DNA of 64,000 nucleotides from Acidiphilium sp. C61 (GTDB lineage: Bacteria > Pseudomonadota > Alphaproteobacteria > Acetobacterales > Acetobacteraceae): contig NZ_CACTIA010000005.1 of NCBI RefSeq assembly GCF_902712915.1, positions 558,001-622,000 on the forward strand, read 5' to 3'. This document shows, piece by piece, positions 1 to 64,000 of the stretch. The notes below the pieces were generated by a model, which made no database searches, was not told the origin of the DNA, and saw only the letters and a list, made by a program, of their open reading frames with translations. Position 1 is the first letter of the stretch. Every line of letters begins with the position of its first letter. The translations under genes and the position numbers were made by a program.

Positions 1-3000
1 TGTGGCGATGGTCGAAAGCGGCCAGCAGCCTGGTATGGGGGCTGACCAGCAGCCCGTTGCCGAACACGTCGCCCGACATGTCGCCGACGCCGGCGCAGGT
101 GAAATCCTCGCTCTGGATATCGTGGCCGAGCTCGTCAAAATGCCGGGCGATATTCACCCAGGCGCCGCGCGCGGTGATGCCCATTGCCTTGTGGTCGTAG
201 CCGACCGAGCCGCCGGAGGCGAAGGCGTCGCCCAGCCAGAAGCCGCGGGCGACCGCGATCTCGTTGGCAATGTCGCTGAAGGTCGCGGTGCCCTTGTCGG
301 CGGCGACGACGAGATAGGGATCGTCGCCATCGCGCCGGACGATCCGCGGCGGTGTGGTCACGACGCCGCCTTCGAGATTGTCCGTCACGTCGAGCATCGC
401 GTTGATCAGCAGCCGGTAGCAGGCGATGCCCTCGGCCATGAACGCCTCGCGATCGGCATTGGCATCGCCGCTCGGCGCCGGCGGGCGCTTGAGCACGAAG
501 CCGCCCTTGGCGCCGACCGGCACGATGACGACGTTCTTGACCATCTGCGCCTTCATCAGGCTCAGGATCTCGGTGCGGAAATCGTCCCGCCGGTCGGACC
601 AGCGGATGCCGCCGCGCGCGATCATGCCGCCGCGCAGATGGCACCCCTCCATCCGCGCGCCATGCACGAAGATCTCGAACATCGGCCGTGGCAGCGGCAT
701 GTCCCCGGCGCGCGCGCTGTCGATCTTGAGGGCGATCACGGGGGTCGCTTCATCGTGGAAATTGGTCCGCAGCACCGCGTCCAGCAGCCGGCGGTAGCGG
801 CGGAGAATGCGGTCCTCCTCGGGATTCGCGACCGCATCGAGCAGGTCGCTCCAGCGCGACTCCAGCGCCGCCTCGGCCTCCTGGGCGCGGGCCCGTTCGG
901 GGTCGAAGCGGAGATGGAACAGCTCGACCAGCAGCCGCGTCGCCGCAGGGTTGGCAGCGAGCGCCGCCTCCACCGCGTTCTGGCTGAACGGTGCCCGCAC
1001 CTGGCGGCACCATTTGAACATCGCGCGCAACAACCAGACCTCGCGCCAGTCGAGCCCGGCGCGGAGGACCAGGCGGTTGAAGCCGTCGACCTCGGCGCGC
1101 TGGTCGGCTTCCGCCTCGATCGCGTCCAGCACCGCGCCAGCCCGTCCGGCAAGGTCGAAGACGGCGCCATCCGCCGTCTCCAGCGTGAGGCGCTGGAGCA
1201 TCACCGCGCCGTCACGCGCCGCGAGGCGATACGGCACCTCCTCGATCACCCGCAGGCCGAGGCTTTCGATCAGCGGCACGATGTCGGACAGCGCCACCGC
1301 CTCGCCGGCGCGGAAGAGCTTGAGCACCACGCGGTCCTCCGCCATGCCGAAGGGCCTGGCGAGGGCGAGGCGAAAGCGGCCGGACGCACGCGCCGCGGCG
1401 GCGGCCTCGATATCCCGCACGGCGACATGGGCGGGGGTCGAGGCGGCATATTCCGGCGGGAAGGCATCGCCCCAGCCGGCCAGCGTCGCCGCCGCCGTCA
1501 TGTCGCCCTGCTCGCCGGCCAGCGCATCGGCCAGCCTTTCGCGGAAGCTGCGGGCTGCCTCCTTCATCGCCGCCTCCAGTGCGGCCACATCCAGCGCCCG
1601 CGCCCGCTGCGGGTCGGCGGCGATGATGAAGTTCACCCGTGCCAGCGGCCCATCACCCATCGCGGTCGCGTAGCCGGCGAGCTCGCCGCCCACGGCGCGG
1701 TTGATCATCTCCGCGAGGGCGAGGCGCAGCGCCGTGTCGAACCGGTCACGCGGGACGAACACGATGGCCGAGACATGGCGCCCGAATGGATCGCGCCGGA
1801 GGAACAGCGCGAGTTCCGGCCGCACCTGCAGCTCCATCACCCGCATCGCCGCGGCGAGGATGTCTTCCGGCGGTCCCTGAAAGAGATCGTCGCGCGGCCA
1901 GGTGTCGAGAATGTGCCGCAGCGTCCGGCCGTCATGCCCGGAGAGGCCGACGCCCGAATCCTGCATGATCCGCTCCACCTTCTCGCGCAGCATCGGAATG
2001 CTGCGAGGGTTGCGGTTGTAGGAATCGGGCGCGAACAGGCCGGCGAACAGGGTGAGACCGACCGGCCGACCCTGCGCGTCGCAGCGCTTCACCACGACGA
2101 CATCATAGAGCTGGGACCTCTGCACGCGGCTGCGGATGTCGGCCTTGGCGACGGCGACGCGGCCAAACCGGTCGAGCGCCTCCTCCGCCACCGCCTGCCA
2201 CGACCCATCATCGCGCAGGATGTCGAACAGCGCGACCTCTTGCCCGCGCAGCACGCCAAGCCCCCCGGCGGCGGGGATGAGGGCGAGGTCCGGCCCGAAG
2301 CCGATCTGCCGCACGCCGAGCAGGATGAAATTGTCATCGGCGATCCAGCCCAGCAGGTCGCGCTCCGGCCCTTCGGCCAGTTCGGCGAGTTGCGCGGCGA
2401 GCTGTTGGCTCATCACGGCAGCATCGGCCACGGCGGCTTCGGCATCCTCCATCGCGCGGCCGATCTCGCTGCCGATCGTCTCGAGCCGGGCCGGATCGGT
2501 CTCGGGGCCGAACGCGACCTGGATCATCGATTCCGCAGCGCCGGCACCGATGCGCCGCAGCGCCCCGGCCTCGTCGCGCTCGACCGCGAGCACCGGATGC
2601 ACCAGCGCATGCACGGGCAGATCGAAACGTTGCAGCACCGCAAGGGCGGATTCGACGAGAAACGGCCGGTCGTCGTTGATCAGCTCCAGCACGGCGTTCG
2701 CATGGCCCCAGCCCTCGCCGCCGCCGCGCGGGTTGAAGACCCGCAGCCGGCTTTCGCCCGGCCGGCGTTCCCGGGCAAAGGACCAGAGCGACAGCGCTGC
2801 CGCCGCAACCTCCTCCGCCGGCCGCGCCGCGAGATCCGCCGTCGCGATCCCCGCCGCGTAATGATCGAGGAAGATGCAGGCCGCCTCCGCCTGCGGCCCG
2901 TGCAGGCCGCGCCGGATGGCAGCGGCGACGCCACCGAGAAGCGCCTCGCGCCCAGGCCCCTGCCGCGCGCCCACGAGACCGTCCTTGCCGCCCGACACGC

Positions 3001-3016
3001 CGTCCGCGGGGCTCAT
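1..3016 (-). CDS. gdhB: NAD-specific glutamate dehydrogenase, large (about 180 kDa) type, partial
   Basis: Catalyses NAD-dependent oxidative deamination of glutamate to 2-oxoglutarate and ammonia in the cytoplasm. About 1005 residues are visible from the ATG; the family is about 1600 residues, so the C-terminal third lies beyond the left edge. Long N-terminal regulatory region, then the recognisable catalytic segments GGIRWSDRRDDFRTEIL and KNVVIVPVGAKGGFV, and KAMGITARGAWV further on. The ATG was chosen because an in-frame TGA lies seven codons upstream and GAGG precedes it by about 8 bases. Transcribed divergently from ftsH; the intervening region carries a palindromic repeat. The symbol follows the Pseudomonas name and is by analogy. 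Confidence 0.93.
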   Translation of the reverse strand, partial: MSPADGVSGGKDGLVGARQGPGREALLGGVAAAIRRGLHGPQAEAACIFLDHYAAGIATADLAARPAEEVAAAALSLWSFARERRPGESRLRVFNPRGGGEGWGHANAVLELINDDRPFLVESALAVLQRFDLPVHALVHPVLAVERDEAGALRRIGAGAAESMIQVAFGPETDPARLETIGSEIGRAMEDAEAAVADAAVMSQQLAAQLAELAEGPERDLLGWIADDNFILLGVRQIGFGPDLALIPAAGGLGVLRGQEVALFDILRDDGSWQAVAEEALDRFGRVAVAKADIRSRVQRSQLYDVVVVKRCDAQGRPVGLTLFAGLFAPDSYNRNPRSIPMLREKVERIMQDSGVGLSGHDGRTLRHILDTWPRDDLFQGPPEDILAAAMRVMELQVRPELALFLRRDPFGRHVSAIVFVPRDRFDTALRLALAEMINRAVGGELAGYATAMGDGPLARVNFIIAADPQRARALDVAALEAAMKEAARSFRERLADALAGEQGDMTAAATLAGWGDAFPPEYAASTPAHVAVRDIEAAAAARASGRFRLALARPFGMAEDRVVLKLFRAGEAVALSDIVPLIESLGLRVIEEVPYRLAARDGAVMLQRLTLETADGAVFDLAGRAGAVLDAIEAEADQRAEVDGFNRLVLRAGLDWREVWLLRAMFKWCRQVRAPFSQNAVEAALAANPAATRLLVELFHLRFDPERARAQEAEAALESRWSDLLDAVANPEEDRILRRYRRLLDAVLRTNFHDEATPVIALKIDSARAGDMPLPRPMFEIFVHGARMEGCHLRGGMIARGGIRWSDRRDDFRTEILSLMKAQMVKNVVIVPVGAKGGFVLKRPPAPSGDANADREAFMAEGIACYRLLINAMLDVTDNLEGGVVTTPPRIVRRDGDDPYLVVAADKGTATFSDIANEIAVARGFWLGDAFASGGSVGYDHKAMGITARGAWVNIARHFDELGHDIQSEDFTCAGVGDMSGDVFGNGLLVSPHTRLLAAFDHRH

Positions 3017-3272
3017 GACCGACCCTCGCCGCAATCACGAGCGCGATCCCGAGAGGGGGCCGGAATGACGCACGGAATTCGCCTTGCGCCGGACATCGCC
3101 GCCGCCTCTCCGACACTGGTCGCTGGCTCGAGCATGACGCGCTTCCCTTCGTCCGCCGTGTCGGCGAACTGTCCAACCGGGCCGGAAGCTTGTCAATTCA
3201 CGTCTCCCGCAGCTTGCCTCTCGCCCCGCACGTCCGGTTTGATCCGGCTCAAGGCGGGCGGAGCCGGGAGGG
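3017..3272. other. Divergent intergenic region gdhB/ftsH, left part
   Basis: About 256 bases between the glutamate dehydrogenase start and the palindromic repeat, in a 396-base gap. It should hold the gdhB promoter, but I see no convincing -35/-10 pair, tRNA, riboswitch or small gene. No reading frame here has a ribosome binding site or family resemblance. Confidence 0.4.
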
Positions 3273-3380
3273 CTAGAGCTCTTTCCGATCCGGTTGGATC
3301 GGATGTAGTGCTCTATCATATTGATAAGCCGAGCATCTTTATCCGATCAGATGAGTCCATCTGATCGGATGATGCTCTAG
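3273..3380. repeat. Dispersed two-hairpin palindromic repeat, copy 1 (complete)
   Basis: Module A (3275-3314) pairs AGAGC with GCTCT and CCGATCC with GGATCGG. An AT-rich linker, ATCATATTGATAAGCC, follows. Module B (3331-3380) is a long hairpin with arms ATCCGATCAGAT and ATCTGATCGGAT around loop GAGTCC, closed by GAGCATC and GATGCTC. The element ends in CTAG. It lies about 30 bases upstream of ftsH, between divergent genes, whereas the other copies lie between convergent genes. Confidence 0.85.
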
Positions 3381-3412
3381 ACTGTCGGCGCAACCTTCAG
3401 GGCCAGACGGAC

Positions 3413-5308
3413 ATGGACATCAGGCGCGAGCACAAGATCAATTTCTGGTTTCTGATCGCGGCGATGATCGGCGTGCTGCTGATCCAGACCCTCATCGCCC
3501 GCCCGCCGGATGTGCGCACCATCCCGTACAGCACGTTTCTCTCGCTGGTGAAGTCCGGCGGGGTGACCGACCTGCGGATCGACCAGGACAGGATCACCGG
3601 CCGCTTCACCAATCCCGCGCCCAAGACGCCGGCAACCTTCGAGACCAACCGCGTCGATCCCGCACTGGCAACGACGCTCGGGGCCGCGGGCATCAGCTTC
3701 GCCGCCACACCCGGCCCCACGCTGATCGAGCGCGCGCTCGGCTGGATCCTGCCGGTGTTTCTCTTCGGGCTCATCTGGCTGTTCCTGATCCGCCGCATGG
3801 CCGGGGACTCCGGCGTCGGCGGCATGATGTCGATCGGCAAGAGCCGGGCGAAAATCTATGTCGAGAAGGACATCAAGGTGACGTTCGCCGACGTGGCGGG
3901 GGTCGACGAGGCGAAGGCCGAGTTGCAGGAGGTGGTCGATTTCCTGCGAAACCCGAAGGAATACGGGCGGCTTGGCGCCCGCGTCCCGAAGGGGATTCTG
4001 CTCGTCGGCCCTCCGGGCACCGGCAAGACGCTGCTGGCCCGCGCCGTCGCCGGCGAGGCGGGGGTGACGTTCTTCTCGATTTCAGGGTCGGAATTCGTCG
4101 AGATGTTCGTCGGCGTCGGCGCGGCCCGTGTGCGCGACCTGTTCGAGCAGGCGCGGCGGCAAGCGCCGGCGATCGTGTTCATCGACGAGCTTGACGCACT
4201 CGGCCGCGCGCGGGGCGGCATCTTCACCGGCGGCGGGCATGACGAGAAGGAGCAGACGCTGAACCAGTTGCTCACCGAGCTCGACGGGTTCGACAGCAGC
4301 ACCGGCGTCGTTCTCCTCGCCGCAACCAACCGCCCCGAGATTCTCGACGCGGCGCTGCTGCGCGCCGGCCGGTTCGACCGCCAGGTCCTGGTCGACCGGC
4401 CCGACCGCACGGGACGCATCGCCATTCTGGGCATCCACGCGAAGCGGATCACCCTGGCCGCGGATGTCTCGATCGAACAGGTCGCGGCGCTGACCCCGGG
4501 CTTTACCGGTGCCGATCTCGCCAATCTGGTGAACGAGGCCGCCTTGCTCGCCACCCGCCGCCGGGCCGATGCCGTGACGCTGGAGGATTTCAATCAGGCG
4601 ATCGAGCGGATCGTCGCCGGGCTGGAGAAACGCAACCGGCTGCTCAACCCGCATGAGCGGGATATCGTCGCCCATCACGAAACCGGCCATGCGCTGGTCG
4701 CCATGGCGTTGCCGGGCGCCGATCCGGTGCAGAAGATCTCGATCATCCCGCGTGGGATCGCCGCCCTCGGCTACACGATCCAGCGCCCGCTGGAGGATCG
4801 CTACCTGATGGACCGGCGGGAGCTGTTTCAGCGGATGACGGTGCTGCTGGCCGGGCGGGCGGCCGAATCGCTGGTGTTCGACGAGGTCTCGACCGGGGCC
4901 GCGGACGATTTCGTGAAGGCCACCGAAATCGCCCGCAGCATGGTGCTGCGCTACGGCATGGTGCCCGAGCTGGGGCTGGTCGCCTATGAAGCGGATTCCG
5001 GCAGTGCCTGGCTCGGCGGTGCGGCATCCGCCGATCTCCGGCAGCGCCGCTATGGCGAGCGGACGGCGGATGCGATCGATGCCGCCGTGCGGGAGATTCT
5101 CGATACCGCCTTCGAGGCGGCGCGGCTGATCCTGCGGCAGAACCGCGCCCTGCTCGACGAGGTGGCGGACGACCTGCTGCGCCGGGAAACGCTCGCCGCC
5201 GCCGAGCTCAGGCTCGTCGAGGCCCGGGTGGTCCGGCCCTCCGCCCTGCCCTTCCTGCCGGCGCCGGATCAGCCGCCGGCGGCGGCGAGCGTCACCACGA
5301 TCGGGTGA
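3413..5308 (+). CDS. ftsH: ATP-dependent zinc metalloprotease FtsH (probable second paralogue)
   Basis: Membrane-anchored AAA+ protease that degrades misfolded or regulatory membrane proteins. 631 residues: two membrane segments (about 9-28 and 106-126) flank a periplasmic loop. The AAA module has Walker A GPPGTGKT near 200, Walker [10 protein letters not shown] near 255 and a second region of homology ending GRFDRQ near 325. The M41 peptidase motif is HETGH near 422-426, with a likely third zinc ligand in STGAADD near 500. The housekeeping enzyme usually has HEAGH and sits beside tilS/folP, neither of which is here, so I infer an additional paralogue. Its 3' end overlaps the convergent EEP-family gene by 40 bases. 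Confidence 0.93.
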
Positions 5309-5883
5309 TGGTCCGAACTGCCGCGCGCGAGCACCCGCGTCTCGTGCGCCTGCAGGCCGCGCACCATGCAGCGGTCGAGCCGGAACGGCACCATCTCGCC
5401 GGCGCGGCAGGTGGTCTGACGCGGCCCGACATCGCGAAACCCCCTGAGGCGGATCGGGCCGACCGCGTTGTAATCGCCAAGGATCGCCGCCGGACCATCG
5501 AGATGGCGGGCGATGTGACGAAGTTGCAGCCGGTTGAGCATCTGGCCGTGCGAGAGATGAACGTTGGCAAATGTGATCCCGCCCGCCTCCACCAGCAAGG
5601 CGAGGCGCGGCGGCACCCGGCCGGGCATCACGGAGGCGGGCAGCCGCACCGTTCCGGGCTCGGCCAGCTTCACCGGGCTCCATGCCGCAAGCCCATAGAT
5701 CCGCCCCTGCATCGGCGCGCGATAGAACCAGCCGCCGCAGAGATCCGTCACCTGCGCGATCGATTCGGTGGCCTCCTGCATCAGCATCAGGTCGGGGCTG
5801 TATTCATCGATCAGCGCCGCGACCTCGCGAGCCTCGGCGCCAACCCGGCGAAGCAGGTTCCAGCTGATCAACCGCATCCGCAC
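5269..5883 (-). CDS. Endonuclease/exonuclease/phosphatase family protein
   Basis: 204-residue soluble protein of the metal-dependent EEP fold (DNase I / exonuclease III / phosphatase superfamily). Fold motifs in order: ISWNLL at the start, MQEA (metal-binding Glu), NVHLSHG, GDYNAVG (Asp-Asn pair) and the terminal SSDHHPIVV. This is short for the superfamily, near a minimal core. The substrate cannot be told from sequence. It overlaps the end of ftsH convergently and is divergent from the cardiolipin synthase gene. Confidence 0.85.
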   Translation of the reverse strand: MRMRLISWNLLRRVGAEAREVAALIDEYSPDLMLMQEATESIAQVTDLCGGWFYRAPMQGRIYGLAAWSPVKLAEPGTVRLPASVMPGRVPPRLALLVEAGGITFANVHLSHGQMLNRLQLRHIARHLDGPAAILGDYNAVGPIRLRGFRDVGPRQTTCRAGEMVPFRLDRCMVRGLQAHETRVLARGSSDHHPIVVTLAAAGG

Positions 5884-5992
5884 GCCTCCCGTGATCCACG
5901 CGGCGGGACCGGCCTGCCGCGGGTTACCTCAGGGGATATGGTGGCAACGCCCCGATCTTGTGTATGCATGTCGGCATGGCAGCCCATGACGG

Positions 5993-7405
5993 ATGGCGCG
6001 GATGCCGCCGCTGATCCTCCTGGCTCTGGCGATCCATGTCGGCATCGCCATCGCGGTGACGCGGCACGCCCTGCTGCGCAAGGCGGATGTGCGGGCGGCT
6101 CTCGGCTGGATCGCGGTGGCCTGGCTGTCGGCAATCATCGGCGGCCCGCTCTACTTCGCCTTCGGCATCAACCGGATCAACCGGCGCGCGGGGCGTCTTT
6201 CGGCGCAGGCGGAAACCCGCGGCGTCCGCTTCGGCGATGCAGCACCACCCGACGCCCCGCCGCCGCTGCAGGCATTGGCCCGGGTCGGCCAGCGCGTCAC
6301 TGGCGTCGCGGTACGGCAAGGCAACGCCATCGCGATCCTGCATGGCGGGGACAGGGCCTATCCCGCCATGCTGGAGGCGATCGGCGGGGCGCAACACAGC
6401 GTCGCCCTCGCCTCCTACATCTTCCGCCATGACGATGTCGGCCGCCGCTTCATCGCGGCGCTGGCGGCGGCGCAGGCGCGCGGGGTCGCAGTGCGCGTTC
6501 TCGTCGACGGCGTGGGTGGCGGCTGGCTGCGCGCACCGGCGATCCGCGCGCTGCGCCGCGCCGGCGTGCCATGCGCGAAATTTCTCCACAGCTGGGCGCC
6601 CTGGCGCATGCCGCTGCTCAACCTGCGCAACCACAAGAAGCTGCTGATCATCGACGGCGAAGCCGGCTTTACCGGCGGGCTGAACATCGGCGCCGAGAAT
6701 CTCGCGCATGGCGAGGCCCGGAAGCGGGTGGACGATGTTCACCTGCGCATCGACGGGCCGCTCGCCCGGCAATTGATGGCGAGTTTCGCGCAGGACTGGC
6801 TGTTCACCACTGGCGAGGCGCTGGAGGACGAGGCCTGGTGGCCGGAGATCGCGGATGCCGGTGCGACCCCGGCGCGCGGCATTCGCTCCGGGCCGGACGG
6901 TGACCTGTTCAATCTCGAGACGGTCCTCGGCGCCGCGCTGACCCTCGCCACGCGCCGGATCAGGATCGTCACCCCCTATTTCCTGCCCGATACGCGGCTG
7001 GAATTCGCCCTTGCCCAGGCGGCGCTGCGCGGGGTGGACCTGCAGATCGTTATCCCGGCGCGGAGCGATCACCGGCTGATGGACTGGGCGATGCGCGCCC
7101 ATCTGCGCTTTTTCCCCGCCATCCGCCCGCATGTCAGGCTCGGCGCTGCGCCCTTCAACCACGCCAAGCTGGTCACGATCGATGGCGCCTGGTGCCTCAT
7201 CGGCAGTTCGAACTGGGATACGCGGAGCCTGCGGCTGAATTTCGAGTTCGACGTCGAATGCTACGATCCCCGGGTCTGCGCCGAGATCGATGCGCTGATC
7301 GACGGCAAGGTTGCAGCCGCGGCGGCACTGTCGCCGATGCCGGTATCGGCAGGTCTAGCGCCGCTGCGCGACGCGGCGGCGAGACTGCTCCTGCCCTATC
7401 TCTGA
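5993..7405 (+). CDS. cls: Cardiolipin synthase (phospholipase D family)
   Basis: 470 residues. Condenses phosphatidylglycerol to cardiolipin, or performs a related phosphatidyl transfer, at the inner membrane. Two N-terminal membrane segments (about 5-22 and 38-58) precede two phospholipase D domains with complete HKD motifs: HKKLLIID starting near residue 214 and HAKLVTID near 390. Each is followed by the usual Gly/Ser-rich turn (GGLN and GSSNWD). The ATG at 6002 is an alternative start; neither has a strong ribosome binding site. Converges on an alpha/beta hydrolase gene. Confidence 0.93.
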   Translation: MARMPPLILLALAIHVGIAIAVTRHALLRKADVRAALGWIAVAWLSAIIGGPLYFAFGINRINRRAGRLSAQAETRGVRFGDAAPPDAPPPLQALARVGQRVTGVAVRQGNAIAILHGGDRAYPAMLEAIGGAQHSVALASYIFRHDDVGRRFIAALAAAQARGVAVRVLVDGVGGGWLRAPAIRALRRAGVPCAKFLHSWAPWRMPLLNLRNHKKLLIIDGEAGFTGGLNIGAENLAHGEARKRVDDVHLRIDGPLARQLMASFAQDWLFTTGEALEDEAWWPEIADAGATPARGIRSGPDGDLFNLETVLGAALTLATRRIRIVTPYFLPDTRLEFALAQAALRGVDLQIVIPARSDHRLMDWAMRAHLRFFPAIRPHVRLGAAPFNHAKLVTIDGAWCLIGSSNWDTRSLRLNFEFDVECYDPRVCAEIDALIDGKVAAAAALSPMPVSAGLAPLRDAAARLLLPYL

Positions 7406-7452
7406 GGCGACCACCACATCGCCGATCCCGGTGCAGGCGTCAGGTCGGGGCA

Positions 7453-7466
7453 GGATAATGCTCTAG
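7453..7466. repeat. Fragment of the dispersed palindromic repeat (module B end)
   Basis: GGATAATGCTCTAG differs by one base from the right end of module B (GGATGATGCTCTAG). It contains the stop codon (TAG on the minus strand) of the alpha/beta hydrolase gene and lies between two convergent genes, as do most copies. Confidence 0.6.
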
Positions 7467-8308
7467 GACAGCAACCCGAGCGCGGTGCGGGTCAGCTCGC
7501 CATCCGGGCGGCGCAGCGCGTCCAGGATGGTGAAATGATCGGCGCCCGCGACCGGCACCAGCGGCCCCGGCGCATGGCTCGCCGCGCGCAGGGCGTGCAG
7601 GTCGCGACTATCGCTGACCAGAGCCGCGAGTTCCCGGCTTCCATAGGCGATGGCGAGCGGCTTGGCGACCGCCGGCAGCCGGAGCGGCGAAAGCGCGGCC
7701 ACCTGCTCATCGGTGAGGTGGAGCTTCTCGTCGAGATAGGTATCGCGCAGCGGCCCGAGCTCGAACACGCCGGAAATGGCGAGCCCGGCCGTCACGCGCC
7801 GATGGTTGAGCCCCATCGCCGCGAGATGCCCGCCGGCCGACCAACCCGAGAGCACCACCTTGCCGGACACGCCATGGGCGGCGCCGTGGACAGCGAGCCA
7901 GTCCAGCGCCTGATTGATCTCGGCGACGATCTCGGCAAGCGTGGCCTCCGGTGCGAGCGTGTAGCCGGGCAAGGCGCAGGACCAGCCATGCGCGCGCACG
8001 CCCTCGGCGAGGCAGGCGAAATCCTCCCGCCGGTTACGCTGCCAGTATCCGCCGTGAATGAACACGAGGCAGGGGGCATCAGCGGTCCCGGCCGGGTAGA
8101 TGTCCCACAGATTGCGCTCGCGCGGGCCGTAGCGGAGGTCGAGCGCCTCGGCGTGGCGGGCGCGGTATTCACGGGAGGCGGCGATCCGCGCCTCGTTCAG
8201 CGCCGGGCTTTCCGGTACCGCCGAGCTGTTGTCATAGGCGCGGTCGCGCTCGATGCGGCTCATCCGGCCCCATTCGGCACAGAGCCCGCGCAAGGGCGGC
8301 ATGGTCAT
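7463..8308 (-). CDS. Alpha/beta hydrolase, arylformamidase-like
   Basis: 281 residues. The oxyanion-type motif HGGYWQ and the nucleophile elbow GWSAGG are typical of the kynurenine formamidase / esterase branch, with a late Asp and His (GADHFT) completing a triad. No other tryptophan-degradation gene is nearby, so the kynurenine role is not supported by context; a general esterase is equally possible. The stop codon falls in a fragment of the dispersed repeat. An internal ATG (MSRIERD) is an alternative start. Confidence 0.8.
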   Translation of the reverse strand: MTMPPLRGLCAEWGRMSRIERDRAYDNSSAVPESPALNEARIAASREYRARHAEALDLRYGPRERNLWDIYPAGTADAPCLVFIHGGYWQRNRREDFACLAEGVRAHGWSCALPGYTLAPEATLAEIVAEINQALDWLAVHGAAHGVSGKVVLSGWSAGGHLAAMGLNHRRVTAGLAISGVFELGPLRDTYLDEKLHLTDEQVAALSPLRLPAVAKPLAIAYGSRELAALVSDSRDLHALRAASHAPGPLVPVAGADHFTILDALRRPDGELTRTALGLLS

Positions 8309-8332
8309 GTGTTGTCTCTCCCGGCAGCAGGG

Positions 8333-9322
8333 TCAGCGATGGCGGGAGACAGCATAATCCGCCGCCTCCATCATCAGCGCGCGCAGCGGATCGTCCGGCA
8401 GCGCGGCCAGCGCGGCCTTCGCCTTGCGCGCGAAGGCGTCGGCTTCGCGCACGGTCTGCCCGATGGCGTCGTGCCGGGCGATCAGTTCGAGTGCTGTGGC
8501 CAGATCGGTCTCGGTCTGCTCACCGGTCTCGATCGTCCGCCGCCAGAACCCGCGCTCGGCGTCGTCGCCGGCGGCATGGGCGACCAGGACCGGATAGGTC
8601 AGCTTGCCCTCGCGGAAATCGTCACCGACGGTCTTGCCAAGCTCGTTCTGGTCGGCCGCGTAGTCCAGCGCATCGTCGACCAGCTGGAACGCCATGCCAA
8701 GGGCGGCGCCATAGGCTGAAAGTGCGGCGCAGATGGCCTGGTCGCACCCGGCGACAACACCGCCAACCTCGCAGGCGGCAGCGAAGAGCGCGGCCGTCTT
8801 GCCCTCGATCACCTTGAAATAGCGCGGTATGTCGGTGCCAAGATCGTTCTGGGTCGAAAGCTGCAACACCTCGCCCTCGGCGATAGTAGCCGACGCGTTG
8901 CAGAGAATCCGCAGCACCTCCAGCGAGCCATCCTCGACCATCAGCTCGAAGGCGCGGGCGAACAGGAAATCGCCCACCAGCACCGAGGCCTTGTTGCCGA
9001 ACACGGCATTCGCGCTGGCCAGTCCGCGGCGCAGCTCGCTGTCGTCCACCACGTCGTCATGCAGCAGCGTGGCGGTGTGGATGAACTCGACGCAGGCGGC
9101 GAGGCGGATATGCCGCTCGCCGCGATAGCCGCAGAGCCGCGCCGCCGCGAGGGTGAGCAGCGGGCGCAGCCGCTTGCCGCCCGCGGCCACCAGATGCGCC
9201 GCAAGCTGCGGGATCAGCTGGACGTCGCTCGCCATGCGGGCGACGATCGTCCGGTTCGTCGCGTCCAGATCGTCGCGCAGGACAGAGGCAAGCCGATGCA
9301 GGGAATCGTCATGCGAATGCAT
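8333..9322 (-). CDS. ispB: Polyprenyl (octaprenyl/decaprenyl) diphosphate synthase
   Basis: 329 residues. Trans-prenyltransferase that elongates farnesyl diphosphate with isopentenyl diphosphate to make the ubiquinone side chain. The first Asp-rich motif DDVVDD is at 89-94 and the second, DDALD, at 216-220; GGKRLRP (about 48-54) binds the diphosphate. Start chosen at MHSHDDS because residues further upstream look non-coding and reach into the opposite gene. Chain length cannot be read with confidence. Divergent from the DUF2007-methyltransferase pair, an arrangement I recognise from other alphaproteobacteria. Confidence 0.93.
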   Translation of the reverse strand: MHSHDDSLHRLASVLRDDLDATNRTIVARMASDVQLIPQLAAHLVAAGGKRLRPLLTLAAARLCGYRGERHIRLAACVEFIHTATLLHDDVVDDSELRRGLASANAVFGNKASVLVGDFLFARAFELMVEDGSLEVLRILCNASATIAEGEVLQLSTQNDLGTDIPRYFKVIEGKTAALFAAACEVGGVVAGCDQAICAALSAYGAALGMAFQLVDDALDYAADQNELGKTVGDDFREGKLTYPVLVAHAAGDDAERGFWRRTIETGEQTETDLATALELIARHDAIGQTVREADAFARKAKAALAALPDDPLRALMMEAADYAVSRHR

Positions 9323-9476
9323 GCGCGGGTTTCCGCCGTCCTGTCCCGAGGTGAGCAGCCCATCCACAGCCGGTGTCAACCTTGTGTTTCCATTGAGATA
9401 CGGACAGCATATCGGCCGGAAGGTTGAGGGGTCAAGGCGGCGGACCACGAACCCCAGCGCACGGGAGAGGAGCGGC

Positions 9477-9683
9477 GTGGAAACGATCATTGCGTCCAAC
9501 GACACGATCCGGCTGAATTTCCTGATGGCCCTGCTGCGCGATGCCGGGCTGGCGCCGGTTCTGCTCGACCAGAATATCGCCGCGATCGAGGGCAATATCG
9601 GCGCCTTTCCGCGCCGGATCGCGGTGGCGGCGGACGAGGCGGCGCAAGCCCGGCGCATCCTGCACGAAGCCGGCGAGGCATGA
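9477..9683 (+). CDS. DUF2007 domain protein
   Basis: 68-residue protein of the putative signal-transducing DUF2007 family: a small ferredoxin-like fold with the alternating pattern seen in METIIASNDTIRLNFLMALL and a central LDQNIA segment. GTG start at 9477 preceded by GGGAGAGG at 6-base spacing, which decides the start. Its stop overlaps the next gene's ATG (ATGA), so the two are translationally coupled. Function is not established. Confidence 0.82.
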   Translation: METIIASNDTIRLNFLMALLRDAGLAPVLLDQNIAAIEGNIGAFPRRIAVAADEAAQARRILHEAGEA

Positions 9684-10399
9684 CCCGCACCGAGGGCACG
9701 CTGCTCGCCGGCCGCGTCCGCTATGCCCAGCCGGCGAGCGGACATCGCAGCGGAATCGAGCCCGTGCTGCTTGCCGCCGTCGTGCCGGCGCGGCGTGGCG
9801 ACCGGGTGATCGAGGCCGGGACCGGCGCCGGCGCCGGGCTGCTCTGCCTTGCCCATCGCGTGCCGGGGCTATCTGGCGCCGGTATCGAGCGCGACCCCGC
9901 AATCGCGGCCATCGCCCGCACCAATCTGCGGGCGAACGGCCAGGAGGGACTCGCCGTCATCGCCGCCGACATCACCCGCCCGCCTTTGGCCGGACCGTTC
10001 GACCATGCCTTCGCCAACCCGCCCTGGCGGGCCCCTGCCGACACGCCATCGCCCGATCCCGGCCGGCGACTCGCCTATGAGGCGCCAGGCGGGCTGCTGG
10101 CGGCCTGGACGGCGGCGCTCGCAAGCCTGCTGCGCCCGCGCGGCAGCCTGTCGTTGATCCTGCCCGCCGCCTCGATCGACGCAGCGCTCGAAGCCACCCG
10201 CGCCGCCGGCTGCGGCGCCACGCGGCTGCTGCCGCTCTGGCCGCGGCTAGGCCGGCCGGCGAAATTGTTCATCCTCCAGGCTACGCGCGGCAGTCGCGGC
10301 CCGACGGTGCTGCTGCCGGGGCTTGTCCTGCATGAGGGCGAAGGGTTCAGCGAAGCCGCCAATCTCGTACTGCGGGACGGTGCGGCGATCGATCTCTGA
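9680..10399 (+). CDS. N6-adenine-type methyltransferase, TrmN6/YfiC-like
   Basis: 239 residues. SAM-dependent methyltransferase with the glycine-rich motif GTGAGAG at 47-53, an acidic residue ending strand 2 (GIERD) and the catalytic NPPW motif at 113-116, which marks amino-group methylation of adenine. The YfiC family methylates A37 of tRNA-Val, so tRNA is a likely substrate by family; this has not been shown here. Overlaps the DUF2007 gene by 4 bases. Confidence 0.85.
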   Translation: MTRTEGTLLAGRVRYAQPASGHRSGIEPVLLAAVVPARRGDRVIEAGTGAGAGLLCLAHRVPGLSGAGIERDPAIAAIARTNLRANGQEGLAVIAADITRPPLAGPFDHAFANPPWRAPADTPSPDPGRRLAYEAPGGLLAAWTAALASLLRPRGSLSLILPAASIDAALEATRAAGCGATRLLPLWPRLGRPAKLFILQATRGSRGPTVLLPGLVLHEGEGFSEAANLVLRDGAAIDL

Positions 10400-10409
10400 G
10401 GCGGCGGCC

Positions 10410-10889
10410 TTATCGCCGCACGGGCCGCGCGGGATGCAGGCCGGCCGGCAGAACCGGCTCCAGATGCGGCCAGAGATCCGGGTCGGGCACTTTCACCAGA
10501 TCATGCGCGAGGGTGCCGATCAGGTTGCGCGCCGGCAGCGGGCCGAGGGCGTCGCGCAGCGTCGCCAGCAAGCGTGCCGGAGCCACAAGGATCAGCCCGC
10601 CGAAACTGCCCTCCGGCAGGGCGTTCAGCTCGGAGGCGATGGTGCGGGCAAAATCGGATTTTTCCACCTGATGCGGATCATGCCGCGGCTGGACCGCGTG
10701 ATGCGCCGTCGAGAAGCTGTGAAACGCGGCGCCGGGGCCGTCGCTGCGCAGGTCCGACGATCGCAGATGCGCGGTGACGGATTCGAAACGCCGCTCGGTC
10801 TCGAGCTTGCCCGGAGGGCGGATCCGCACGAAGCGGGCCTGCGCGCCATCGGCGATCACGATCAGGAGATTCTCGCTGCTGGTCATCAT
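10410..10889 (-). CDS. Host-attachment family protein
   Basis: 159 residues, resembling the family annotated as 'protein required for attachment to host cells' (Host_attach). It starts with LLIVIADGAQARFVRI, typical of the eRF1/baeRF-like fold, and has a central His-rich stretch (FHSFSTAHHAVQPRHDPHQ). A GGAG 6 bases before the first of two ATGs fixes the start. The name comes from a plant-pathogen phenotype and may not apply; the fold suggests a ribosome- or RNA-associated role. Divergent from aarC. Confidence 0.78.
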   Translation of the reverse strand: MMTSSENLLIVIADGAQARFVRIRPPGKLETERRFESVTAHLRSSDLRSDGPGAAFHSFSTAHHAVQPRHDPHQVEKSDFARTIASELNALPEGSFGGLILVAPARLLATLRDALGPLPARNLIGTLAHDLVKVPDPDLWPHLEPVLPAGLHPARPVRR

Positions 10890-11038
10890 CGTGGGCTCCA
10901 CGCGAATTGGTCTGGTAAGTCTAGACCATCGGGCCGGCGGCGGGAGTTGTCCGATCGGACGACGCAGCGAACAGCGATCCGCACGCCAGCCATGCGCAAC
11001 AGAAGCGGCAAAGCCCGGATTTGCTTGATTTCGCTCAT

Positions 11039-11050
11039 TGAAACGTTTCG
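11039..11050. promoter_or_regulatory. Candidate operator upstream of aarC
   Basis: TGAAACGTTTCG contains the perfect 10-base palindrome GAAACGTTTC with a central CG, the general form of LacI/GalR-family operators. It lies about 58 bases before the aarC start in the divergent gap with the host-attachment gene. No LacI-type regulator is encoded nearby, so this is only a candidate. Confidence 0.35.
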
Positions 11051-11107
11051 CAACCGCGAGCACACCGCACAGCCGGAAACACCGGCAACGCAGGGAGTTC
11101 ACGCGGA

Positions 11108-12598
11108 ATGTATCGTGACCGGATCAGGCTGGAGACGCTCTGGGGCAAGGTGATGTCGGCCGAGGAGGCCGCGCTGTCGATCAGGGACGGAATGGTGATC
11201 GGCATGAGCGGGTTCACCCGGGCGGGTGACGCCAAGGAGGTTCCGGTGGCCCTCGCCGAGCGCGCCCGGCACGATCCGCTGCGGATCACGCTGATGACCG
11301 GCGCCTCGCTGGGCAACGATATCGACAAGACGCTGGCCGAGGCCAACGTGATCGCCCGCCGCATGCCCTTCCAGGCCGATCCGGCGCTGCGCCGCCGCAT
11401 CAATGACGGCGAGGTGATGTTCATCGACCAGCATCTGTCAGAAACGGTTGAGCAATTGCGCGCGCGCCAGCTTCGCCCGGTCGACATCGCCGTGGTCGAG
11501 GCGACGGCGATCAACGAGAAGGGCGGCATCGTGCCCACCACCTCGGTCGGCAACGCCGCGAGCTTCGCCGTGCTGGCGGAGAAGGTGATCGTCGAGATCA
11601 ACATGACGATGCCGCAGGAACTCGAAGGCTTGCACGACATCTATTTCCCCTCGCGCCGCCCCTATCGTGAGCCGCTCGGGGTGATGCGGCCGAGCGACCG
11701 GATCGGCCTGCCCTATGTGCCGATCGACCCGCAGAAGATCATCGGCATCGTCATCACCAGCAAGGCCGACAGCCCCTCGCGCATCGAGCCGCCCGATGAC
11801 GACACCGCCGCGATCGCCGGGCATCTGCTGGAATTCCTCGACCGCGAGGTGCGCGAGGCGCAGCTGTCGCCCTCGCTGATGCCGTTGCAGGCCGGCATCG
11901 GCAGCATCGCCAACGCGGTGCTGCACGGCTTCACCGAAAGCCGGTTCAGCAACCTCACCATGTATTCCGAGGTCTTGCAGGACAGCACGATCGCCCTGCT
12001 CGACAGCGGCCGCCTCGTCTTCGCCTCCGGCTCGTCGATGACACTGTCGAAGCCGCTCTACGAACGGGTTCTCGGCGATATCGGCCGCTACCGCGACCGG
12101 CTGGTGCTGCGCCCGCAGGAAATCAGCAACCATCCCGAAATCGTCCGTCGCCTCGGCATCATCGGCATCAACACGGCGCTGGAGGTGGACATCTACGGCA
12201 ACGTCAATTCCACCCATGTCGGCGGCACGCACATGATGAACGGCATCGGCGGCTCGGGCGATTTCGCCAGGAACGGCCATCTCTCCGTATTTGTCACCAA
12301 GTCGCTGGCCAAGGAGGGCAGGATTTCGAGTGTCGTGCCGATGGTCTCGCATGTCGATCATACCGAGCACGACGTGGACGTGATCGTCACCGAGCGGGGG
12401 CTGGCCGATTTGCGGGGTCTTGCCCCGCGCGAGCGGGCAGCGCTGATCATCAGCAACTGCGCGCACCCGCTCTACCGCGATGCGCTGCGGGATTATTTCG
12501 ATGAGGCGATCCGCACACGGGGCGGCCAGACCCCGCATCTCATCGAACAGGCGCTGTCCTGGCACGCCCGCCTGCGCGAGAGCGGCTCGATGCAGTGA
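11108..12598 (+). CDS. aarC: Succinyl-CoA:acetate CoA-transferase (acetyl-CoA hydrolase family)
   Basis: 496 residues. Class I CoA-transferase that moves CoA from succinyl-CoA to acetate. In acetic acid bacteria this replaces succinyl-CoA synthetase in a modified TCA cycle and confers acetate resistance. The catalytic Glu is at about 288 in MYSEVLQD, and the glycine motif GIGGSGDF near 380-386 fits the CoA-binding loop of AarC. Length matches AarC closely. Related acetyl-CoA hydrolases or propionate CoA-transferases remain possible. The stop codon overlaps the edge of a dispersed repeat. fumC is 4.5 kb downstream. Confidence 0.88.
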   Translation: MYRDRIRLETLWGKVMSAEEAALSIRDGMVIGMSGFTRAGDAKEVPVALAERARHDPLRITLMTGASLGNDIDKTLAEANVIARRMPFQADPALRRRINDGEVMFIDQHLSETVEQLRARQLRPVDIAVVEATAINEKGGIVPTTSVGNAASFAVLAEKVIVEINMTMPQELEGLHDIYFPSRRPYREPLGVMRPSDRIGLPYVPIDPQKIIGIVITSKADSPSRIEPPDDDTAAIAGHLLEFLDREVREAQLSPSLMPLQAGIGSIANAVLHGFTESRFSNLTMYSEVLQDSTIALLDSGRLVFASGSSMTLSKPLYERVLGDIGRYRDRLVLRPQEISNHPEIVRRLGIIGINTALEVDIYGNVNSTHVGGTHMMNGIGGSGDFARNGHLSVFVTKSLAKEGRISSVVPMVSHVDHTEHDVDVIVTERGLADLRGLAPRERAALIISNCAHPLYRDALRDYFDEAIRTRGGQTPHLIEQALSWHARLRESGSMQ

Positions 12599-12666
12599 TG
12601 ATGCTCTGTTCGTCAATATGATAGAGCACTACATCCGATCCATTCGGATCAGATGTAGTGCTCCAG
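12597..12666. repeat. Dispersed palindromic repeat, copy 2 (module B truncated)
   Basis: In reverse orientation to copy 1. Only the module B edge (GATGATGCTCT, 12597-12607) remains, then linker TCGTCAATATGAT, then a complete module A (12623-12664) whose arms AGAGCACTACATC and GATGTAGTGCTCC pair well. Lies between convergent aarC and dnaN and overlaps the aarC stop codon. It could act as a bidirectional terminator. Confidence 0.8.
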
Positions 12667-12683
12667 GGTTTGGCACCGCTTGG

Positions 12684-13808
12684 TCAGACCCGCATCGGCA
12701 TGAGAACGAAAATCGCGCTCTCGTCGCCGGCGGCGCGCACCAGGGTCGGTGCCGCGCCATCGGCGAAGCAGAACTCCACCTTGCCCTTGATCTGCTCCGT
12801 CACGTCGTTGAGGTAGCGCGCCTGGAAACCGATCTCGAGCGGTGTCGAATGATATTCGACCTGCGCCTCGTCGAGTTCCTCCGTCGCCGTGCCCTGGTCG
12901 GGGCTGGTGGCTGAAAGCACAAGGAGGTCGCGCCCGACGGAGAGTTTGACCGGCTTGTTGCGCTCGGAGGTAATGGCCGAGACGCGCGCGACCGCGGCAG
13001 AGAAGTCCGCCGTCTCGACGCGCAGCACCTTGTCGTTGCCGATCGGGATGACCTTGGAATAGTCGGGATAGGTGCCATCGATCAGCTTGCTGGTCATCCG
13101 CATCGTGTCCAACTCGAACTGGATGCGGGTTTCCGACAGCGCGATCGAGACATCGCCGGAGACCTCGTCGAGCAGCTTGCGGATCTCGTTCACCGTCTTG
13201 CGCGGGACGATGACGCCCGGCATCCCCGCCGCACCCTCGGGCAGAGGTTCCTCGACCCGGGCAAGACGATGCCCATCCGTCGCCACCGCGCGGAGGACCT
13301 GCAAGCCATCCGATTCGGCGGCGTGCAGGTAGATGCCGTTGAGATAATACCGCGTTTCCTCGGTCGAGATCGCGAAGCGGGTGCGGTCGATCAGCCCGCG
13401 CAGCGCCTGCGCCGGCACCGCGAAGCGATGGGTCAGCTTGCCGGCATCGAGCTTCGGGAATTCATCCGTCGGCAGCACGACGAGCTTGGTCGCATAGCGT
13501 CCGGCGCGCAGCGCGAGCGGTGCGTCGCCGCCCGGATGGTCGAGTTCGATCTCGGCATTGTCCGGCTGGCGGCGCACGATCTCGTAGAGTGTCGCGGCCG
13601 GCGCGGTCACCGATCCGTCACGCATCGTCGTCGCGGCGACTTCCTCGATCAGCGCGATTTCGAGGTCGGTCGCGGCAACGGTCAACCGCCCTTCCCGCAC
13701 CGCCAGCAGCACATTGGCCAGGATGGGAATCGTGTTGCGTTTTTCGACAACGTTCTGAACATGGGCCAGCGCTTTCAGCAGCGTTGCCCGATCCGCCTTG
13801 AGCTTCAT
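12684..13808 (-). CDS. dnaN: DNA polymerase III subunit beta (sliding clamp)
   Basis: 374 residues, the normal length for the processivity clamp. Begins MKLKADRATLLKALAHVQNV with the family pattern NTIPILANVLL near 25-35, and ends in the canonical VLMPMRV. GGAAGGA 5-6 bases before the ATG supports the start. dnaA and recF are not adjacent, so this location gives no evidence for a nearby replication origin. Converges with aarC; divergent from the ABC transporter genes. Confidence 0.97.
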   Translation of the reverse strand: MKLKADRATLLKALAHVQNVVEKRNTIPILANVLLAVREGRLTVAATDLEIALIEEVAATTMRDGSVTAPAATLYEIVRRQPDNAEIELDHPGGDAPLALRAGRYATKLVVLPTDEFPKLDAGKLTHRFAVPAQALRGLIDRTRFAISTEETRYYLNGIYLHAAESDGLQVLRAVATDGHRLARVEEPLPEGAAGMPGVIVPRKTVNEIRKLLDEVSGDVSIALSETRIQFELDTMRMTSKLIDGTYPDYSKVIPIGNDKVLRVETADFSAAVARVSAITSERNKPVKLSVGRDLLVLSATSPDQGTATEELDEAQVEYHSTPLEIGFQARYLNDVTEQIKGKVEFCFADGAAPTLVRAAGDESAIFVLMPMRV

Positions 13809-14007
13809 GCGATCCTTCCAGTCAGCCTGACCGGGCGGCTTCCGCACCCGGGTCTTGCTGCATAGCCCAGTTCGAACCGGAATTGAACCATCCCGCGCAT
13901 CGGCCGGTGGGTGACAGCAGCGGAAAGCCGGGCTAAGGCAGGGCAGGCGGGGTGCAGCGCCCGGCTTCAGTTCGACAATCGGCACTCGTTTCAAAGCGGA
14001 TCGGCAC

Positions 14008-15741
14008 ATGACACGACCAGTCCCGCCCGCCCTCGTTCACGGTCGCCGGCTGCCCAACGCGTGGGACGCCGCGGCGATCGCCCTCGTCTTCGCCTTGCTG
14101 ATCGGTGTTGCGCATGTGGCGCGGGGCACGCTGACGCCGCTGGCGCAGATGCAGTCCGGCCACATTCATCTCGACCCGGCCTGGCTGCCCGGCTACGCGC
14201 TGCGCACCACGATGCGCATGTTCGCCGCCCTGCTGGTCTCGCTCGGCTTCACCTTCACCGTGGCCACCCTTGCCGCGAAAAGCCGGCGCGCGGCGATCAT
14301 CGTCATTCCGGTTCTCGACATCCTCCAGTCGATTCCCATTCTGGGCTTCATCTCCTTCACCGTGCTGTTCTTCCTGCACCTGTTCCCCGGGCAGGAACTC
14401 GGCGCCGAACTGGCCGTCGTCTTTGTCATCTTCACCAGCCAAGCCTGGAACATGGCGTTCAGCTTCTACCAGTCGCTGACCACGGAGCCGGCGGACCTGA
14501 TCGAGGCCTGCCGCAGTTTCGGGCTGACCCCCTGGCAGCGCTTCTGGCGGCTCGACGTGCCTTTCGCCGTGCCCGGCCTCGTGTGGAACACCATGCTCTC
14601 GATGTCCGGCGGCTGGTTCTTCGTCGTTGCCTCCGAGGCGATCACGGTCGGCAACACCACTTTCACTCTGCCGGGTATCGGCTCCTATGTCGCGGTCGCA
14701 CTGCAGCACCGGGATTTCGCGGCGATCGTCTATGCGCTGCTGGCCATGCTGGTGGTGATTTTGCTCTATGACCAGCTGCTGTTCCGCCCGCTCGTCGCCT
14801 GGTCCGGCAAGTTCCGGTTCGAGACCGTGCCCTCCGCCGGCGAGACCGAGCCGTGGGTACTGCGGCTGCTGCGCCGGACCTTTCTGCTCCGCGCGGCGGG
14901 GGACTGGCTGAGCGACCAGTTTGCCCACATCGTCCGCCTGCGCCTCGGCCGGGCGGAACGGACGTTCGTGTCCGCGGGGCGAGCCCGTGGCGCCAGCCGG
15001 ATCGGCGACGCCGCCTTTTATGCCGTCGTGATCATCGCGGCCGGGATCGCCTCGGCGCAGGTGGTCGAATTCTGCGCGCGGACGATGCACTGGAGCGATC
15101 TTGCCCGATGCGTCGTTCTTGCCTTCTACACGCTGGCGCGCGTGATCGCGGCGCTGGCAATCTCGTGCCTGGTCTGGGTGCCCGTCGGCGTCTGGGTCGG
15201 GTTCCGGCCCTGGGCGACCCGGCTGGTTCAGCCGGCAGCGCAATTCCTCGCTGCCTTTCCGGCAAATCTGGTCTTCCCGGTCGTGGTCGCCGGCATCGTC
15301 TATTTCCGCCTCGCCCCGGACATCTGGCTGACGCCGCTGATGGTCCTCGGGACGCAGTGGTACATCCTGTTCAACGTGGTCGCAGGTGCCGCCGCCCTGC
15401 CCGGCGATCTCAGGGAGGCCGCGGCGAATTTCCGCCTGCGCGGGCTGCTGCGGTGGCGCCGGCTGATCATTCCCGGGATACTGCCCTATTTCGTCACCGG
15501 CGCGCTGACCGCGACGGGTGCCGCCTGGAACGCCTCGATCGTCGCGGAGGTGGCGTCCTGGGGCCACACCACGCTGGTCGCGCGCGGGCTCGGCGCCTAT
15601 ATCGCGCAGGCGACCGTGGCGGGCGATACCAGCCGCATCGTGCTCGGGGTGGCGGTGATGGCGGCGTTCGTGCTCGGCTTCAACCGGCTGGTGTGGCGGC
15701 CGCTCTACGCCTATGCGAGCCGACGGACCAATTTCGGATAA
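14008..15741 (+). CDS. ABC transporter permease, two fused permease domains (NitT/TauT-like)
   Basis: 577 residues: two complete binding-protein-dependent permease domains in one chain (about 60-250 and 370-560), each with an EAA-type loop (EACRSFGLTPWQRFWRLDVP near 165-185; EAAANFRLRGLLRWRRLIIP near 470-490). It can therefore form the whole membrane channel alone. The family is usually annotated as sulfonate/nitrate/bicarbonate import. Ends 9 bases before the ATPase gene. No periplasmic binding protein gene is adjacent. Confidence 0.88.
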   Translation: MTRPVPPALVHGRRLPNAWDAAAIALVFALLIGVAHVARGTLTPLAQMQSGHIHLDPAWLPGYALRTTMRMFAALLVSLGFTFTVATLAAKSRRAAIIVIPVLDILQSIPILGFISFTVLFFLHLFPGQELGAELAVVFVIFTSQAWNMAFSFYQSLTTEPADLIEACRSFGLTPWQRFWRLDVPFAVPGLVWNTMLSMSGGWFFVVASEAITVGNTTFTLPGIGSYVAVALQHRDFAAIVYALLAMLVVILLYDQLLFRPLVAWSGKFRFETVPSAGETEPWVLRLLRRTFLLRAAGDWLSDQFAHIVRLRLGRAERTFVSAGRARGASRIGDAAFYAVVIIAAGIASAQVVEFCARTMHWSDLARCVVLAFYTLARVIAALAISCLVWVPVGVWVGFRPWATRLVQPAAQFLAAFPANLVFPVVVAGIVYFRLAPDIWLTPLMVLGTQWYILFNVVAGAAALPGDLREAAANFRLRGLLRWRRLIIPGILPYFVTGALTATGAAWNASIVAEVASWGHTTLVARGLGAYIAQATVAGDTSRIVLGVAVMAAFVLGFNRLVWRPLYAYASRRTNFG

Positions 15742-15750
15742 GGAGGAGAG

Positions 15751-17070
15751 ATGGACCAGCAAACCCCGCCCGGCATCCTGCTCGATGTCCGCAACTGCCG
15801 GCAATCCTACCCGAAGGAAGCCAACAGCGAACTCATCGTGCTCGATGACGTCAACGTGACGCTGCGCGAGGGCGAGATCGTCGGCCTGCTTGGCCGCTCG
15901 GGCTCGGGCAAGTCCACATTGCTGCGGATCATTGCTGGCCTGCTGCGCCCGACCCGTGGCGACGTGTCGTGGAAGGGCACGCCGGTAAGCGGCCCGGTGC
16001 GCGGTGTTGCCATGGTGTTCCAGAGTTTTGCGCTGTTTCCCTGGCTCACGGTGCAGGAAAACGTCGAACTCGGGCTGGAGGCGCAGGGCGTGGCGAGGCG
16101 CGAGCGCGAGGAGCGCACCGAGGAGGCGATCGACCTGATCGGCCTCGGCGGCTACGACGGCGCCTATCCGAAGGAGCTTTCCGGTGGCATGCGCCAGCGC
16201 GTCGGCCTTGCCCGCGCGCTGGTCACCCATCCCGACCTGCTGCTGATGGACGAGCCGTTCTCGGCGCTCGACGTGCTGACCGCCGAAACCCTGCGCACCG
16301 ACCTCATCGATCTGTGGTCGGAAGGCAAGCTGCCGGTGAAATCGATCCTGATCGTGACCCACAATATCGAGGAGGCGGTGCTGATGTGCGACCGTATCCT
16401 CGTGTTTTCGTCCGATCCCGGGCGGGTCGCGCACGAGCTGCGGGTGCCGTTTCCGCATCCGCGCAACCGGCTCGACCCCGCCTTCCGCAAGATGGTGGAC
16501 GACATTTACGCGGTGATGACGCGGCGCAAGTCGCCGGCCGACCTGAAGGCCGAGGCCGCCCGCCCGGCCACCGGCTTCGCCACCCCGCTGCATCCGATCG
16601 GCACCAACCTGATGTCCGGCCTGATGGAAACCCTCGCCGCCCCGCCCTATGACGGACGGGCCGACCTGCCGGCGCTCGCCTCGGTGCTGCAATACGAGGC
16701 CGACGAATTGCTGCCGCTCGGCGAAACGCTGCAACTGCTCCGCTTCGCCGAGCTTGAGGATGGCGACATCCGCCTCACCGAGCAGGGACGCAACTTCGTC
16801 CATGCCGATACCGAGGAGCGCAAGCAGATCTTCGCCGCGGCGGCGCTGGCCAATGTCAAGCTCGTCGCCGCGATCCGCCAGGTCATCGACGAGCGGTGGA
16901 ACCACCGCGCCTCCGCCGTTCGCTTCCGCGACGAGCTCGAGGATCACATGTCGCCCGAGCGCGCCGAGGAAACGCTGCGCACCGCCATCTCCTGGGGCCG
17001 CTACGCCGAGATCTATTCCTATGACGAGGAAGCCCAGCAGTTCAGCCTCGAGGATATCGAGGAGGAATAG
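15751..17070 (+). CDS. ABC transporter ATP-binding protein with C-terminal AAA-associated domain
   Basis: 439 residues. Nucleotide-binding domain with Walker A GRSGSGKST (about 49-57), signature LSGGMRQRV (about 147) and Walker B LLLMDEPFSALD (about 168). An extra C-terminal region of about 140 residues, acidic and helical with FRDELEDHMSPERAEETLRT, matches the AAA-associated C-terminal domain found on some NitT/TauT ATPases. AAGGAGGAGAG precedes the ATG. Partner of the fused permease just upstream. Confidence 0.9.
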   Translation: MDQQTPPGILLDVRNCRQSYPKEANSELIVLDDVNVTLREGEIVGLLGRSGSGKSTLLRIIAGLLRPTRGDVSWKGTPVSGPVRGVAMVFQSFALFPWLTVQENVELGLEAQGVARREREERTEEAIDLIGLGGYDGAYPKELSGGMRQRVGLARALVTHPDLLLMDEPFSALDVLTAETLRTDLIDLWSEGKLPVKSILIVTHNIEEAVLMCDRILVFSSDPGRVAHELRVPFPHPRNRLDPAFRKMVDDIYAVMTRRKSPADLKAEAARPATGFATPLHPIGTNLMSGLMETLAAPPYDGRADLPALASVLQYEADELLPLGETLQLLRFAELEDGDIRLTEQGRNFVHADTEERKQIFAAAALANVKLVAAIRQVIDERWNHRASAVRFRDELEDHMSPERAEETLRTAISWGRYAEIYSYDEEAQQFSLEDIEEE

Positions 17071-17133
17071 GCCCGGCCGGCCTTGCCCCCCTGCCCGCTT
17101 TAACCGGCGGGGGCGGCACGCCATCTGCTCCAG

Positions 17134-18582
17134 ATGAACACCGGAGCAGAAAGACTGCGTGACGTGCCGGTCGGCATCGATGCGACCGGCACCCGCACCG
17201 AGCACGATTCGATGGGCGCGATCGAAGTGCCGGCGGATCGCTACTGGGGGGCCCAGACCCAGCGAAGCCTGCGGCATTTCGCCATCGGCGAGCGAATGCC
17301 GACCGCGCTCTACCGCGCCTATGCGCTGGTCAAGAAGGCGGCGGCCGAGGCGAATGAGGAGCTTGGCGTGCTGCCCGGCTGGAAGGTGGCGGCGATTATC
17401 CGCGCCGCGGAGGAGGCGATGGCGGGCGCGCTCGACGATCATTTCCCGCTGCATGTCTACCAGACCGGCTCGGGCACGCAGTCCAACATGAACCTCAACG
17501 AGGTGCTGGCCGCGCGGGCGAACCAGCTGCTCGGCGCCGCCCCCGGCGCGCACGCGCCGATTCACCCGAATGACGATGTCAACCGGTCGCAATCCTCCAA
17601 CGACACCTTCCCCACGGCCATGCATGTCGCAACCCTCGCGGCGCTGGACGACGAACTCCTCCCCGCCATCGACGCGCTCGCCGGCGCGATCGAGGCCAGG
17701 GCCGCTGCCTGGATGGACATTCCCAAGACCGGCCGCACCCATCTGCAGGATGCGGTGCCGCTCACCGTGGGGCAGGAATGGTCGGGCTATGCGCACCAGC
17801 TGCGCGACGCGCTGGCGCGGGTCCGGGCATCGCGCGGCGGGCTGCTCGAACTCGCCGCCGGCGGTACCGCGGTCGGCACCGGCCTCGCCGCCCCCGCCGG
17901 CTTCGGCCGGGCGATCGCCGCACGGATCGCCGCGCCCACCTCCAAGCCCTTTGTCACCGCGCCGAACAAGTTCGCTGCCCAAGCCTCGCTCGATGCGATG
18001 GTGGCGACGATGGCCTCCCTGCGCGGCCTCGCCGTAGCGCTGATGAAGATCGCCAACGACATGCGCTGGCTCGCCTCCGGCCCGCGCTGCGGGATCGGCG
18101 AGCTTCTGCTGCCGGAAAACGAGCCGGGCTCCTCGATCATGCCCGGCAAGGTGAACCCGACCCAGTGCGAGGCGCTGGTGATGGTCTGCATCCAGACCAT
18201 CGGCGATGACGCGGCGGTCGCCTTCGCCGGCAGCCAGGGCAATTTCGAGCTGAACGCGATGCGTCCGCTGATCATCAACAACGTGCTGCGCACCTGCCGG
18301 ACCATGACGGAGTCCTGCACCGCCTTCCGCCGGTTCTCGGTCGAGGGGACCGAGCTGAACCGCGTGCGGATCGACGAGCAGCTCGGCCGCTCGCTGATGC
18401 TGGTGACGGCACTGAGCCCGGAGATCGGCTATGACCGCGCCGCCGCCATCGCCCATCACGCGGCGGAACACGGCCTGACGCTGCGCGAGGCGGCGACTGG
18501 CTATGGCGGCGTCGACCCCGCGACGTTCGACCGGCTCTGCGATCCGGCGAGGCTCGTCGGCTCCGGCGTGGCCGGCGCCTGA
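17134..18582 (+). CDS. fumC: Fumarate hydratase, class II
   Basis: 482 residues. Iron-independent fumarase interconverting fumarate and malate in the TCA cycle. Signature segments: GSGTQSNMNLNEV (112-124), SQSSNDTFPTAMH (152-164), catalytic His in TGRTHLQDA (about 203) and the flexible Ser loop GSSIMPGKVNP near 332-342. The first 18 residues are extra relative to the family start near TRTEHDSMG, so a later start is possible; no strong ribosome binding site decides it. Overlaps the convergent LysR gene by 82 bases. Confidence 0.95.
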   Translation: MNTGAERLRDVPVGIDATGTRTEHDSMGAIEVPADRYWGAQTQRSLRHFAIGERMPTALYRAYALVKKAAAEANEELGVLPGWKVAAIIRAAEEAMAGALDDHFPLHVYQTGSGTQSNMNLNEVLAARANQLLGAAPGAHAPIHPNDDVNRSQSSNDTFPTAMHVATLAALDDELLPAIDALAGAIEARAAAWMDIPKTGRTHLQDAVPLTVGQEWSGYAHQLRDALARVRASRGGLLELAAGGTAVGTGLAAPAGFGRAIAARIAAPTSKPFVTAPNKFAAQASLDAMVATMASLRGLAVALMKIANDMRWLASGPRCGIGELLLPENEPGSSIMPGKVNPTQCEALVMVCIQTIGDDAAVAFAGSQGNFELNAMRPLIINNVLRTCRTMTESCTAFRRFSVEGTELNRVRIDEQLGRSLMLVTALSPEIGYDRAAAIAHHAAEHGLTLREAATGYGGVDPATFDRLCDPARLVGSGVAGA

Positions 18583-19469
18583 CCCCGCCCGGCAAAGATC
18601 GGCTCCGCCGCGCGCATCCTCGCCGCCAGCGCATCGGCGACGGCGCGGATCCGCGGCACGTCGCGCGTATCCTCGTGCTGGACCAGCCAGATTTCCCGCT
18701 CCGGCAGCGGCGGCGAATCGATCCGCGTCAGCCCCGCGCCGAGGGCAACGTGGTGCCCGAGCACGGCGATGCCCAGCCCGGCGCGGGCGGCGGCGAGCTG
18801 GCTCACCCGGCTGTCGGTCCTGAGGGCGACGGATGCCTTCGGCGCCATTGCCGCCAGGGCATCGAGCTCAGGATAGGCGCCGGTCTCGTCGCGCGACAGG
18901 ATCAGCCGGTGCCCCTCGCCCACGCTGCCCGGCAGCGTGGGCGCGCGATGCGCGGCAAGATAGGCCTCGCTCGCATAAAGGCCGAACGATACCGTGCCGA
19001 TCCGCCGGCCGAGCAGCGACTGCCCACGCGGCCGCGCCAGGCGGATGGCCAGATCGGCTTCGCGCGCCGCCAGCGAAAAGGTCCGGTCGTCCGCGATCAG
19101 CTCGACCACGATCCCCGGATAGCGGGACGCAAGATCGCCGAGCGCGGGCATCAGCACGGCAGCCGCGAAATCGGCGACGGTGGTCAGCCGCACCGTGCCT
19201 TCCAGCCGTACATCCCGGCCGCTGACCGCGCGCTCGGCTGCCAGCGCCGCCGCCTCCATCCGCTCCACCTCGGCGCGCGCCGCCTCGCCGGCGACGGTCA
19301 GCCGGAAGCCGCGCGGCGTGCGTTCCAGCAGCCGCACCCCGGCCCGCGCCTCCAGCGCCGCGAGCCGCCGCCCCATCGTCGATTGCCGCACGCCAAGCCG
19401 GCGCGCTGCCGCCGACAGCGTCCCCTCGCGGGCGATGGCGAGAAAGCTGCGCAGATCATCCCAATCCAT
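18501..19469 (-). CDS. LysR-family transcriptional regulator
   Basis: 322 residues. N-terminal winged helix-turn-helix (MDWDDLRSFLAIAREGTLSA, then RRLGVRQSTMGRRLAALE), then a periplasmic-binding-protein-like effector domain. The start at MDWDD is chosen over two upstream in-frame ATGs because GGAA lies 7 bases before it and family members begin there. Divergent from doxX and the DODA dioxygenase, so it probably regulates them in response to an unknown, possibly aromatic or oxidative, signal. Its 3' end runs 82 bases into fumC on the opposite strand. Confidence 0.88.
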   Translation of the reverse strand: MDWDDLRSFLAIAREGTLSAAARRLGVRQSTMGRRLAALEARAGVRLLERTPRGFRLTVAGEAARAEVERMEAAALAAERAVSGRDVRLEGTVRLTTVADFAAAVLMPALGDLASRYPGIVVELIADDRTFSLAAREADLAIRLARPRGQSLLGRRIGTVSFGLYASEAYLAAHRAPTLPGSVGEGHRLILSRDETGAYPELDALAAMAPKASVALRTDSRVSQLAAARAGLGIAVLGHHVALGAGLTRIDSPPLPEREIWLVQHEDTRDVPRIRAVADALAARMRAAEPIFAGRGQAPATPEPTSLAGSQSRSNVAGSTPP

Positions 19470-19497
19470 CGGCGTTTCCATGCAAAATCGCATGACG

Positions 19498-19517
19498 ATA
19501 ACCGAAAATTCGGGTAT
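19498..19517. promoter_or_regulatory. Candidate LysR operator between lysR-type gene and doxX
   Basis: ATAACCGAAAATTCGGGTAT is an imperfect palindrome (arms CCGAA/TTCGG) containing a T-N11-A pattern, the usual LysR-type box. It sits in the 98-base divergent gap, about 50 bases before doxX, where an activator/autorepressor would bind. Confidence 0.5.
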
Positions 19518-19567
19518 TAACCATCCGACTTCGCATGGCTATCTCGGCTGTGAAGGAGATCACGCAT

Positions 19568-19993
19568 ATGGACCCAAAAATCGATGCAAGAACGGCCGGC
19601 TATGGCGCGCTGCTGCTGCGCCTGACCCTCGGCTTCCTGTTCTTTGCCCATGACTGGCTGAAATACGCCATTTTTACCCCCGCCGGGACGGAGCATTTCT
19701 TTGCCAGCCTCGGCCTGCCGGGCTGGTTCGGCCTGTTCGTCATGCTCTGGGAGCTTGCCGCCGGCGTTGCGCTGGTGCTGGGGATCTGGGCCCGCCTCGC
19801 CGCGCTGCTGATCGTGCCCGACCTGATCGGCGCCATCGCGCTGGTGCATATCCATAACGGGTTCTATTTCACGGCGAAGGGCGGCGGATGGGAATATCCC
19901 GCGTTCTGGGCCGTCGCACTCGTGGTGCTTGCCCTGATCGGCGATGGTCCCTACGCGCTTGTCCCGACCCCGTTCGGCCGGAGGACGACATGA
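19568..19993 (+). CDS. DoxX family membrane protein
   Basis: 141 residues with four predicted membrane helices (about 12-32, 55-75, 77-97 and 112-130), as in the DoxX/YphA family of small quinone- or stress-related membrane proteins. AAGGAG 10 bases before the ATG fixes the start. Overlaps the next gene by 4 bases (ATGA) and is divergent from a LysR regulator. This LysR-DoxX-DODA layout recurs in proteobacteria. Exact activity unknown. Confidence 0.85.
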   Translation: MDPKIDARTAGYGALLLRLTLGFLFFAHDWLKYAIFTPAGTEHFFASLGLPGWFGLFVMLWELAAGVALVLGIWARLAALLIVPDLIGAIALVHIHNGFYFTAKGGGWEYPAFWAVALVVLALIGDGPYALVPTPFGRRTT

Positions 19994-20775
19994 TGCAACC
20001 CGCTCTCTTCGTCAGCCACGGTTCGCCGATGCTGGCGCTGACCGAAACCCCGGCGAGGAGCTTCCTCGCCGGACTTTCCGCCACCCTGCCCCGGCCGCGC
20101 GCCATTCTCGTCGTCTCCGCGCATTGGGAGACGGACGCGCCGATGGTCAATGCGGTCGAGCGCAACGGGACTATTCACGATTTCTTCGGCTTCCCCCGCG
20201 CGCTCTACCAGTTGGCCTATCCCGCGCCGGGCGATGCGGCGCTGGCCCAGCGCATCGCTGCCCTGCTCGGCGAGGCCGGTTTCCCGACCGGGCTCGACCC
20301 GAAACGCGGGCTCGATCATGGTGCCTGGGTGCCGCTGCTGCTGGCCTATCCGGCGGCCGACATCCCCGTGCTCCAGCTTTCGGTCCAGACCCGGCTTGGC
20401 CCGCGCCACGCTTTCGACATCGGCCGCGCACTGGCCCCGCTGCGGCGCGAGGATGTGCTGATCGTCGGCTCCGGCAGTTTCACCCATGACCTGCGGCGCT
20501 TCCGCGGCCAGCCGGTCGACGCGCCGGAAACCGAGGACGTGACGGCGTTCAGCGCCTGGATGGACGAGGCGATTGCCGGCAACGACATCGCCGCCCTGCT
20601 CGACTATCGCGCCCGCGCGCCGCATGCGCGCGACGAGCACCCGACCGAGGAACATCTGCTGCCGCTCTTCACCGCGATCGGCGCCGGAGAGGGCGACGCG
20701 GCGCGGCGACTGCACAACTCGACCGAACACGCCATCCTGCGGATGGATGCCTACGGGTTCGGCCTTCCGGCCTGA
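19990..20775 (+). CDS. DODA-type extradiol aromatic ring-opening dioxygenase (YgiD-like)
   Basis: 261 residues. Class III extradiol dioxygenase family, with metal ligands expected from His in VSHGSPM (near 10), SAHWE (near 45) and GSFTHDL (near 160). E. coli YgiD opens L-DOPA at the 4,5 bond; the physiological substrate in most bacteria is not known. Translationally coupled to doxX. Its end overlaps the convergent MFS gene by 25 bases. Confidence 0.87.
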   Translation: MMQPALFVSHGSPMLALTETPARSFLAGLSATLPRPRAILVVSAHWETDAPMVNAVERNGTIHDFFGFPRALYQLAYPAPGDAALAQRIAALLGEAGFPTGLDPKRGLDHGAWVPLLLAYPAADIPVLQLSVQTRLGPRHAFDIGRALAPLRREDVLIVGSGSFTHDLRRFRGQPVDAPETEDVTAFSAWMDEAIAGNDIAALLDYRARAPHARDEHPTEEHLLPLFTAIGAGEGDAARRLHNSTEHAILRMDAYGFGLPA

Positions 20776-21992
20776 TACCGCACCGCCCAGCGCAGCGGGA
20801 TCAGCGAGGCGAGCAGCAATAGCCCGGCGACGACGAGGGCGGTGCCCGAGCGGGGCACATCCGCCGTGCCGTCAGGCCCCAGCGTCGCCGCATAGATCGT
20901 GGTGAACAGCAGCGGACCGACCAGCGCGGTCAGCCCGGTCAGACTGGCGAGCAGGCCCTGCAACCGCCCCTGCTCGCGCCCGCCAATCCGGTGCGCCATG
21001 ATCCCCTGCACCGCCGGCATCGCCAGCCCCCAGGCCGAAAGCACCGGCACACCGATCCAGAAAATCTGCGAATCGGGTGCCAAGCCGAACAGCACGAACC
21101 CGGCGGCACCGCCGATCAGGCCGAGGATGAGTGTCCGCGGCTCGCCGAGCCGGCGCACCATCGGCCCGACCACTACACCGCCGACCACGGCAAACCCCAC
21201 CCCGGCGGCGGCGAGGGCCGCGCCGATCAGCTGCGGGCGCCAGCCGAACCGTTCCTGCACGTAGAGCACCATGACCGACGGCACCGCCTGCAGCGCAAGC
21301 GTACCGAGCGCGTAGATCGTCGCCGGCGCCGCCACGCCCGGCCGGCGATAGAAGCGCAGCGCATCGAGCGGATTGAGGCCCCGCCAGCCGATCCGTCGCC
21401 GCCGGCGCGGCGCGAGCGATTCCGGCAGCGCCACCAGGCCATACAGGAAATTCGCAAGAGACAGGCCGGCAGCGAACCAGAACGGCAGGCGCAGCGACAC
21501 CGCGCCGAGCAGGCCGCCCAGAGCCGGCCCGAGCACAAAGCCGATGGCCGCGGCAACGCCCGAGACGCCGAAAGCCGCCGCCCGGCGCTCCGGCGGCGTG
21601 ACATCGGAGATATAGGCGTTGGCCGCGGCGATATTGGCAGAGGAGGCGCCGGAAAGAATGCGCCCGGCGAGCAGCCAGCCGACCGACGGCGCCAGCGCCA
21701 TCACGGTGAAATCCACTGCCTGGCCGAGGCAGGAGAGCAGGATTACCGGCCGCCGGCCGAACCGGTCGGACAGCGCGCCAAGCATCGGCGAGGCGATGAA
21801 CTGCATCGCCGCCCAGGCCGCGCCAAAGGCGCCGAAGACATGCGCGCTGAGCACTGGCTGCCCGCCCACGAGCCCGGTGATGAGCGCTGGCAGCACCGGC
21901 AGGACGATCGCCATGGCCAGCATGTCCAGCAGGATCGTAGCCATGATGAAGCCGAAAGCGGCCCCGCGCCGGCGGGGCGTGGAGCCGCTCAT
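20751..21992 (-). CDS. MFS transporter, TetA/TCR-like efflux
   Basis: 413 residues with 12 predicted membrane helices. The major-facilitator motif A GALSDRFGRRPV (72-83) follows helix 2, and a motif C-like glycine/proline run (GFVLGPALGG) lies in helix 5, as in drug/H+ antiporters of the tetracycline-resistance group. Start at MSGSTPRRRG, since upstream frame content is low complexity. Lies 29 bases after mctP on the same strand. Substrate not predictable. Confidence 0.87.
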   Translation of the reverse strand: MSGSTPRRRGAAFGFIMATILLDMLAMAIVLPVLPALITGLVGGQPVLSAHVFGAFGAAWAAMQFIASPMLGALSDRFGRRPVILLSCLGQAVDFTVMALAPSVGWLLAGRILSGASSANIAAANAYISDVTPPERRAAAFGVSGVAAAIGFVLGPALGGLLGAVSLRLPFWFAAGLSLANFLYGLVALPESLAPRRRRRIGWRGLNPLDALRFYRRPGVAAPATIYALGTLALQAVPSVMVLYVQERFGWRPQLIGAALAAAGVGFAVVGGVVVGPMVRRLGEPRTLILGLIGGAAGFVLFGLAPDSQIFWIGVPVLSAWGLAMPAVQGIMAHRIGGREQGRLQGLLASLTGLTALVGPLLFTTIYAATLGPDGTADVPRSGTALVVAGLLLLASLIPLRWAVRYQAGRPNP

Positions 21993-22021
21993 CGACGATG
22001 GCGCAAGGCGCGCGCCATCCC

Positions 22022-23551
22022 TCAGGCGTAGTCGGCGCTGCTGGTGACGTCGCGCGTGCGGTCCGACTTGATGGCGTGGAACACCGGCGACAGCACGGTG
22101 GCCAAAAGCACGTTCACGACGAAGGTCGCCAGCGCGATGTAGCAGGGGAACGTCACACCGCCGATATGGAACGGATAGATCGATCCCTTCAGGTGGTTGA
22201 GCAACGCGAAATGCGTCGCCAGCCCGATGCCGACGGCCCAGCCCACCAGCAGCGCCCAGCCATTGTAGAACCGGGTGAACAGGCTGAACACAATGGACGG
22301 GAAGATCTGGATCATCCACATGCCGCCGAGCAGCTGCAGTTGGATCGCGTATTTCTGCGGCAGGCCGAAGATGAAGATCAGCGCGCCGATCACCATCACG
22401 ATCGAGAACAGCTTCGCGATCTGCGATTCGGCGCTGGGCGACATGCCGGGGGCAACGAACTCCTTCCAGATGTCGCGGGTGAAGATATTCGCCGAGGCGA
22501 TCGCCATGATCGCGGCGGGCACCAGCGCGCCGATGGCAATGGCCGCGAAGGCGACGCCGACGAACCAGCCCGGCAGGGTATGGATCAGCAGCGCCGGCAC
22601 GGCGAAGCTCGGACCATAGGTCTTGAAGCCGGCGGCGAATTGCGGCAGCGCGGCAACGCCGGCGGCGATCGCCATGGCGCCGAGCAACGTGATCAGGCCG
22701 AGCATCAGCGAATAGGCCGGCAGGATGACGGCGTTCTTCCGCACCGTCTCGCTCGACCGGGCGGAGAGAATGCCGGTCAGCGCGTGGGGGTAGAGGAACA
22801 GCGCCATGGCCGAGCCGAGGGCGAGGGTCGCATAGCCCGAATAGACGCCCGTGGTGTGCGGGCCGGGGATGGGCAGCAGCAGCTTCGCATGCGCTATCTT
22901 GGCGAAGACACCCCCGAATCCGCCAAGGGAGGACGGGATCGCGATGATCGCGACGATGATCGTCAGGTAGATCAGCGTATCCTTTACCACCGCGATCATC
23001 GCCGGCGCGCGCAGGCCCGACGTGTAGGTGAAGGCGGCGAGCACGAGGAAGGCGAGGATGAGCGGCAGATGGCCGCCGAACCCGATGCCGAGATTGAACG
23101 CGCCGATCACCACCTGCATGCCGACGAGCTGAAGCGCGATATAGGGCATGGTCGCGATGATGCCGGTGACCCCGACGGCCAGCGCCAGCCAGCGGTTGCC
23201 ATAGCGGCCGCGGACGAATTCAGGCCCGGTGACGAAACCGTATTTCGCCGCCACCCGCCACATTTTCGGGAACACGACATACAGGATCGGGTAGGCGACG
23301 ATCGTGTATGGCACCGCGAAAAAGGCAATCGCGCCCGCGCCGAACATCAGCGCGGGAACGGCGATGAAGGTGTAGGCGGTGTAGAGATCGCCACCGATCA
23401 GGAACCACGAGATCAGCGTGCCGAACTGGCGGCCGCCCAGGCCCCATTCATGAAGCTGGCTGAGATCGCCGCCACGCCAGCGCGCGGCGAAGAAGCCCAG
23501 AATCAGGACGGCAACGACCAGAACGGCAAAGACAATGCCTGCAGCAAACAT
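22022..23551 (-). CDS. mctP: Monocarboxylate permease (sodium:solute symporter family)
   Basis: 509 residues with about 13 membrane helices. Sodium/solute symporter family, MctP subgroup, which takes up lactate, pyruvate, acetate or alanine in rhizobia. Characteristic segments: GGRQFGTLISWFLIGGDLYT near 38-57 and RAPAMIAVVKDTLIY near 180. Lies 12 bases after a DUF3311 gene, the normal small partner of this permease. Acetate uptake would fit the aarC gene elsewhere in the window. Confidence 0.92.
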   Translation of the reverse strand: MFAAGIVFAVLVVAVLILGFFAARWRGGDLSQLHEWGLGGRQFGTLISWFLIGGDLYTAYTFIAVPALMFGAGAIAFFAVPYTIVAYPILYVVFPKMWRVAAKYGFVTGPEFVRGRYGNRWLALAVGVTGIIATMPYIALQLVGMQVVIGAFNLGIGFGGHLPLILAFLVLAAFTYTSGLRAPAMIAVVKDTLIYLTIIVAIIAIPSSLGGFGGVFAKIAHAKLLLPIPGPHTTGVYSGYATLALGSAMALFLYPHALTGILSARSSETVRKNAVILPAYSLMLGLITLLGAMAIAAGVAALPQFAAGFKTYGPSFAVPALLIHTLPGWFVGVAFAAIAIGALVPAAIMAIASANIFTRDIWKEFVAPGMSPSAESQIAKLFSIVMVIGALIFIFGLPQKYAIQLQLLGGMWMIQIFPSIVFSLFTRFYNGWALLVGWAVGIGLATHFALLNHLKGSIYPFHIGGVTFPCYIALATFVVNVLLATVLSPVFHAIKSDRTRDVTSSADYA

Positions 23552-23563
23552 GGTTCGGGCTCC

Positions 23564-23770
23564 TCAGCTCTCGACGCGCCAGACGATCCAGATCAGGATC
23601 GCCGACAGCACGACCCAGAGGAGCTGGTACCAGTAGAAAAAGGGAAAGCCGGCGATTTCCGGCTTGGCGTGATTGAAGAATGGAACCCAAAGCGTGGCCA
23701 CGAACGGCACCACGAGAAGGATCCGCCAGAACGAAACGCGTGGCTTACGCTCCGTGTTGTCATCGGGCAT
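23564..23770 (-). CDS. DUF3311 small membrane protein
   Basis: 68 residues with two membrane helices (about 15-33 and 45-64) and the family pattern PFFNHAKPEIAGFPFFYWYQ. DUF3311 proteins are regularly encoded just before sodium/solute symporters and probably aid their assembly or function. First gene of the DUF3311-mctP unit. Confidence 0.87.
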   Translation of the reverse strand: MPDDNTERKPRVSFWRILLVVPFVATLWVPFFNHAKPEIAGFPFFYWYQLLWVVLSAILIWIVWRVES

Positions 23771-23820
23771 GGAATGACTCCGGGTTAAGTGAATGTCGAT
23801 TACGACAACGTTACAGCCCT

Positions 23821-24435
23821 TTAGACGGACTTGCCCTCCCGGGGCAAGGTATCCTCAACAATCCGTGAGGTCGCCAGCCTGCAGGCGCGCCGGATGGCCC
23901 GCAGATCCGACAGTGCGGCGGAGAAATCCGTGTTTTCGATGATGAAATCGAATTCCATCTGGTGGGCCAGTTCGCTTTCGGCTTCCTCCATCCGGCGTTC
24001 GATGGTCTCGGCATCGTCGCCGCGCGCGACCAGGCGCGCCCGCAACTCCTCGACGCTGCGGGTGCGGATGAAGACGCCCACCACATCGTTCGGCAAGGCG
24101 CTGCGGAGCTGGCGAAATCCCTGCCAGTCGATGTCGAACAGGATGTCCCGCCCAGCGGCCAGCGCCGCCTCGACCGGTGCACGTGGCGTGCCGTAGCGCC
24201 GCGCGAACACAGTCGCGTGCTCCAGGAACGCGCCAGTCTCGACCATGGCGGCGAATTCTTCGGGCGATTTGAAGAAATAATGTTCGCCATCGACCTCGCC
24301 GGGCCGCGGCGCGCGTGTCGTCGCGCTGATCGACAGCGACATCCATGAATCGCCCTCGAGCAGGGCGCGCGAGAGCGAGGTCTTGCCCGCGCCCGAGGGG
24401 GCGGCGAGCACGAGGCACATGCCGCGCCGCTTCAT
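23821..24435 (-). CDS. gmk: Guanylate kinase
   Basis: 204 residues, normal length. Phosphorylates GMP to GDP. P-loop APSGAGKTSL (11-20); GMP-binding pattern SISATTRAPRPGEVDGEHYF (about 35-54). Lies 6 bases downstream of yicC, the conserved yicC-gmk pair. Confidence 0.96.
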   Translation of the reverse strand: MKRRGMCLVLAAPSGAGKTSLSRALLEGDSWMSLSISATTRAPRPGEVDGEHYFFKSPEEFAAMVETGAFLEHATVFARRYGTPRAPVEAALAAGRDILFDIDWQGFRQLRSALPNDVVGVFIRTRSVEELRARLVARGDDAETIERRMEEAESELAHQMEFDFIIENTDFSAALSDLRAIRRACRLATSRIVEDTLPREGKSV

Positions 24436-24441
24436 GCCGGC

Positions 24442-25350
24442 CTACTCAATGTTCTGCACCTGTTCACGCAATTGCTCGATCGTCGCCTTGAGGTCGAGCC
24501 CGATCGCGGTCAGCTCCAGCGAAGCGGATTTGCTGCACAGCGTGTTCGCCTCGCGGTTGAATTCCTGCATCAGGAAGTCAAGCCGGCGGCCGACCGCCAC
24601 GGCGTCGGCCAGCAGCGCGCGGGCGGCACCGACATGCGCGTCCAGCCGGTCGAGTTCCTCGCGCACATCCGATTTCGTGGCGAGCAGGGCGATTTCCTGG
24701 GCGAGCCGCTCCTGCGGCAGCGGATCGGCAGCGCCGAGCAGGTCGGCCAGCGCCGCCTGCAGCCGGGCGCGGTGCTGTGCCGCCTGTTCCGGCGCATGCG
24801 CTCTTGCCGCGGCGATCAGCCGCTCGATCGCATCGAGCAGGTCGCCGGCGATTACGGCAAGCCGCTGCCCCTCCTCGCGCCGCGCCTGGTCGAGGGCGGC
24901 GAGGGCAGCGTCGAACCCGGCCGCGAGGGTGGCGGCGAGAGCTTCCTGCCGCGCCGACTGCGCGTCATCGGCGGCCTCGTCGGCGAGGGCGGGGCGGATC
25001 ACGCCGGGCAGGGCCAGCAGCGCCTCCGCGCGCGGCACCATCGCCCCGGGAATCCGGTCCGACAGTGCGAGGGCATGGCGCAGGAACCCTTCGAGCGCCG
25101 CCTCGTCCACCATCATCGCCGCCTGCGCCTCGCGCCGGAGCGTCAGCGTCGCCGACACATTGCCGCGTTTGAGCCGCTTGCCGGCGGCATCGCGCAGCGC
25201 CGGCTCCAGCGCGTCCAGCCCGGCGGGAAGGCGCAGCCGCAGATCGAGCCCGCGGCCGTTCACGCTGCGGATTTCCCAGACGAAGCTGGCATTGTCATGC
25301 GTGCCCGCGTGGCGGGCGAAACCGGTCATCGAGGCGAGAGACATCTTCAT
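24442..25350 (-). CDS. yicC: YicC/YloC family endoribonuclease
   Basis: 302 residues. Carries the N-terminal SMTGFAR motif and the conserved C-terminal half with MQEFNREANTLCSKS near 265-280. YicC proteins are RNA-cleaving enzymes with roles in stationary phase and sRNA turnover. The ATG overlaps the ccrM stop (ATGA). Lies 6 bases before gmk, so ccrM-yicC-gmk are probably cotranscribed. Confidence 0.93.
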   Translation of the reverse strand: MKMSLASMTGFARHAGTHDNASFVWEIRSVNGRGLDLRLRLPAGLDALEPALRDAAGKRLKRGNVSATLTLRREAQAAMMVDEAALEGFLRHALALSDRIPGAMVPRAEALLALPGVIRPALADEAADDAQSARQEALAATLAAGFDAALAALDQARREEGQRLAVIAGDLLDAIERLIAAARAHAPEQAAQHRARLQAALADLLGAADPLPQERLAQEIALLATKSDVREELDRLDAHVGAARALLADAVAVGRRLDFLMQEFNREANTLCSKSASLELTAIGLDLKATIEQLREQVQNIE

Positions 25351-26429
25351 GGCCGCAGCGTTTCGCGCACATGATCGAGGGCGACAAGCCGCCCCTCGCG
25401 CTCGACATGCCAGAAGGTCCAGCCATTGCAGCTCGCCGCATTCTGCACCGCCGCGCCAACCTGATGGATCGAACCGCGATGGGTGCCGGCGATGATGCTG
25501 GCATCGGCTGCGACGGTGGCGCTGACGCGGCGCAACCGGTCGTGCAGCACCGTTCCCGGCGGAACCATGCCCCGCTCGACCAGCACGCCGAAGGCGATGC
25601 GGGGCGCATCGCGGCGGCTCGGCATCGCCTTGGTCAGATGCGCCGGCGCCGCCCGCATCTCGCGCAGCCGCGCCCAGCCGGCCTCGACATAGGCCGGATG
25701 CCGCTCGATACCGATGAAATGCCGGTTCAGCCGCTTGGCCACCGCCGCCGTCGTCGCCGTGCCGGAGAACGGATCGAGCACCACATCGTCGGGATTGGTC
25801 GCCGCCAGGATCACCCGGTGCAACAGCGCTTCCGGCTTCTGGGTGGGATGCAGCTTCAGCCCGTGCTGGTTGCGCAGCCTTTCGCCGCCGGTGCAGAGCG
25901 GGATCGTCCAGTCACTGCGCATCTGGGTGTCGTCGTTCAGCGACTTCATGGCCTGGTAGTTGAAGCGGTAGCGCGATGTCCGCTCGCGCGCCGCCCAGAT
26001 CAGCGTCTCGTGCGCATTGGTGAAGCGCCGGCCGCGGAAATTGGGCATCGGGTTGGTCTTGCGCCAGATCACGTCGTTGAGGATCCAGAAGCCGAGATCC
26101 TGCATGATCGCGCCGAGGCGAAAAATGTTGTGATACGAGCCGATCACCCAGATCGTCGCGTCCTTGTGCATCAGCCGCCGCGCCTCGCCGAGCCAGCCGC
26201 GGGAAAACGCGTCATAGGCCGCGAAGTCGCTGAACTTGTCCCAGTCATCGTCGACACCGTCGACCACGCTGTCATCCGGCCGGCGAAGCTCGCCGCGCAG
26301 CTGCAGGTTATAGGGCGGGTCGGCGAAGACGCAGTCGATCGATGCGTCGGGCAGCATGCGCATCGTCTCGACGGCATCACCGAGCAGAAGCTGATCGAGC
26401 GGCAATTCGCGAATGGCGGTCAAGGGCAA
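25347..26429 (-). CDS. ccrM: Cell-cycle DNA adenine methyltransferase CcrM (GANTC)
   Basis: About 360 residues, close to Caulobacter CcrM (358). Methylates adenine in GANTC late in the cell cycle. DPPYNLQL motif IV at about 37-44 and SAM-binding motif I DPFSGTATT near 230; the latter reads FSGTA where most CcrM proteins have FxGTG. C-terminal DNA-binding domain of about 80 residues present, ending WHVEREGRLVALDHVRETLRP-like. No in-frame ATG lies near the family start; TTG at 26429, 6 bases after AGG, is my choice (TTG at 26423 also possible). An upstream ATG at 26573 would overlap the enoyl-CoA hydratase start and looks wrong. Confidence 0.93.
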   Translation of the reverse strand: MPLTAIRELPLDQLLLGDAVETMRMLPDASIDCVFADPPYNLQLRGELRRPDDSVVDGVDDDWDKFSDFAAYDAFSRGWLGEARRLMHKDATIWVIGSYHNIFRLGAIMQDLGFWILNDVIWRKTNPMPNFRGRRFTNAHETLIWAARERTSRYRFNYQAMKSLNDDTQMRSDWTIPLCTGGERLRNQHGLKLHPTQKPEALLHRVILAATNPDDVVLDPFSGTATTAAVAKRLNRHFIGIERHPAYVEAGWARLREMRAAPAHLTKAMPSRRDAPRIAFGVLVERGMVPPGTVLHDRLRRVSATVAADASIIAGTHRGSIHQVGAAVQNAASCNGWTFWHVEREGRLVALDHVRETLRP

Positions 26430-26493
26430 TTTGGGCCTCGGTCTGTCTCTCCCTCCTATACCTGACGAACCCGCCGTGGTCGCGTCAATGGCC

Positions 26494-26498
26494 GATTC
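26494..26498. promoter_or_regulatory. GANTC site in the ccrM/enoyl-CoA hydratase promoter gap
   Basis: A single GATTC lies in the 142-base divergent region upstream of ccrM. In Caulobacter, GANTC sites in the ccrM leader make the promoter methylation-sensitive. One site could occur by chance, so regulation is inferred only. Confidence 0.35.
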
Positions 26499-26571
26499 GC
26501 ATCCGGACCGGCAAAGCGGGTTGCATCGGCGGCGAATTGGGCCATCCTGCCCCGGCAATGCGGAGGATTTC

Positions 26572-27342
26572 ATGCCCTACGAAATGATCATCACCGAAAC
26601 CGACGGCGCCGTGGCGTTCATCCGGCTGAACCGGCCCGAGGCGCTCAACGCGCTGTGCGACCAGCTCATGACCGAGCTGGGCGACGCGCTGCGCGGCTTC
26701 GATGCCGATGCCGCGATCCGCTGCATCGTCCTGACCGGGTCGGAACGCGCCTTCGCCGCCGGCGCCGACATCAAGGAGATGGCCGACCGCACCTGGCCGG
26801 CAACCGGGCTCGACGATTTCATCGGCCGGTCGTGGGAGGTGGTGACGACGATGCGCAAGCCGGTGATCGCCGCGGTCGCGGGCTATGCGCTGGGCGGCGG
26901 CTGCGAGCTGGCGATGATGTGCGACATCATCCTCGCCGCCGATACCGCGAAGTTCGGCCAGCCGGAAATCGCCATCGGGGTGATCCCGGGTGCGGGCGGC
27001 ACGCAGCGCCTCACCCGCGCCATCGGCAAGTCGAAGGCGATGGAAATGATCCTCACCGGCCGGATGATGGATGCGGAAGAGGCAGAACGCGCCAATCTCG
27101 TCGCCCGCGTCGTGCCGGCGGCGGAGCTGATGGCGGAGGCGACGAAACTGGCCAAGCGGATCGCCAGCATGTCTCCGGTGGCACTCCTGCAGGCCAAGCG
27201 CAGCATCAACGCCGCCTTTGAAACCACCCTGTCCGAAGGCATCAGATACGAGCGCGCTGCCTTCCTGCCGCTGTTCGGAACCCCGCATCAGCGTGAGGGC
27301 ATGCAGGCCTTCATCGCCAAGCGCAAGCCGGATTTTTCCTGA
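26572..27342 (+). CDS. Enoyl-CoA hydratase
   Basis: 256 residues. Crotonase-fold hydratase of fatty-acid beta-oxidation. Both catalytic glutamates are present: GGGCELAMM (Glu equivalent to rat 144) and FGQPEIAIG (equivalent to 164), with the oxyanion sequence AGADIKEM near 65. GGAGG 6 bases before the ATG supports the start. Divergent from ccrM; ends before a dispersed repeat. Confidence 0.93.
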   Translation: MPYEMIITETDGAVAFIRLNRPEALNALCDQLMTELGDALRGFDADAAIRCIVLTGSERAFAAGADIKEMADRTWPATGLDDFIGRSWEVVTTMRKPVIAAVAGYALGGGCELAMMCDIILAADTAKFGQPEIAIGVIPGAGGTQRLTRAIGKSKAMEMILTGRMMDAEEAERANLVARVVPAAELMAEATKLAKRIASMSPVALLQAKRSINAAFETTLSEGIRYERAAFLPLFGTPHQREGMQAFIAKRKPDFS

Positions 27343-27404
27343 CCCCGGGTTTCACCCCTGTCCTGTCCCGGGCCTGAAACGACCGCGTTCAGGATCGGGA
27401 CACA

Positions 27405-27510
27405 AGAGCACGTTCCGATCCGAAAGGATCGGATGTCGTGCTCTATCATATTGATAATTAGAGCATCTTTATCCGATCAGATGATTCTATCTGATCGGAT
27501 GATGCTCTAG
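27405..27510. repeat. Dispersed two-hairpin palindromic repeat, copy 3 (complete)
   Basis: Same orientation as copy 1. Module A 27405-27444 has stem AGAGCAC/GTGCTCT and inner CCGATCC-GAAA-GGATCGG. Linker ATCATATTGATAATT. Module B 27460-27510 has arms ATCCGATCAGAT/ATCTGATCGGAT, loop GATTCT and closing AGAGCATC/GATGCTCT. Its last 24 bases are the 3' end of egtD, including the stop codon. Lies between convergent genes. Confidence 0.88.
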
Positions 27511-28434
27511 GAGCTGGACGGAGAACAGGCGATCCGGATCCGTCCAGCTTTCGGCCACCAGCCAGCCCGCCTCGGCGGCCAGGGCGGCGAAGCGGGCCTC
27601 GGAAAACTTGTGGCTGTTCTCGGTATGGATCGTCTCGCCGGCAGCGAATTCGATCCTGCGCCCGGCAACGCGCACGCTCTGCGGAACCCGGCTTTCGAGA
27701 TGCATCTCGATCCGGCGGAACCTGTCGTTCCACACCGCCCGGTGGCGGAACAGCGCGGGGTCGAAATCGGCCTCGGCTTCCCGGTTCAGCCGGCTGAGAA
27801 TGTTGAGGTTGAACGCCGCCGTCACCCCCTCGGCGTCATCATAGGCCGGGATCAGGATATCCAGCGACTTCTCGAGATCCACCCCGATCAGCAGCGGCGC
27901 GCCGGGCCCGAGCGCCCCCCGCGCCCGCCCGAGAAACGCGACTGCTTCGTCGTGATCGAGATTGCCGATCGTCGATCCCGGAAAGAAGCCGAGACGCGGC
28001 ATCCCCGCGATCGCTGCCGGCAGGCGCACCGGGGCGAGAAAATCGGCGGCCACCGGATGCACCGCGATTGCGGGATGACGCCGCCGCATCCGCGCGGCGA
28101 GTGCGGCAAGCGCGGGGGCGGCAATGTCGATCGGGACATAGGCGGCGCTCTCCAGCGGGCCGAACAGGAATTCCGCCTTCCCTTCATCGCTGGCGCCATA
28201 TTCGACGAGCGCAGCACCGGGCTCCACCCACGCGCCAAGCGCCGCCGCAACCCGCGGCAGCAAGGCGCGCTCGGTGCGCGTCGGGTAATATTCCGCAAGC
28301 CTTGTGATCGCCCCGAACAGCGCGCAGCCGGGCTCGTCGTAGAACAGCTTGGGCGGAAGGCTCTTGCGCGGTGCCGTCAGCCCGGCGAGCGCCTCGGCAA
28401 CGATGTCGGTTTCAGGCGATGCCAGCCCCGACAC
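27487..28434 (-). CDS. egtD: L-histidine N(alpha)-methyltransferase EgtD
   Basis: 315 residues. Trimethylates histidine to hercynine, the first step of ergothioneine synthesis. Family segments: PPKLFYDEPGCALF near 23-36, TRTERALLP near 53, SAM site LVEYGASDEGKAEFL near 78, GFFPGSTIGNL near 150 and AFNLNILSRLNRE near 198. Lies 3 bases after egtB. The C-terminus LEHHPIR and the TAG stop are encoded by a dispersed repeat, so the natural end may have been replaced. Confidence 0.95.
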   Translation of the reverse strand: MSGLASPETDIVAEALAGLTAPRKSLPPKLFYDEPGCALFGAITRLAEYYPTRTERALLPRVAAALGAWVEPGAALVEYGASDEGKAEFLFGPLESAAYVPIDIAAPALAALAARMRRRHPAIAVHPVAADFLAPVRLPAAIAGMPRLGFFPGSTIGNLDHDEAVAFLGRARGALGPGAPLLIGVDLEKSLDILIPAYDDAEGVTAAFNLNILSRLNREAEADFDPALFRHRAVWNDRFRRIEMHLESRVPQSVRVAGRRIEFAAGETIHTENSHKFSEARFAALAAEAGWLVAESWTDPDRLFSVQLLEHHPIR

Positions 28435-28437
28435 CGT

Positions 28438-29616
28438 TCAGCTGTCCCGCGCGAGACGAAGTCCCGCGAACTGCCAGCGTTTGTCCGGATGAAAGAAGTT
28501 TCGATAGCTCCGCCGCGCATGCCCGTCCGGCGTTGCCATTGAAGATCCGCGCAGAACCATCTGATTTATCATGAATTTCCCATTATATTCACCGATCGCG
28601 CCGGCAACCGGGCGGAAGCGCGGATAGGGGCGATAGGCGCTTTCGGTCCATTGCCAGACATAGCCGGTCATCTCCGCGAGGCGCGGATCCGCCGCCGCGG
28701 CTTCCCATTCCGCCTCGGTGGGGAGTCGCGCGTCGCACCAGCGGGCATAGGCATCCGCCTCGTACCAGGAAACATGCATCACCGGCGCATCGGGATCGAG
28801 GCTCAGCACGCCTTCGGGGCCGAAGCTGGACCAGCCATCATCGTCGTACCGCCAGTAGAGCGGCGCCGCCCAGCCGCCGGCACTCGCCGCTGCCCAGCCG
28901 TCGGCCATCCACAACGTGCTGGTCCGGTAGCCGCCATCCGCCATGAAGGCGAGCCAGTCGCGGTTGCGCACCAGCCGGTCGGCAAGGCGATAGGGCTCCA
29001 GCCATACCTGGTGCCGCGGCCCCTCATTGTCGAAATGAAACCCACCCCCGGCGAACCCGATCTCGACGAGCCCGCCGGGACAATCGACGAAGCCGTCGCC
29101 GCCGGGCACCGCCGGGGTCCGGGCAAAATGCGGTATCGGCGCCGGGGCGAGGCGGTTCTGCGCGAAGGCATGGGTAATGTCGGTGATCAGCAGTTCCTGA
29201 TGCTGCTGCTCGTGATTGAGGCCCAGCACCACCAGATCGGCCGGCGCCCCGCCGCGTTCGATCAGGCCCTGCATCGCAGCGTCGACATGCGCGCGATAGG
29301 CGGTCACCCGCGCGCCATCGGGCCGGGTGATCAGCCCGCGCTCAGGGCGAGGCTGCCGTTCGCCGACCGAATCGTAATAGGAGTTGAACAGGAACTGGAA
29401 GGCCGGATCGAACACCCCATAGCCCGGGGCGTGGGGCAGCAGCACGAACTGCTCGAAAAACCAGGTCGTGTGCGCACGGTGCCATTTCGCCGGGCTCGCA
29501 TCCGCCATCGACTGGATGCACTGATCCTCGGCTGAAAGCGCCCGGGCAAGGTCTTCGGTGTGGGCACGTACGCGTTCATACGACCGGGCCAGGCCGGGCG
29601 GGGTGTAACCATCCAT
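28438..29616 (-). CDS. egtB: Ergothioneine biosynthesis protein EgtB
   Basis: 392 residues. Iron-dependent sulfoxide synthase joining hercynine to a thiol donor (gamma-glutamylcysteine or cysteine) with oxygen. N-terminal DinB-like domain supplies the iron ligands: His about 49 in RAHTTWF and His 135 and 139 in NHEQQHQE. C-terminal formylglycine-enzyme-like domain with PVMHVSWYEADAYARWC and LPTEAEWE. GGAGGG 6 bases before MDGYTPP decides the start. No egtA, egtC or egtE nearby, so a two-gene EgtB/EgtD pathway is likely. Confidence 0.95.
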   Translation of the reverse strand: MDGYTPPGLARSYERVRAHTEDLARALSAEDQCIQSMADASPAKWHRAHTTWFFEQFVLLPHAPGYGVFDPAFQFLFNSYYDSVGERQPRPERGLITRPDGARVTAYRAHVDAAMQGLIERGGAPADLVVLGLNHEQQHQELLITDITHAFAQNRLAPAPIPHFARTPAVPGGDGFVDCPGGLVEIGFAGGGFHFDNEGPRHQVWLEPYRLADRLVRNRDWLAFMADGGYRTSTLWMADGWAAASAGGWAAPLYWRYDDDGWSSFGPEGVLSLDPDAPVMHVSWYEADAYARWCDARLPTEAEWEAAAADPRLAEMTGYVWQWTESAYRPYPRFRPVAGAIGEYNGKFMINQMVLRGSSMATPDGHARRSYRNFFHPDKRWQFAGLRLARDS

Positions 29617-29698
29617 CGCAATCCCTCCGATGCCGTTCACAAGACATGGACGACCGGGGGCGGTTTGTCAGCGCTTTTTTGCCTCCGGCACGGCAAGT

Positions 29699-30718
29699 TC
29701 ACGCGACGCCCGGCACGCCTTTCGATGTCGAATATTCGAAATGCAGCGCCTGTTCGGGGTGAACGATCGGATGGATCGCGTGCGCCGCCATCGCCGCCTC
29801 GGAAAATCCCTGCAGGATCAGCTTCAGCTTGCCGGGATATTCGGCGACGTCGCCGATCGCGAAAATGCCGCGCGTGCTGGTCTCGCAGGTGGACGGGGTC
29901 ACGAGAACGTGATGGAGGGAAAGTTCGAGTCCCCAGGTCGCGACCGGGCCGAGATCGGTGGCGAGGCCGAAAAACGGCAGGAGGACATCCGCCTCGAGAT
30001 GCCGCGTCGCCCCGTCGAGATCGGCAACCTCGACCGTGTGCAGCGTGCCGTCGGCGCCATGCAGGGCGTGCAGCTGGTAGGGGATCACGAGATCGATTTC
30101 ACCCTCGGCCGCCGCCGCGGCGAGCTGGGCCGCACTTTCCGGCGCGGCGCGGAATTTCGCCCGCCGATGCGCCACGGCGATGCTCGCGGCGATGCCCCGC
30201 AGGGCAAGCGCCCAATCCACCGCCGAATCGCCGCCACCGGCGATCACCACCCGCTTGCCGCGCAGCGCCTCGCGCCGCTTCACGTAATATTGCACCGCAC
30301 CGCTCGCCTCGTAGGCGGCCAGCCCGGCAAGGGGCGGGCGATTCGGGCCGAACGCGCCGGCACCGGCGGCGATGATGATCGCCTTGGCGCGGACAAGATC
30401 GCCCTGGTCGGTGCCGATGGTGAAATCGCCGCAGGCGCCGGAAATCGCCGTCACCAGCCGGCCGAGCAGACGCGGCGCGGCAAAGGGGGCGATCTGCCGC
30501 TCCAGATTCTCGATCAGCCCCGCCGCCTCGATCGCCGGCAGGGCGGGGATGTCGTAGATCGGTTTCTCCGGGTAGAGCGCGGCGCACTGGCCGCCCACCT
30601 CGCCCAGCGCATCGATCAGCACGGCGCCGAGTTTCAGCATCCCGCACTCGAAGACGGCGAACAGGCCCGCCGGACCCGCGCCAATGATGGCCACATCTGT
30701 GGTGATCGTCTCTGCCAT
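29699..30718 (-). CDS. Ferredoxin/flavodoxin-NADP+ reductase, thioredoxin-reductase-like
   Basis: 339 residues. FAD site GAGPAG (13-18) and NADPH site GGGDSAVDWA near 170. It lacks the CxxC redox pair of thioredoxin reductase, which is why it belongs to the YumC-type ferredoxin-NADP reductase group. The late motif IFAIGDVAEYPGKLKLILQG fits FAD binding. Upstream of egtB on the same strand with an 82-base gap; could supply electrons, but no ferredoxin gene is adjacent. Divergent from tsaE. Confidence 0.9.
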   Translation of the reverse strand: MAETITTDVAIIGAGPAGLFAVFECGMLKLGAVLIDALGEVGGQCAALYPEKPIYDIPALPAIEAAGLIENLERQIAPFAAPRLLGRLVTAISGACGDFTIGTDQGDLVRAKAIIIAAGAGAFGPNRPPLAGLAAYEASGAVQYYVKRREALRGKRVVIAGGGDSAVDWALALRGIAASIAVAHRRAKFRAAPESAAQLAAAAAEGEIDLVIPYQLHALHGADGTLHTVEVADLDGATRHLEADVLLPFFGLATDLGPVATWGLELSLHHVLVTPSTCETSTRGIFAIGDVAEYPGKLKLILQGFSEAAMAAHAIHPIVHPEQALHFEYSTSKGVPGVA

Positions 30719-30787
30719 GCCCCATGCGTAGCCGAAACCGCGCGCGGGTCAACTTGCAAAGACCGGCTGATCGGGCAGGATCGAGCA

Positions 30788-31237
30788 ATGGGGATTCGAA
30801 CGATATCGCTCAGCGGCGAGGACGCCACCGCGGCGCTGGCGCGGCAACTGGCCGCACATGCGCGCGCCGGTGACGCTTTCCTGCTCTCGGGCCCGCTTGG
30901 CGCCGGGAAATCGACCCTTGCCCGCGCCTTCATCCGCGCCCGCGCCAATGATGCCACGCTCGACGTGCCGAGCCCGAGCTTCACCCTGGTGCAGACTTAT
31001 GAACTTGATCCGCCGGTGTCACATTTCGACCTCTGGCGCCTCGGCGGCCCGGAGGATGTCGCCGAACTCGGGCTGGATGCGGCCCTAGCCGGCATTGTCC
31101 TGATTGAGTGGCCCGACCGGCTCGGCCCGCTCGCGCCTCATGAGGCTCTGGCGATCGCGCTCGATTGGGACGAGGGCAATCACCGCACTGCAACGATCCG
31201 TGGCCCAGATGCCCTGCTCGAAAGATTTCTGCCATGA
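30788..31237 (+). CDS. tsaE: tRNA threonylcarbamoyladenosine biosynthesis ATPase TsaE
   Basis: 149 residues. ATPase partner of TsaD/TsaB for the t6A37 tRNA modification. Walker A GPLGAGKST (35-43), PSPSFTLVQTYE (about 62-73) and HFDLWRLG (about 80) are the family signature; LIEWPDRL follows near 108. Translationally coupled (ATGA) to addB. The kinase and nucleotidyltransferase genes often found between tsaE and addB in alphaproteobacteria are absent. Confidence 0.95.
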   Translation: MGIRTISLSGEDATAALARQLAAHARAGDAFLLSGPLGAGKSTLARAFIRARANDATLDVPSPSFTLVQTYELDPPVSHFDLWRLGGPEDVAELGLDAALAGIVLIEWPDRLGPLAPHEALAIALDWDEGNHRTATIRGPDALLERFLP

Positions 31238-34202
31238 TCCCCAAGGTCCGGTTCGTCGGCGCCGATCGCCCGTTCCTGCTTGAGCTTGCCCGCGCCTGGC
31301 TGGAGACGGCGGCGCATGCCGGCCGCGACCCGGCCGATGGCGTGCTGTTCCTGCCCACCCGCCGCGCCGCCCGCGCCGCCGCCGCCGCCTTTCTCGAAGC
31401 GAAAGGCGGGCCCCTGATCATGCCCCGCATCGCCGCGATCGGGGCGGCGGACGAGGCCGCCCTCGGCATCCTCGCCGGGCTCGACCTGCCGCCGGCGATC
31501 GCCGCAGAGGAGCGCCGCACCATCCTCGCCCGGCTGATCCTGAGCATGGGCGGGCGCGACGGCGCGCCGACCACCCTCGCCGCCGCGCTGCTGCTCGCCG
31601 ACGACCTTGCCCTCCTGCTCGACACCGCCGCCCAGGCCGAGATCGAGCTTGCCGACACGCTGCCGGGAATCGTGGCACCCGAACTCGCCGAACACTGGCA
31701 GCGCACGCTCGATTTCCTGTCGATCGTCACGCGCGCATGGCCCACGATCCTTGCCGAGCGCGGCGCGGTCGATCCGGCGGTGCGCCAGCGGATGCTGCTC
31801 GATGCGCAAGCCGAGCGCTGGCGCCTGGCACCGCCGTCGCACCCGGTCTGGCTCGCCGGGCTTGCCGCGGCACCGCCCGCCCTGTCGCGCCTCGCGCGTG
31901 TCGTCGCCAGTCTGGACCAGGGCTGCGTGGTGCTGCCCGGCTTCGATCCCGACCTGCCGGACGAGGCATGGTCGATGCTCGATCGCACGCCGTCCCATCC
32001 CCAGGCCGGATTCCGCCGCCTCGCCGAGGCGATCGGTGTGCAGCGCGCGGAAATCCATCCCCTGCACGCCCCCCTGGGCGCCCCCCTGCACGCCCCCCTG
32101 GGCGCCCCCCTGCCCCCCCCCTGGGCACCGGGGAGACGACCGGCCGGGCGGGCCGGATCGCGCTGCTCCGCGATGCGTTCCTGCCGATTCCGCCCGCGGC
32201 GGAGGGCGTAGCGGCGGCGGATGACGGGCTCTGGCGACTTGATGCTGCCGATGAACAGGACGAAGCGCGGGCCATCGCGCTCACCCTCCGCGATGCGCTG
32301 GAAACGCCGGGGCGCGATGCGGCGCTGGTCACGCCGGATCGCGGGCTGGCCCTGCGCGTGGCCGCCGAGCTCGAACGGCTCGGCATCCGCGCCGAAGACA
32401 GCGCGGGCGAACGCCTCGCCGACACGCCGCCGGCAATCGTGCTGCGCCTGCTCGCCACCTGCGTCGAGAGCGGCTACGACGCCGTGCCCCTGCTCGCGCT
32501 GCTGAAACATCCGCTGGTGACGGCCGGTCAGCCGCAGGGGCGGTGCCGCGCCCTCGCCCGCCGGCTCGACCTGCTGCTCCGCCGCGCCCTGCCCGGCCCC
32601 GGCTTCGCGGCCATGCTCCACGCCGCCGATCACGAGGCCGCGCACGAGGCAGCGCCGGATGATCCGCTGCCTTCCTTCCTCGCCGATCTGCAGCTTCGCC
32701 TCCGGCCGATATCGTCCCGCCCGGCGAGCCTGGCGCCGGCAACCCTTCTCGCGGGGCTGATCGCGGCGACGGAAGCGATCACCGACGATCTCTGGGCCGG
32801 CGAGGCCGGGGCAGCGCTATCCGAGCATCTGGCCATCCAGCTCGCGGCACTCGACGGCCTGCCGGATGTCCAACCGGCGGAACTCGTCCCGCTGCTCGAC
32901 GCGGTGCTGGGCAGTGCCCGGCTGCGGCGCCCGCGCGCGCGCGACGCGAACCCGCGGGTCGCCATCTGGGGCATGATGGAGGCGCGGCTGCAGCGGGTCG
33001 ACACGCTGGTTCTCGGCGGCATGGTCGAGGGCGTGTTTCCCGCGGAACCCGATCCAGGGCCCTGGCTGTCCCGGCCGATGCGGCGCGCCGCCGGCCTACC
33101 GGACGATGCCGAGAAGATCGGTGAGGCGGCACACGATCTCGGCATCCTGATCGGCGCGTGCGACGAGGTGGTGCTGTCGGCGCCGCGCCGGCGCGGCCGC
33201 GCCCCGGCGGTGCCCTCGCGCTTTCTGGCGCGAATCGACCTCGGGCTGCGGGGGAAAGGCGGCGTGTTGCGATCACACCCGGCGCGCCAATGGTCCGCCA
33301 GGCTGGACCAGCCCGGCAGCCCGACGCCCGGCAGCCCGACGCCCCGCCGCACGCGGCCGGAGCCGCGCCCGCCGGCGCATGCAAGGCCATCCAGCTACTC
33401 GATCTCGAAGATCACGACACTGCTCGCCGATCCCTACGCCATCTATGCCAGCGAGGTGCTGAAACTGCGCCCGCTCAACCCGCTGCAAGCCGAGACCGAC
33501 GCCGCGATTTTCGGCACCATCACGCATGATGCGCTGATGGAGGTGGCATGCTCGCCGGGCTGGGCCAGGGCAGAGGACGCACCGCGCCGGCTCGCCCACG
33601 CCTTCGCCACCGCCTTGCGCGCGCGGCGCCTGCGCCGGGCCCTCGAGGCGTTCTGGCTGGTCAGGCTGGAACGCATCGCCGGCTGGATCGTCGAGATCGA
33701 GCGCGCGCGGCTCGTCGAAAAGGGCGAGGCGGACGATATCAAGGTGGAACGGCCCGGCGCCTGGCGGTTCGGCCGGTTCACCGTCGATGGCCGCGCCGAC
33801 CGCATCGAGCGGCGAGGCGATACGCTTGCGATCATCGACTACAAGACCGGCAGCCCCCCTACCGACCGGGCGGTGGAGCAGGGCAAGGCACCGCAGCTGC
33901 CGATCGAGGCGGTGATCGCCGAAGCGGGCGGCTTCCCCGGTTTCGCCGGCAAGGTCGCCGAACTCGCCTATTGGAAACTGTCCGGCGGGGCGACCGAGGG
34001 CGAGACCAGGGCCTTGTTCGGGAACAAGGCCGAATCGCTCGATCAGGTGATCGAGGCGGCGCGCACGCAGATCCCCCCGCTGCTCGCCCATTACGCCGAT
34101 CCCGCGACACCGTTTCTCGACGCGCCACATCCCGGCCGCAAACCCAAGGATCAACCCTACGCCGGCATATCCCGCCGCGCCGAATGGCAGGAGGACGCAT
34201 GA
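31234..34202 (+). CDS. addB: Double-strand break repair protein AddB, frameshifted at a C9 tract
   Basis: Subunit of the AddAB helicase-nuclease that resects double-strand breaks for RecA. Two frames cover the gene. The first runs 31234 to a TAG at 32209-32211 (325 residues, UvrD-like N-terminal part beginning MIPKVRFVGADRPFLLE). The second continues to 34202 with the helicase-like core (LVLGGMVEGVFPAE near 33005) and the C-terminal PD-(D/E)XK nuclease (DGRADRIE and IIDYKTG near 33787-33848). The switch lies in C9 at 32113-32121; ten Cs would give one frame of about 989 residues, normal for AddB. A real frameshift, slippage or a sequencing error cannot be separated here. Coupled to tsaE and addA. 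Confidence 0.88.
32065..32123. repeat. 12-base tandem repeat inside addB carrying the frameshift
   Basis: Four perfect-length 12-mers, alternating CACGCCCCCCTG and GGCGCCCCCCTG (two 24-base units, 32065-32088 and 32089-32112), encode HAPLGAPL twice. A fifth unit, CCCCCCCCCTG (32113-32123), is 11 bases long. That missing base is exactly what breaks the addB frame. Confidence 0.9.
33312..33341. repeat. Two-copy 15-base repeat in addB interdomain linker
   Basis: The 15-mer GGCAGCCCGACGCCC occurs twice in tandem, encoding GSPTP twice, in a Pro/Ser-rich linker just before the nuclease domain. It keeps the frame. Confidence 0.65.
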
Positions 34203-37200
34203 GCGACGCCATCGCAGTGGCCGAGGCAGCGCAGCGCGCGGCCTCCGACCCATCGGTTTCGGCCTTCGTCGGCGCCTCGGCGGGATCGGGCAAGACCAAG
34301 CTGCTGACCGACCGGCTGCTGCGGCTGATGCTTTCCGGCGCACCGCCCAGCCGCATCCTGTGCCTCACCTTCACCCGCGCGGCGGCCGCGGAGATGGCGA
34401 TCCGCCTGCGCCGGCGGCTCGGCGACTGGGCCATTGCGACGGATTCCCGGCTCGATGCCGATCTCGCGGCACTCGACATGCCGACCGATACCGCGACGCG
34501 GCAGCGGGCGCGGATGCTGTTCGGCCAGGTGCTCGACCTGCCGGGCGGCATGCGGATCGACACGGTCCACGCTTTTTGTCAGTCGTTGCTGCGCCGGTTT
34601 CCGCTGGAGGCGCAGATCTCGCCGCATTTCGCCGTCGCCGACGAGGCCGAAGCCGCCAGCCGCCGCCGCGCCGCGCGCGAGGCCGTACTGGGCGATGACA
34701 GCCGCACGGCCGAAGCCGCACTCAGGCTTCTCGCGGGGCAGATTTCGGAAACCGATTTCGCCGGCCTGACCGACCGGATGCTGACCGACGCCCAGGCGAG
34801 GCTGGCGAAGCTCGCATCCCGCTACGAAACCGTCGGCGGCATCGCCGCCATGCAGGCGGCGGCGCTCGATGCCCCCGAAGCCGACGAGGACGCGATCCTG
34901 CTCTCGATCGTCGAATTCGACGATCGCAACATCCGCGCCACTCTTCGCGCGATGAGCGAGCGCAGCTCGGACAAGGCGCGGGAAAAGGCCACCGCCCTGC
35001 TAGCCTGGCTGGACCTGCCGCCAGCGCAGCGGGTTGCCCGGCTCGATATCTGGCGGGATGGATTTTTCACCGGCGCCGGCGCACCGCGCGCGATGACGAC
35101 GCTGTTGAGCAAGGCGCTGGATGCCGCGGAGCCGGCACTGCGGACATCGATCGAGGCCGAACAGGCACGGCTGCTGCGGATGATGGACCGTCTCGCAGCG
35201 CGGCGCCTCGCCGATCTTTCCGCCGCCCTCGCCCGGCTCGCGCTGCCGATCCACGCCGCAGAACAGGGAGCGAAACAGCTCAATGCGCGGTTCGACTATG
35301 CCGACCTGATCGCCCGCGCCGCACAGCTTCTGGTCGATCCCGGTGCCGCCTGGGTGCTCTACAAGCTCGATGGCGGGATCGATCATATCCTGCTCGATGA
35401 GGTGCAGGATATCGCACCGGCGCAATGGGCGGTGATCGACGCGATCGCGGCGGAGTTTTTCGCCGGCACGGGGACGCGGCCCGATGGGATGCGCACGGTT
35501 TTCGCGGTCGGCGACCGGAAACAGTCGATCTACTCCTTCCAGGGCGCCGACCTCGCGAGTTTCGACGCCTGGCGGGCGGGCATCGGGGCCCGTGTATCCG
35601 CCGCCGGGGCGCGCTGGCATGAAGGCAGCCTCGCCACCTCGTTCCGGTCCACGGCGCCGGTTCTCGCCTTGGTGGACAAGGTGTTCGAGAGCGGGCCGGC
35701 GCGCGCCGGCGTGGTCATGCCCGGCGAGACGCTCGCGCATGGCGCAAGCCGCGCCGGACAGGCCGGCTCGGTGTCGCTGTGGCCACTGGTTGCGGCCGAT
35801 CCCGATCCCGATCTGCCGCCCTGGGCGCCGGCAGAGACCTATGCCGAACAGGCCTCGGCGCGGCGGCGGCTCGCCCGGGCGGTGGCCGGATGGATCAAGG
35901 CCAATATCGGCACGATGCGGCTTGAGTCGCGCGGGCGCATGCTCGCCGCCGGCGATGTCTTGATCCTGGTCAGGCAGCGCAACGAATTCGGCATCGCCCT
36001 CACCCGCGCGCTGAAGGAGTACAATGTCGAGGTTGCCGGGCTCGACCGCATGGTGCTGACCGAAACCCGCGCCGTGGCCGACCTCATTGCGCTGGCCCGC
36101 GCCGTGCTGCTGCCGCAGGACGATGTCGAACTCGCGACCGTGCTGGCAAGCCCGCTTGGCGGCCTGTCCGACGAGGAGCTGATGCGGCTTGCGCTGGGCC
36201 GCAAGACCTCGCTGCGCGATACGCTGTTCGCCCGCGCCGACGAGTGCGCCGCCTTCGCCCAGGCGCGTGATCTGATCGCCGAAGCGCAGGCGCGGGCTGA
36301 TTTCGTCACCCCCTACCGCTTCTTTGCCGAAGTGCTCGGGCCGATGGGCGGCCGGGCCCGGCTGCTCGCCCGGCTCGGGCCGGAAGCCGCCGAGCCGCTC
36401 GACGAACTGCTCGCCACCGCGCTCGACTATGGCGCGCGCGAGGCGCCGAGCCTGCAGGGCTTCCTCGCCGCGCTCGATGCCACCGCGGCCGAGGTCAAGC
36501 GCGAGGCGGAGGCAGCCGGCAACGCGGTGCGGCTGATGACCGTTCACGGCGCGAAGGGCCTGCAGGCGCCGCTGGTCATCCTGCCGGATACGACCGGACA
36601 GCCGGGGAAAGAGGCGCGCGAGATGATCCACTGGCTCGAAGCGCCGCAGGATGGCGGCGAGGTACCCATCTTCTGCCCCCGCGCCGACATGCGCAGCGCC
36701 GCGGTGCAACAGGCGCTTGCCCGGAGTGCGGCCCGCGCCGCCGAGGAATATAACCGGCTGCTCTACGTGGCGCTGACCCGCGCCGAGGACCATCTGGTCG
36801 TCTGCGGCGCGGCGCCGAAGACCAAGCTGCCGGACTCATGCTGGTACGAGAGCGTGCGCGCAGGTTTCGCCCGGCTCGACGGCGTTGCCGACCGCGCGGC
36901 GGAAGTGCCGCTGGAAGGCAGCATCCTCTGCCTCGAAACCGCGCAGACGGCAGCGCCGGACCGGACCGCCGCCGTCGCCACGACGGTCGCATCGCCATTG
37001 CCGCACTGGATCGGCCCGGAAACCGGCTGGCGCGCGGCGCCGCCGCCCGAGCCCAAGCGCCGGATCGACCGCCTGGTGCCGAGCCGCAGCGCCGAAGGCG
37101 AAAGCACGGGCCTAGCCGCTTCCTCGCCGCTGGCGGGCCGCGAAACCGGCCGCGCCGCCGGTCTTGCACGCGGCCGGCTGATCCATGCGCTGTTGCAGCA

Positions 37201-37672
37201 TCTGCCCGATCTTGCGCTCGCCGACCGGCACGAAGCCGCACGCCGCTACCTGGCGCAGCCCGCTCACGACCTCGACGCCGCCGAACAATCCGCGCTGATC
37301 GAGGCGGTTTTCGGAGTGCTCGACCATCCTGAGCTGACGCCGCTGTTCGGCCCCGCCTCGCGCGCCGAGGCGCCCGTGGCCGGTATTGTCGGCGGCGTCG
37401 AAATTGGCGGGCTGATCGACCGGCTCGCCGTGCTGCCTGACCGGGTGCTTGTCGCCGACTACAAGACCGACCGCCGGCCGCCGGACGATCCGGCTGGAAT
37501 CCCCGAGGCCTATGCGGCGCAGCTCGCCGCCTATGTCGCGGTGCTCGGCGGAATATATCCCGATCGGCGGATCGATGCGGTGCTGGTCTGGACATCGCAA
37601 GCCCGTGTCATGCCGGTCCCCGCCGCGATGCTGGCCCGGCATGCGCCGAAGCAGGACCAGCCATCCGCTTGA
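34199..37672 (+). CDS. addA: Double-strand break repair helicase AddA
   Basis: 1157 residues. UvrD-type helicase plus nuclease subunit of AddAB. Walker A ASAGSGKT (26-33), motif Ia [11 protein letters not shown] near 58, motif [10 protein letters not shown] near 400, motif [16 protein letters not shown] near 438, motif [13 protein letters not shown] near 782 and motif [13 protein letters not shown] near 855. C-terminal PD-(D/E)XK nuclease with VADYKTD near 1083. AGGAGG precedes the ATG, whose A overlaps the addB stop. Upstream in-frame sequence belongs to addB, so the longer reading frame is not used. Confidence 0.96.
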
Positions 37673-37730
37673 TCGTCACGGGGCAAGACGCCATTCTCTT
37701 CTCAAACGCATCGCTTCAAGGAGCATTATC

Positions 37731-38057
37731 ATGGGTGCAGCCACGAAAGCCGTGTCTGACGCGGAATTTTCCAACTCGGTTCTCGACTCGAAGGAGCCGG
37801 TTCTTGTCGATTTCTGGGCAGAATGGTGCGGTCCCTGCAAGATCATCGGACCGTCGCTGGAAGAACTCGGCAGCGAATATGCCGGGCGGGTTACCGTCGC
37901 CAAGGTGAATATCGACGAGAACCCGATGACCCCGACCCAGTATGGGGTGCGTGGCATCCCGACCCTGATCCTGTTCAAGGATGGCAAGCCGGCGGCACAG
38001 CATGTCGGCGCCGCGCCGAAAAGCGTGCTGAAGGCCTGGCTCGACAAAAACATCTGA
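37731..38057 (+). CDS. trxA: Thioredoxin
   Basis: 108 residues, standard thioredoxin 1 length. Active site WCGPC (32-36) and the cis-proline segment GIPTLILF (about 73-80). AAGGAG 8 bases before the ATG. The addA-trxA order is conserved in many alphaproteobacteria. Followed by a strong hairpin. Confidence 0.97.
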
Positions 38058-38067
38058 CCAGCCCTGC

Positions 38068-38095
38068 GGGTGGATGCGGCGTGCTGCATCCACCC
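38068..38095. terminator. Hairpin terminator-like structure after trxA
   Basis: Perfect 10-base stem GGGTGGATGC/GCATCCACCC with loop GGCGTGCT, 10 bases after the trxA stop and before a convergent gene. No T-run follows, so intrinsic termination would be non-classical. Confidence 0.7.
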
Positions 38096-38125
38096 GGAGC
38101 GCCCAGCCCAGCACCCGACGCATAA

Positions 38126-38136
38126 AGCATCATCCG
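38126..38136. repeat. Short fragment of the dispersed palindromic repeat
   Basis: AGCATCATCCG matches 11 bases of the module B edge and lies one base beyond the stop codon of the aldo/keto reductase gene, between convergent genes. Short enough that chance is possible. Confidence 0.4.
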
Positions 38137-38137
38137 C

Positions 38138-39190
38138 TCAGAGATGCGGCCCCAATAGCGCGAGATCCGCCGGGCCGAGCCGGTCCTTAGCGGTCTGTGC
38201 CTGGTGCCAGTAGGGGTAGTGCAGCTTGCGCTGGCTTACCGCATCCAGCATCGAGCGTTCTTCCTTGGTCAGCGTCAGGCTGGCCGCGCGCAGATTGTCC
38301 ACCAGTTGCTCCTCGTTGCGTGCGCCGATGACGAGCGAGGTGACCGCCGGCCGTCCGAGCAGCCAGGCGAGCGCGACCTGCGCCGCCGAAACGCCATGCG
38401 CGCCGGCCACCTCGACCAGCGCCTCCACAATGTCCCAGAGCCGGTTTTCGTCGTGGATCGGGGGTTCGCTCCACCCGGCAAGCTGGCGTGTGCCGGGCGG
38501 CGTGTCCTGGTTGCGACGATGCTTGCCGGACAGCAGTCCGCCGGCGAGCGGGCTCCAGACCAGCACGCCCAGCCCCTGATCGATCGCGAGCGGGATCAGT
38601 TCGTTCTCGGCCTCCCGCGCTTCGAGCGTGTAGTGGATCTGCTGGCTGACGAACCGTTCGCGATTCGTCCGATCGGCGATCGCCAGCGCCTTCATGACAT
38701 GCCAGGCGGAATAGTTCGAACAGCCGACATACCGTACCTTGCCGTGGCGGATCAGCATGTCGAGCGCCTGCGTCGTCTCTTCGAGCGGGGTCAGCCCGTC
38801 CCATTCGTGAACCTGATAGAGATCGATGAAATCGGTTCGCAGCCGGGTCAGGCTCGCCTCGCAGGCCGCGATGATGTGGTGGCGCGACAGGCCGCGATCA
38901 TTCGGCCCCTGCCCCATCGGAAACCGCACCTTCGTCGCGATCAGCAGACCCTGCGGCCGCTTGCCGCCCAGCGCCTCGCCGATGATCTCCTCGGCGCCCC
39001 CGGTAGAATAGATATCGGCCGTATCAACGAGATTGACACCGGCATCGACGCACATGTCGATCTGCCGCCGGGCCTCGGCGCGCCCGACATTGCCGACCTT
39101 CCCGAACACGCCGCGCCCGCCCATCGTCATGGTGCCAAGCGTCAGCGTCGAAACCTTCAGGCCGGATCGGCCGAGCTGGCGATAGTCCAT
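38138..39190 (-). CDS. Aldo/keto reductase
   Basis: 350 residues, NADPH-dependent oxidoreductase with a TIM barrel. The catalytic tetrad is visible: Asp56, Tyr61 (DTADIYS), Lys87 (ATKVRF) and His128 (YQVHEWD). Resembles the YakC/IolS group that begins MDYRQLGRSGLKVS. Start at that Met, with a GGGAG upstream. Substrate not predictable; no pathway genes adjacent. Confidence 0.92.
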   Translation of the reverse strand: MDYRQLGRSGLKVSTLTLGTMTMGGRGVFGKVGNVGRAEARRQIDMCVDAGVNLVDTADIYSTGGAEEIIGEALGGKRPQGLLIATKVRFPMGQGPNDRGLSRHHIIAACEASLTRLRTDFIDLYQVHEWDGLTPLEETTQALDMLIRHGKVRYVGCSNYSAWHVMKALAIADRTNRERFVSQQIHYTLEAREAENELIPLAIDQGLGVLVWSPLAGGLLSGKHRRNQDTPPGTRQLAGWSEPPIHDENRLWDIVEALVEVAGAHGVSAAQVALAWLLGRPAVTSLVIGARNEEQLVDNLRAASLTLTKEERSMLDAVSQRKLHYPYWHQAQTAKDRLGPADLALLGPHL

Positions 39191-39470
39191 CGGGAGGCTC
39201 CCTGCGTTGTTGCGGCAGATGTCGTGCGGCGCGGCCGCCGGAACAAGGGCGCGACCCGTCAGGCGCCGCCGCGCGCGGTGCGCTATCGTAACAACTGTCA
39301 TCGAGGCTTCACACTAAAGCGCCGCTCGCTGGTCTACACGCGATTTGACGGGAGGCGGTCCGCGATGCGGGCTCGCCCCGTTCTGTTTGTCGGGCAAAAC
39401 GATCCGGCCGAAGTCCTCCCGCTCCGTCACCGGCCCGGGAATGCTCCGGGCGGAGTCTCGGAGAGTCAGC

Positions 39471-40142
39471 ATGACCCTGGATTATATCATTCACCTCGCG
39501 AATTATTCCGACGGGGTACTTTACGTTCTCGCCGGTCTTTTCGTCATCGCCGTCGCGGTGATCATCGACCGGATGTGGTATCTCCGCCGCGCGATCCTTC
39601 GCGGCAGCTCGATCGTCCGCCGCATGGCCGCCATGGGCCGCGTCAACGAGGACGATCTGACGACGCTGCGCGACTATGCCGGCCGGATGCCGGAGGCGCT
39701 GCTGCTCGACACCGCCCTGAACCACATGCACGATACCAACCACGCCTCGATGAACAGCCGCATGGACGAGGCGATCATGCTGGTAGCCCCCCGGCTCGAC
39801 CGGCGGATGTGGGTGCTGGATACGATCGTGACGCTCGCGCCGCTGCTCGGCCTGTTCGGCACGATCATCGGCATGTTCCACGCCTTCTCGGTGCTCGCGA
39901 CACCCGGCCATGCGCCGGCCGAGGTGACCGGCGGCGTGGCCGATGCCCTGGTGGCCACCGCCTGCGGCATCTTCATCGCCATGATCGGCCTTGCCACCTT
40001 CAACATGCTGCAGAACCAGGTCCGCCTGATCATTCATCAGCTCGAGACGATCCGCACCATGGTGCTGAACCGCACCGATGGCGCGCCGGTCGTGCCCCAT
40101 GCCGGTAGCCGCCCGGCGATCCGCACCGCGGTGGCGGCCTGA
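39471..40142 (+). CDS. exbB: ExbB/TolQ/MotA-type proton channel protein
   Basis: 223 residues with three membrane helices (about 15-35, 120-142 and 160-182). The conserved MotA/TolQ/ExbB segment LDTIVTLAPLLGLFGTIIGM (about 114-133) is followed by GVADALVATACGIFIAMIGL. Works with ExbD to couple proton flow to an outer-membrane process. GGAGAG precedes the ATG; a longer upstream frame lacks family likeness. No tonB or receptor gene is next to it. Confidence 0.88.
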   Translation: MTLDYIIHLANYSDGVLYVLAGLFVIAVAVIIDRMWYLRRAILRGSSIVRRMAAMGRVNEDDLTTLRDYAGRMPEALLLDTALNHMHDTNHASMNSRMDEAIMLVAPRLDRRMWVLDTIVTLAPLLGLFGTIIGMFHAFSVLATPGHAPAEVTGGVADALVATACGIFIAMIGLATFNMLQNQVRLIIHQLETIRTMVLNRTDGAPVVPHAGSRPAIRTAVAA

Positions 40143-40146
40143 TTTC

Positions 40147-40608
40147 ATGAACATGCGCTATTTCGAGGCCCGGAAGGCGCGCGTCGAGATCATCCCGATG
40201 ATCGACGTGATGCTCTTCCTGCTGGTGTTCTTCATCATCGTCACGCTGCAGATGATCCCGGATGCGGGAATCCCGATGCAACTGCCGAACTCGACGCAGA
40301 CGACGCATCTCAAGCACCCGAAATTCACCGTGAACATCCTTGCCGATGGCAGTATTCAGGTGAAGAAACAGGTGCTGACGCCGGACCAGCTCACCGCCAT
40401 GTTCCAGGCCGATGGCGATCCGTCCAAGACCGAGGTGACGATCGCCGCGTCGAAGGCCGTCGCCTTCCAGCATTTCGTGACGGTGATGGACGCCGCGCGA
40501 AAGGCGGGTGTCACCGATATCGGCATCGCCGCGCAGCCGGTTGCCGGAGCTGCAGCTTCTCCGGCCGGCGGAACGCCTGCTGCTGCCGCGCCGGCCAGCG
40601 GCAACTGA
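40147..40608 (+). CDS. exbD: ExbD/TolR family biopolymer transport protein
   Basis: 153 residues with one N-terminal membrane helix (about 17-38) bearing the essential Asp of the family (IIPMIDVMLFLLVFF), then a periplasmic domain and an Ala/Pro-rich tail. Starts 4 bases after the ExbB gene; a second ATG two codons later is possible. Followed by a strong bidirectional hairpin. Confidence 0.9.
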   Translation: MNMRYFEARKARVEIIPMIDVMLFLLVFFIIVTLQMIPDAGIPMQLPNSTQTTHLKHPKFTVNILADGSIQVKKQVLTPDQLTAMFQADGDPSKTEVTIAASKAVAFQHFVTVMDAARKAGVTDIGIAAQPVAGAAASPAGGTPAAAAPASGN

Positions 40609-40615
40609 CCCGACT

Positions 40616-40647
40616 GGTTGGCCGGGCCCGAGGCGGCCCGGCCAACC
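40616..40647. terminator. Bidirectional hairpin between exbD and the FAD oxidase gene
   Basis: Perfect 13-base stem GGTTGGCCGGGCC/GGCCCGGCCAACC with loop CGAGGC, 7 bases after the exbD stop and one base beyond the convergent gene's stop. No T-run, but the stem is very GC-rich. Confidence 0.75.
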
Positions 40648-40648
40648 T

Positions 40649-42022
40649 TCAGTCGAGAAACATCTTTCCCGGATTGAGGATGCCGCGCGGATCGAGCGAC
40701 TGCTTGATCGCGCGCATCACGCCAAGCGCTGCCGCCCCGTGCTCGCGCGGCAGGAATTCCCGCTTGCCGAGCCCGACCCCGTGCTCGCCGCTCGCCGCCC
40801 CGCCAAACGACAGCGCCTGGGCGACGATTTCACGATCGAGCTCCCATGCTTTCGCCCGGCCTTCCTCACCTTCGGGATAGAGGATCAGCACGTGGAAATT
40901 ACCATCGCCGACATGGCCGACGATGCAGGCTTCGAGACCAGAGCGGGTCACCGCCTCGCGCGCCAGCGAAACCGCCTCGGCCAGACGCGAGATCGGCACG
41001 ATCGTGTCGGTCGCAAAGGCGCCCTTGCCGGGATAGGCGGCCCGCGCTGCCCAATAGGCATCGTGGCGGGCGCGCCAGAGCCGGTTGCGGGCCTCGGTTT
41101 CGGTCGCGAAGGCGAAGCCGCTGCCGCCATGGGCCCTGGCGATCTCCTCGGCCATCGCCCCCTGCTCGGCAACACCCTGCGCACTGCCGTGGAACTCGAA
41201 CATCAGCGTCGGGCCGGCGGTGAGATGATCGAGCTTCGAATAGGCGATCGAGGCTGCCATCTGCGCGGTATCGGCGAATTCGATGCGGGCGACGGGAATG
41301 CCCGTCTGCATGATCTCGATCACCGCGGCGACTGCGGCGTGCTCGTCGGCGAAACCGCAGACGGCGGCACCGATCGCCTCGGGAATGCCGTAGAGTTTCA
41401 GCTGCACCTCGGTGATGATGCCGAGCGTGCCCTCCGAACCGATCAACAGGCGGGTCAGGTCATAGCCGGTGGACGATTTGCGGACCCGCCCGCCGGTGTC
41501 GATCACGGTGCCGTCGGCCAGCACGGCGCGCAGCCCCAGCACATTGTCGCGGATCGTGCCGTAGCGCACCGTGGTCGTGCCGGACGCGCGCGTCGCACAC
41601 ATCCCGCCGATCGTCGCATCGGCACCGGGATCGACCGGGAAGAACAGCCCGTGATCGCGCAGATAGGTGTTCAGCTGCCGCCGCGTCACCCCGGCCTCTA
41701 CCCGGCCGTCGAGATCGGCGTCATTCACCTCGATCACCCGGTTCATCCGCGTCAGGTCGAGGCTGATACCGCCGCGCACCGGCGTCACATGGCCTTCGAG
41801 CGAGGTGCCCGCGCCGAACGGCGTGACCGGCACGCAAGCCGCGTGGCACAGCCGCAGCAGTTGCGAAACCTCCTCGGTCGACTCGGGAAACGCCACCGCA
41901 TCCGGCAGGCTGGTGGCAGCATTGGCCTCACCATGCGCATGGGTTTCACGGATATTGGCGTTCAGGCTGAGCCGCTCGCCGAAAATGGCGCGGGCAGCGT
42001 CGATCGTGCTCTGCGTGTCCAT
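40649..42022 (-). CDS. FAD-linked oxidase, D-lactate/glycolate dehydrogenase type
   Basis: 457 residues. Vanillyl-alcohol-oxidase/PCMH fold: FAD-binding segment PVTPFGAGTSLEGHV (about 65-79), PVDPGADATIGGM (about 128-140) and GSEGTLGIITE (about 194-204). C-terminal metal/substrate motifs HVGDGNFH near 373 and SGEHGVGLGK near 413. Closest in layout to D-lactate dehydrogenase (cytochrome) or GlcD. With MctP elsewhere in the window, D-lactate use is plausible. No GlcE/GlcF partners adjacent, which favours the single-subunit lactate enzyme. Confidence 0.88.
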   Translation of the reverse strand: MDTQSTIDAARAIFGERLSLNANIRETHAHGEANAATSLPDAVAFPESTEEVSQLLRLCHAACVPVTPFGAGTSLEGHVTPVRGGISLDLTRMNRVIEVNDADLDGRVEAGVTRRQLNTYLRDHGLFFPVDPGADATIGGMCATRASGTTTVRYGTIRDNVLGLRAVLADGTVIDTGGRVRKSSTGYDLTRLLIGSEGTLGIITEVQLKLYGIPEAIGAAVCGFADEHAAVAAVIEIMQTGIPVARIEFADTAQMAASIAYSKLDHLTAGPTLMFEFHGSAQGVAEQGAMAEEIARAHGGSGFAFATETEARNRLWRARHDAYWAARAAYPGKGAFATDTIVPISRLAEAVSLAREAVTRSGLEACIVGHVGDGNFHVLILYPEGEEGRAKAWELDREIVAQALSFGGAASGEHGVGLGKREFLPREHGAAALGVMRAIKQSLDPRGILNPGKMFLD

Positions 42023-42138
42023 GGCTTCAGGCTAACGTCATTTCCCGGCAAAGTCATGTGCCGGCCCACTAGCCGCCTGCGCCGACTTGCCCAACCGGCG
42101 CGGAGCGAATACCGCATGTCGCCATGCAGACGACAGTG

Positions 42139-42951
42139 ATGAAGCTTCTCTATCTGGGTGACGTTGTGGGCCGGTCCGGGCGCGAGGCCGTCATCGCCGC
42201 CCTGCCACGGCTGAAACAGGAACTCGGCGCCGATGTCGCGGTAGTCAACGGCGAGAACGCCTCCCACGGATTCGGCCTCGCGCCGGACATGGCGGACGCC
42301 CTGTTCGCCGCCGGGGCGGATGCCATCACCCTCGGCAACCACGCCTGGGACCGCAAGGAGATCATCCCCTATATCGCCCAGCAGAAGCGGGTGATCCGGC
42401 CGCTCAACTTTCCCCCGGGCACCCCGGGCGATGGCGTGGTCGACATCACCCTGCCGGATGGGCGGCGCGTGCTGATCGCGCAGGTGATGGGCCGGCTGTT
42501 CATGGACCCGATGGACTGCCCGTTCCGCGCGCTGGAAGGGGTTCTGTCGCGCGTGCGGCTCGGCGTTACCCATGCGGCGATCATGGTGGATTTCCACGGC
42601 GAGGCGACGAGCGAGAAAATGGCCTTCGCCCATCGGTTCGACGGTGCGGTCACCGCCGTGCTCGGTACCCATACGCATATCCCGACCGCCGATCACCATG
42701 TTCTGGCCGGGGGGACCGGCTTCATGGCGGATGTCGGCATGTGCGGCGATTATGACAGCGTGATCGGCATGACCAAGGAGGCGGCGATCGGCCGGTTCAT
42801 CCGCAAGATGCCCGGCGAGCGGCTGCACCCGACCGAGGGTGAGGCGACGGTGTGCGGCGCGCTGATCCGAATCGCCTCGGACGGGCGGGCGCTGGCGGTC
42901 GAGCCGGTGCGCCTCGGCGGCCGGCTCGCCCCCGCCATGCCCTCACGCTGA
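42139..42951 (+). CDS. YmdB-type metallophosphoesterase (TIGR00282)
   Basis: 270 residues from MKLLYLGDVVGRSGRE. Calcineurin-like fold with metal ligands in GDVVG, NGENA (about 39), GNHAWD (about 64-69), DFHGEATSEK (about 150) and GTHTHIPTAD (about 176). B. subtilis YmdB hydrolyses cyclic AMP and affects biofilm and motility decisions. An ATG at 42124 would add five residues; neither start has a clear ribosome binding site. Overlaps the cytochrome b561 gene by 9 bases. Confidence 0.88.
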   Translation: MKLLYLGDVVGRSGREAVIAALPRLKQELGADVAVVNGENASHGFGLAPDMADALFAAGADAITLGNHAWDRKEIIPYIAQQKRVIRPLNFPPGTPGDGVVDITLPDGRRVLIAQVMGRLFMDPMDCPFRALEGVLSRVRLGVTHAAIMVDFHGEATSEKMAFAHRFDGAVTAVLGTHTHIPTADHHVLAGGTGFMADVGMCGDYDSVIGMTKEAAIGRFIRKMPGERLHPTEGEATVCGALIRIASDGRALAVEPVRLGGRLAPAMPSR

Positions 42952-43482
42952 GCGGCGACCGGGCAACATCCGCCGGATGATATGCTCGCCGCGCATCTCA
43001 TGCCGCACGGCGCCGCCGACATGGGCGGCGAACAGAAGGATGATGGCGATCCCTCCCCAGAAATGGAGGAATTCGAAAACCTCCTGCACGCCGTGATTCT
43101 TGCCGACAACGACAGGTAGGGTGAACAACCCGAAGAACGGCACCGGGCGGCCATGCGCCTCGACGAACAGGATGCCGAAGATCGGCATCGCCAGCAGCAG
43201 CGCGTAGAACAGCATCTGGGTCGCATGCGCCGCGATCTGGAATGGGCGCCCGATCGTCTCCGGCAGCGGCGGCACGCCAGAGCGGCGCCGGATGATGAGG
43301 CGAACCACCATCAGCGCGAGAATGGCAAGGCCGAAGCTCATGTGGATGACCGCGAGCGGGCGGTGAACGGATTTCGAAATCAGGTCGTAATGCAGCAGCA
43401 GCCCGGCAATCACGAGTCCGATGACGGTTGCGGCGATCAGCCAGTGCAGGACCTGGATGGATGGGCGATAACGGGCGTCCAT
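42943..43482 (-). CDS. Cytochrome b561
   Basis: 179 residues with four membrane helices. Di-haem cytochrome b561 of the bacterial type: haem-ligand His in VLHWLIAAT (about 13), IHMSFGLAIL (about 47) and later HATQMLFY and AAHVGGAVRHE. Passes electrons between the quinone pool and periplasmic acceptors such as superoxide. Convergent overlap of 9 bases with the phosphoesterase gene. Confidence 0.9.
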   Translation of the reverse strand: MDARYRPSIQVLHWLIAATVIGLVIAGLLLHYDLISKSVHRPLAVIHMSFGLAILALMVVRLIIRRRSGVPPLPETIGRPFQIAAHATQMLFYALLLAMPIFGILFVEAHGRPVPFFGLFTLPVVVGKNHGVQEVFEFLHFWGGIAIILLFAAHVGGAVRHEMRGEHIIRRMLPGRRSA

Positions 43483-43536
43483 GGATTGACCTCGAATGAT
43501 GTTCGCATTGATTGACCACAGGAAAATGGCGCAGCA

Positions 43537-44535
43537 ATGGCAGGCTCGTTACGGCAATCATACAATTTCGTGAGCCCGGTCCTCGCGGTTCATGCCGACT
43601 GGAGCGTGAGCCCCGCGAAGCGCTGGATGAGCGTCGCCCGGCGCGAGGCTGGGCGCTGGCGCATCGAAGCGCCGGAAAAGGTGGGCGAAGCCGCAACCCT
43701 CGCCGCACGGCTGCTCGAACGCGCCGCCGGTGCTGCTGTTGCGTTTGGCGTCGACTTCCCGCTCGGCCTGCCCCGTGCCTATGCGCGTGCCGCCGGCATC
43801 GACGATTTCGCAGCGTGGCTTGGACGGCTCGATCCCGCTGCCCCCTTGTTTCACCCCTGCGCCAATCTTGCCGAAATCAGCCTTGGTCGACCGTTCTACC
43901 CGCTGAAGACCGTGGCCGGCGCCGGGCAGATGGCCCGTCTCGCGGCCGCGCTGGGGATGGACGGTGCGGCTTCGCTGCGCCGCGCGGTCGATTGTCGGAC
44001 CGCAAGGCGGCCGGCCGGCGCGCCGCTGTTCTGGACGATGGGGGCCAACCAATGCGGCAAGGCAGCCATTTCAGGCTGGCGGGATTGCCTGCTGCCAGCC
44101 CTCGCACAAGGGCTTACACTGCGCCTCTGGCCCTTTGCCGGTGCGTTTCACGACCTCCTCGCGCCCGATCGTATCGCCATTGCCGAGACCTATCCCGCCG
44201 AGGCCATGGTGCAGACCGGGCTCAGACTGACCGGGAGCAAGCGTCGGCAATCGGACCGGTCTCGCCTTGCCCCCGCGCTGCACGCGCATTTCACCGCCTG
44301 CCGTCACGATTCCGCGCCGGAGCTGATCGCCCGGATCGGGGATGGATTCGGCGCCGCACCTGAGGGCGAGGATGCATTCGACTCCCTGCTTGGCGTGCTG
44401 GGGCTGATCCGGGTGATCGATGGCGCGCCAGATGGCACGGAGGCAGGACTGCCGGGCGATTCGGCCATCATCCGTGCGGTCGAGGGCTGGGTTCTGGGAC
44501 AGGTCGATCCGCCGCTGCCTCCCGCTCCCGCATGA
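43537..44535 (+). CDS. DUF429-like protein, function unknown
   Basis: 332 residues, no confident enzyme family. The start VLAVHADWSVSPAKRWMSVA, a middle FGVDFPLGLPRAY and a late EDAFDSLLGVLGL place Asp residues as in the RNase H-like fold of DUF429 proteins. Three Cys occur mid-chain but no zinc motif. Divergent from cytochrome b561; its last 68 bases overlap the convergent PaiB-like gene. A predicted nuclease is a guess from fold only. Confidence 0.6.
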   Translation: MAGSLRQSYNFVSPVLAVHADWSVSPAKRWMSVARREAGRWRIEAPEKVGEAATLAARLLERAAGAAVAFGVDFPLGLPRAYARAAGIDDFAAWLGRLDPAAPLFHPCANLAEISLGRPFYPLKTVAGAGQMARLAAALGMDGAASLRRAVDCRTARRPAGAPLFWTMGANQCGKAAISGWRDCLLPALAQGLTLRLWPFAGAFHDLLAPDRIAIAETYPAEAMVQTGLRLTGSKRRQSDRSRLAPALHAHFTACRHDSAPELIARIGDGFGAAPEGEDAFDSLLGVLGLIRVIDGAPDGTEAGLPGDSAIIRAVEGWVLGQVDPPLPPAPA

Positions 44536-45139
44536 GCGCCGCCTCCTCGGTGCGGCCAGATTCGGCGAGCGCGGCAATCACGCCGGCGCGATCGGCCGGC
44601 GGCCGGTTCTGGCTGAGCTTGCGCTTCGCGATCATCGTGTCGATCCGCATCACGACCCCGACAATCCCCTTCAGCTGGCCGGCGATGAAATCATCCGGCG
44701 CATCGTCGACATGCCACGGGGCGGGCTGCGATGCCTCCTCGCGGTCGGTCAGCGTCGCCACGATCTCATGCAACCGCTGCGGATCCTCGACGATCTCCAC
44801 CGGCCCGCGCGCATGCACCGCCTCGTAATTCCAGGTCGGCACGACACGGCCAGTCTCCCGCTTGGTCGCATACCAGCCGGGCGAGACGTAGAAATCATGC
44901 GCCTGGAAAATCGCCATCGCCGGCGCGCCATCGCGTAGCGCCTGCCACTGGCGGTTGGCGCGGGCAAGATGCCCGACCAGCGTGCCGTGAGGGGCCGGAT
45001 CGGCGCGATGGAACAGCGGGAGATGCGTCGCCTCCAGCCCTGCCGCGGCGGCCGTCACCAGGATCGGCAGGCGACAGGCGCGGATGATGCCGGCAATGAC
45101 CGCCGGATCATCCTCGGCAAAGGCCGGCGGAGTATACAT
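44468..45139 (-). CDS. FMN-binding, PaiB-like negative regulator
   Basis: 223 residues. PaiB/FMN_bind_2 family, with a split-barrel flavin fold: MYTPPAFAEDDPAVIAGII at the start, HLPLF near 40, WYATKRETGRVVPTWNYEAV near 87-106 and the C-terminal KLSQNRPPADRAGVIAAL. B. subtilis PaiB represses sporulation and protease genes. No PaiA acetyltransferase gene is adjacent. Lies 9 bases before the aroK-aroB gene on the same strand, so it may be its cotranscribed downstream neighbour. Confidence 0.88.
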   Translation of the reverse strand: MYTPPAFAEDDPAVIAGIIRACRLPILVTAAAAGLEATHLPLFHRADPAPHGTLVGHLARANRQWQALRDGAPAMAIFQAHDFYVSPGWYATKRETGRVVPTWNYEAVHARGPVEIVEDPQRLHEIVATLTDREEASQPAPWHVDDAPDDFIAGQLKGIVGVVMRIDTMIAKRKLSQNRPPADRAGVIAALAESGRTEEAALMREREAAADRPVPEPSPRPHG

Positions 45140-45148
45140 CGCCGACGA

Positions 45149-46807
45149 TCAGCCCGCGCCGCAGGCGATCAGCGTCGCCCGAACGGCCTCCACCGGCACC
45201 TCGCGGCTGGTGAAGGCGCCGCCGATGCCGCGGGCCAGCACGAAGGCCAGCCTGCCATCGCGCATCTTCTTGTCGCGCTGCATGTGACCGAGCAGCGCCT
45301 CGGCGCTCCAGCCGCCGATCCGGTGCGGCAGGCCGACCGCTTGCAGATGTGCTGCGATGCGCGGCGCGATCGCCGCATCGCAATGACCGAGCCGGGCCGA
45401 GAGATCAAACGCGCAGACCAGGCCGATCGCCACCGCCTCGCCATGCAGCAGCGCCGCGCCATAGCCGGTTTCGGCCTCGAAGGCGTGGGCGAAGGTGTGG
45501 CCGAGATTGAGCAGCGCGCGGCCATCCTGCTTCGCCTGTTCGCGCGGATCTTCCATCACCACCCGCCCCTTGAAGGCGACGGCGCGGGCGACCGCTTCTT
45601 CCTGCAAGCCCTGGTCGCCGCCGAGCAGTGCCGCGCCATGGCTCTCGCACCAGTCGTACAGCGCGGGATCTGCGATCAACCCGGCCTTGACGATCTCGGC
45701 ATAGCCGGCGGCGGCCTCGCGGCGCGGCAGGGTGGCCAGAGTATCGCTGTCGATGATCACGAGGCGGGGCTGGTGAAACGCACCGACGAGGTTCTTGCCA
45801 TGGCGTGAATTCACCCCGGTCTTGCCGCCGACGCTGGAATCAACCTGCGCCAGCAGGGAGGTCGGAATCTGCGCAAAGGGCAATCCGCGGAGCACACTCG
45901 CCGCCGCAAACCCGGCCAGATCGCCCATCACCCCGCCACCGAGGGCGATGATCGCGGTCTGCCGCTCCGGCTTCAGTGCGAGAATATCCTCGACCAGCGT
46001 GGCGAAGCGGGCGAGGCTCTTCGATCCCTCGCCTGGCGGGACAACGATCCGCTCATGGATGAAACCCGCATCGTCGAGCGCGCGCGCGAGCCTCGGCAGG
46101 TGGGTCTGCGCCACATTCGCGTCGGTGACCACCACCGCACGCCGCGCCGGCAGCGCCGCGGCAAGGCGGGCGCCTGCACCATCGAGCAATCCGCGGCCGA
46201 TCACCACGTCATACCCGGCATCGGGCAGGTCGATCCGCACGATCTGCGCCGGCGCATGGCGGGCAAGGGCGGCGGCAACGGTCTCGGTGGTCATGTCCGG
46301 TGAGTCCTCGGTACTGTCGACGATAATATCCGCCCCGGCATAGACCGGCCCGCGGACAGCGGAAAGCCGTGCGAGGATCTCGCCAGGGTCGCCCTGGTTA
46401 AGCAATGGCCGGTGGGTCCGGCCGCGCACCCGGCCGAGCAGGACGCCGATGGTTGCGCGCAGCCAGACCGAAATCGCCCGTTCCCCGATCACGGCGCGGG
46501 TATCCGGATCCATGAAGGCGCCGCCGCCCGTCGCAAGCACGACGGGCGGGCCACCGAGCAGGCCGGCGATCACCTCCCTCTCGCGGGCGCGGAACGCCGC
46601 CTCGCCTTCGGACGCGAAGATCTCGGCAACCGTCTTGCGGGAAACCGCCTCGATTTCGGCATCGGAATCGTGGAATGGCAGCTGAAGCCGCGCGGCCAGC
46701 CGCCGACCCACCGCCGACTTGCCCGCGCCCATCAGCCCGATCAGCACGATGCTGCGCCCTGGATGAGCCGCGGGTGCGCCGGCGGCATGAAAACTCTTGT
46801 CGGACAT
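45149..46807 (-). CDS. aroK: Bifunctional shikimate kinase / 3-dehydroquinate synthase (AroK-AroB fusion)
   Basis: 552 residues with no stop between two enzymes of the shikimate pathway. Residues 1 to about 175 are shikimate kinase: P-loop GLMGAGKS (24-31), DSDAEIE (about 47) and GGGAFMD (about 95). From about 185 to the end is dehydroquinate synthase: GGGVMGDLAGFAA, SSVGGKTGVN, and zinc ligands in EIVKAG, HTFAHAFE and HGEAVAIG. The two genes are adjacent in many alphaproteobacteria; here they read as one chain. ATG at 46807 chosen over an upstream GTG. Divergent from xerD. Confidence 0.93.
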   Translation of the reverse strand: MSDKSFHAAGAPAAHPGRSIVLIGLMGAGKSAVGRRLAARLQLPFHDSDAEIEAVSRKTVAEIFASEGEAAFRAREREVIAGLLGGPPVVLATGGGAFMDPDTRAVIGERAISVWLRATIGVLLGRVRGRTHRPLLNQGDPGEILARLSAVRGPVYAGADIIVDSTEDSPDMTTETVAAALARHAPAQIVRIDLPDAGYDVVIGRGLLDGAGARLAAALPARRAVVVTDANVAQTHLPRLARALDDAGFIHERIVVPPGEGSKSLARFATLVEDILALKPERQTAIIALGGGVMGDLAGFAAASVLRGLPFAQIPTSLLAQVDSSVGGKTGVNSRHGKNLVGAFHQPRLVIIDSDTLATLPRREAAAGYAEIVKAGLIADPALYDWCESHGAALLGGDQGLQEEAVARAVAFKGRVVMEDPREQAKQDGRALLNLGHTFAHAFEAETGYGAALLHGEAVAIGLVCAFDLSARLGHCDAAIAPRIAAHLQAVGLPHRIGGWSAEALLGHMQRDKKMRDGRLAFVLARGIGGAFTSREVPVEAVRATLIACGAG

Positions 46808-46834
46808 CGTCGCGCGGATTACCACAAAATCTGC

Positions 46835-47752
46835 ATGGCACTAGAGCGGCATATCGAAGCTTTCCTTGAATCGATGGTTGCCGAGCGCGGGGCGGCGCAG
46901 AACACCGTTCTTGCCTATCAGGCCGATCTCGCCGATTTCGCCGCGTTCTGCGCCTCGCGCGGCAGTGGGCCGGCTGCCGCCGATGCCACGATCGTGACCG
47001 ACTATCTCGCCAGCCTTGCGGCCGCAGGGCTTTCCGCCCGCACCCAGGCCCGCCGTCTCTCGGCGCTGCGGCAGTTCCAGCGCTTCCTGCTGCGCGACGG
47101 CCAGCGCCACGACGACCCCACTTCCCTCACTTCCTCGCCCAAGCAGCCGCGGACGCTCCCGAAAACGATCAGCGAGGCGGAGGTGAGCGCTTTGCTCGCC
47201 GCGGCAGGCACACTCCCTGGCGCCTCGGGGCGAGTTGCGGAGGCAGGGCTGGAAATCCTGTATGCGACCGGAATGCGGATTTCGGAAATGCTGGAACTGC
47301 CCGCCCATGCGCTACCGCTGGATGGCAACATGCTGCTGATCCGCGGCAAGGGCGGACGCGAGCGGATCGTGCCGCTGTCCGCAGCGGCGCGAGATGCGGC
47401 GAAGACATTGCTCGACACCAACCCCGAGCGGCCGGCGCGCTACCTTTTTCCGGGCCGCCGCAAGGGCATGCCGATGACCCGACAGGCTTTCGCGCGCCTG
47501 CTCAAGCGGGTTGCCCTCGCGGCGGGGATCGATCCCGGCCGGCTTTCACCGCACGCGCTGCGTCATGCCTTTGCGACCCATCTTCTCGCCCACGGCGCTG
47601 ATCTGCGCAGCCTGCAGACGCTTCTCGGCCATGCCGATATCTCGACAACGCAGATCTACACGCATGTCCTCGCGGAGCGACTGCAAAAGCTCATGGAAGA
47701 GCACCACCCGATGGCCCGCGAGGCTTCCGGGCCCGCCGAACAGATCCCCTGA
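46835..47752 (+). CDS. xerD: Tyrosine recombinase XerD/XerC
   Basis: 305 residues. Site-specific recombinase that resolves chromosome dimers at dif with its partner. N-terminal SAM-like core-binding domain, then the catalytic set Arg148 (TGMRISE), Lys172 (GKGGRER), His240 and Arg243 (HALRHAF), His266 (GHADIST) and Tyr275 (QIYTHV). XerD is favoured over XerC by overall pattern, not proved. No phage genes nearby. Ends before a dispersed repeat. Confidence 0.92.
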   Translation: MALERHIEAFLESMVAERGAAQNTVLAYQADLADFAAFCASRGSGPAAADATIVTDYLASLAAAGLSARTQARRLSALRQFQRFLLRDGQRHDDPTSLTSSPKQPRTLPKTISEAEVSALLAAAGTLPGASGRVAEAGLEILYATGMRISEMLELPAHALPLDGNMLLIRGKGGRERIVPLSAAARDAAKTLLDTNPERPARYLFPGRRKGMPMTRQAFARLLKRVALAAGIDPGRLSPHALRHAFATHLLAHGADLRSLQTLLGHADISTTQIYTHVLAERLQKLMEEHHPMAREASGPAEQIP

Positions 47753-47756
47753 ACAG

Positions 47757-47846
47757 CTAGAGCATCATCCGATCGGGTAAAAATATTAATTTTGTCAATA
47801 TGATAGAACACGACATCCGATCCGAACGGATCGGAAAGTGCTCCAG
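47757..47846. repeat. Dispersed palindromic repeat, copy 4 (module B half)
   Basis: Reverse orientation, like copy 2. Half of module B (CTAGAGCATCATCCGATCGG) is followed by an AT-rich linker (AAATATTAATTTTGTCAATA) and a full module A (47805-47845) with inner arms CCGATCC-GAAC-GGATCGG. Lies 5 bases after the xerD stop and 4 bases before the flhG stop, between convergent genes. Confidence 0.82.
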
Positions 47847-47849
47847 CGC

Positions 47850-48701
47850 CTATTTAGCGAGCAGCCTGCGAGCAATCGACTGAATGACCGCTGCAGTGGG
47901 GGATTGCGGGAATTCCGAGAGAAACAGGCGCTGCCCGCGGATCGCCTCGCCGATATTGTCGTCCCGCTGTATGATGCCGAGCAGCGGCGGATCAAGGCGC
48001 AAGAAGCCGCGGGCGGCGCGCGCCAGCGCGGCATGCGCCCTCCGGCCGGCAGGCTCGGTCTCGATCTGGTTGATCACGATCCGCGCATCGACGGCGGCTC
48101 CACGATCAGCCCGATCCCGCTGGAGCAGCTTGAGCACGGCATAGCCATCGGTCAGGCTCGCCGGATCGCCGGTGGAGATCAGAACCAGAGTATCTGCCAG
48201 CGCCGCGAGATGGCGCGATGCGGGCTCGACCCCCGTGCCGAGGTCGAGCAGCACGATGTCGTATCTGGTCTTCGCATCCAGCAGGCTGCCCACGAGGCGC
48301 TCGATCACGACTGGATCGAGGCCGGAGAAGGTGCCTGAGCCCGCCTCTCCGGCCAGCAGGTCGAACCCGCCCTGGCCGACCCTGACGATGCTGTCCGCGA
48401 GCGACGCCTCGTTGCGCAGGACCGCCCCGATATCGGACTCGGCAAGATGGCCGAGCTGGATATCGGCATTGGCGAGCCCGAAATCCGCATCGAGAACCAG
48501 AACACGCGCGCCGCGCGCGCTCATCGCCTGCGCGAGCGACAATGTGAGCCAGGTCTTGCCCACGCCGCCCTTGCCAGATGCAATGGCAATCAGTCGCGGC
48601 TGCGTGCGCGGCACGGCCGTTACCGCGGAACGCTGCGCGCGGTCATGGAGAGCGGACACGCCGGCGGGGCGGAGAAAGGCGGGCTCAGGCCGCATGAGCA
48701 A
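47850..48701 (-). CDS. flhG: Flagellar number regulator FlhG/FleN (MinD-like ATPase)
   Basis: 283 residues. MinD/ParA-type ATPase that limits flagellar number with FlhF. Deviant Walker A GKGGVGKT (43-50), DADFGLANADIQLG (about 71-84) and a conserved LLDLGTGV near 150. An N-terminal tail of about 35 residues precedes the ATPase, as in FlhG proteins that contact FlhF. Overlaps the flhF stop by 17 bases; the start could be the Met two codons later. Last gene of the flagellar operon. Confidence 0.92.
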   Translation of the reverse strand: MLMRPEPAFLRPAGVSALHDRAQRSAVTAVPRTQPRLIAIASGKGGVGKTWLTLSLAQAMSARGARVLVLDADFGLANADIQLGHLAESDIGAVLRNEASLADSIVRVGQGGFDLLAGEAGSGTFSGLDPVVIERLVGSLLDAKTRYDIVLLDLGTGVEPASRHLAALADTLVLISTGDPASLTDGYAVLKLLQRDRADRGAAVDARIVINQIETEPAGRRAHAALARAARGFLRLDPPLLGIIQRDDNIGEAIRGQRLFLSEFPQSPTAAVIQSIARRLLAK

Positions 48702-49566
48702 CAGCGTCGCTGGCGGTGCAGGCGGCGAGCAGGCGCTCGACGATGAAGGCGGGTGTTACGGGCTCGAGCGCATCGCTGACGCGCCCGGAGGTTCCCGCCT
48801 CGGTCAAGGTGAGCGGCACGGCACCGGCGGTCGCGACCAGGCCGCCGAGACGGCGGGATATGTCAAGCCGGGTCGGGATCAGCGAGGTTGCGCCCGCATC
48901 ATGAAACCGCGAGGCGATCTCGACACTGTCGGCCGCATCAAGGCCGGCTGGCAACACAAGCGCCACGGTCCCGCCAACCTCCTCCGCCATCGAACGGAGC
49001 GTATCCATCTCGGCGTTATCGAACGGATCCATGCCCGGCAGGTCGATCAATGTCGGCCGCAGCGTGGCCGGCCGCCGCCGGATGGCCTTGGTGTTGGAGG
49101 CAGTGTCGATGAATTCGGCCCGCAGGATCCGGCAGAGCGCGGCAAGCTGGGCAGAAGCCCCCGCACGGTTCTGATCGGCATTGATCACGGTGGGCCTAAT
49201 ACCCGAGAGCGTGAAGCGCGTGGCAAGTTTCACCGTCGTCATCGTCTTGCCGGCACCCGGCGGACCGGCGATGATCAGCGGGCGGTCGAAATCGAGCTTG
49301 CCAAAGGCAAACGTGCCGGCGACGGCCTCGTCCGGCGACTGATTTGCCCATGCGGTCGCGAGTTCAGCCGGTACACCATGGAACGACAGCGCCTGCCGCC
49401 AGGGATTGGTCGAATCCTGCGGCACTTCGGGATCCAGCGCCACAGTGATCTCGAATTCGCGCCCCCGACGTCGGCTGTCGAGGATCAGCGCATCAGGGCC
49501 GAGCAGACGATGGGCCTCGGCGAATGCTTCGCGCATGGAGGCCGACCTGATCACTTTGACTTTCAT
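48685..49566 (-). CDS. flhF: Flagellar GTPase FlhF, short and divergent
   Basis: 293 residues; typical FlhF is 380-450, so the B and N regions are short. SRP-type GTPase that sets the flagellar assembly site. G1 GPPGAGKT (101-108) and the insertion-box pattern DQNRAGASAQL (131-141) are intact, but G3, normally DTAGR, reads DLPGM (175-179); G4 is TRLD. Starts directly after flhA with no gap. Confidence 0.9.
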   Translation of the reverse strand: MKVKVIRSASMREAFAEAHRLLGPDALILDSRRRGREFEITVALDPEVPQDSTNPWRQALSFHGVPAELATAWANQSPDEAVAGTFAFGKLDFDRPLIIAGPPGAGKTMTTVKLATRFTLSGIRPTVINADQNRAGASAQLAALCRILRAEFIDTASNTKAIRRRPATLRPTLIDLPGMDPFDNAEMDTLRSMAEEVGGTVALVLPAGLDAADSVEIASRFHDAGATSLIPTRLDISRRLGGLVATAGAVPLTLTEAGTSGRVSDALEPVTPAFIVERLLAACTASDAVAHAA

Positions 49567-51642
49567 TCAAATCGCTCCAACGGTTCTGATACGGGCACGC
49601 GGGAAAATTTCGGTCTGGGCAAGCACTGGGGTGGTCGGACGGATACGTTCGACGATTGCCCGTACATGGGCGCGAAGTTGCGGACTGGTGAGCAGCACGG
49701 GCGTCTCGCCCTCGGCACCTGCGGCCTCGCAAACCTGCGCGAGCCGTCGCGTGAACTCGGTCAGCCGGTTTGGCGCAAGCGCCAGCTGCCGCGCCTCGGC
49801 GGGGCCCACCAGCGCCTCGGTGAGCTCGGTTTCCCACTCCGTGCCGATGATCACGAGCGGAACATATCCGTGCGATCCGGTATGGGCATCTGTCAGCTGG
49901 CGAGCGAGGCGGGTGCGGACATGCGCGGCAATGGCCGGGATCGCCCGCAATTGCATCGAGACCGCCTCGTGAATGCCCTCGAGGATTGTCGGAAGATCAC
50001 GGATCGATACGCGCTCGGCCAGCAGGGCCTGCAGCACGCGCTGGACCCCGCCGACCGAGAAATGCGTCGGGATGAGGTCGGTAACGAGGCGCTGCTGTTC
50101 ACGCGGCAGGTCGTCAAGCAGCTTCTGGGTTTCGGCGAAGGAAAGCATTTCAGCCATGTTGTCCTTGACCACTTCGGTCAGGTGCGTGGTCAGCACGCTC
50201 GCCGGGTCGACCACCGTGCATCCGAGCCCGATCGCCCTTTCACGGTCTACCTGGTCGATCCAGATCGCCGGCAGGCCAAAGGCAGGCTCGGTGGTCGGGT
50301 CGCCCGGCAGCTCCGGCCGGGTCCCCGAGGGCGTCATGGCCAGCAACCGGGTCGGCTGCAGAACGCCCGATGCTGCCTCGATCTCCTTGATCCGCACGGA
50401 ATAGGTCGTCGCCGCCAGCTGCATGTTGTCCTGAATCCGCACCGGCGGGAGGATGAAGCCCATTTCGGTGGCGATCGCCCGGCGCAGCGCCTTGATCTGT
50501 TCGGTCAGGCGGGGCGTGTCGCCGCCCGCCAGAACAAGCAGCGCATAGCCGAGTTCGAGCCTGATCTGGTCGATTTTCAGCGCATCGGTAATCGGCGGCT
50601 CCGCCGGGCCAGCGGGTTCCGGTGTCGCCACCTCATGGTCGGACTGCGGCGGATTCTTCCATCGGTAATATGCCCCCCACCCCGAAAGGCCTGACAAGGC
50701 GAGAAACGGGATGAACGGCAACCCGGGCAGGATTGCGAGTACGAAGGCGCCGGCTGATGCAATCGCCAGCGGCTTGTGCGAGCGGCTGAGCTGGGCCACC
50801 AGCGCGGCATCCGCGGTACCTTCAGCGCTGCCTTTGGTCACCACGATACCTGCGGCCACCGAAACCAGCAGTGCGGGAATCTGCGATACCAGTCCCTCAC
50901 CGATCGAGAGAGTGGTAAACGCCGATGCGGCGTCATGCACTGACATGCCGCGCTGCACGACGCCGATGGCAAAGCCGCCGACGATGTTGATGGACGTGAT
51001 GATCAGGGCCGCGATCGCGTCACCGCGCACGAATTTCGCGGCACCATCCATCGCACCGTAAAAGCCGCTTTCCTGCTCGAGGTCGGCACGCTTGCGGCGG
51101 GCCGTCACCTCGTTGATCGCGCCAGAATTGAGCTCGGCATCGATCGCCATCTGCTTGCCGGGAATACCATCGAGGGTGAACCGCGCCGCGACCTCGGCGA
51201 CGCGGGTGGAGCCCTTTGTGATCACGATGAAGTTCACGACGATCAGGATCGCGAAAACGATCAGCCCGATCAGCAGGTCGCCGCCCATGAGAAAGCCGCC
51301 GAAGGCTGCGATCACGTGGCCGGCGGCTTCGGCTCCCTCATTGCCGTGCGACAGGATTTCGCGCGTCGCGGCGATGTCAAGGGAAAGGCGAAGCAGCGTG
51401 GTCAGCAGAAGGACCGTCGGGAAGCTCGTGAAGTCGATCGGCCGGCGGATGAACAGCGCGACCATGAGCACAAGGATACTGCCGGTGAAGGAGAGCGACA
51501 GGCCGGTATCCAGCAGGAAAGGCGGCAGCGGCACGATCAGGATGGTGATGATGCACACCACACCGACCGCGAGACCGATATCGGTGCCGATCCGGATTTC
51601 CTGCAGACGCCCCCGCAGAGTTGCGATATCTGTAGCAGCCAT
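49567..51642 (-). CDS. flhA: Flagellar type III export gate protein FlhA
   Basis: 691 residues. Export gate subunit: N-terminal half with about eight membrane helices and the FHIPEP-type loop region (RVAEVAARFTLDGIPGKQMA, near 147-166), then a cytoplasmic domain that docks chaperone-substrate complexes. The start overlaps the flbD stop by one base (TGATG). Confidence 0.96.
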   Translation of the reverse strand: MAATDIATLRGRLQEIRIGTDIGLAVGVVCIITILIVPLPPFLLDTGLSLSFTGSILVLMVALFIRRPIDFTSFPTVLLLTTLLRLSLDIAATREILSHGNEGAEAAGHVIAAFGGFLMGGDLLIGLIVFAILIVVNFIVITKGSTRVAEVAARFTLDGIPGKQMAIDAELNSGAINEVTARRKRADLEQESGFYGAMDGAAKFVRGDAIAALIITSINIVGGFAIGVVQRGMSVHDAASAFTTLSIGEGLVSQIPALLVSVAAGIVVTKGSAEGTADAALVAQLSRSHKPLAIASAGAFVLAILPGLPFIPFLALSGLSGWGAYYRWKNPPQSDHEVATPEPAGPAEPPITDALKIDQIRLELGYALLVLAGGDTPRLTEQIKALRRAIATEMGFILPPVRIQDNMQLAATTYSVRIKEIEAASGVLQPTRLLAMTPSGTRPELPGDPTTEPAFGLPAIWIDQVDRERAIGLGCTVVDPASVLTTHLTEVVKDNMAEMLSFAETQKLLDDLPREQQRLVTDLIPTHFSVGGVQRVLQALLAERVSIRDLPTILEGIHEAVSMQLRAIPAIAAHVRTRLARQLTDAHTGSHGYVPLVIIGTEWETELTEALVGPAEARQLALAPNRLTEFTRRLAQVCEAAGAEGETPVLLTSPQLRAHVRAIVERIRPTTPVLAQTEIFPRARIRTVGAI

Positions 51643-52997
51643 CAGGCGGCAACACCGTTATGGGGTGCCGGAACATCGGCACCACGGGCGGCATAGTCAC
51701 GCAGCTTGTTGCGCAGCGCACGGATGGAAATTCCGAGAATGGTTGCCGCATGGGTGCGATTGCCGAGGCAGCGATTCAACGTCTCCAGGATCAGCGCCTG
51801 TTCGACATCCTCGACCCGCCGCCCGACAAGCGCGCCAATCGTGCCGCCCGACGCCAGAGCTTCTCCGGCATCGAGCATGCCCGGCTGATCCCGTGCTTCG
51901 CCCGAGAGGCCGATATGCTCGACATCGATCATCGGACCCGGCGACAGCAGGACCGCACGATGCATCGTGTTCTCAAGCTCACGCACATTCCCGCGCCAGG
52001 TATGGGCAAGCAGGCGTTCCACTGCCCGGCTGGTCAGGTGCTTTACCCCCGCCTCGTTCAACCGGGCATAATGCGCCACGAAATGATGTGCGAGCGGCGC
52101 GATATCATCCGGGCGCTGGCGCAGCGGCGGAATCCGCAGAGTGACAACGTTGAGACGAAAGAACAGGTCCTCGCGGAAACGTCCATCCGTAATCGCGGCA
52201 CCAAGGTCGGCATTCGTCGCGGCGAGGATGCGCACATCCACCGGCACCGGACGGTCGCCACCCAACCGGTCGACCGTGCGTTCCTGCAGCGTGCGGAGCA
52301 GCTTGGCCTGCAGGCGCACATCCATCTCGCCGATTTCGTCAAGCAGAAGCGTGCCACGATCAGCCGCCTCGAACTTGCCGGCGCGCCGTGCGATCGCGCC
52401 GGAGAATGCCCCTTTTTCGTGACCGAACAGCTCCGACTCAAGCAGCGTGTCCGGTATAGCTGCGCAATTGAGAGCCACGAAGGCCCCCTTGCTACGCCGT
52501 GAGCGGCCATGAATGTAGCGAGCCAGCACCTCCTTGCCGGTGCCGCTCTCGCCCATGATCAGGATCGACGCGGTGGACTGCGCCACCTGATCCGCCTGGG
52601 CCAGGACCGCGCGCATGGCGGGATCGCGAACAATGAACTCGCCCTGCTGCTCCGCCGATACGGCCGACAGGATGGCCGCGATCAGGTCGGAATCCGGCGG
52701 CAGGGGCAGATATTCCCGCGCCCCGGCACGGATCGCGTCCACCGCCGCATCTTCGTCGTCCTCGGCACCGGCTGCGACAACCATCGTGGTGAACCGCTCG
52801 GCCACAAGCCGCTTCATCAGTTCGCAGAGGTCATGCTTGACATCGCAGATGATGAGGTCGGTTCGCGCATCCGTACGCAGGCTGTGCAGGGCCGCATCGA
52901 TGGTTTCCGCCTGGGCAAGCGTGGCACCGCGGGAAGCCGCAATGCGCGCCGCGACGCCAAGCTCACCCGACAACGAACCGATGATGAGAACCCGCAT
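51642..52997 (-). CDS. flbD: Sigma-54-dependent flagellar regulator FlbD
   Basis: 451 residues. Degenerate receiver (about 1-115), AAA+ domain with Walker A GESGTGKE (149-156), Walker B LLLDEI (217-222) and a C-terminal Fis-type helix-turn-helix (THAATILGISIRALRNKL, about 415-432). Activates late flagellar promoters with sigma-54. The sigma-54 contact loop reads GAFSGA (196-201) instead of GAFTGA. Embedded in the flagellar operon between fliN and flhA, as FlbD is with fliN in Caulobacter. Confidence 0.92.
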   Translation of the reverse strand: MRVLIIGSLSGELGVAARIAASRGATLAQAETIDAALHSLRTDARTDLIICDVKHDLCELMKRLVAERFTTMVVAAGAEDDEDAAVDAIRAGAREYLPLPPDSDLIAAILSAVSAEQQGEFIVRDPAMRAVLAQADQVAQSTASILIMGESGTGKEVLARYIHGRSRRSKGAFVALNCAAIPDTLLESELFGHEKGAFSGAIARRAGKFEAADRGTLLLDEIGEMDVRLQAKLLRTLQERTVDRLGGDRPVPVDVRILAATNADLGAAITDGRFREDLFFRLNVVTLRIPPLRQRPDDIAPLAHHFVAHYARLNEAGVKHLTSRAVERLLAHTWRGNVRELENTMHRAVLLSPGPMIDVEHIGLSGEARDQPGMLDAGEALASGGTIGALVGRRVEDVEQALILETLNRCLGNRTHAATILGISIRALRNKLRDYAARGADVPAPHNGVAA

Positions 52998-53004
52998 GGC
53001 CGTC

Positions 53005-53367
53005 CTATCCGTTGCGGTCGGATTTGACGATTTCGGTCATCGTGATGCCGAGCTTGGTTTCGTCGAGCATCACGACCTCGCCGCGCGCGATCAGGCGGTT
53101 ATTGACGAAGATGTCGATCGGGTCCCCCGCCTTGCGATCGAGCTCGACAACGGCGCCGCGCCCGAGCTTCAGCAACTGGCTGACCTGCATCGTCGAGCGC
53201 CCCAGAACGGCGCTGACGAGCACGGGAATATCGTAAACTGCCTCCAGATCCCGGCTCGGCCGCTGGGAGTCGCCACTATCCCCCGCGGGGCGGCGGGAAA
53301 CGGGTGCGAGTTGCAGATCCGACAGGGTCTGCCCGTTGGGGGTCGGCTCTGTGATATCAGATGACAA
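53005..53367 (-). CDS. fliN: Flagellar motor switch protein FliN
   Basis: 120 residues. C-ring protein: a disordered N-terminal tail of about 40 residues, then the SpoA domain VYDIPVLVSAVLGRSTMQVS, VVELDRKAGDPIDIFVNNRL, ARGEVV and LGITMTEIV. Overlaps the fliG stop by 11 bases. No fliH lies between fliG and fliN. Confidence 0.95.
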   Translation of the reverse strand: MSSDITEPTPNGQTLSDLQLAPVSRRPAGDSGDSQRPSRDLEAVYDIPVLVSAVLGRSTMQVSQLLKLGRGAVVELDRKAGDPIDIFVNNRLIARGEVVMLDETKLGITMTEIVKSDRNG

Positions 53368-54367
53368 GGTCGTCTTCCTTTCCGGTACCGATCTCGATTT
53401 CGCCCTGGGCTGCGAGTTCCTTGGCGGTGCTCACGATCGTGAGTTGTGCTGCATCGACATCCCGCAGCCTGACGGGGCCGAGCGCCTCGATATCCTCGCG
53501 CAGCATCTTCGCGGCGCGTTCGGTCATGTTACTCATGAACAGATCGCGGATCTTTTCCGAAGCCCCCTTCAGGGCAAGCGGCATGATGTCGCTATCGACC
53601 GCGCGCAGGACGGTCTGGATATCCCGCGGCGCAAGACGGATGAGATCCTCAAAGGTAAACATCAGCGAGCGGATGCGGCTGGCGGCTTCCTGGTTGCGGT
53701 TTTCCAGCGCGCTGAACATGCGGCTCTCGACCGTGCGGTCGAACGAGTTGAAGATTTCCGCGAGCTTCTCGTGTGGATCTCGCTGAATGCTCGATGAAAG
53801 ATTGACCATGAAGTCGACCTTCAGGGTCCGTTCGACATCGTCGACCGCTTCGCGCTGCAATCCTTCGATCGTCAGCATCCGCTCGATAACCTCGATCGCC
53901 AGAGGTTCCGGCAGCAACGCGATGACACGGGCCGCATGCTCGGCAGTAACCCTTGACAGCACCATTGCCGCCGTTTGCGGGTGTTCGTGGCAGAGATAAT
54001 CGGAGAGCACCGACTCGTTCACCTTGCCGAGCTTGTCCCAGATATTCTTGCCCGCCGGGCCATGGATATCCTCAAGGATCTGGTCGACCCGGCCCGGCGG
54101 GATCATCTTGCGGAGCAGTCTCTCCGCCAGTTCCGCCGAGCCCGACACGCCCGAGGTCCGCCCCATCCGTCCGGCAAATTCAAGGCAGAGCGCCTCGATG
54201 GTCGCCGCCGGCACCGAACGGAGGGCGACCATGGCGCGCGACACCTCGCGTAGCTCGTCGTCACTGAGTAGCGCCATCAGCTTCCCGCCGGCTTCCTCGC
54301 CGAGGGCAAGGATCAGCGCCGCCGCCCGCGCAGGCCCCTTGAGCTGAAGCTCGTCCGTCTCGCTCAT
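53357..54367 (-). CDS. fliG: Flagellar motor switch protein FliG
   Basis: 336 residues. C-ring rotor protein that binds FliF by its N-terminal domain and MotA by its C-terminal domain. The middle EHPQTAAMVLSRV motif (about 128-140) and C-terminal charged helix RAVDSDIMPLALKGASEKIR are present. Overlaps fliF by 4 bases. Confidence 0.96.
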   Translation of the reverse strand: MSETDELQLKGPARAAALILALGEEAGGKLMALLSDDELREVSRAMVALRSVPAATIEALCLEFAGRMGRTSGVSGSAELAERLLRKMIPPGRVDQILEDIHGPAGKNIWDKLGKVNESVLSDYLCHEHPQTAAMVLSRVTAEHAARVIALLPEPLAIEVIERMLTIEGLQREAVDDVERTLKVDFMVNLSSSIQRDPHEKLAEIFNSFDRTVESRMFSALENRNQEAASRIRSLMFTFEDLIRLAPRDIQTVLRAVDSDIMPLALKGASEKIRDLFMSNMTERAAKMLREDIEALGPVRLRDVDAAQLTIVSTAKELAAQGEIEIGTGKEDDLVI

Positions 54368-55929
54368 TGCACCGGTTCCTGGCCGATCCAGTCGCGCAGC
54401 ACCGCTACGCTTGCGTCAGGATGCCGCTCGATCAGGTCGGCGATGACCTTCACCGGATTGGTCTCATCGACACTGGCCGGCCCCGCGATCGCTGCGGTTT
54501 GCTCGCCATTCGCCGTCGAAGGCGGCTCGATTGCGGCCACCACCGGTTCGAGAATGCGGCGGACCATTGGCTTGAACACCACGAGCAGCGCCGCGATGGC
54601 GACACCTGCGGCCAGCAGCATGCGCAGCAGCGGCATCAGCAATCCGCTCGAAAGAAAGCGGTCAAGGAGCGAGGGCGCGTGCATGGCCGGCAACTGGTTC
54701 GGCGCAAACTGCAGGGACTGGACATCAACCACATCACCGCGCGACTTGTTGTAGCCGATCGCGGTTTTGACGAGATCCCGGATCTGCGTGATCTGCGCGG
54801 CCGTGCGGGGCTTCCAGACCAACTGCCCCTTCGGCCCTTTGGACGGCACTTCATCGAGCATCACGGCAACGCTGATCCGGGTAATCTGCGGTGTCGCGTG
54901 CACGATGTGCTTCACGCTCTGGCTGATCTCGTAGTTGGTCGTCTGCGTCGACTTGCTTTGGGTATCGAGCCGCGTCGGCGACGAACTCTTAGGCTGGGCG
55001 CCGGGCAGGTTGTTTGAAACCGATACGGTCTTGTTCGCCCCGTTGCTGCGCGCGCTTTTCGAACGCGTCTGCTCCTGGCTGCGCACGACCTGTCCGTTCG
55101 GGTCATACGTGGTCGAGGTCTGGTCGCTGCGATCGAAATCCATCGACACGGCGGTAACGACCCGCACGGCGCTGGGTCCGACCACGGCAGCCAGCATCGA
55201 CCGGACAGCGTCCGACAGCTGGTGTTCGGTCGACCGCTTCAGCGCCGCATCGCGGGCGTTGAGCAGCGAGTCGTCGGTGCGCCCGGCCTGGGCGAGCAGA
55301 TCGCCCCGGTTGTCGACGATCGATATGTTGGTCGGTTTCAGCCCCGGCACCGCCGAAGCCACAAGGTTGAGGATCGCATCGACACTTTCATGATCGAGCG
55401 GTGCGGCGCCAGCGAGCGAGAGCATCACGCTGGCCTGGGCCGGCGCCGTGCTGAGGCTGAACTCGTCGCGCCGGGGAAGCACAACCTGCACGCGGGACGC
55501 CGAGACGCCATGGATCAGGTCGATCGTCCGCTCAAGTTCGGAATCGAGGGCGCGCGTTTCGTCGATCCGGTTCAGAAAACTGGAGCCAAGGAGCGGGTTC
55601 TTGTGATCGAAGATGGCGAAGCCGTCGGACGAGCCGGCCGGAAGGTTGTGTTGCGCCAGCAGAAGCCGCGCCTCGTCGAGCTGGGCGGGCGTAACCAGGA
55701 CGCTATGCCCGCCCTCCCCGATCGAATAGGGAATGTGTGCAGCCTTCAGCGTCGCGGTGATCTGGCCGGCATCCTTGAGGCCGAGACCCGAATACAGCGT
55801 TGCTGACGGGGAAGGACCACCGGTCAGCACCAATGCCGCCATCAGCCCAAGCACAGCAACCGCCACGGCCCCCATGGCACCCAGCTTTACCGGGCCCAGC
55901 GCCTTCAGGTTCGCGATCAGCTGTTTCAT
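54364..55929 (-). CDS. fliF: Flagellar MS-ring protein FliF
   Basis: 521 residues. Two membrane helices (about 18-38 and 440-460) flank periplasmic ring-building domains; TLYSGLGLKDAGQIT near 43 and SVMLSLAG near 175 fit the YscJ/FliF domain. The C-terminal end contacts FliG. ATG at 55929 (MKQLIANLKALG) is chosen because it matches the family N-terminus; an ATG at 56025 would add 32 atypical residues. First gene of the operon, with an inverted repeat in its leader. Confidence 0.94.
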   Translation of the reverse strand: MKQLIANLKALGPVKLGAMGAVAVAVLGLMAALVLTGGPSPSATLYSGLGLKDAGQITATLKAAHIPYSIGEGGHSVLVTPAQLDEARLLLAQHNLPAGSSDGFAIFDHKNPLLGSSFLNRIDETRALDSELERTIDLIHGVSASRVQVVLPRRDEFSLSTAPAQASVMLSLAGAAPLDHESVDAILNLVASAVPGLKPTNISIVDNRGDLLAQAGRTDDSLLNARDAALKRSTEHQLSDAVRSMLAAVVGPSAVRVVTAVSMDFDRSDQTSTTYDPNGQVVRSQEQTRSKSARSNGANKTVSVSNNLPGAQPKSSSPTRLDTQSKSTQTTNYEISQSVKHIVHATPQITRISVAVMLDEVPSKGPKGQLVWKPRTAAQITQIRDLVKTAIGYNKSRGDVVDVQSLQFAPNQLPAMHAPSLLDRFLSSGLLMPLLRMLLAAGVAIAALLVVFKPMVRRILEPVVAAIEPPSTANGEQTAAIAGPASVDETNPVKVIADLIERHPDASVAVLRDWIGQEPVQ

Positions 55930-55988
55930 CGGCCGTGGGACCCCGATTTTGAGTCCCGACGCAGCCAGTTGTTGAACTGCATGTATCC

Positions 55989-56019
55989 ATCCTGCGGTTA
56001 CGACTTTTTGTCGCAGGAT
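55989..56019. promoter_or_regulatory. Inverted repeat in the fliF leader
   Basis: Arms ATCCTGCG/CGCAGGAT (8 bases, perfect) enclose a GAC/GTC inner pair around a T5 loop. Lies 60-90 bases upstream of the fliF ATG and 30 bases after the tadA stop. Could be an RNA hairpin in the leader or an operator. No convincing CtrA box is seen. Confidence 0.4.
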
Positions 56020-56048
56020 CAACATCGCTCATCAGAGTAACTGTTCGG

Positions 56049-56513
56049 TTAACACTCGGCAGAATTTGCCGAGCCGCGTCGCTCCCGAAAAAATTGTTGC
56101 AATAATGACGCGGCTGCAATCTCCCCGACCCCACCGATCACCTCCGGCCGGTGATGGCAGGAGGGCTGGGCGAAAATCCTTGGCCCGTGCTCGACTCCGC
56201 CCGATTTGGGATCATAGGCGCCGAAGATCAGGCACTGGATGCGGTACAGGGAAATCGCCGCGGCGCAGAGCGGGCAGGGTTCGAGGGTCACATACAGCCT
56301 GCAACCCTGCAGAAATTTCCCACCCCGCCGTCGGGCGGCCGCCCGCAGCGCGAGCAGTTCGGCATGCGCGGTCGGATCGGCGCGCGCCTCCACCTCGTTG
56401 CCGGCTGCGGCGAGAACGACACCCGCGGCATCGACGATGACGGCACCGACCGGCACCTCGCCGCGGTGCGCGGCGGCTTCGGCCTCTTCCAGGGCTTGGC
56501 GCATCGGGGTCAC
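56049..56513 (-). CDS. tadA: tRNA-specific adenosine deaminase TadA
   Basis: 154 residues. Deaminates A34 to inosine in the tRNA-Arg(ACG) anticodon. Zinc deaminase motifs HAE (50-52) and PCPLC (79-83) with Cys80 and Cys83, plus VPVGAVIVD near 20-28 for substrate contact. A C-terminal helix ends in a Ser/Ala-rich tail. Divergent from the glutamine amidotransferase gene. Confidence 0.93.
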   Translation of the reverse strand: MTPMRQALEEAEAAAHRGEVPVGAVIVDAAGVVLAAAGNEVEARADPTAHAELLALRAAARRRGGKFLQGCRLYVTLEPCPLCAAAISLYRIQCLIFGAYDPKSGGVEHGPRIFAQPSCHHRPEVIGGVGEIAAASLLQQFFRERRGSANSAEC

Positions 56514-56558
56514 GTCCGCTCTCTTGCCTTGAGGGCGGGATGAGGTCTAGTTCTGCCC

Positions 56559-57272
56559 ATGAAAAACCGTCCCCTGATCGGACTGACGCTGGATGCGGAG
56601 CAGCCTGGCGGCTACTCGAAATTCCCCTGGTATGCTCTGCGCGCCAACTACATGGACGCCATCGCCGATTGCGGCGGGGTGCCCCTGGCCTTGCCGCACC
56701 GGGCGGAACTGGCGCCCGACATGCTGGATGCCATATCCGCCCTCGTGGTCACCGGCGGCGCGTTCGACGTCGATCCCGCGCTGTACGGCGAACCCGGGCG
56801 CCATGAAACCGTGACATTGAAAGAGGGCCGGACCGCGGCGGAGGCAGCACTTGTCGGCGGCGCGCTCGCCCGCGACATGCCGGTTCTCGGCATTTGCGGC
56901 GGCGAGCAGTTGCTGGCGGTGGCCCTCGGCGGCACGCTCATCCAGCACATTCCGGATTCGGTGCCCGATGCCCTGCCCCACGAGCAACCCAACCCGCGCA
57001 ACGAGCCGGGCCACGAGATCGCCATCACACCGGGAACCCGCCTCGCTTCCATCGTCGGCACCGCCACGATGCTGGTCAACTCGGCGCATCACCAGGCGGT
57101 GCGCGCGCCGGGCCCTCGCCTCGTCGTCAATGCTCTGGCGCCGGATGGCGTGATCGAGGGAGTGGAATCGGCCTCGCACAGGTTCTGCCTCGGCGTACAG
57201 TGGCATCCGGAATTCCTGATCGATCCCGGCGACCGGCGGCTGCTCGAGGCCTTTGTCGAGGCCGCACGATGA
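56559..57272 (+). CDS. Class I glutamine amidotransferase, gamma-glutamyl-GABA hydrolase (PuuD) type
   Basis: 237 residues, a stand-alone C26 peptidase. Nucleophile Cys113 in GICGGEQ and the His216/Glu218 pair in VQWHPE; MKNRPLIGLTLD start and NSAHHQAV near 174 are typical. PuuD releases GABA from gamma-glutamyl-GABA in putrescine breakdown, but no other puu genes are adjacent, so the substrate is unsure. Coupled by ATGA to rluB. Confidence 0.88.
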   Translation: MKNRPLIGLTLDAEQPGGYSKFPWYALRANYMDAIADCGGVPLALPHRAELAPDMLDAISALVVTGGAFDVDPALYGEPGRHETVTLKEGRTAAEAALVGGALARDMPVLGICGGEQLLAVALGGTLIQHIPDSVPDALPHEQPNPRNEPGHEIAITPGTRLASIVGTATMLVNSAHHQAVRAPGPRLVVNALAPDGVIEGVESASHRFCLGVQWHPEFLIDPGDRRLLEAFVEAAR

Positions 57273-58009
57273 GCGATCCGGAGAGGGACGAACGCGGCGA
57301 GCGGATCGCGAAATTTCTCGCTCGGGCGGGTATCGCAAGCCGCCGCGATGCCGAACGCATGATCGAGGCTGGCAGGGTCTCGCTGAACGGCGCGAAGGTT
57401 CTCCACCCCGCAACCTTCATCACCGCCGGCGACATCGTACTCGTCGATGGCACGCCGGTGGCAGCTCCGGCGCGCACCAGGCTCTGGCGCTACCACAAGC
57501 CGGCGGGCCTGCTGACCACGCATCGCGATCCCGAGGGCCGGCCCACCATCTTCGAGCGGATGCCGGCCGAACTGCCCCGCGTGGTCAGCATCGGCCGGCT
57601 CGATCTGAACAGCGAGGGGCTGCTGCTGCTCACCAACGATGGCGCCCTTGCCCGCCAGCTCGAATTGCCGGCGACCGGGTGGCTGCGCCGCTATCGCGTG
57701 CGTGTGCATGGCACGATCGACCCGGCCCGGCTCGCGGCGCTGAAGGGCGGCATTGTCGTAGACGGCGTGCGATACGGCCCGATCGCGGCTGAAATCGACT
57801 CCACCAAGGGATCGAATTCCTGGCTCGCGGTTGGCCTCAACGAGGGCAAGAATCGTGAGATCCGCAAGGTTATGGCCGCACTCGGGCTGGAGACGACCCG
57901 CCTGATCCGTATTGCCTATGGCCCGTTCCAGCTCGGCAACATGCCACGCGGCGCGGTCACGGAGGTCAATCCCAAGGTCCTCCGCGAGCAATTGCCGAAA
58001 GCTGGCTGA
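57269..58009 (+). CDS. rluB: 23S rRNA pseudouridine synthase RluB-type
   Basis: 246 residues. RsuA/RluB/E family: N-terminal S4 domain (RIAKFLARAGIASRRDAERM, about 12-31), then the catalytic domain with Asp112 in GRLDLNSEG and YRVRVHG, ending NEGKNREIRKVM near 192. Modifies a uridine in 23S rRNA, RluB by length and S4 domain. Overlaps both neighbours, so the amidotransferase, rluB and rsmD form one unit. Confidence 0.93.
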   Translation: MSDPERDERGERIAKFLARAGIASRRDAERMIEAGRVSLNGAKVLHPATFITAGDIVLVDGTPVAAPARTRLWRYHKPAGLLTTHRDPEGRPTIFERMPAELPRVVSIGRLDLNSEGLLLLTNDGALARQLELPATGWLRRYRVRVHGTIDPARLAALKGGIVVDGVRYGPIAAEIDSTKGSNSWLAVGLNEGKNREIRKVMAALGLETTRLIRIAYGPFQLGNMPRGAVTEVNPKVLREQLPKAG

Positions 58010-58566
58010 TGAGCGGCCCGCGGATCATCGCCGGCGCCTGGCGCGGCCGCACGCTCGCCGTGCCGGAGGGCGCACTGACCCGGCCAACCGCCGGTCGGGT
58101 GAGGCAGGCGCTGTTCGACATTCTTCTCCATGCGCCCTGGGCGGAGGACGCTGTCGTCGGGCGCGCGGTGCTCGATGCCTTCGCCGGCTCGGGGGCGCTC
58201 GGGCTGGAAGCCCTGTCGCGCGGCGCGGCAAGCGCCACCTTCATCGAGCGGGACCGTGCGGCGCTCGCCGCACTTCGCCGCAATCTCGTCGCATGCCGCG
58301 CGGAGGACCGCGGCCGGATTGTCGCCGTAGATGCCCTTGCCCCGCCGCGCGGCACGCCGCACGACCTCATCCTGCTGGATCCGCCCTACGGCAGGGATCT
58401 TGTGCCTCAGGCGCTCCAGGCGCTCGCCGGGGCCGGATGGCTTGCCCCCGGCGCGCTGATCGCTGCCGAATTCGGCAAGGCCGACCCGCCGCCAGCCGAT
58501 CTTTCCGTGCTCGCCGAGCGCGCCCACGGTCCGGCGCGGCTGGTCATCTGGCGCCATCCGGCCTGA
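58009..58566 (+). CDS. rsmD: 16S rRNA (guanine966-N2)-methyltransferase RsmD
   Basis: 185 residues. RIIAGAWRGRTLAVP start, SAM motif DAFAGSGALGLEALSRGA (56-73) and catalytic DPPY (124-127). Methylates G966 in the small subunit. The ATG shares one base with the rluB stop. Confidence 0.95.
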   Translation: MSGPRIIAGAWRGRTLAVPEGALTRPTAGRVRQALFDILLHAPWAEDAVVGRAVLDAFAGSGALGLEALSRGAASATFIERDRAALAALRRNLVACRAEDRGRIVAVDALAPPRGTPHDLILLDPPYGRDLVPQALQALAGAGWLAPGALIAAEFGKADPPPADLSVLAERAHGPARLVIWRHPA

Positions 58567-58590
58567 AAACTCCCGGCCATACCAACACTG

Positions 58591-59289
58591 TCAGGTCATG
58601 ATTACCGCGACATGACCCTTCTCGCCGGCATAGCCGAGATAGCGATAGCTGCGTCCGCCCTCGGCGCAGAATTCCTGGAACGCCTTGTATTCGTGCTGCC
58701 GCCAGCCGGGATAGTTGAAATACTCGTCGAACACGATGACCGTGCCGGGACGGATGCGGTCGGACAGCAGATCGAACACGGTTTTGGTCGAGGAATAAAT
58801 ATCGCAGTCGATATGCAGCAGCGCGACCGGCTCCGCCGTCTCCGCCAGGAATGCGGGCAGCGTCGCGTCGAACCAGCCGACATGCAGGCGCACATTGCCG
58901 GGCACGTTCGGCAGCGTGCCGCGCCGGTCGAAGGCGCCGCGGGCGGAGGCGGTGCCGGCCCAATCCTCCGGCAAGCCCTGGAATGAGTCGAACCCATGGA
59001 CCATGCGCGGCGTCGCCCGCGCGAGGCAGTTGACGGAAAGTCCCTTCTCCACCCCGAATTCCAGCACGAGCCCGGCTTCCGGCGCACGCGACAGGGCGAA
59101 GCGCAACAGGTCGAACCGGTCGCGCAGCATCATCGCCGCCTGCATGTGGCCCATCACATAATCCACTGCCTCCCGCTTGGCAGCGAGGCGGATATCGAAG
59201 GCGAGATCGTTGAGATACCATGAATGCAGGATCTTCCGGTACGCCCGTGCCAGAAGCCCGCCGCGCAGGCCGCGCTGGAGAATCGCCAT
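58591..59289 (-). CDS. TylF/macrocin O-methyltransferase-like protein
   Basis: 232 residues. SAM-dependent methyltransferase of the TylF family: GLVLEFGVEKGLSVNCLA near 73-90, HGFDSFQGLPEDW near 98, metal-binding Asp cluster LHIDCDIYSSTKTV near 158-171 and VFDEYFNYPGW near 186. In macrolide pathways the family methylates a sugar hydroxyl; outside them it may act on surface glycans. No sugar cluster is adjacent. Ends convergently with rsmD; lies 2 bases after the ABC1 kinase gene. Confidence 0.82.
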   Translation of the reverse strand: MAILQRGLRGGLLARAYRKILHSWYLNDLAFDIRLAAKREAVDYVMGHMQAAMMLRDRFDLLRFALSRAPEAGLVLEFGVEKGLSVNCLARATPRMVHGFDSFQGLPEDWAGTASARGAFDRRGTLPNVPGNVRLHVGWFDATLPAFLAETAEPVALLHIDCDIYSSTKTVFDLLSDRIRPGTVIVFDEYFNYPGWRQHEYKAFQEFCAEGGRSYRYLGYAGEKGHVAVIMT

Positions 59290-59291
59290 GG

Positions 59292-60650
59292 TCAGAGCGG
59301 CTTCGGCACGCCGGCGCGGGCCAAGGCAGCCTCCTGCCGTGCCTCCAGCGATGCGGCATCGAATTCAGCGACCGTCTCCTGGAACAGCTGCTGCCAGTTC
59401 AGCTCTGCCCGCAGCCGGAGAAACACGCTGCCGAGCCCGATCGCCGAGCGGTCCATCAGCACGAATTCGCGCGGCGGCCGGACCCCTCCGGTGCGCTTCA
59501 GCCCTTCATGCACTTTTTCGGCAACGCTGCGGCCAAACGTCACGTCATTGGTCTCCTGGATCGCCCGCACCCTGTCCTGCATCAGCGGCTCGTAGAGAAA
59601 GCGCGCCCATTCGTTCAGCACGTCGAGCTTTTCGCGGGTGATGTCGGTAAACCCCCAGGAGGTGTAGGCATGATGGGCCAACTCGTCATCCTTGTCGCGG
59701 ATCGCCCGGAACAGGTCGATCACCCCGGCGACGAAGCGGGCGCCGAACACGCGGATGGCACCGAAATCGAGCAGGTTGATCCCGCCCGCAGGGTTCACCT
59801 GGTAATTGCCGAGATGCGGATCGCCGTGGATCACCCCGTAGCGGTAGAACGGCACATACCAGGCACGGAAGAGCGCGCGCGCAACCCGGTTGCGGCTCTC
59901 CTGGTCGGGATCGGTGTCGAGAAACGCCTGCATCCCGATGCCATCGAGCCAGGACATGGTCAGCAGGCGGCGGGAGGAATATTCGGGGATCGGTTCGGGA
60001 ATGACGATATCCGGCTGCCCCTCCAGCATGATCGCGTAAAGCCGCGCCTGTGCCGCCTCGCGCGTGTAGTCGAGCTCCTCGCGCAGCCGCGCCGCCAGTT
60101 CGACATAGATGTCATCCTGGTGGATGGCGTTGTCCATCCGCTTGTAGACGGCCATCGCGAGCTTGAGCTGCCGGAGATCGGATTCCACCGTGCTCGGCAT
60201 GTCAGGGTATTGCAGCTTGCAGGCGACGATGCGGCCATCCGGCAATTCTGCCTTGTGCACCTGCCCGAGACTGGCCGCGGCAGCCGCTTCGCGCCCGAAG
60301 GTGCGGAATTTCCGTTCCCAGTCCTGACCGAGTTCGGCACTCATCCGCCGGCGGACGAACGCCCAGCCCATCGGCGGCGCATTCGCCTGCAATTGAGCGA
60401 GTTCCCGTGCATATTCCTCGGGCAGCGCATCCGGCACGGTGCTGAGAATCTGGGCGATCTTCATCATCGGGCCCTTGAGGCCGCCGAGGATGGTCTTCAG
60501 ATCTTCGGCATGCCGGCCGCGATCGGTGCGGATGCCGAACACCCGCTCGCCGGCCACCCGCGCGGCGATGCCGGACACCGCCCCCGACGTGCGTGCGAAG
60601 CGCCTGATTTCGCCGAACAGCGTGCCGCCATTATCCGCTTCGTTGGCCAT
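59292..60650 (-). CDS. ABC1/UbiB family atypical kinase
   Basis: 452 residues. Atypical kinase-like family related to UbiB/COQ8, which supports ubiquinone synthesis or lipid homeostasis. The KxGQ-like motif reads KIAQ (near 64); the Ala-rich loop AAAAASLGQVH (near 121), ATP-site Lys in VACKLQYP (near 145), HGDPHLGNY (near 283) and metal motif LLDFGAIR (near 299) follow. It lacks the C-terminal membrane helices of UbiB, so a soluble paralogue is likely. Start fixed at MANEADN. Confidence 0.88.
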   Translation of the reverse strand: MANEADNGGTLFGEIRRFARTSGAVSGIAARVAGERVFGIRTDRGRHAEDLKTILGGLKGPMMKIAQILSTVPDALPEEYARELAQLQANAPPMGWAFVRRRMSAELGQDWERKFRTFGREAAAAASLGQVHKAELPDGRIVACKLQYPDMPSTVESDLRQLKLAMAVYKRMDNAIHQDDIYVELAARLREELDYTREAAQARLYAIMLEGQPDIVIPEPIPEYSSRRLLTMSWLDGIGMQAFLDTDPDQESRNRVARALFRAWYVPFYRYGVIHGDPHLGNYQVNPAGGINLLDFGAIRVFGARFVAGVIDLFRAIRDKDDELAHHAYTSWGFTDITREKLDVLNEWARFLYEPLMQDRVRAIQETNDVTFGRSVAEKVHEGLKRTGGVRPPREFVLMDRSAIGLGSVFLRLRAELNWQQLFQETVAEFDAASLEARQEAALARAGVPKPL

Positions 60651-60666
60651 GTATCCCCGGTTTCCC

Positions 60667-62514
60667 TCAGTGTTCCAGTTCGTCGATGAAGCCGGCGATG
60701 ACATCGAGCCCACGGCGCCAGAAGGCCGGGTCCGATGCGTCGAGGCCAAATGGTGCCAGCACCTCGCGGTGCCGCCTGGTGCCGCCTGCTGCCAGCATAT
60801 CGAGATAGCGATTGACGAACCCGGCCGCTTCACCCCGCGCCGCGGCGTCATGGTAGACGCCATACAACGCGTTCACCAGACAGTCACCGAACGCATAGGC
60901 GTAGACGTAAAACGGCGAGTGCACGAAATGCGGCACATAGGCCCAGAACATCCGGTATTCGTCGGAAAATTCGAAGGCGGGCCCGAGGCTTTCACGCTGC
61001 ACCGCGAGCCAGATGGCGCTGATCTCGTCGGGCAGCAACTCGCCGCGCCGCCGCGCCGCATGCAGCCGCTGCTCGAACTGATGGAAGGCGATCTGCCGGA
61101 CCACCGTGTTCAGCATGTCCTCCACCTTCTGCGCCAGCATCAGCCGCCGCCGCTGCGGGTCGGTCTCGGCGTCGAGCAGTGCGCGGAAGGTCAGCATCTC
61201 GCCGAACACGCTGGCGGTTTCCGCAAGCGTCAGCGGTGTTGATGCCATGAGATAGCCCTGGCGCGCGGCAAGCACCTGATGCACGCCGTGACCAAGCTCA
61301 TGGGCCAGCGTCATCACGTCACGGGTGCGGCCGTGATAGTTGAGCAGGACATAGGGATGGACATCCGGCACGGCGGGATGGGCGAACGCACCGCCGGACT
61401 TGCCGGGGCGGGGCACGGCGTCGATCCAGCCGCCATCGAAGAACCGGGCGGCGACCGCGCGCATCTCCGGGCTGAAGGCGCCATAGGCGCCAAGCACCGT
61501 CTCGCGGGCCTCGGACCAGCTGATCCGTCGGTCCGGCTCGCCCGGCAGCGGCGCGTTGCGGTCCCAATGCTGCAAGCGCTCAAGGCCCAGCCATCCGGCC
61601 TTGAGCGTGTAGTAGCGGTGCGCCAACCGCGGATAGGCTTGCGTCACTGCCGTCACGAGCGCCTCGACCACCTCGGGCTCGACCCGGTTCGCCAGGTGGC
61701 GCGCCGCTTCGGGCGTGGGATAGCGACGCCAGCCATCCTCGATCGCCTTGTCCTTGGCGATCGTGTTGAGGATCTGGGCGAAGAGCCGGGAATTGCGCTG
61801 CAGCGTCCCGCCGATCGCCCGGCCGGCGGCCTCGCGCCGCGCGCGATCCGTATCGGACAGCCGGTTGAGCGCGGCCGACAGCGTCAGGTCCTCGCCCGCC
61901 ACCGGCACCCGCAGGGCAGCGGTCGTCTCGTCGAACAGGCGGGACCAGGCCGCATGCCCCGTCACCTCCTTCTCCAGCAGCAGCCGCTCGATCTCGCCGG
62001 ACAGCTGATGCGGGCGCAGCGCCCGCAGATCGCGCAGCCACGGCGCGTACCGGGCGAGCGCGGGATCGGCGAGCGCCGCCTCGAGCGCAGTGTCGTCGAT
62101 CAGGTTGATCTCGATGGGAAAGAAAACGAGGTTTCCACCGATCGCGGTCGCCCGTTCCGCGATCGACTGGTAGAACGGCCCGGCGGTCGGCACCGTGGCG
62201 TCGGCGCTGAAATTGAGCTGCGCAAATGTATGCAGCCGCCCCAGCCCCTGCTCGATCGCCTCGTATCGCGCGATCGCGGCGGCCAGCGCCGCCCCGTCCA
62301 GCCCGGCAACCGTTCCGCGCAGCGCTGCCGCGAAGGCGATGGCGTCGGCCTCGAGTCGCGCAAGATCCGCCTCGATCGCCTGGTCCTCGGTCCCACGATA
62401 GAGATCGGTCAGGGTCCAGGACGGCAAGGCAAAGGCGGCATCGTTGCCGGCCTCGGGCCGCACCGTCACGCCAGCCATGTCGTCGGGCAGGGCCAGTGGG
62501 CGGGTCAGCGTCAT
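60667..62514 (-). CDS. pepF: M3 family oligoendopeptidase F
   Basis: 615 residues, usual length. Zinc oligopeptidase that cleaves short peptides. Catalytic HELGH near 405 (LAHELGHGVHQVL), with the third ligand Glu in LTLAETASVFGEML near 430. All-helical N-terminal half with RGTEDQAIEADL. Upstream of the ABC1 kinase on the same strand with a 16-base gap. Confidence 0.94.
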   Translation of the reverse strand: MTLTRPLALPDDMAGVTVRPEAGNDAAFALPSWTLTDLYRGTEDQAIEADLARLEADAIAFAAALRGTVAGLDGAALAAAIARYEAIEQGLGRLHTFAQLNFSADATVPTAGPFYQSIAERATAIGGNLVFFPIEINLIDDTALEAALADPALARYAPWLRDLRALRPHQLSGEIERLLLEKEVTGHAAWSRLFDETTAALRVPVAGEDLTLSAALNRLSDTDRARREAAGRAIGGTLQRNSRLFAQILNTIAKDKAIEDGWRRYPTPEAARHLANRVEPEVVEALVTAVTQAYPRLAHRYYTLKAGWLGLERLQHWDRNAPLPGEPDRRISWSEARETVLGAYGAFSPEMRAVAARFFDGGWIDAVPRPGKSGGAFAHPAVPDVHPYVLLNYHGRTRDVMTLAHELGHGVHQVLAARQGYLMASTPLTLAETASVFGEMLTFRALLDAETDPQRRRLMLAQKVEDMLNTVVRQIAFHQFEQRLHAARRRGELLPDEISAIWLAVQRESLGPAFEFSDEYRMFWAYVPHFVHSPFYVYAYAFGDCLVNALYGVYHDAAARGEAAGFVNRYLDMLAAGGTRRHREVLAPFGLDASDPAFWRRGLDVIAGFIDELEH

Positions 62515-62725
62515 CGAAAACTCCTCGTGTCAACAATGCGCCAGGTCTGAAACCCGACGGATTTCAGATCCGGGTCCGGGCGTGGCGCGTTCACATTCTC
62601 TTTTCCGCCAGCCGGATCGTCCCGCTTTTCTCAACGGCAGTGCCCCAGAGATAGGCCGGAAAATCCACCCGTCAAATGCCAGGCTCTGGCGCGGCCCGCC
62701 GCGGGCGACTATCAGCCGGATCGAG

Positions 62726-63547
62726 ATGAATTACCGCCACGCCTATCACGCCGGCAATGCGGCCGATTGCCTGAAGCACGCCCTGCTGGTCCTGCTGCTG
62801 CGCGCGCTGACGCGCAAGGCAAAGCCGCTCTTCGTGCTCGATACCCACGCGGGACTCGGCGCCTACGATCTCGCCGGCCCGGAAGCCGGCCGCACCCGGG
62901 AGTGGGAAGGCGGCATCGGCAGGCTTCGCGCCGCTTCGCCCACCGCCCTCGCCGATTATCTCGCGCTGGTGCCGCCTGGCCTTGCCTATCCCGGCTCGCC
63001 CGCGATTGCCCGCGCGCTGCTGCGCCCCGGCGACCGCCTCGCCCTCTGCGAGCTGCACCCCGAGGATGCGGCGGTGCTGAGACGCCGGTTCCGCGGCGAT
63101 CCGCTGGCCCAGGTCCACGCTCGTGACGGCTACGAGGCCGTCTCCGCGCTGCTGCCGCCGGCCGAGCGCCGCGCCCTCGTGCTGATCGATCCGCCCTTCG
63201 AACGCCCCGACGAGTTCGCCATCCTCGCCAGGACGCTCGATGCCGGGCGACGCAAATTCCCCTCCGGCGTGTTCGCGGCCTGGTATCCCGTCAAGCACCG
63301 CGCGCCCGTCCGCGATTTCATGGCCGATATCACCGCCAGAGGCATCCCTGACGTCATTGCCTGCGAGATGCTGCTCCGCCCGGCGATCGACCCGGCGCGG
63401 CTGAACGGCAGCGGCCTGCTGGTGATCAACCCACCCTACGGATTCGAGGCCGCGGCGGCCCCGGTACTGGAAGCGTTGCGCGCCGCGCTGGGCGAGGAAG
63501 AGGCCAGTACCGCCATCATTCGGCTTGCCGGAGAGGACGCAGGATGA
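62726..63547 (+). CDS. rlmJ: 23S rRNA (adenine2030-N6)-methyltransferase RlmJ
   Basis: 273 residues. Begins MNYRHAYHAGNAADCLKHAL, the RlmJ signature; SAM segment DTHAGLGAYDL near 39-49 and the catalytic DPPFERPDEF near 156. The start is well marked by that motif. Coupled (ATGA) to gpsA. The 211-base gap to pepF holds no gene I can recognise. Confidence 0.94.
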   Translation: MNYRHAYHAGNAADCLKHALLVLLLRALTRKAKPLFVLDTHAGLGAYDLAGPEAGRTREWEGGIGRLRAASPTALADYLALVPPGLAYPGSPAIARALLRPGDRLALCELHPEDAAVLRRRFRGDPLAQVHARDGYEAVSALLPPAERRALVLIDPPFERPDEFAILARTLDAGRRKFPSGVFAAWYPVKHRAPVRDFMADITARGIPDVIACEMLLRPAIDPARLNGSGLLVINPPYGFEAAAAPVLEALRAALGEEEASTAIIRLAGEDAG

Positions 63548-64000
63548 CACAGCACCCCGAATTCGTCGTGATCGGCGCCGGCGCCTGGGGAGCCGCCCTC
63601 GCCACGCTCTACGCCGCGCAGGGACGGCGGGTGACGCTGGTCGCGCGCGACGCCGCGAAGGCCGCTTCACTGGCCGCTACGCGCGCGACCCCGCATTTGC
63701 CCAGCCTCCGCCTGCCGGACAATCTCGCCATCGCCGCGCGGCCGCCCGAAGCGCCGGTCACGCTTCTCGCGGTGCCGTTCCAGCATTTGCGGGAAACCCT
63801 CGGCCGCCTGCCGCAAGGCAACGGCACGCTGGTTCTCTGCGCCAAAGGAGTGGAGCGCGAAACCGGCGCGCTGGGGCCGGAAATCGCCGCCGAGATGGAA
63901 CCCCGCCGGCCCTGCGCGGTGCTGACAGGCCCGAACTTCGCCCACGAGATCGCCGCCGGCCTGCCGGCAGCGTCCGTACTGGCAATGACCGACGCAACTT
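63544..64000 (+). CDS. gpsA: Glycerol-3-phosphate dehydrogenase [NAD(P)+], partial
   Basis: First 152 residues; runs off the right edge (family about 330). Makes sn-glycerol-3-phosphate from dihydroxyacetone phosphate for phospholipid synthesis. NAD site VIGAGAWGAALA (9-20), LLAVPFQHLRETL near 80, CAKGVERETG near 99 and TGPNFAHEIAAGLPAA near 128. Overlaps rlmJ by 4 bases. Confidence 0.95.
   Translation, partial: MTQHPEFVVIGAGAWGAALATLYAAQGRRVTLVARDAAKAASLAATRATPHLPSLRLPDNLAIAARPPEAPVTLLAVPFQHLRETLGRLPQGNGTLVLCAKGVERETGALGPEIAAEMEPRRPCAVLTGPNFAHEIAAGLPAASVLAMTDAT

Follow-up and report, generated by a model that had tools for sequence, protein, structure and literature searches.

A tandem array with a nine-base C run in addB of Acidiphilium: a possible recent slip in a length-variable minisatellite

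Slippage-prone repeats and loss of AddAB

Allele conversion through a 6-bp tandem repeat is described for mutL in Salmonella and E. coli, where, according to the accessible part of the article, the copy number is said to shift by slipped-strand mispairing, which inactivates the gene (PMC2955026). In Thermus thermophilus HB27, ppol mutants spontaneously lose AddAB, which the excerpted text attributes to a frameshift in addA or to a 13-kb deletion (PMC9751324). A literature survey by titles and abstract openings, with most subscription journals outside its scope, returned no report of slippage control of addB or recBCD; the consulted portions of a Wolbachia article (PMC4224334) contain no comparable tract, and those of a further article (PMC2831843) hold nothing on DNA repair genes.

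The locus described here lies in a 64-kb stretch of Acidiphilium DNA (the window, i.e., the whole stretch analysed), in which addB is read in two frames. The N-terminal reading of 325 aa (31234-32211, plus strand) matches the NCBIfam profile addB_alphas (TIGR02786) at positions 5-300 with 227.2 bits, and the C-terminal part, in another frame (32130-34202, plus strand), matches positions 338-1024 with 497.1 bits (cut-off 486.5 bits) and carries the PD-(D/E)XK nuclease domain (PF12705); both C-terminal profile matches were obtained with the longer ORF 31737-34202, and the query made from this part has 690 aa. The family profile thus identifies the gene as addB, TIGR02786 being covered in two frames with addA adjoining. 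addA (34199-37672, plus strand) matches TIGR02784 with 1089.9 bits within ORF 33548-37672, and its ATG at 34199 overlaps the stop of addB, which ends at 34202. At the other side, the addB ATG at 31234 overlaps the stop of the tsaE ORF (29630-31237), which ends in a TsaE domain (30815-31187, plus strand; PF02367, residues 396-519), and a thioredoxin domain is encoded 3' of addA (37746-38048, plus strand; PF00085, residues 100-200 of ORF 37449-38057).

The addB array and its surroundings

The array occupies positions 32059-32129 (plus strand) and consists of 12-nt units in 24-nt pairs, which in codon register span 71 nt, one base less than six full units would. The first-pass annotation had used another register and proposed that four 12-mers (32065-32112) are followed by an 11-mer (32113-32123), composed of C9 and then TG, which throws addB out of frame; this description proved exact. 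The C9 run (32113-32121, plus strand) lies inside the array and is the point of frame loss, so that the window holds no continuous AddB reading frame: the frame opened by the ATG at 31234 is out of frame past the array and ends at 32211 after 325 aa, and the downstream AddB frame is open as far as 34202, its first ATG, GTG or TTG past the break being a GTG at 32358. As is typical of phase-variable loci, a slippage-prone simple repeat is located within the coding region. With a TRF score of 122, the array is at the top of 59 tandem-repeat rows in the window, which, together with C9, bears out the earlier suggestion of slippage-type DNA in addB.

C9 is the sole homopolymer of at least seven of any base in the window. 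In 60 simulations under a first-order Markov model, 0.88 runs of at least nine and 12.8 runs of at least seven were expected, against one observed in either case, so that base composition by itself would not render such a run rare, and 65 related loci (735,089 bases) contain 6 runs of at least nine and 99 of at least seven, hence a C9 run is uncommon, but not exceptional. What is notable is its position within the window's strongest tandem array, within addB.

addB has three tandem repeats in one gene, the other two being a 15-nt repeat (33311-33344, plus strand), which is one unit longer, in frame, in the relative P0001, and a 12-nt duplication (32625-32655, plus strand), which is in frame and not present in the relatives P0134 or L001; both vary among close relatives by whole codons. 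In the structure model of an intact relative (P0002; mean pLDDT 88.3), the array site falls in a coil that links strand 274-276 to helix 286-295. The five best solved-structure matches of this model are B chains of AddAB structures, and a PDB sequence search with P0002 gave no matches. Among 110 full-length relatives, the segment around the site comprises 25-41 residues, with 30 residues in 66 of them. Extra residues should be tolerable in such a loop, so that repeat units could accumulate there.

Several features of the neighbourhood may be recorded in their own right. The tsaE ORF (plus strand) overlaps a minus-strand pyridine nucleotide-disulphide oxidoreductase gene (29699-30718), hence its upstream part is probably non-coding. 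At 27487-29640 on the minus strand are two adjoining genes, one with a match to a histidine-specific methyltransferase (PF10017) and the other with FGE-sulfatase and DinB_2 matches, which we take to be an EgtD/EgtB pair for ergothioneine synthesis. A dispersed repeat of ~106 bases, made up of two inverted-repeat modules, is found at 3272-3380, 27405-27510 and 47751-47847 (minus strand) and in part at 12600-12666; the copies are 80-90% alike, one copy is also present in the related stretch G001, and the repeat has the appearance of a small, palindromic intergenic element.

Relatives, selection and sequence quality

The nearest of the 65 related loci, L001 (MAG SKS3.bin60), has a single unit at the array site and an open addB, its best segment being 88% identical to the C-terminal addB piece of the window; P0002-P0005 likewise are without the array. 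Closer sequences were found among proteins, namely P0001 (Acidiphilium sp., third-party MAG), which shares 98% identity with the C-terminal piece and represents a 13-sequence cluster of which one member was examined, as well as P0133 (Acidiphilium sp. 21-66-27) and P0134 (Acidiphilium sp. 21-68-69), which cover 18% of the addB N-terminal query with 97% and 95% identity, respectively. Read from protein, P0001 and P0133 have four units in frame (PLHA PLGA PLPP PLGT) and P0134 has three (PLRA PLCA PLRA). The unit series is therefore 1, 3, 4 and almost 6 among sequences otherwise 88-98% alike, and repeat length differs between close strains as in phase-variable loci, with the units of the relatives read from protein. 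The three- and four-unit alleles, set against almost six in the window, argue that the array is natural and length-variable. The comparison of repeat number between strains, which the first-pass annotation had recommended, thus came out in favour of variation between very close relatives (three, four and almost six units). As to frame, three alleles are in frame and the window has the only out-of-frame one seen, annotated pseudogenes being absent from the protein database searched. P0133 also differs from both P0001 and the window in that 28 residues are missing in frame ~130 residues past the array, which may be a genuine deletion or reflect a misjoined assembly.

The remainder of the gene is under purifying selection, like addA. 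Between the window and the genome of L001, dN/dS is 0.124 for the N-terminal part of addB (274 codons), 0.155 for the C-terminal part (680 codons) and 0.149 for addA (1140 codons). These values belong to a set of 21 segments, of which one (g60863) gave no result, two were odd and 18 lay between 0.037 and 0.167, the 18 being counted as given, so that some may not be true genes; the C-terminal part of addB and addA are at the high end of this range. The odd values were 0.70 for the tsaE ORF, which in its upstream part overlaps the minus-strand oxidoreductase gene, and 4.29 for a mechanical ORF that ends at 26462. When polarised with G010 as outgroup, the amino-acid changes found only in the window or only in G001 number 4 and 2 in the N-terminal part of addB, 20 and 19 in the C-terminal part and 31 and 21 in addA, and synonymous changes in the C-terminal part number 52 in the window and 40 in L001. 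Neither dN/dS nor the outgroup counts contain a sign of long-standing addB loss. Compared with P0001, the C-terminal piece has eight substitutions, six on the window side and two on the other, which may hint at relaxed constraint on the window addB, but is not significant (0.145, one-sided). The open frames and dN/dS agree with the first-pass annotation, by which the whole of addA and the remainder of addB are intact and under selection; the break should accordingly be recent, reversible or artefactual.

In all 65 related loci, addB is open over the entire region to which intact AddB queries match, and the identical comparison, when applied to the window, displayed the addB split. Nearly all of addB is present in 54 of these loci, two more span the array site and nine start past it, so that the site was tested in 56, none of which has a frame transition there, whereas programmed frameshifting would demand a conserved one. 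None of the 65 loci contains a 21-mer taken from the array, even with two mismatches allowed; in the genomes of 100 relatives the tract was absent from addB, and the two matches at two mismatches were not at an AddB gene. An exact-pattern scan of viral contigs likewise gave no matches. Among 22 proteins returned by the addB N-terminal query (candidates of ~179-569 aa, the 7993 best-sharing scored), P0133 and P0134 were the only ones of the same lineage, both in frame, and no second out-of-frame fragment of that lineage was present; a protein query of 101 residues around the break site gave no match, and annotated pseudogenes would be missed by either search. For a selected switch, the tract is commonly expected to persist over evolutionary time, and the array, being absent from L001, P0002-P0005 and 65/65 loci, is not conserved in this way.

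The quality of the window was gauged against the collinear G001 stretch. Of its 67 mechanical ORFs, 12 had no match in the window and 55 were matched, 50 of them with >90% covered in one frame. The five flagged ORFs were addB, two truncated by an end of the window, one with a difference close to its end and one lying over the end of the thioredoxin gene and what follows it; of these, addB alone was matched in full by two adjacent pieces in different frames. As addB is the sole conserved gene that is split, general indel noise was ruled out for the window.

Competing explanations and known systems

The reading we favour, with a probability of a little under one half, is that a real, length-variable minisatellite lies in a tolerant AddB loop and that a recent one-base slip broke the frame of the window copy; an error of assembly or consensus calling there is nearly as likely. 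According to the favoured reading, a young 12/24-nt minisatellite would have grown inside addB of one Acidiphilium-like lineage, in a loop tolerating extra residues. Slipped-strand mispairing, the presumed mechanism behind the observed differences in allele length, would alter unit number and, in the C run, length by single bases; a slip in the C run is deduced by way of protein, since the in-frame alleles P0001, P0133 and P0134 were read as protein. In-frame alleles elsewhere would be expected if AddB is needed, and the window allele, one base off, would most likely represent a recent slip. AddB would then be truncated after its N-terminal part with loss of the nuclease domain, and ~2 kb would be left untranslated ahead of addA, whose start overlaps the addB stop, so that addA may be translated less owing to lost coupling. 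Cells with the off-frame allele would lack AddAB unless another slip, or recombination with an intact allele, restored it. The array would hence be a mutable site, and no evidence points to selection keeping it as a switch.

If the fault lies in the data, the array would be real and the one-base shortfall a consensus error in a repeat differing between co-occurring strains. The break falls exactly in the tandem array that holds the only long homopolymer of the window, every other allele seen is in frame, and the P0133 and P0134 contigs (1009 and 1069 bases) share both their start and their end residues, a pattern expected of assembly bubbles. The contigs of the three closest alleles, P0001, P0133 and P0134, all of the same lineage, begin just 5' of the array (30, 45 and 45 codons, respectively), a sign that assembly is difficult here; for this reason the real slip is put below one half and the consensus error is taken as a serious, if somewhat less probable, contender. 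Against it, no other conserved gene of the window is split, although the window has no other run of at least seven by which base-calling could be gauged. Far less probable is evolved phase variation, in which a tract maintained by selection would serve, through slippage in the array, as an on/off switch for AddAB. The slippage-prone anatomy and the difference in unit number between close relatives would suit it, as would the Thermus mutants, in which, by the excerpted text, AddAB loss is viable and raises transformation (PMC9751324). It is opposed by the single off state and by a tract missing from L001, P0002-P0005, 65/65 loci and addB of the 100 relatives' genomes. We consider it equally improbable that the array is a young contingency locus, in which slippage of units or single bases would leave some of the cells without AddAB and would be reversed by a slip or by recombination with an intact allele; if so, break repair and the handling of incoming DNA would be altered in off cells.

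The phase variation proposed by the first-pass annotation therefore holds in its slippage-type DNA, its variation in unit number and the intact rest of the gene, whereas the proposal of a switch is not supported: the out-of-frame state is seen in the window alone, and absence of the array from the nearest relatives (L001 and P0002-P0005) argues that no conserved switch is kept. Recoding, by which slippage during translation or transcription of the C run would yield some full-length AddB, is very improbable; C9 is formally slippery and the downstream part is still under selection, but none of the 56 related loci spanning the site has a frame transition, and bacterial RNA polymerase is weak at slippage in the accessible part of a study that tested A/T runs only (PMC6260861). 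Hardly more can be said for permanent loss of addB in the lineage, which draws on the 6/8 substitutions on the window side relative to P0001; six against two is not significant, the C-terminal part shows no window excess against L001 with outgroup G010 for amino-acid or synonymous changes, and a second lesion in addB was not found.

Were the slip both genuine and reversible, double-strand-break repair would have one of its core enzymes governed by slippage. As a single event, or as an artefact, it would instead be a warning that a housekeeping gene in good order can seem broken in large sequence collections when a short tandem array sits in a tolerant loop. By analogy, the addB array may work like other slippage-prone tracts, the nearest in kind being mutL repeat conversion as excerpted (PMC2955026). 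Both are short tandem repeats within a DNA-repair gene, yet the mutL repeat has, in the available text, a 6-bp unit, is common to Salmonella, Escherichia and Shigella, and changes in frame, its conversion having been tested in strains (PMC2955026), whereas the addB change is out of frame and known from sequence alone, and its array is found in one lineage. As in the homopolymer-tract phase variation of Neisseria, Helicobacter and others, the length of a coding-region homopolymer sets the frame; in the sources consulted, tract-length variation at those loci is seen in populations, in contrast to the one off state and the non-conserved tract of addB. The available part of the Thermus HB27 report shares with the window the loss of AddAB by frameshift, which the Thermus cells survive, but concerns laboratory mutants with an addA frameshift or the 13-kb deletion and describes no tandem array (PMC9751324), while in the window the lesion lies in the addB array.
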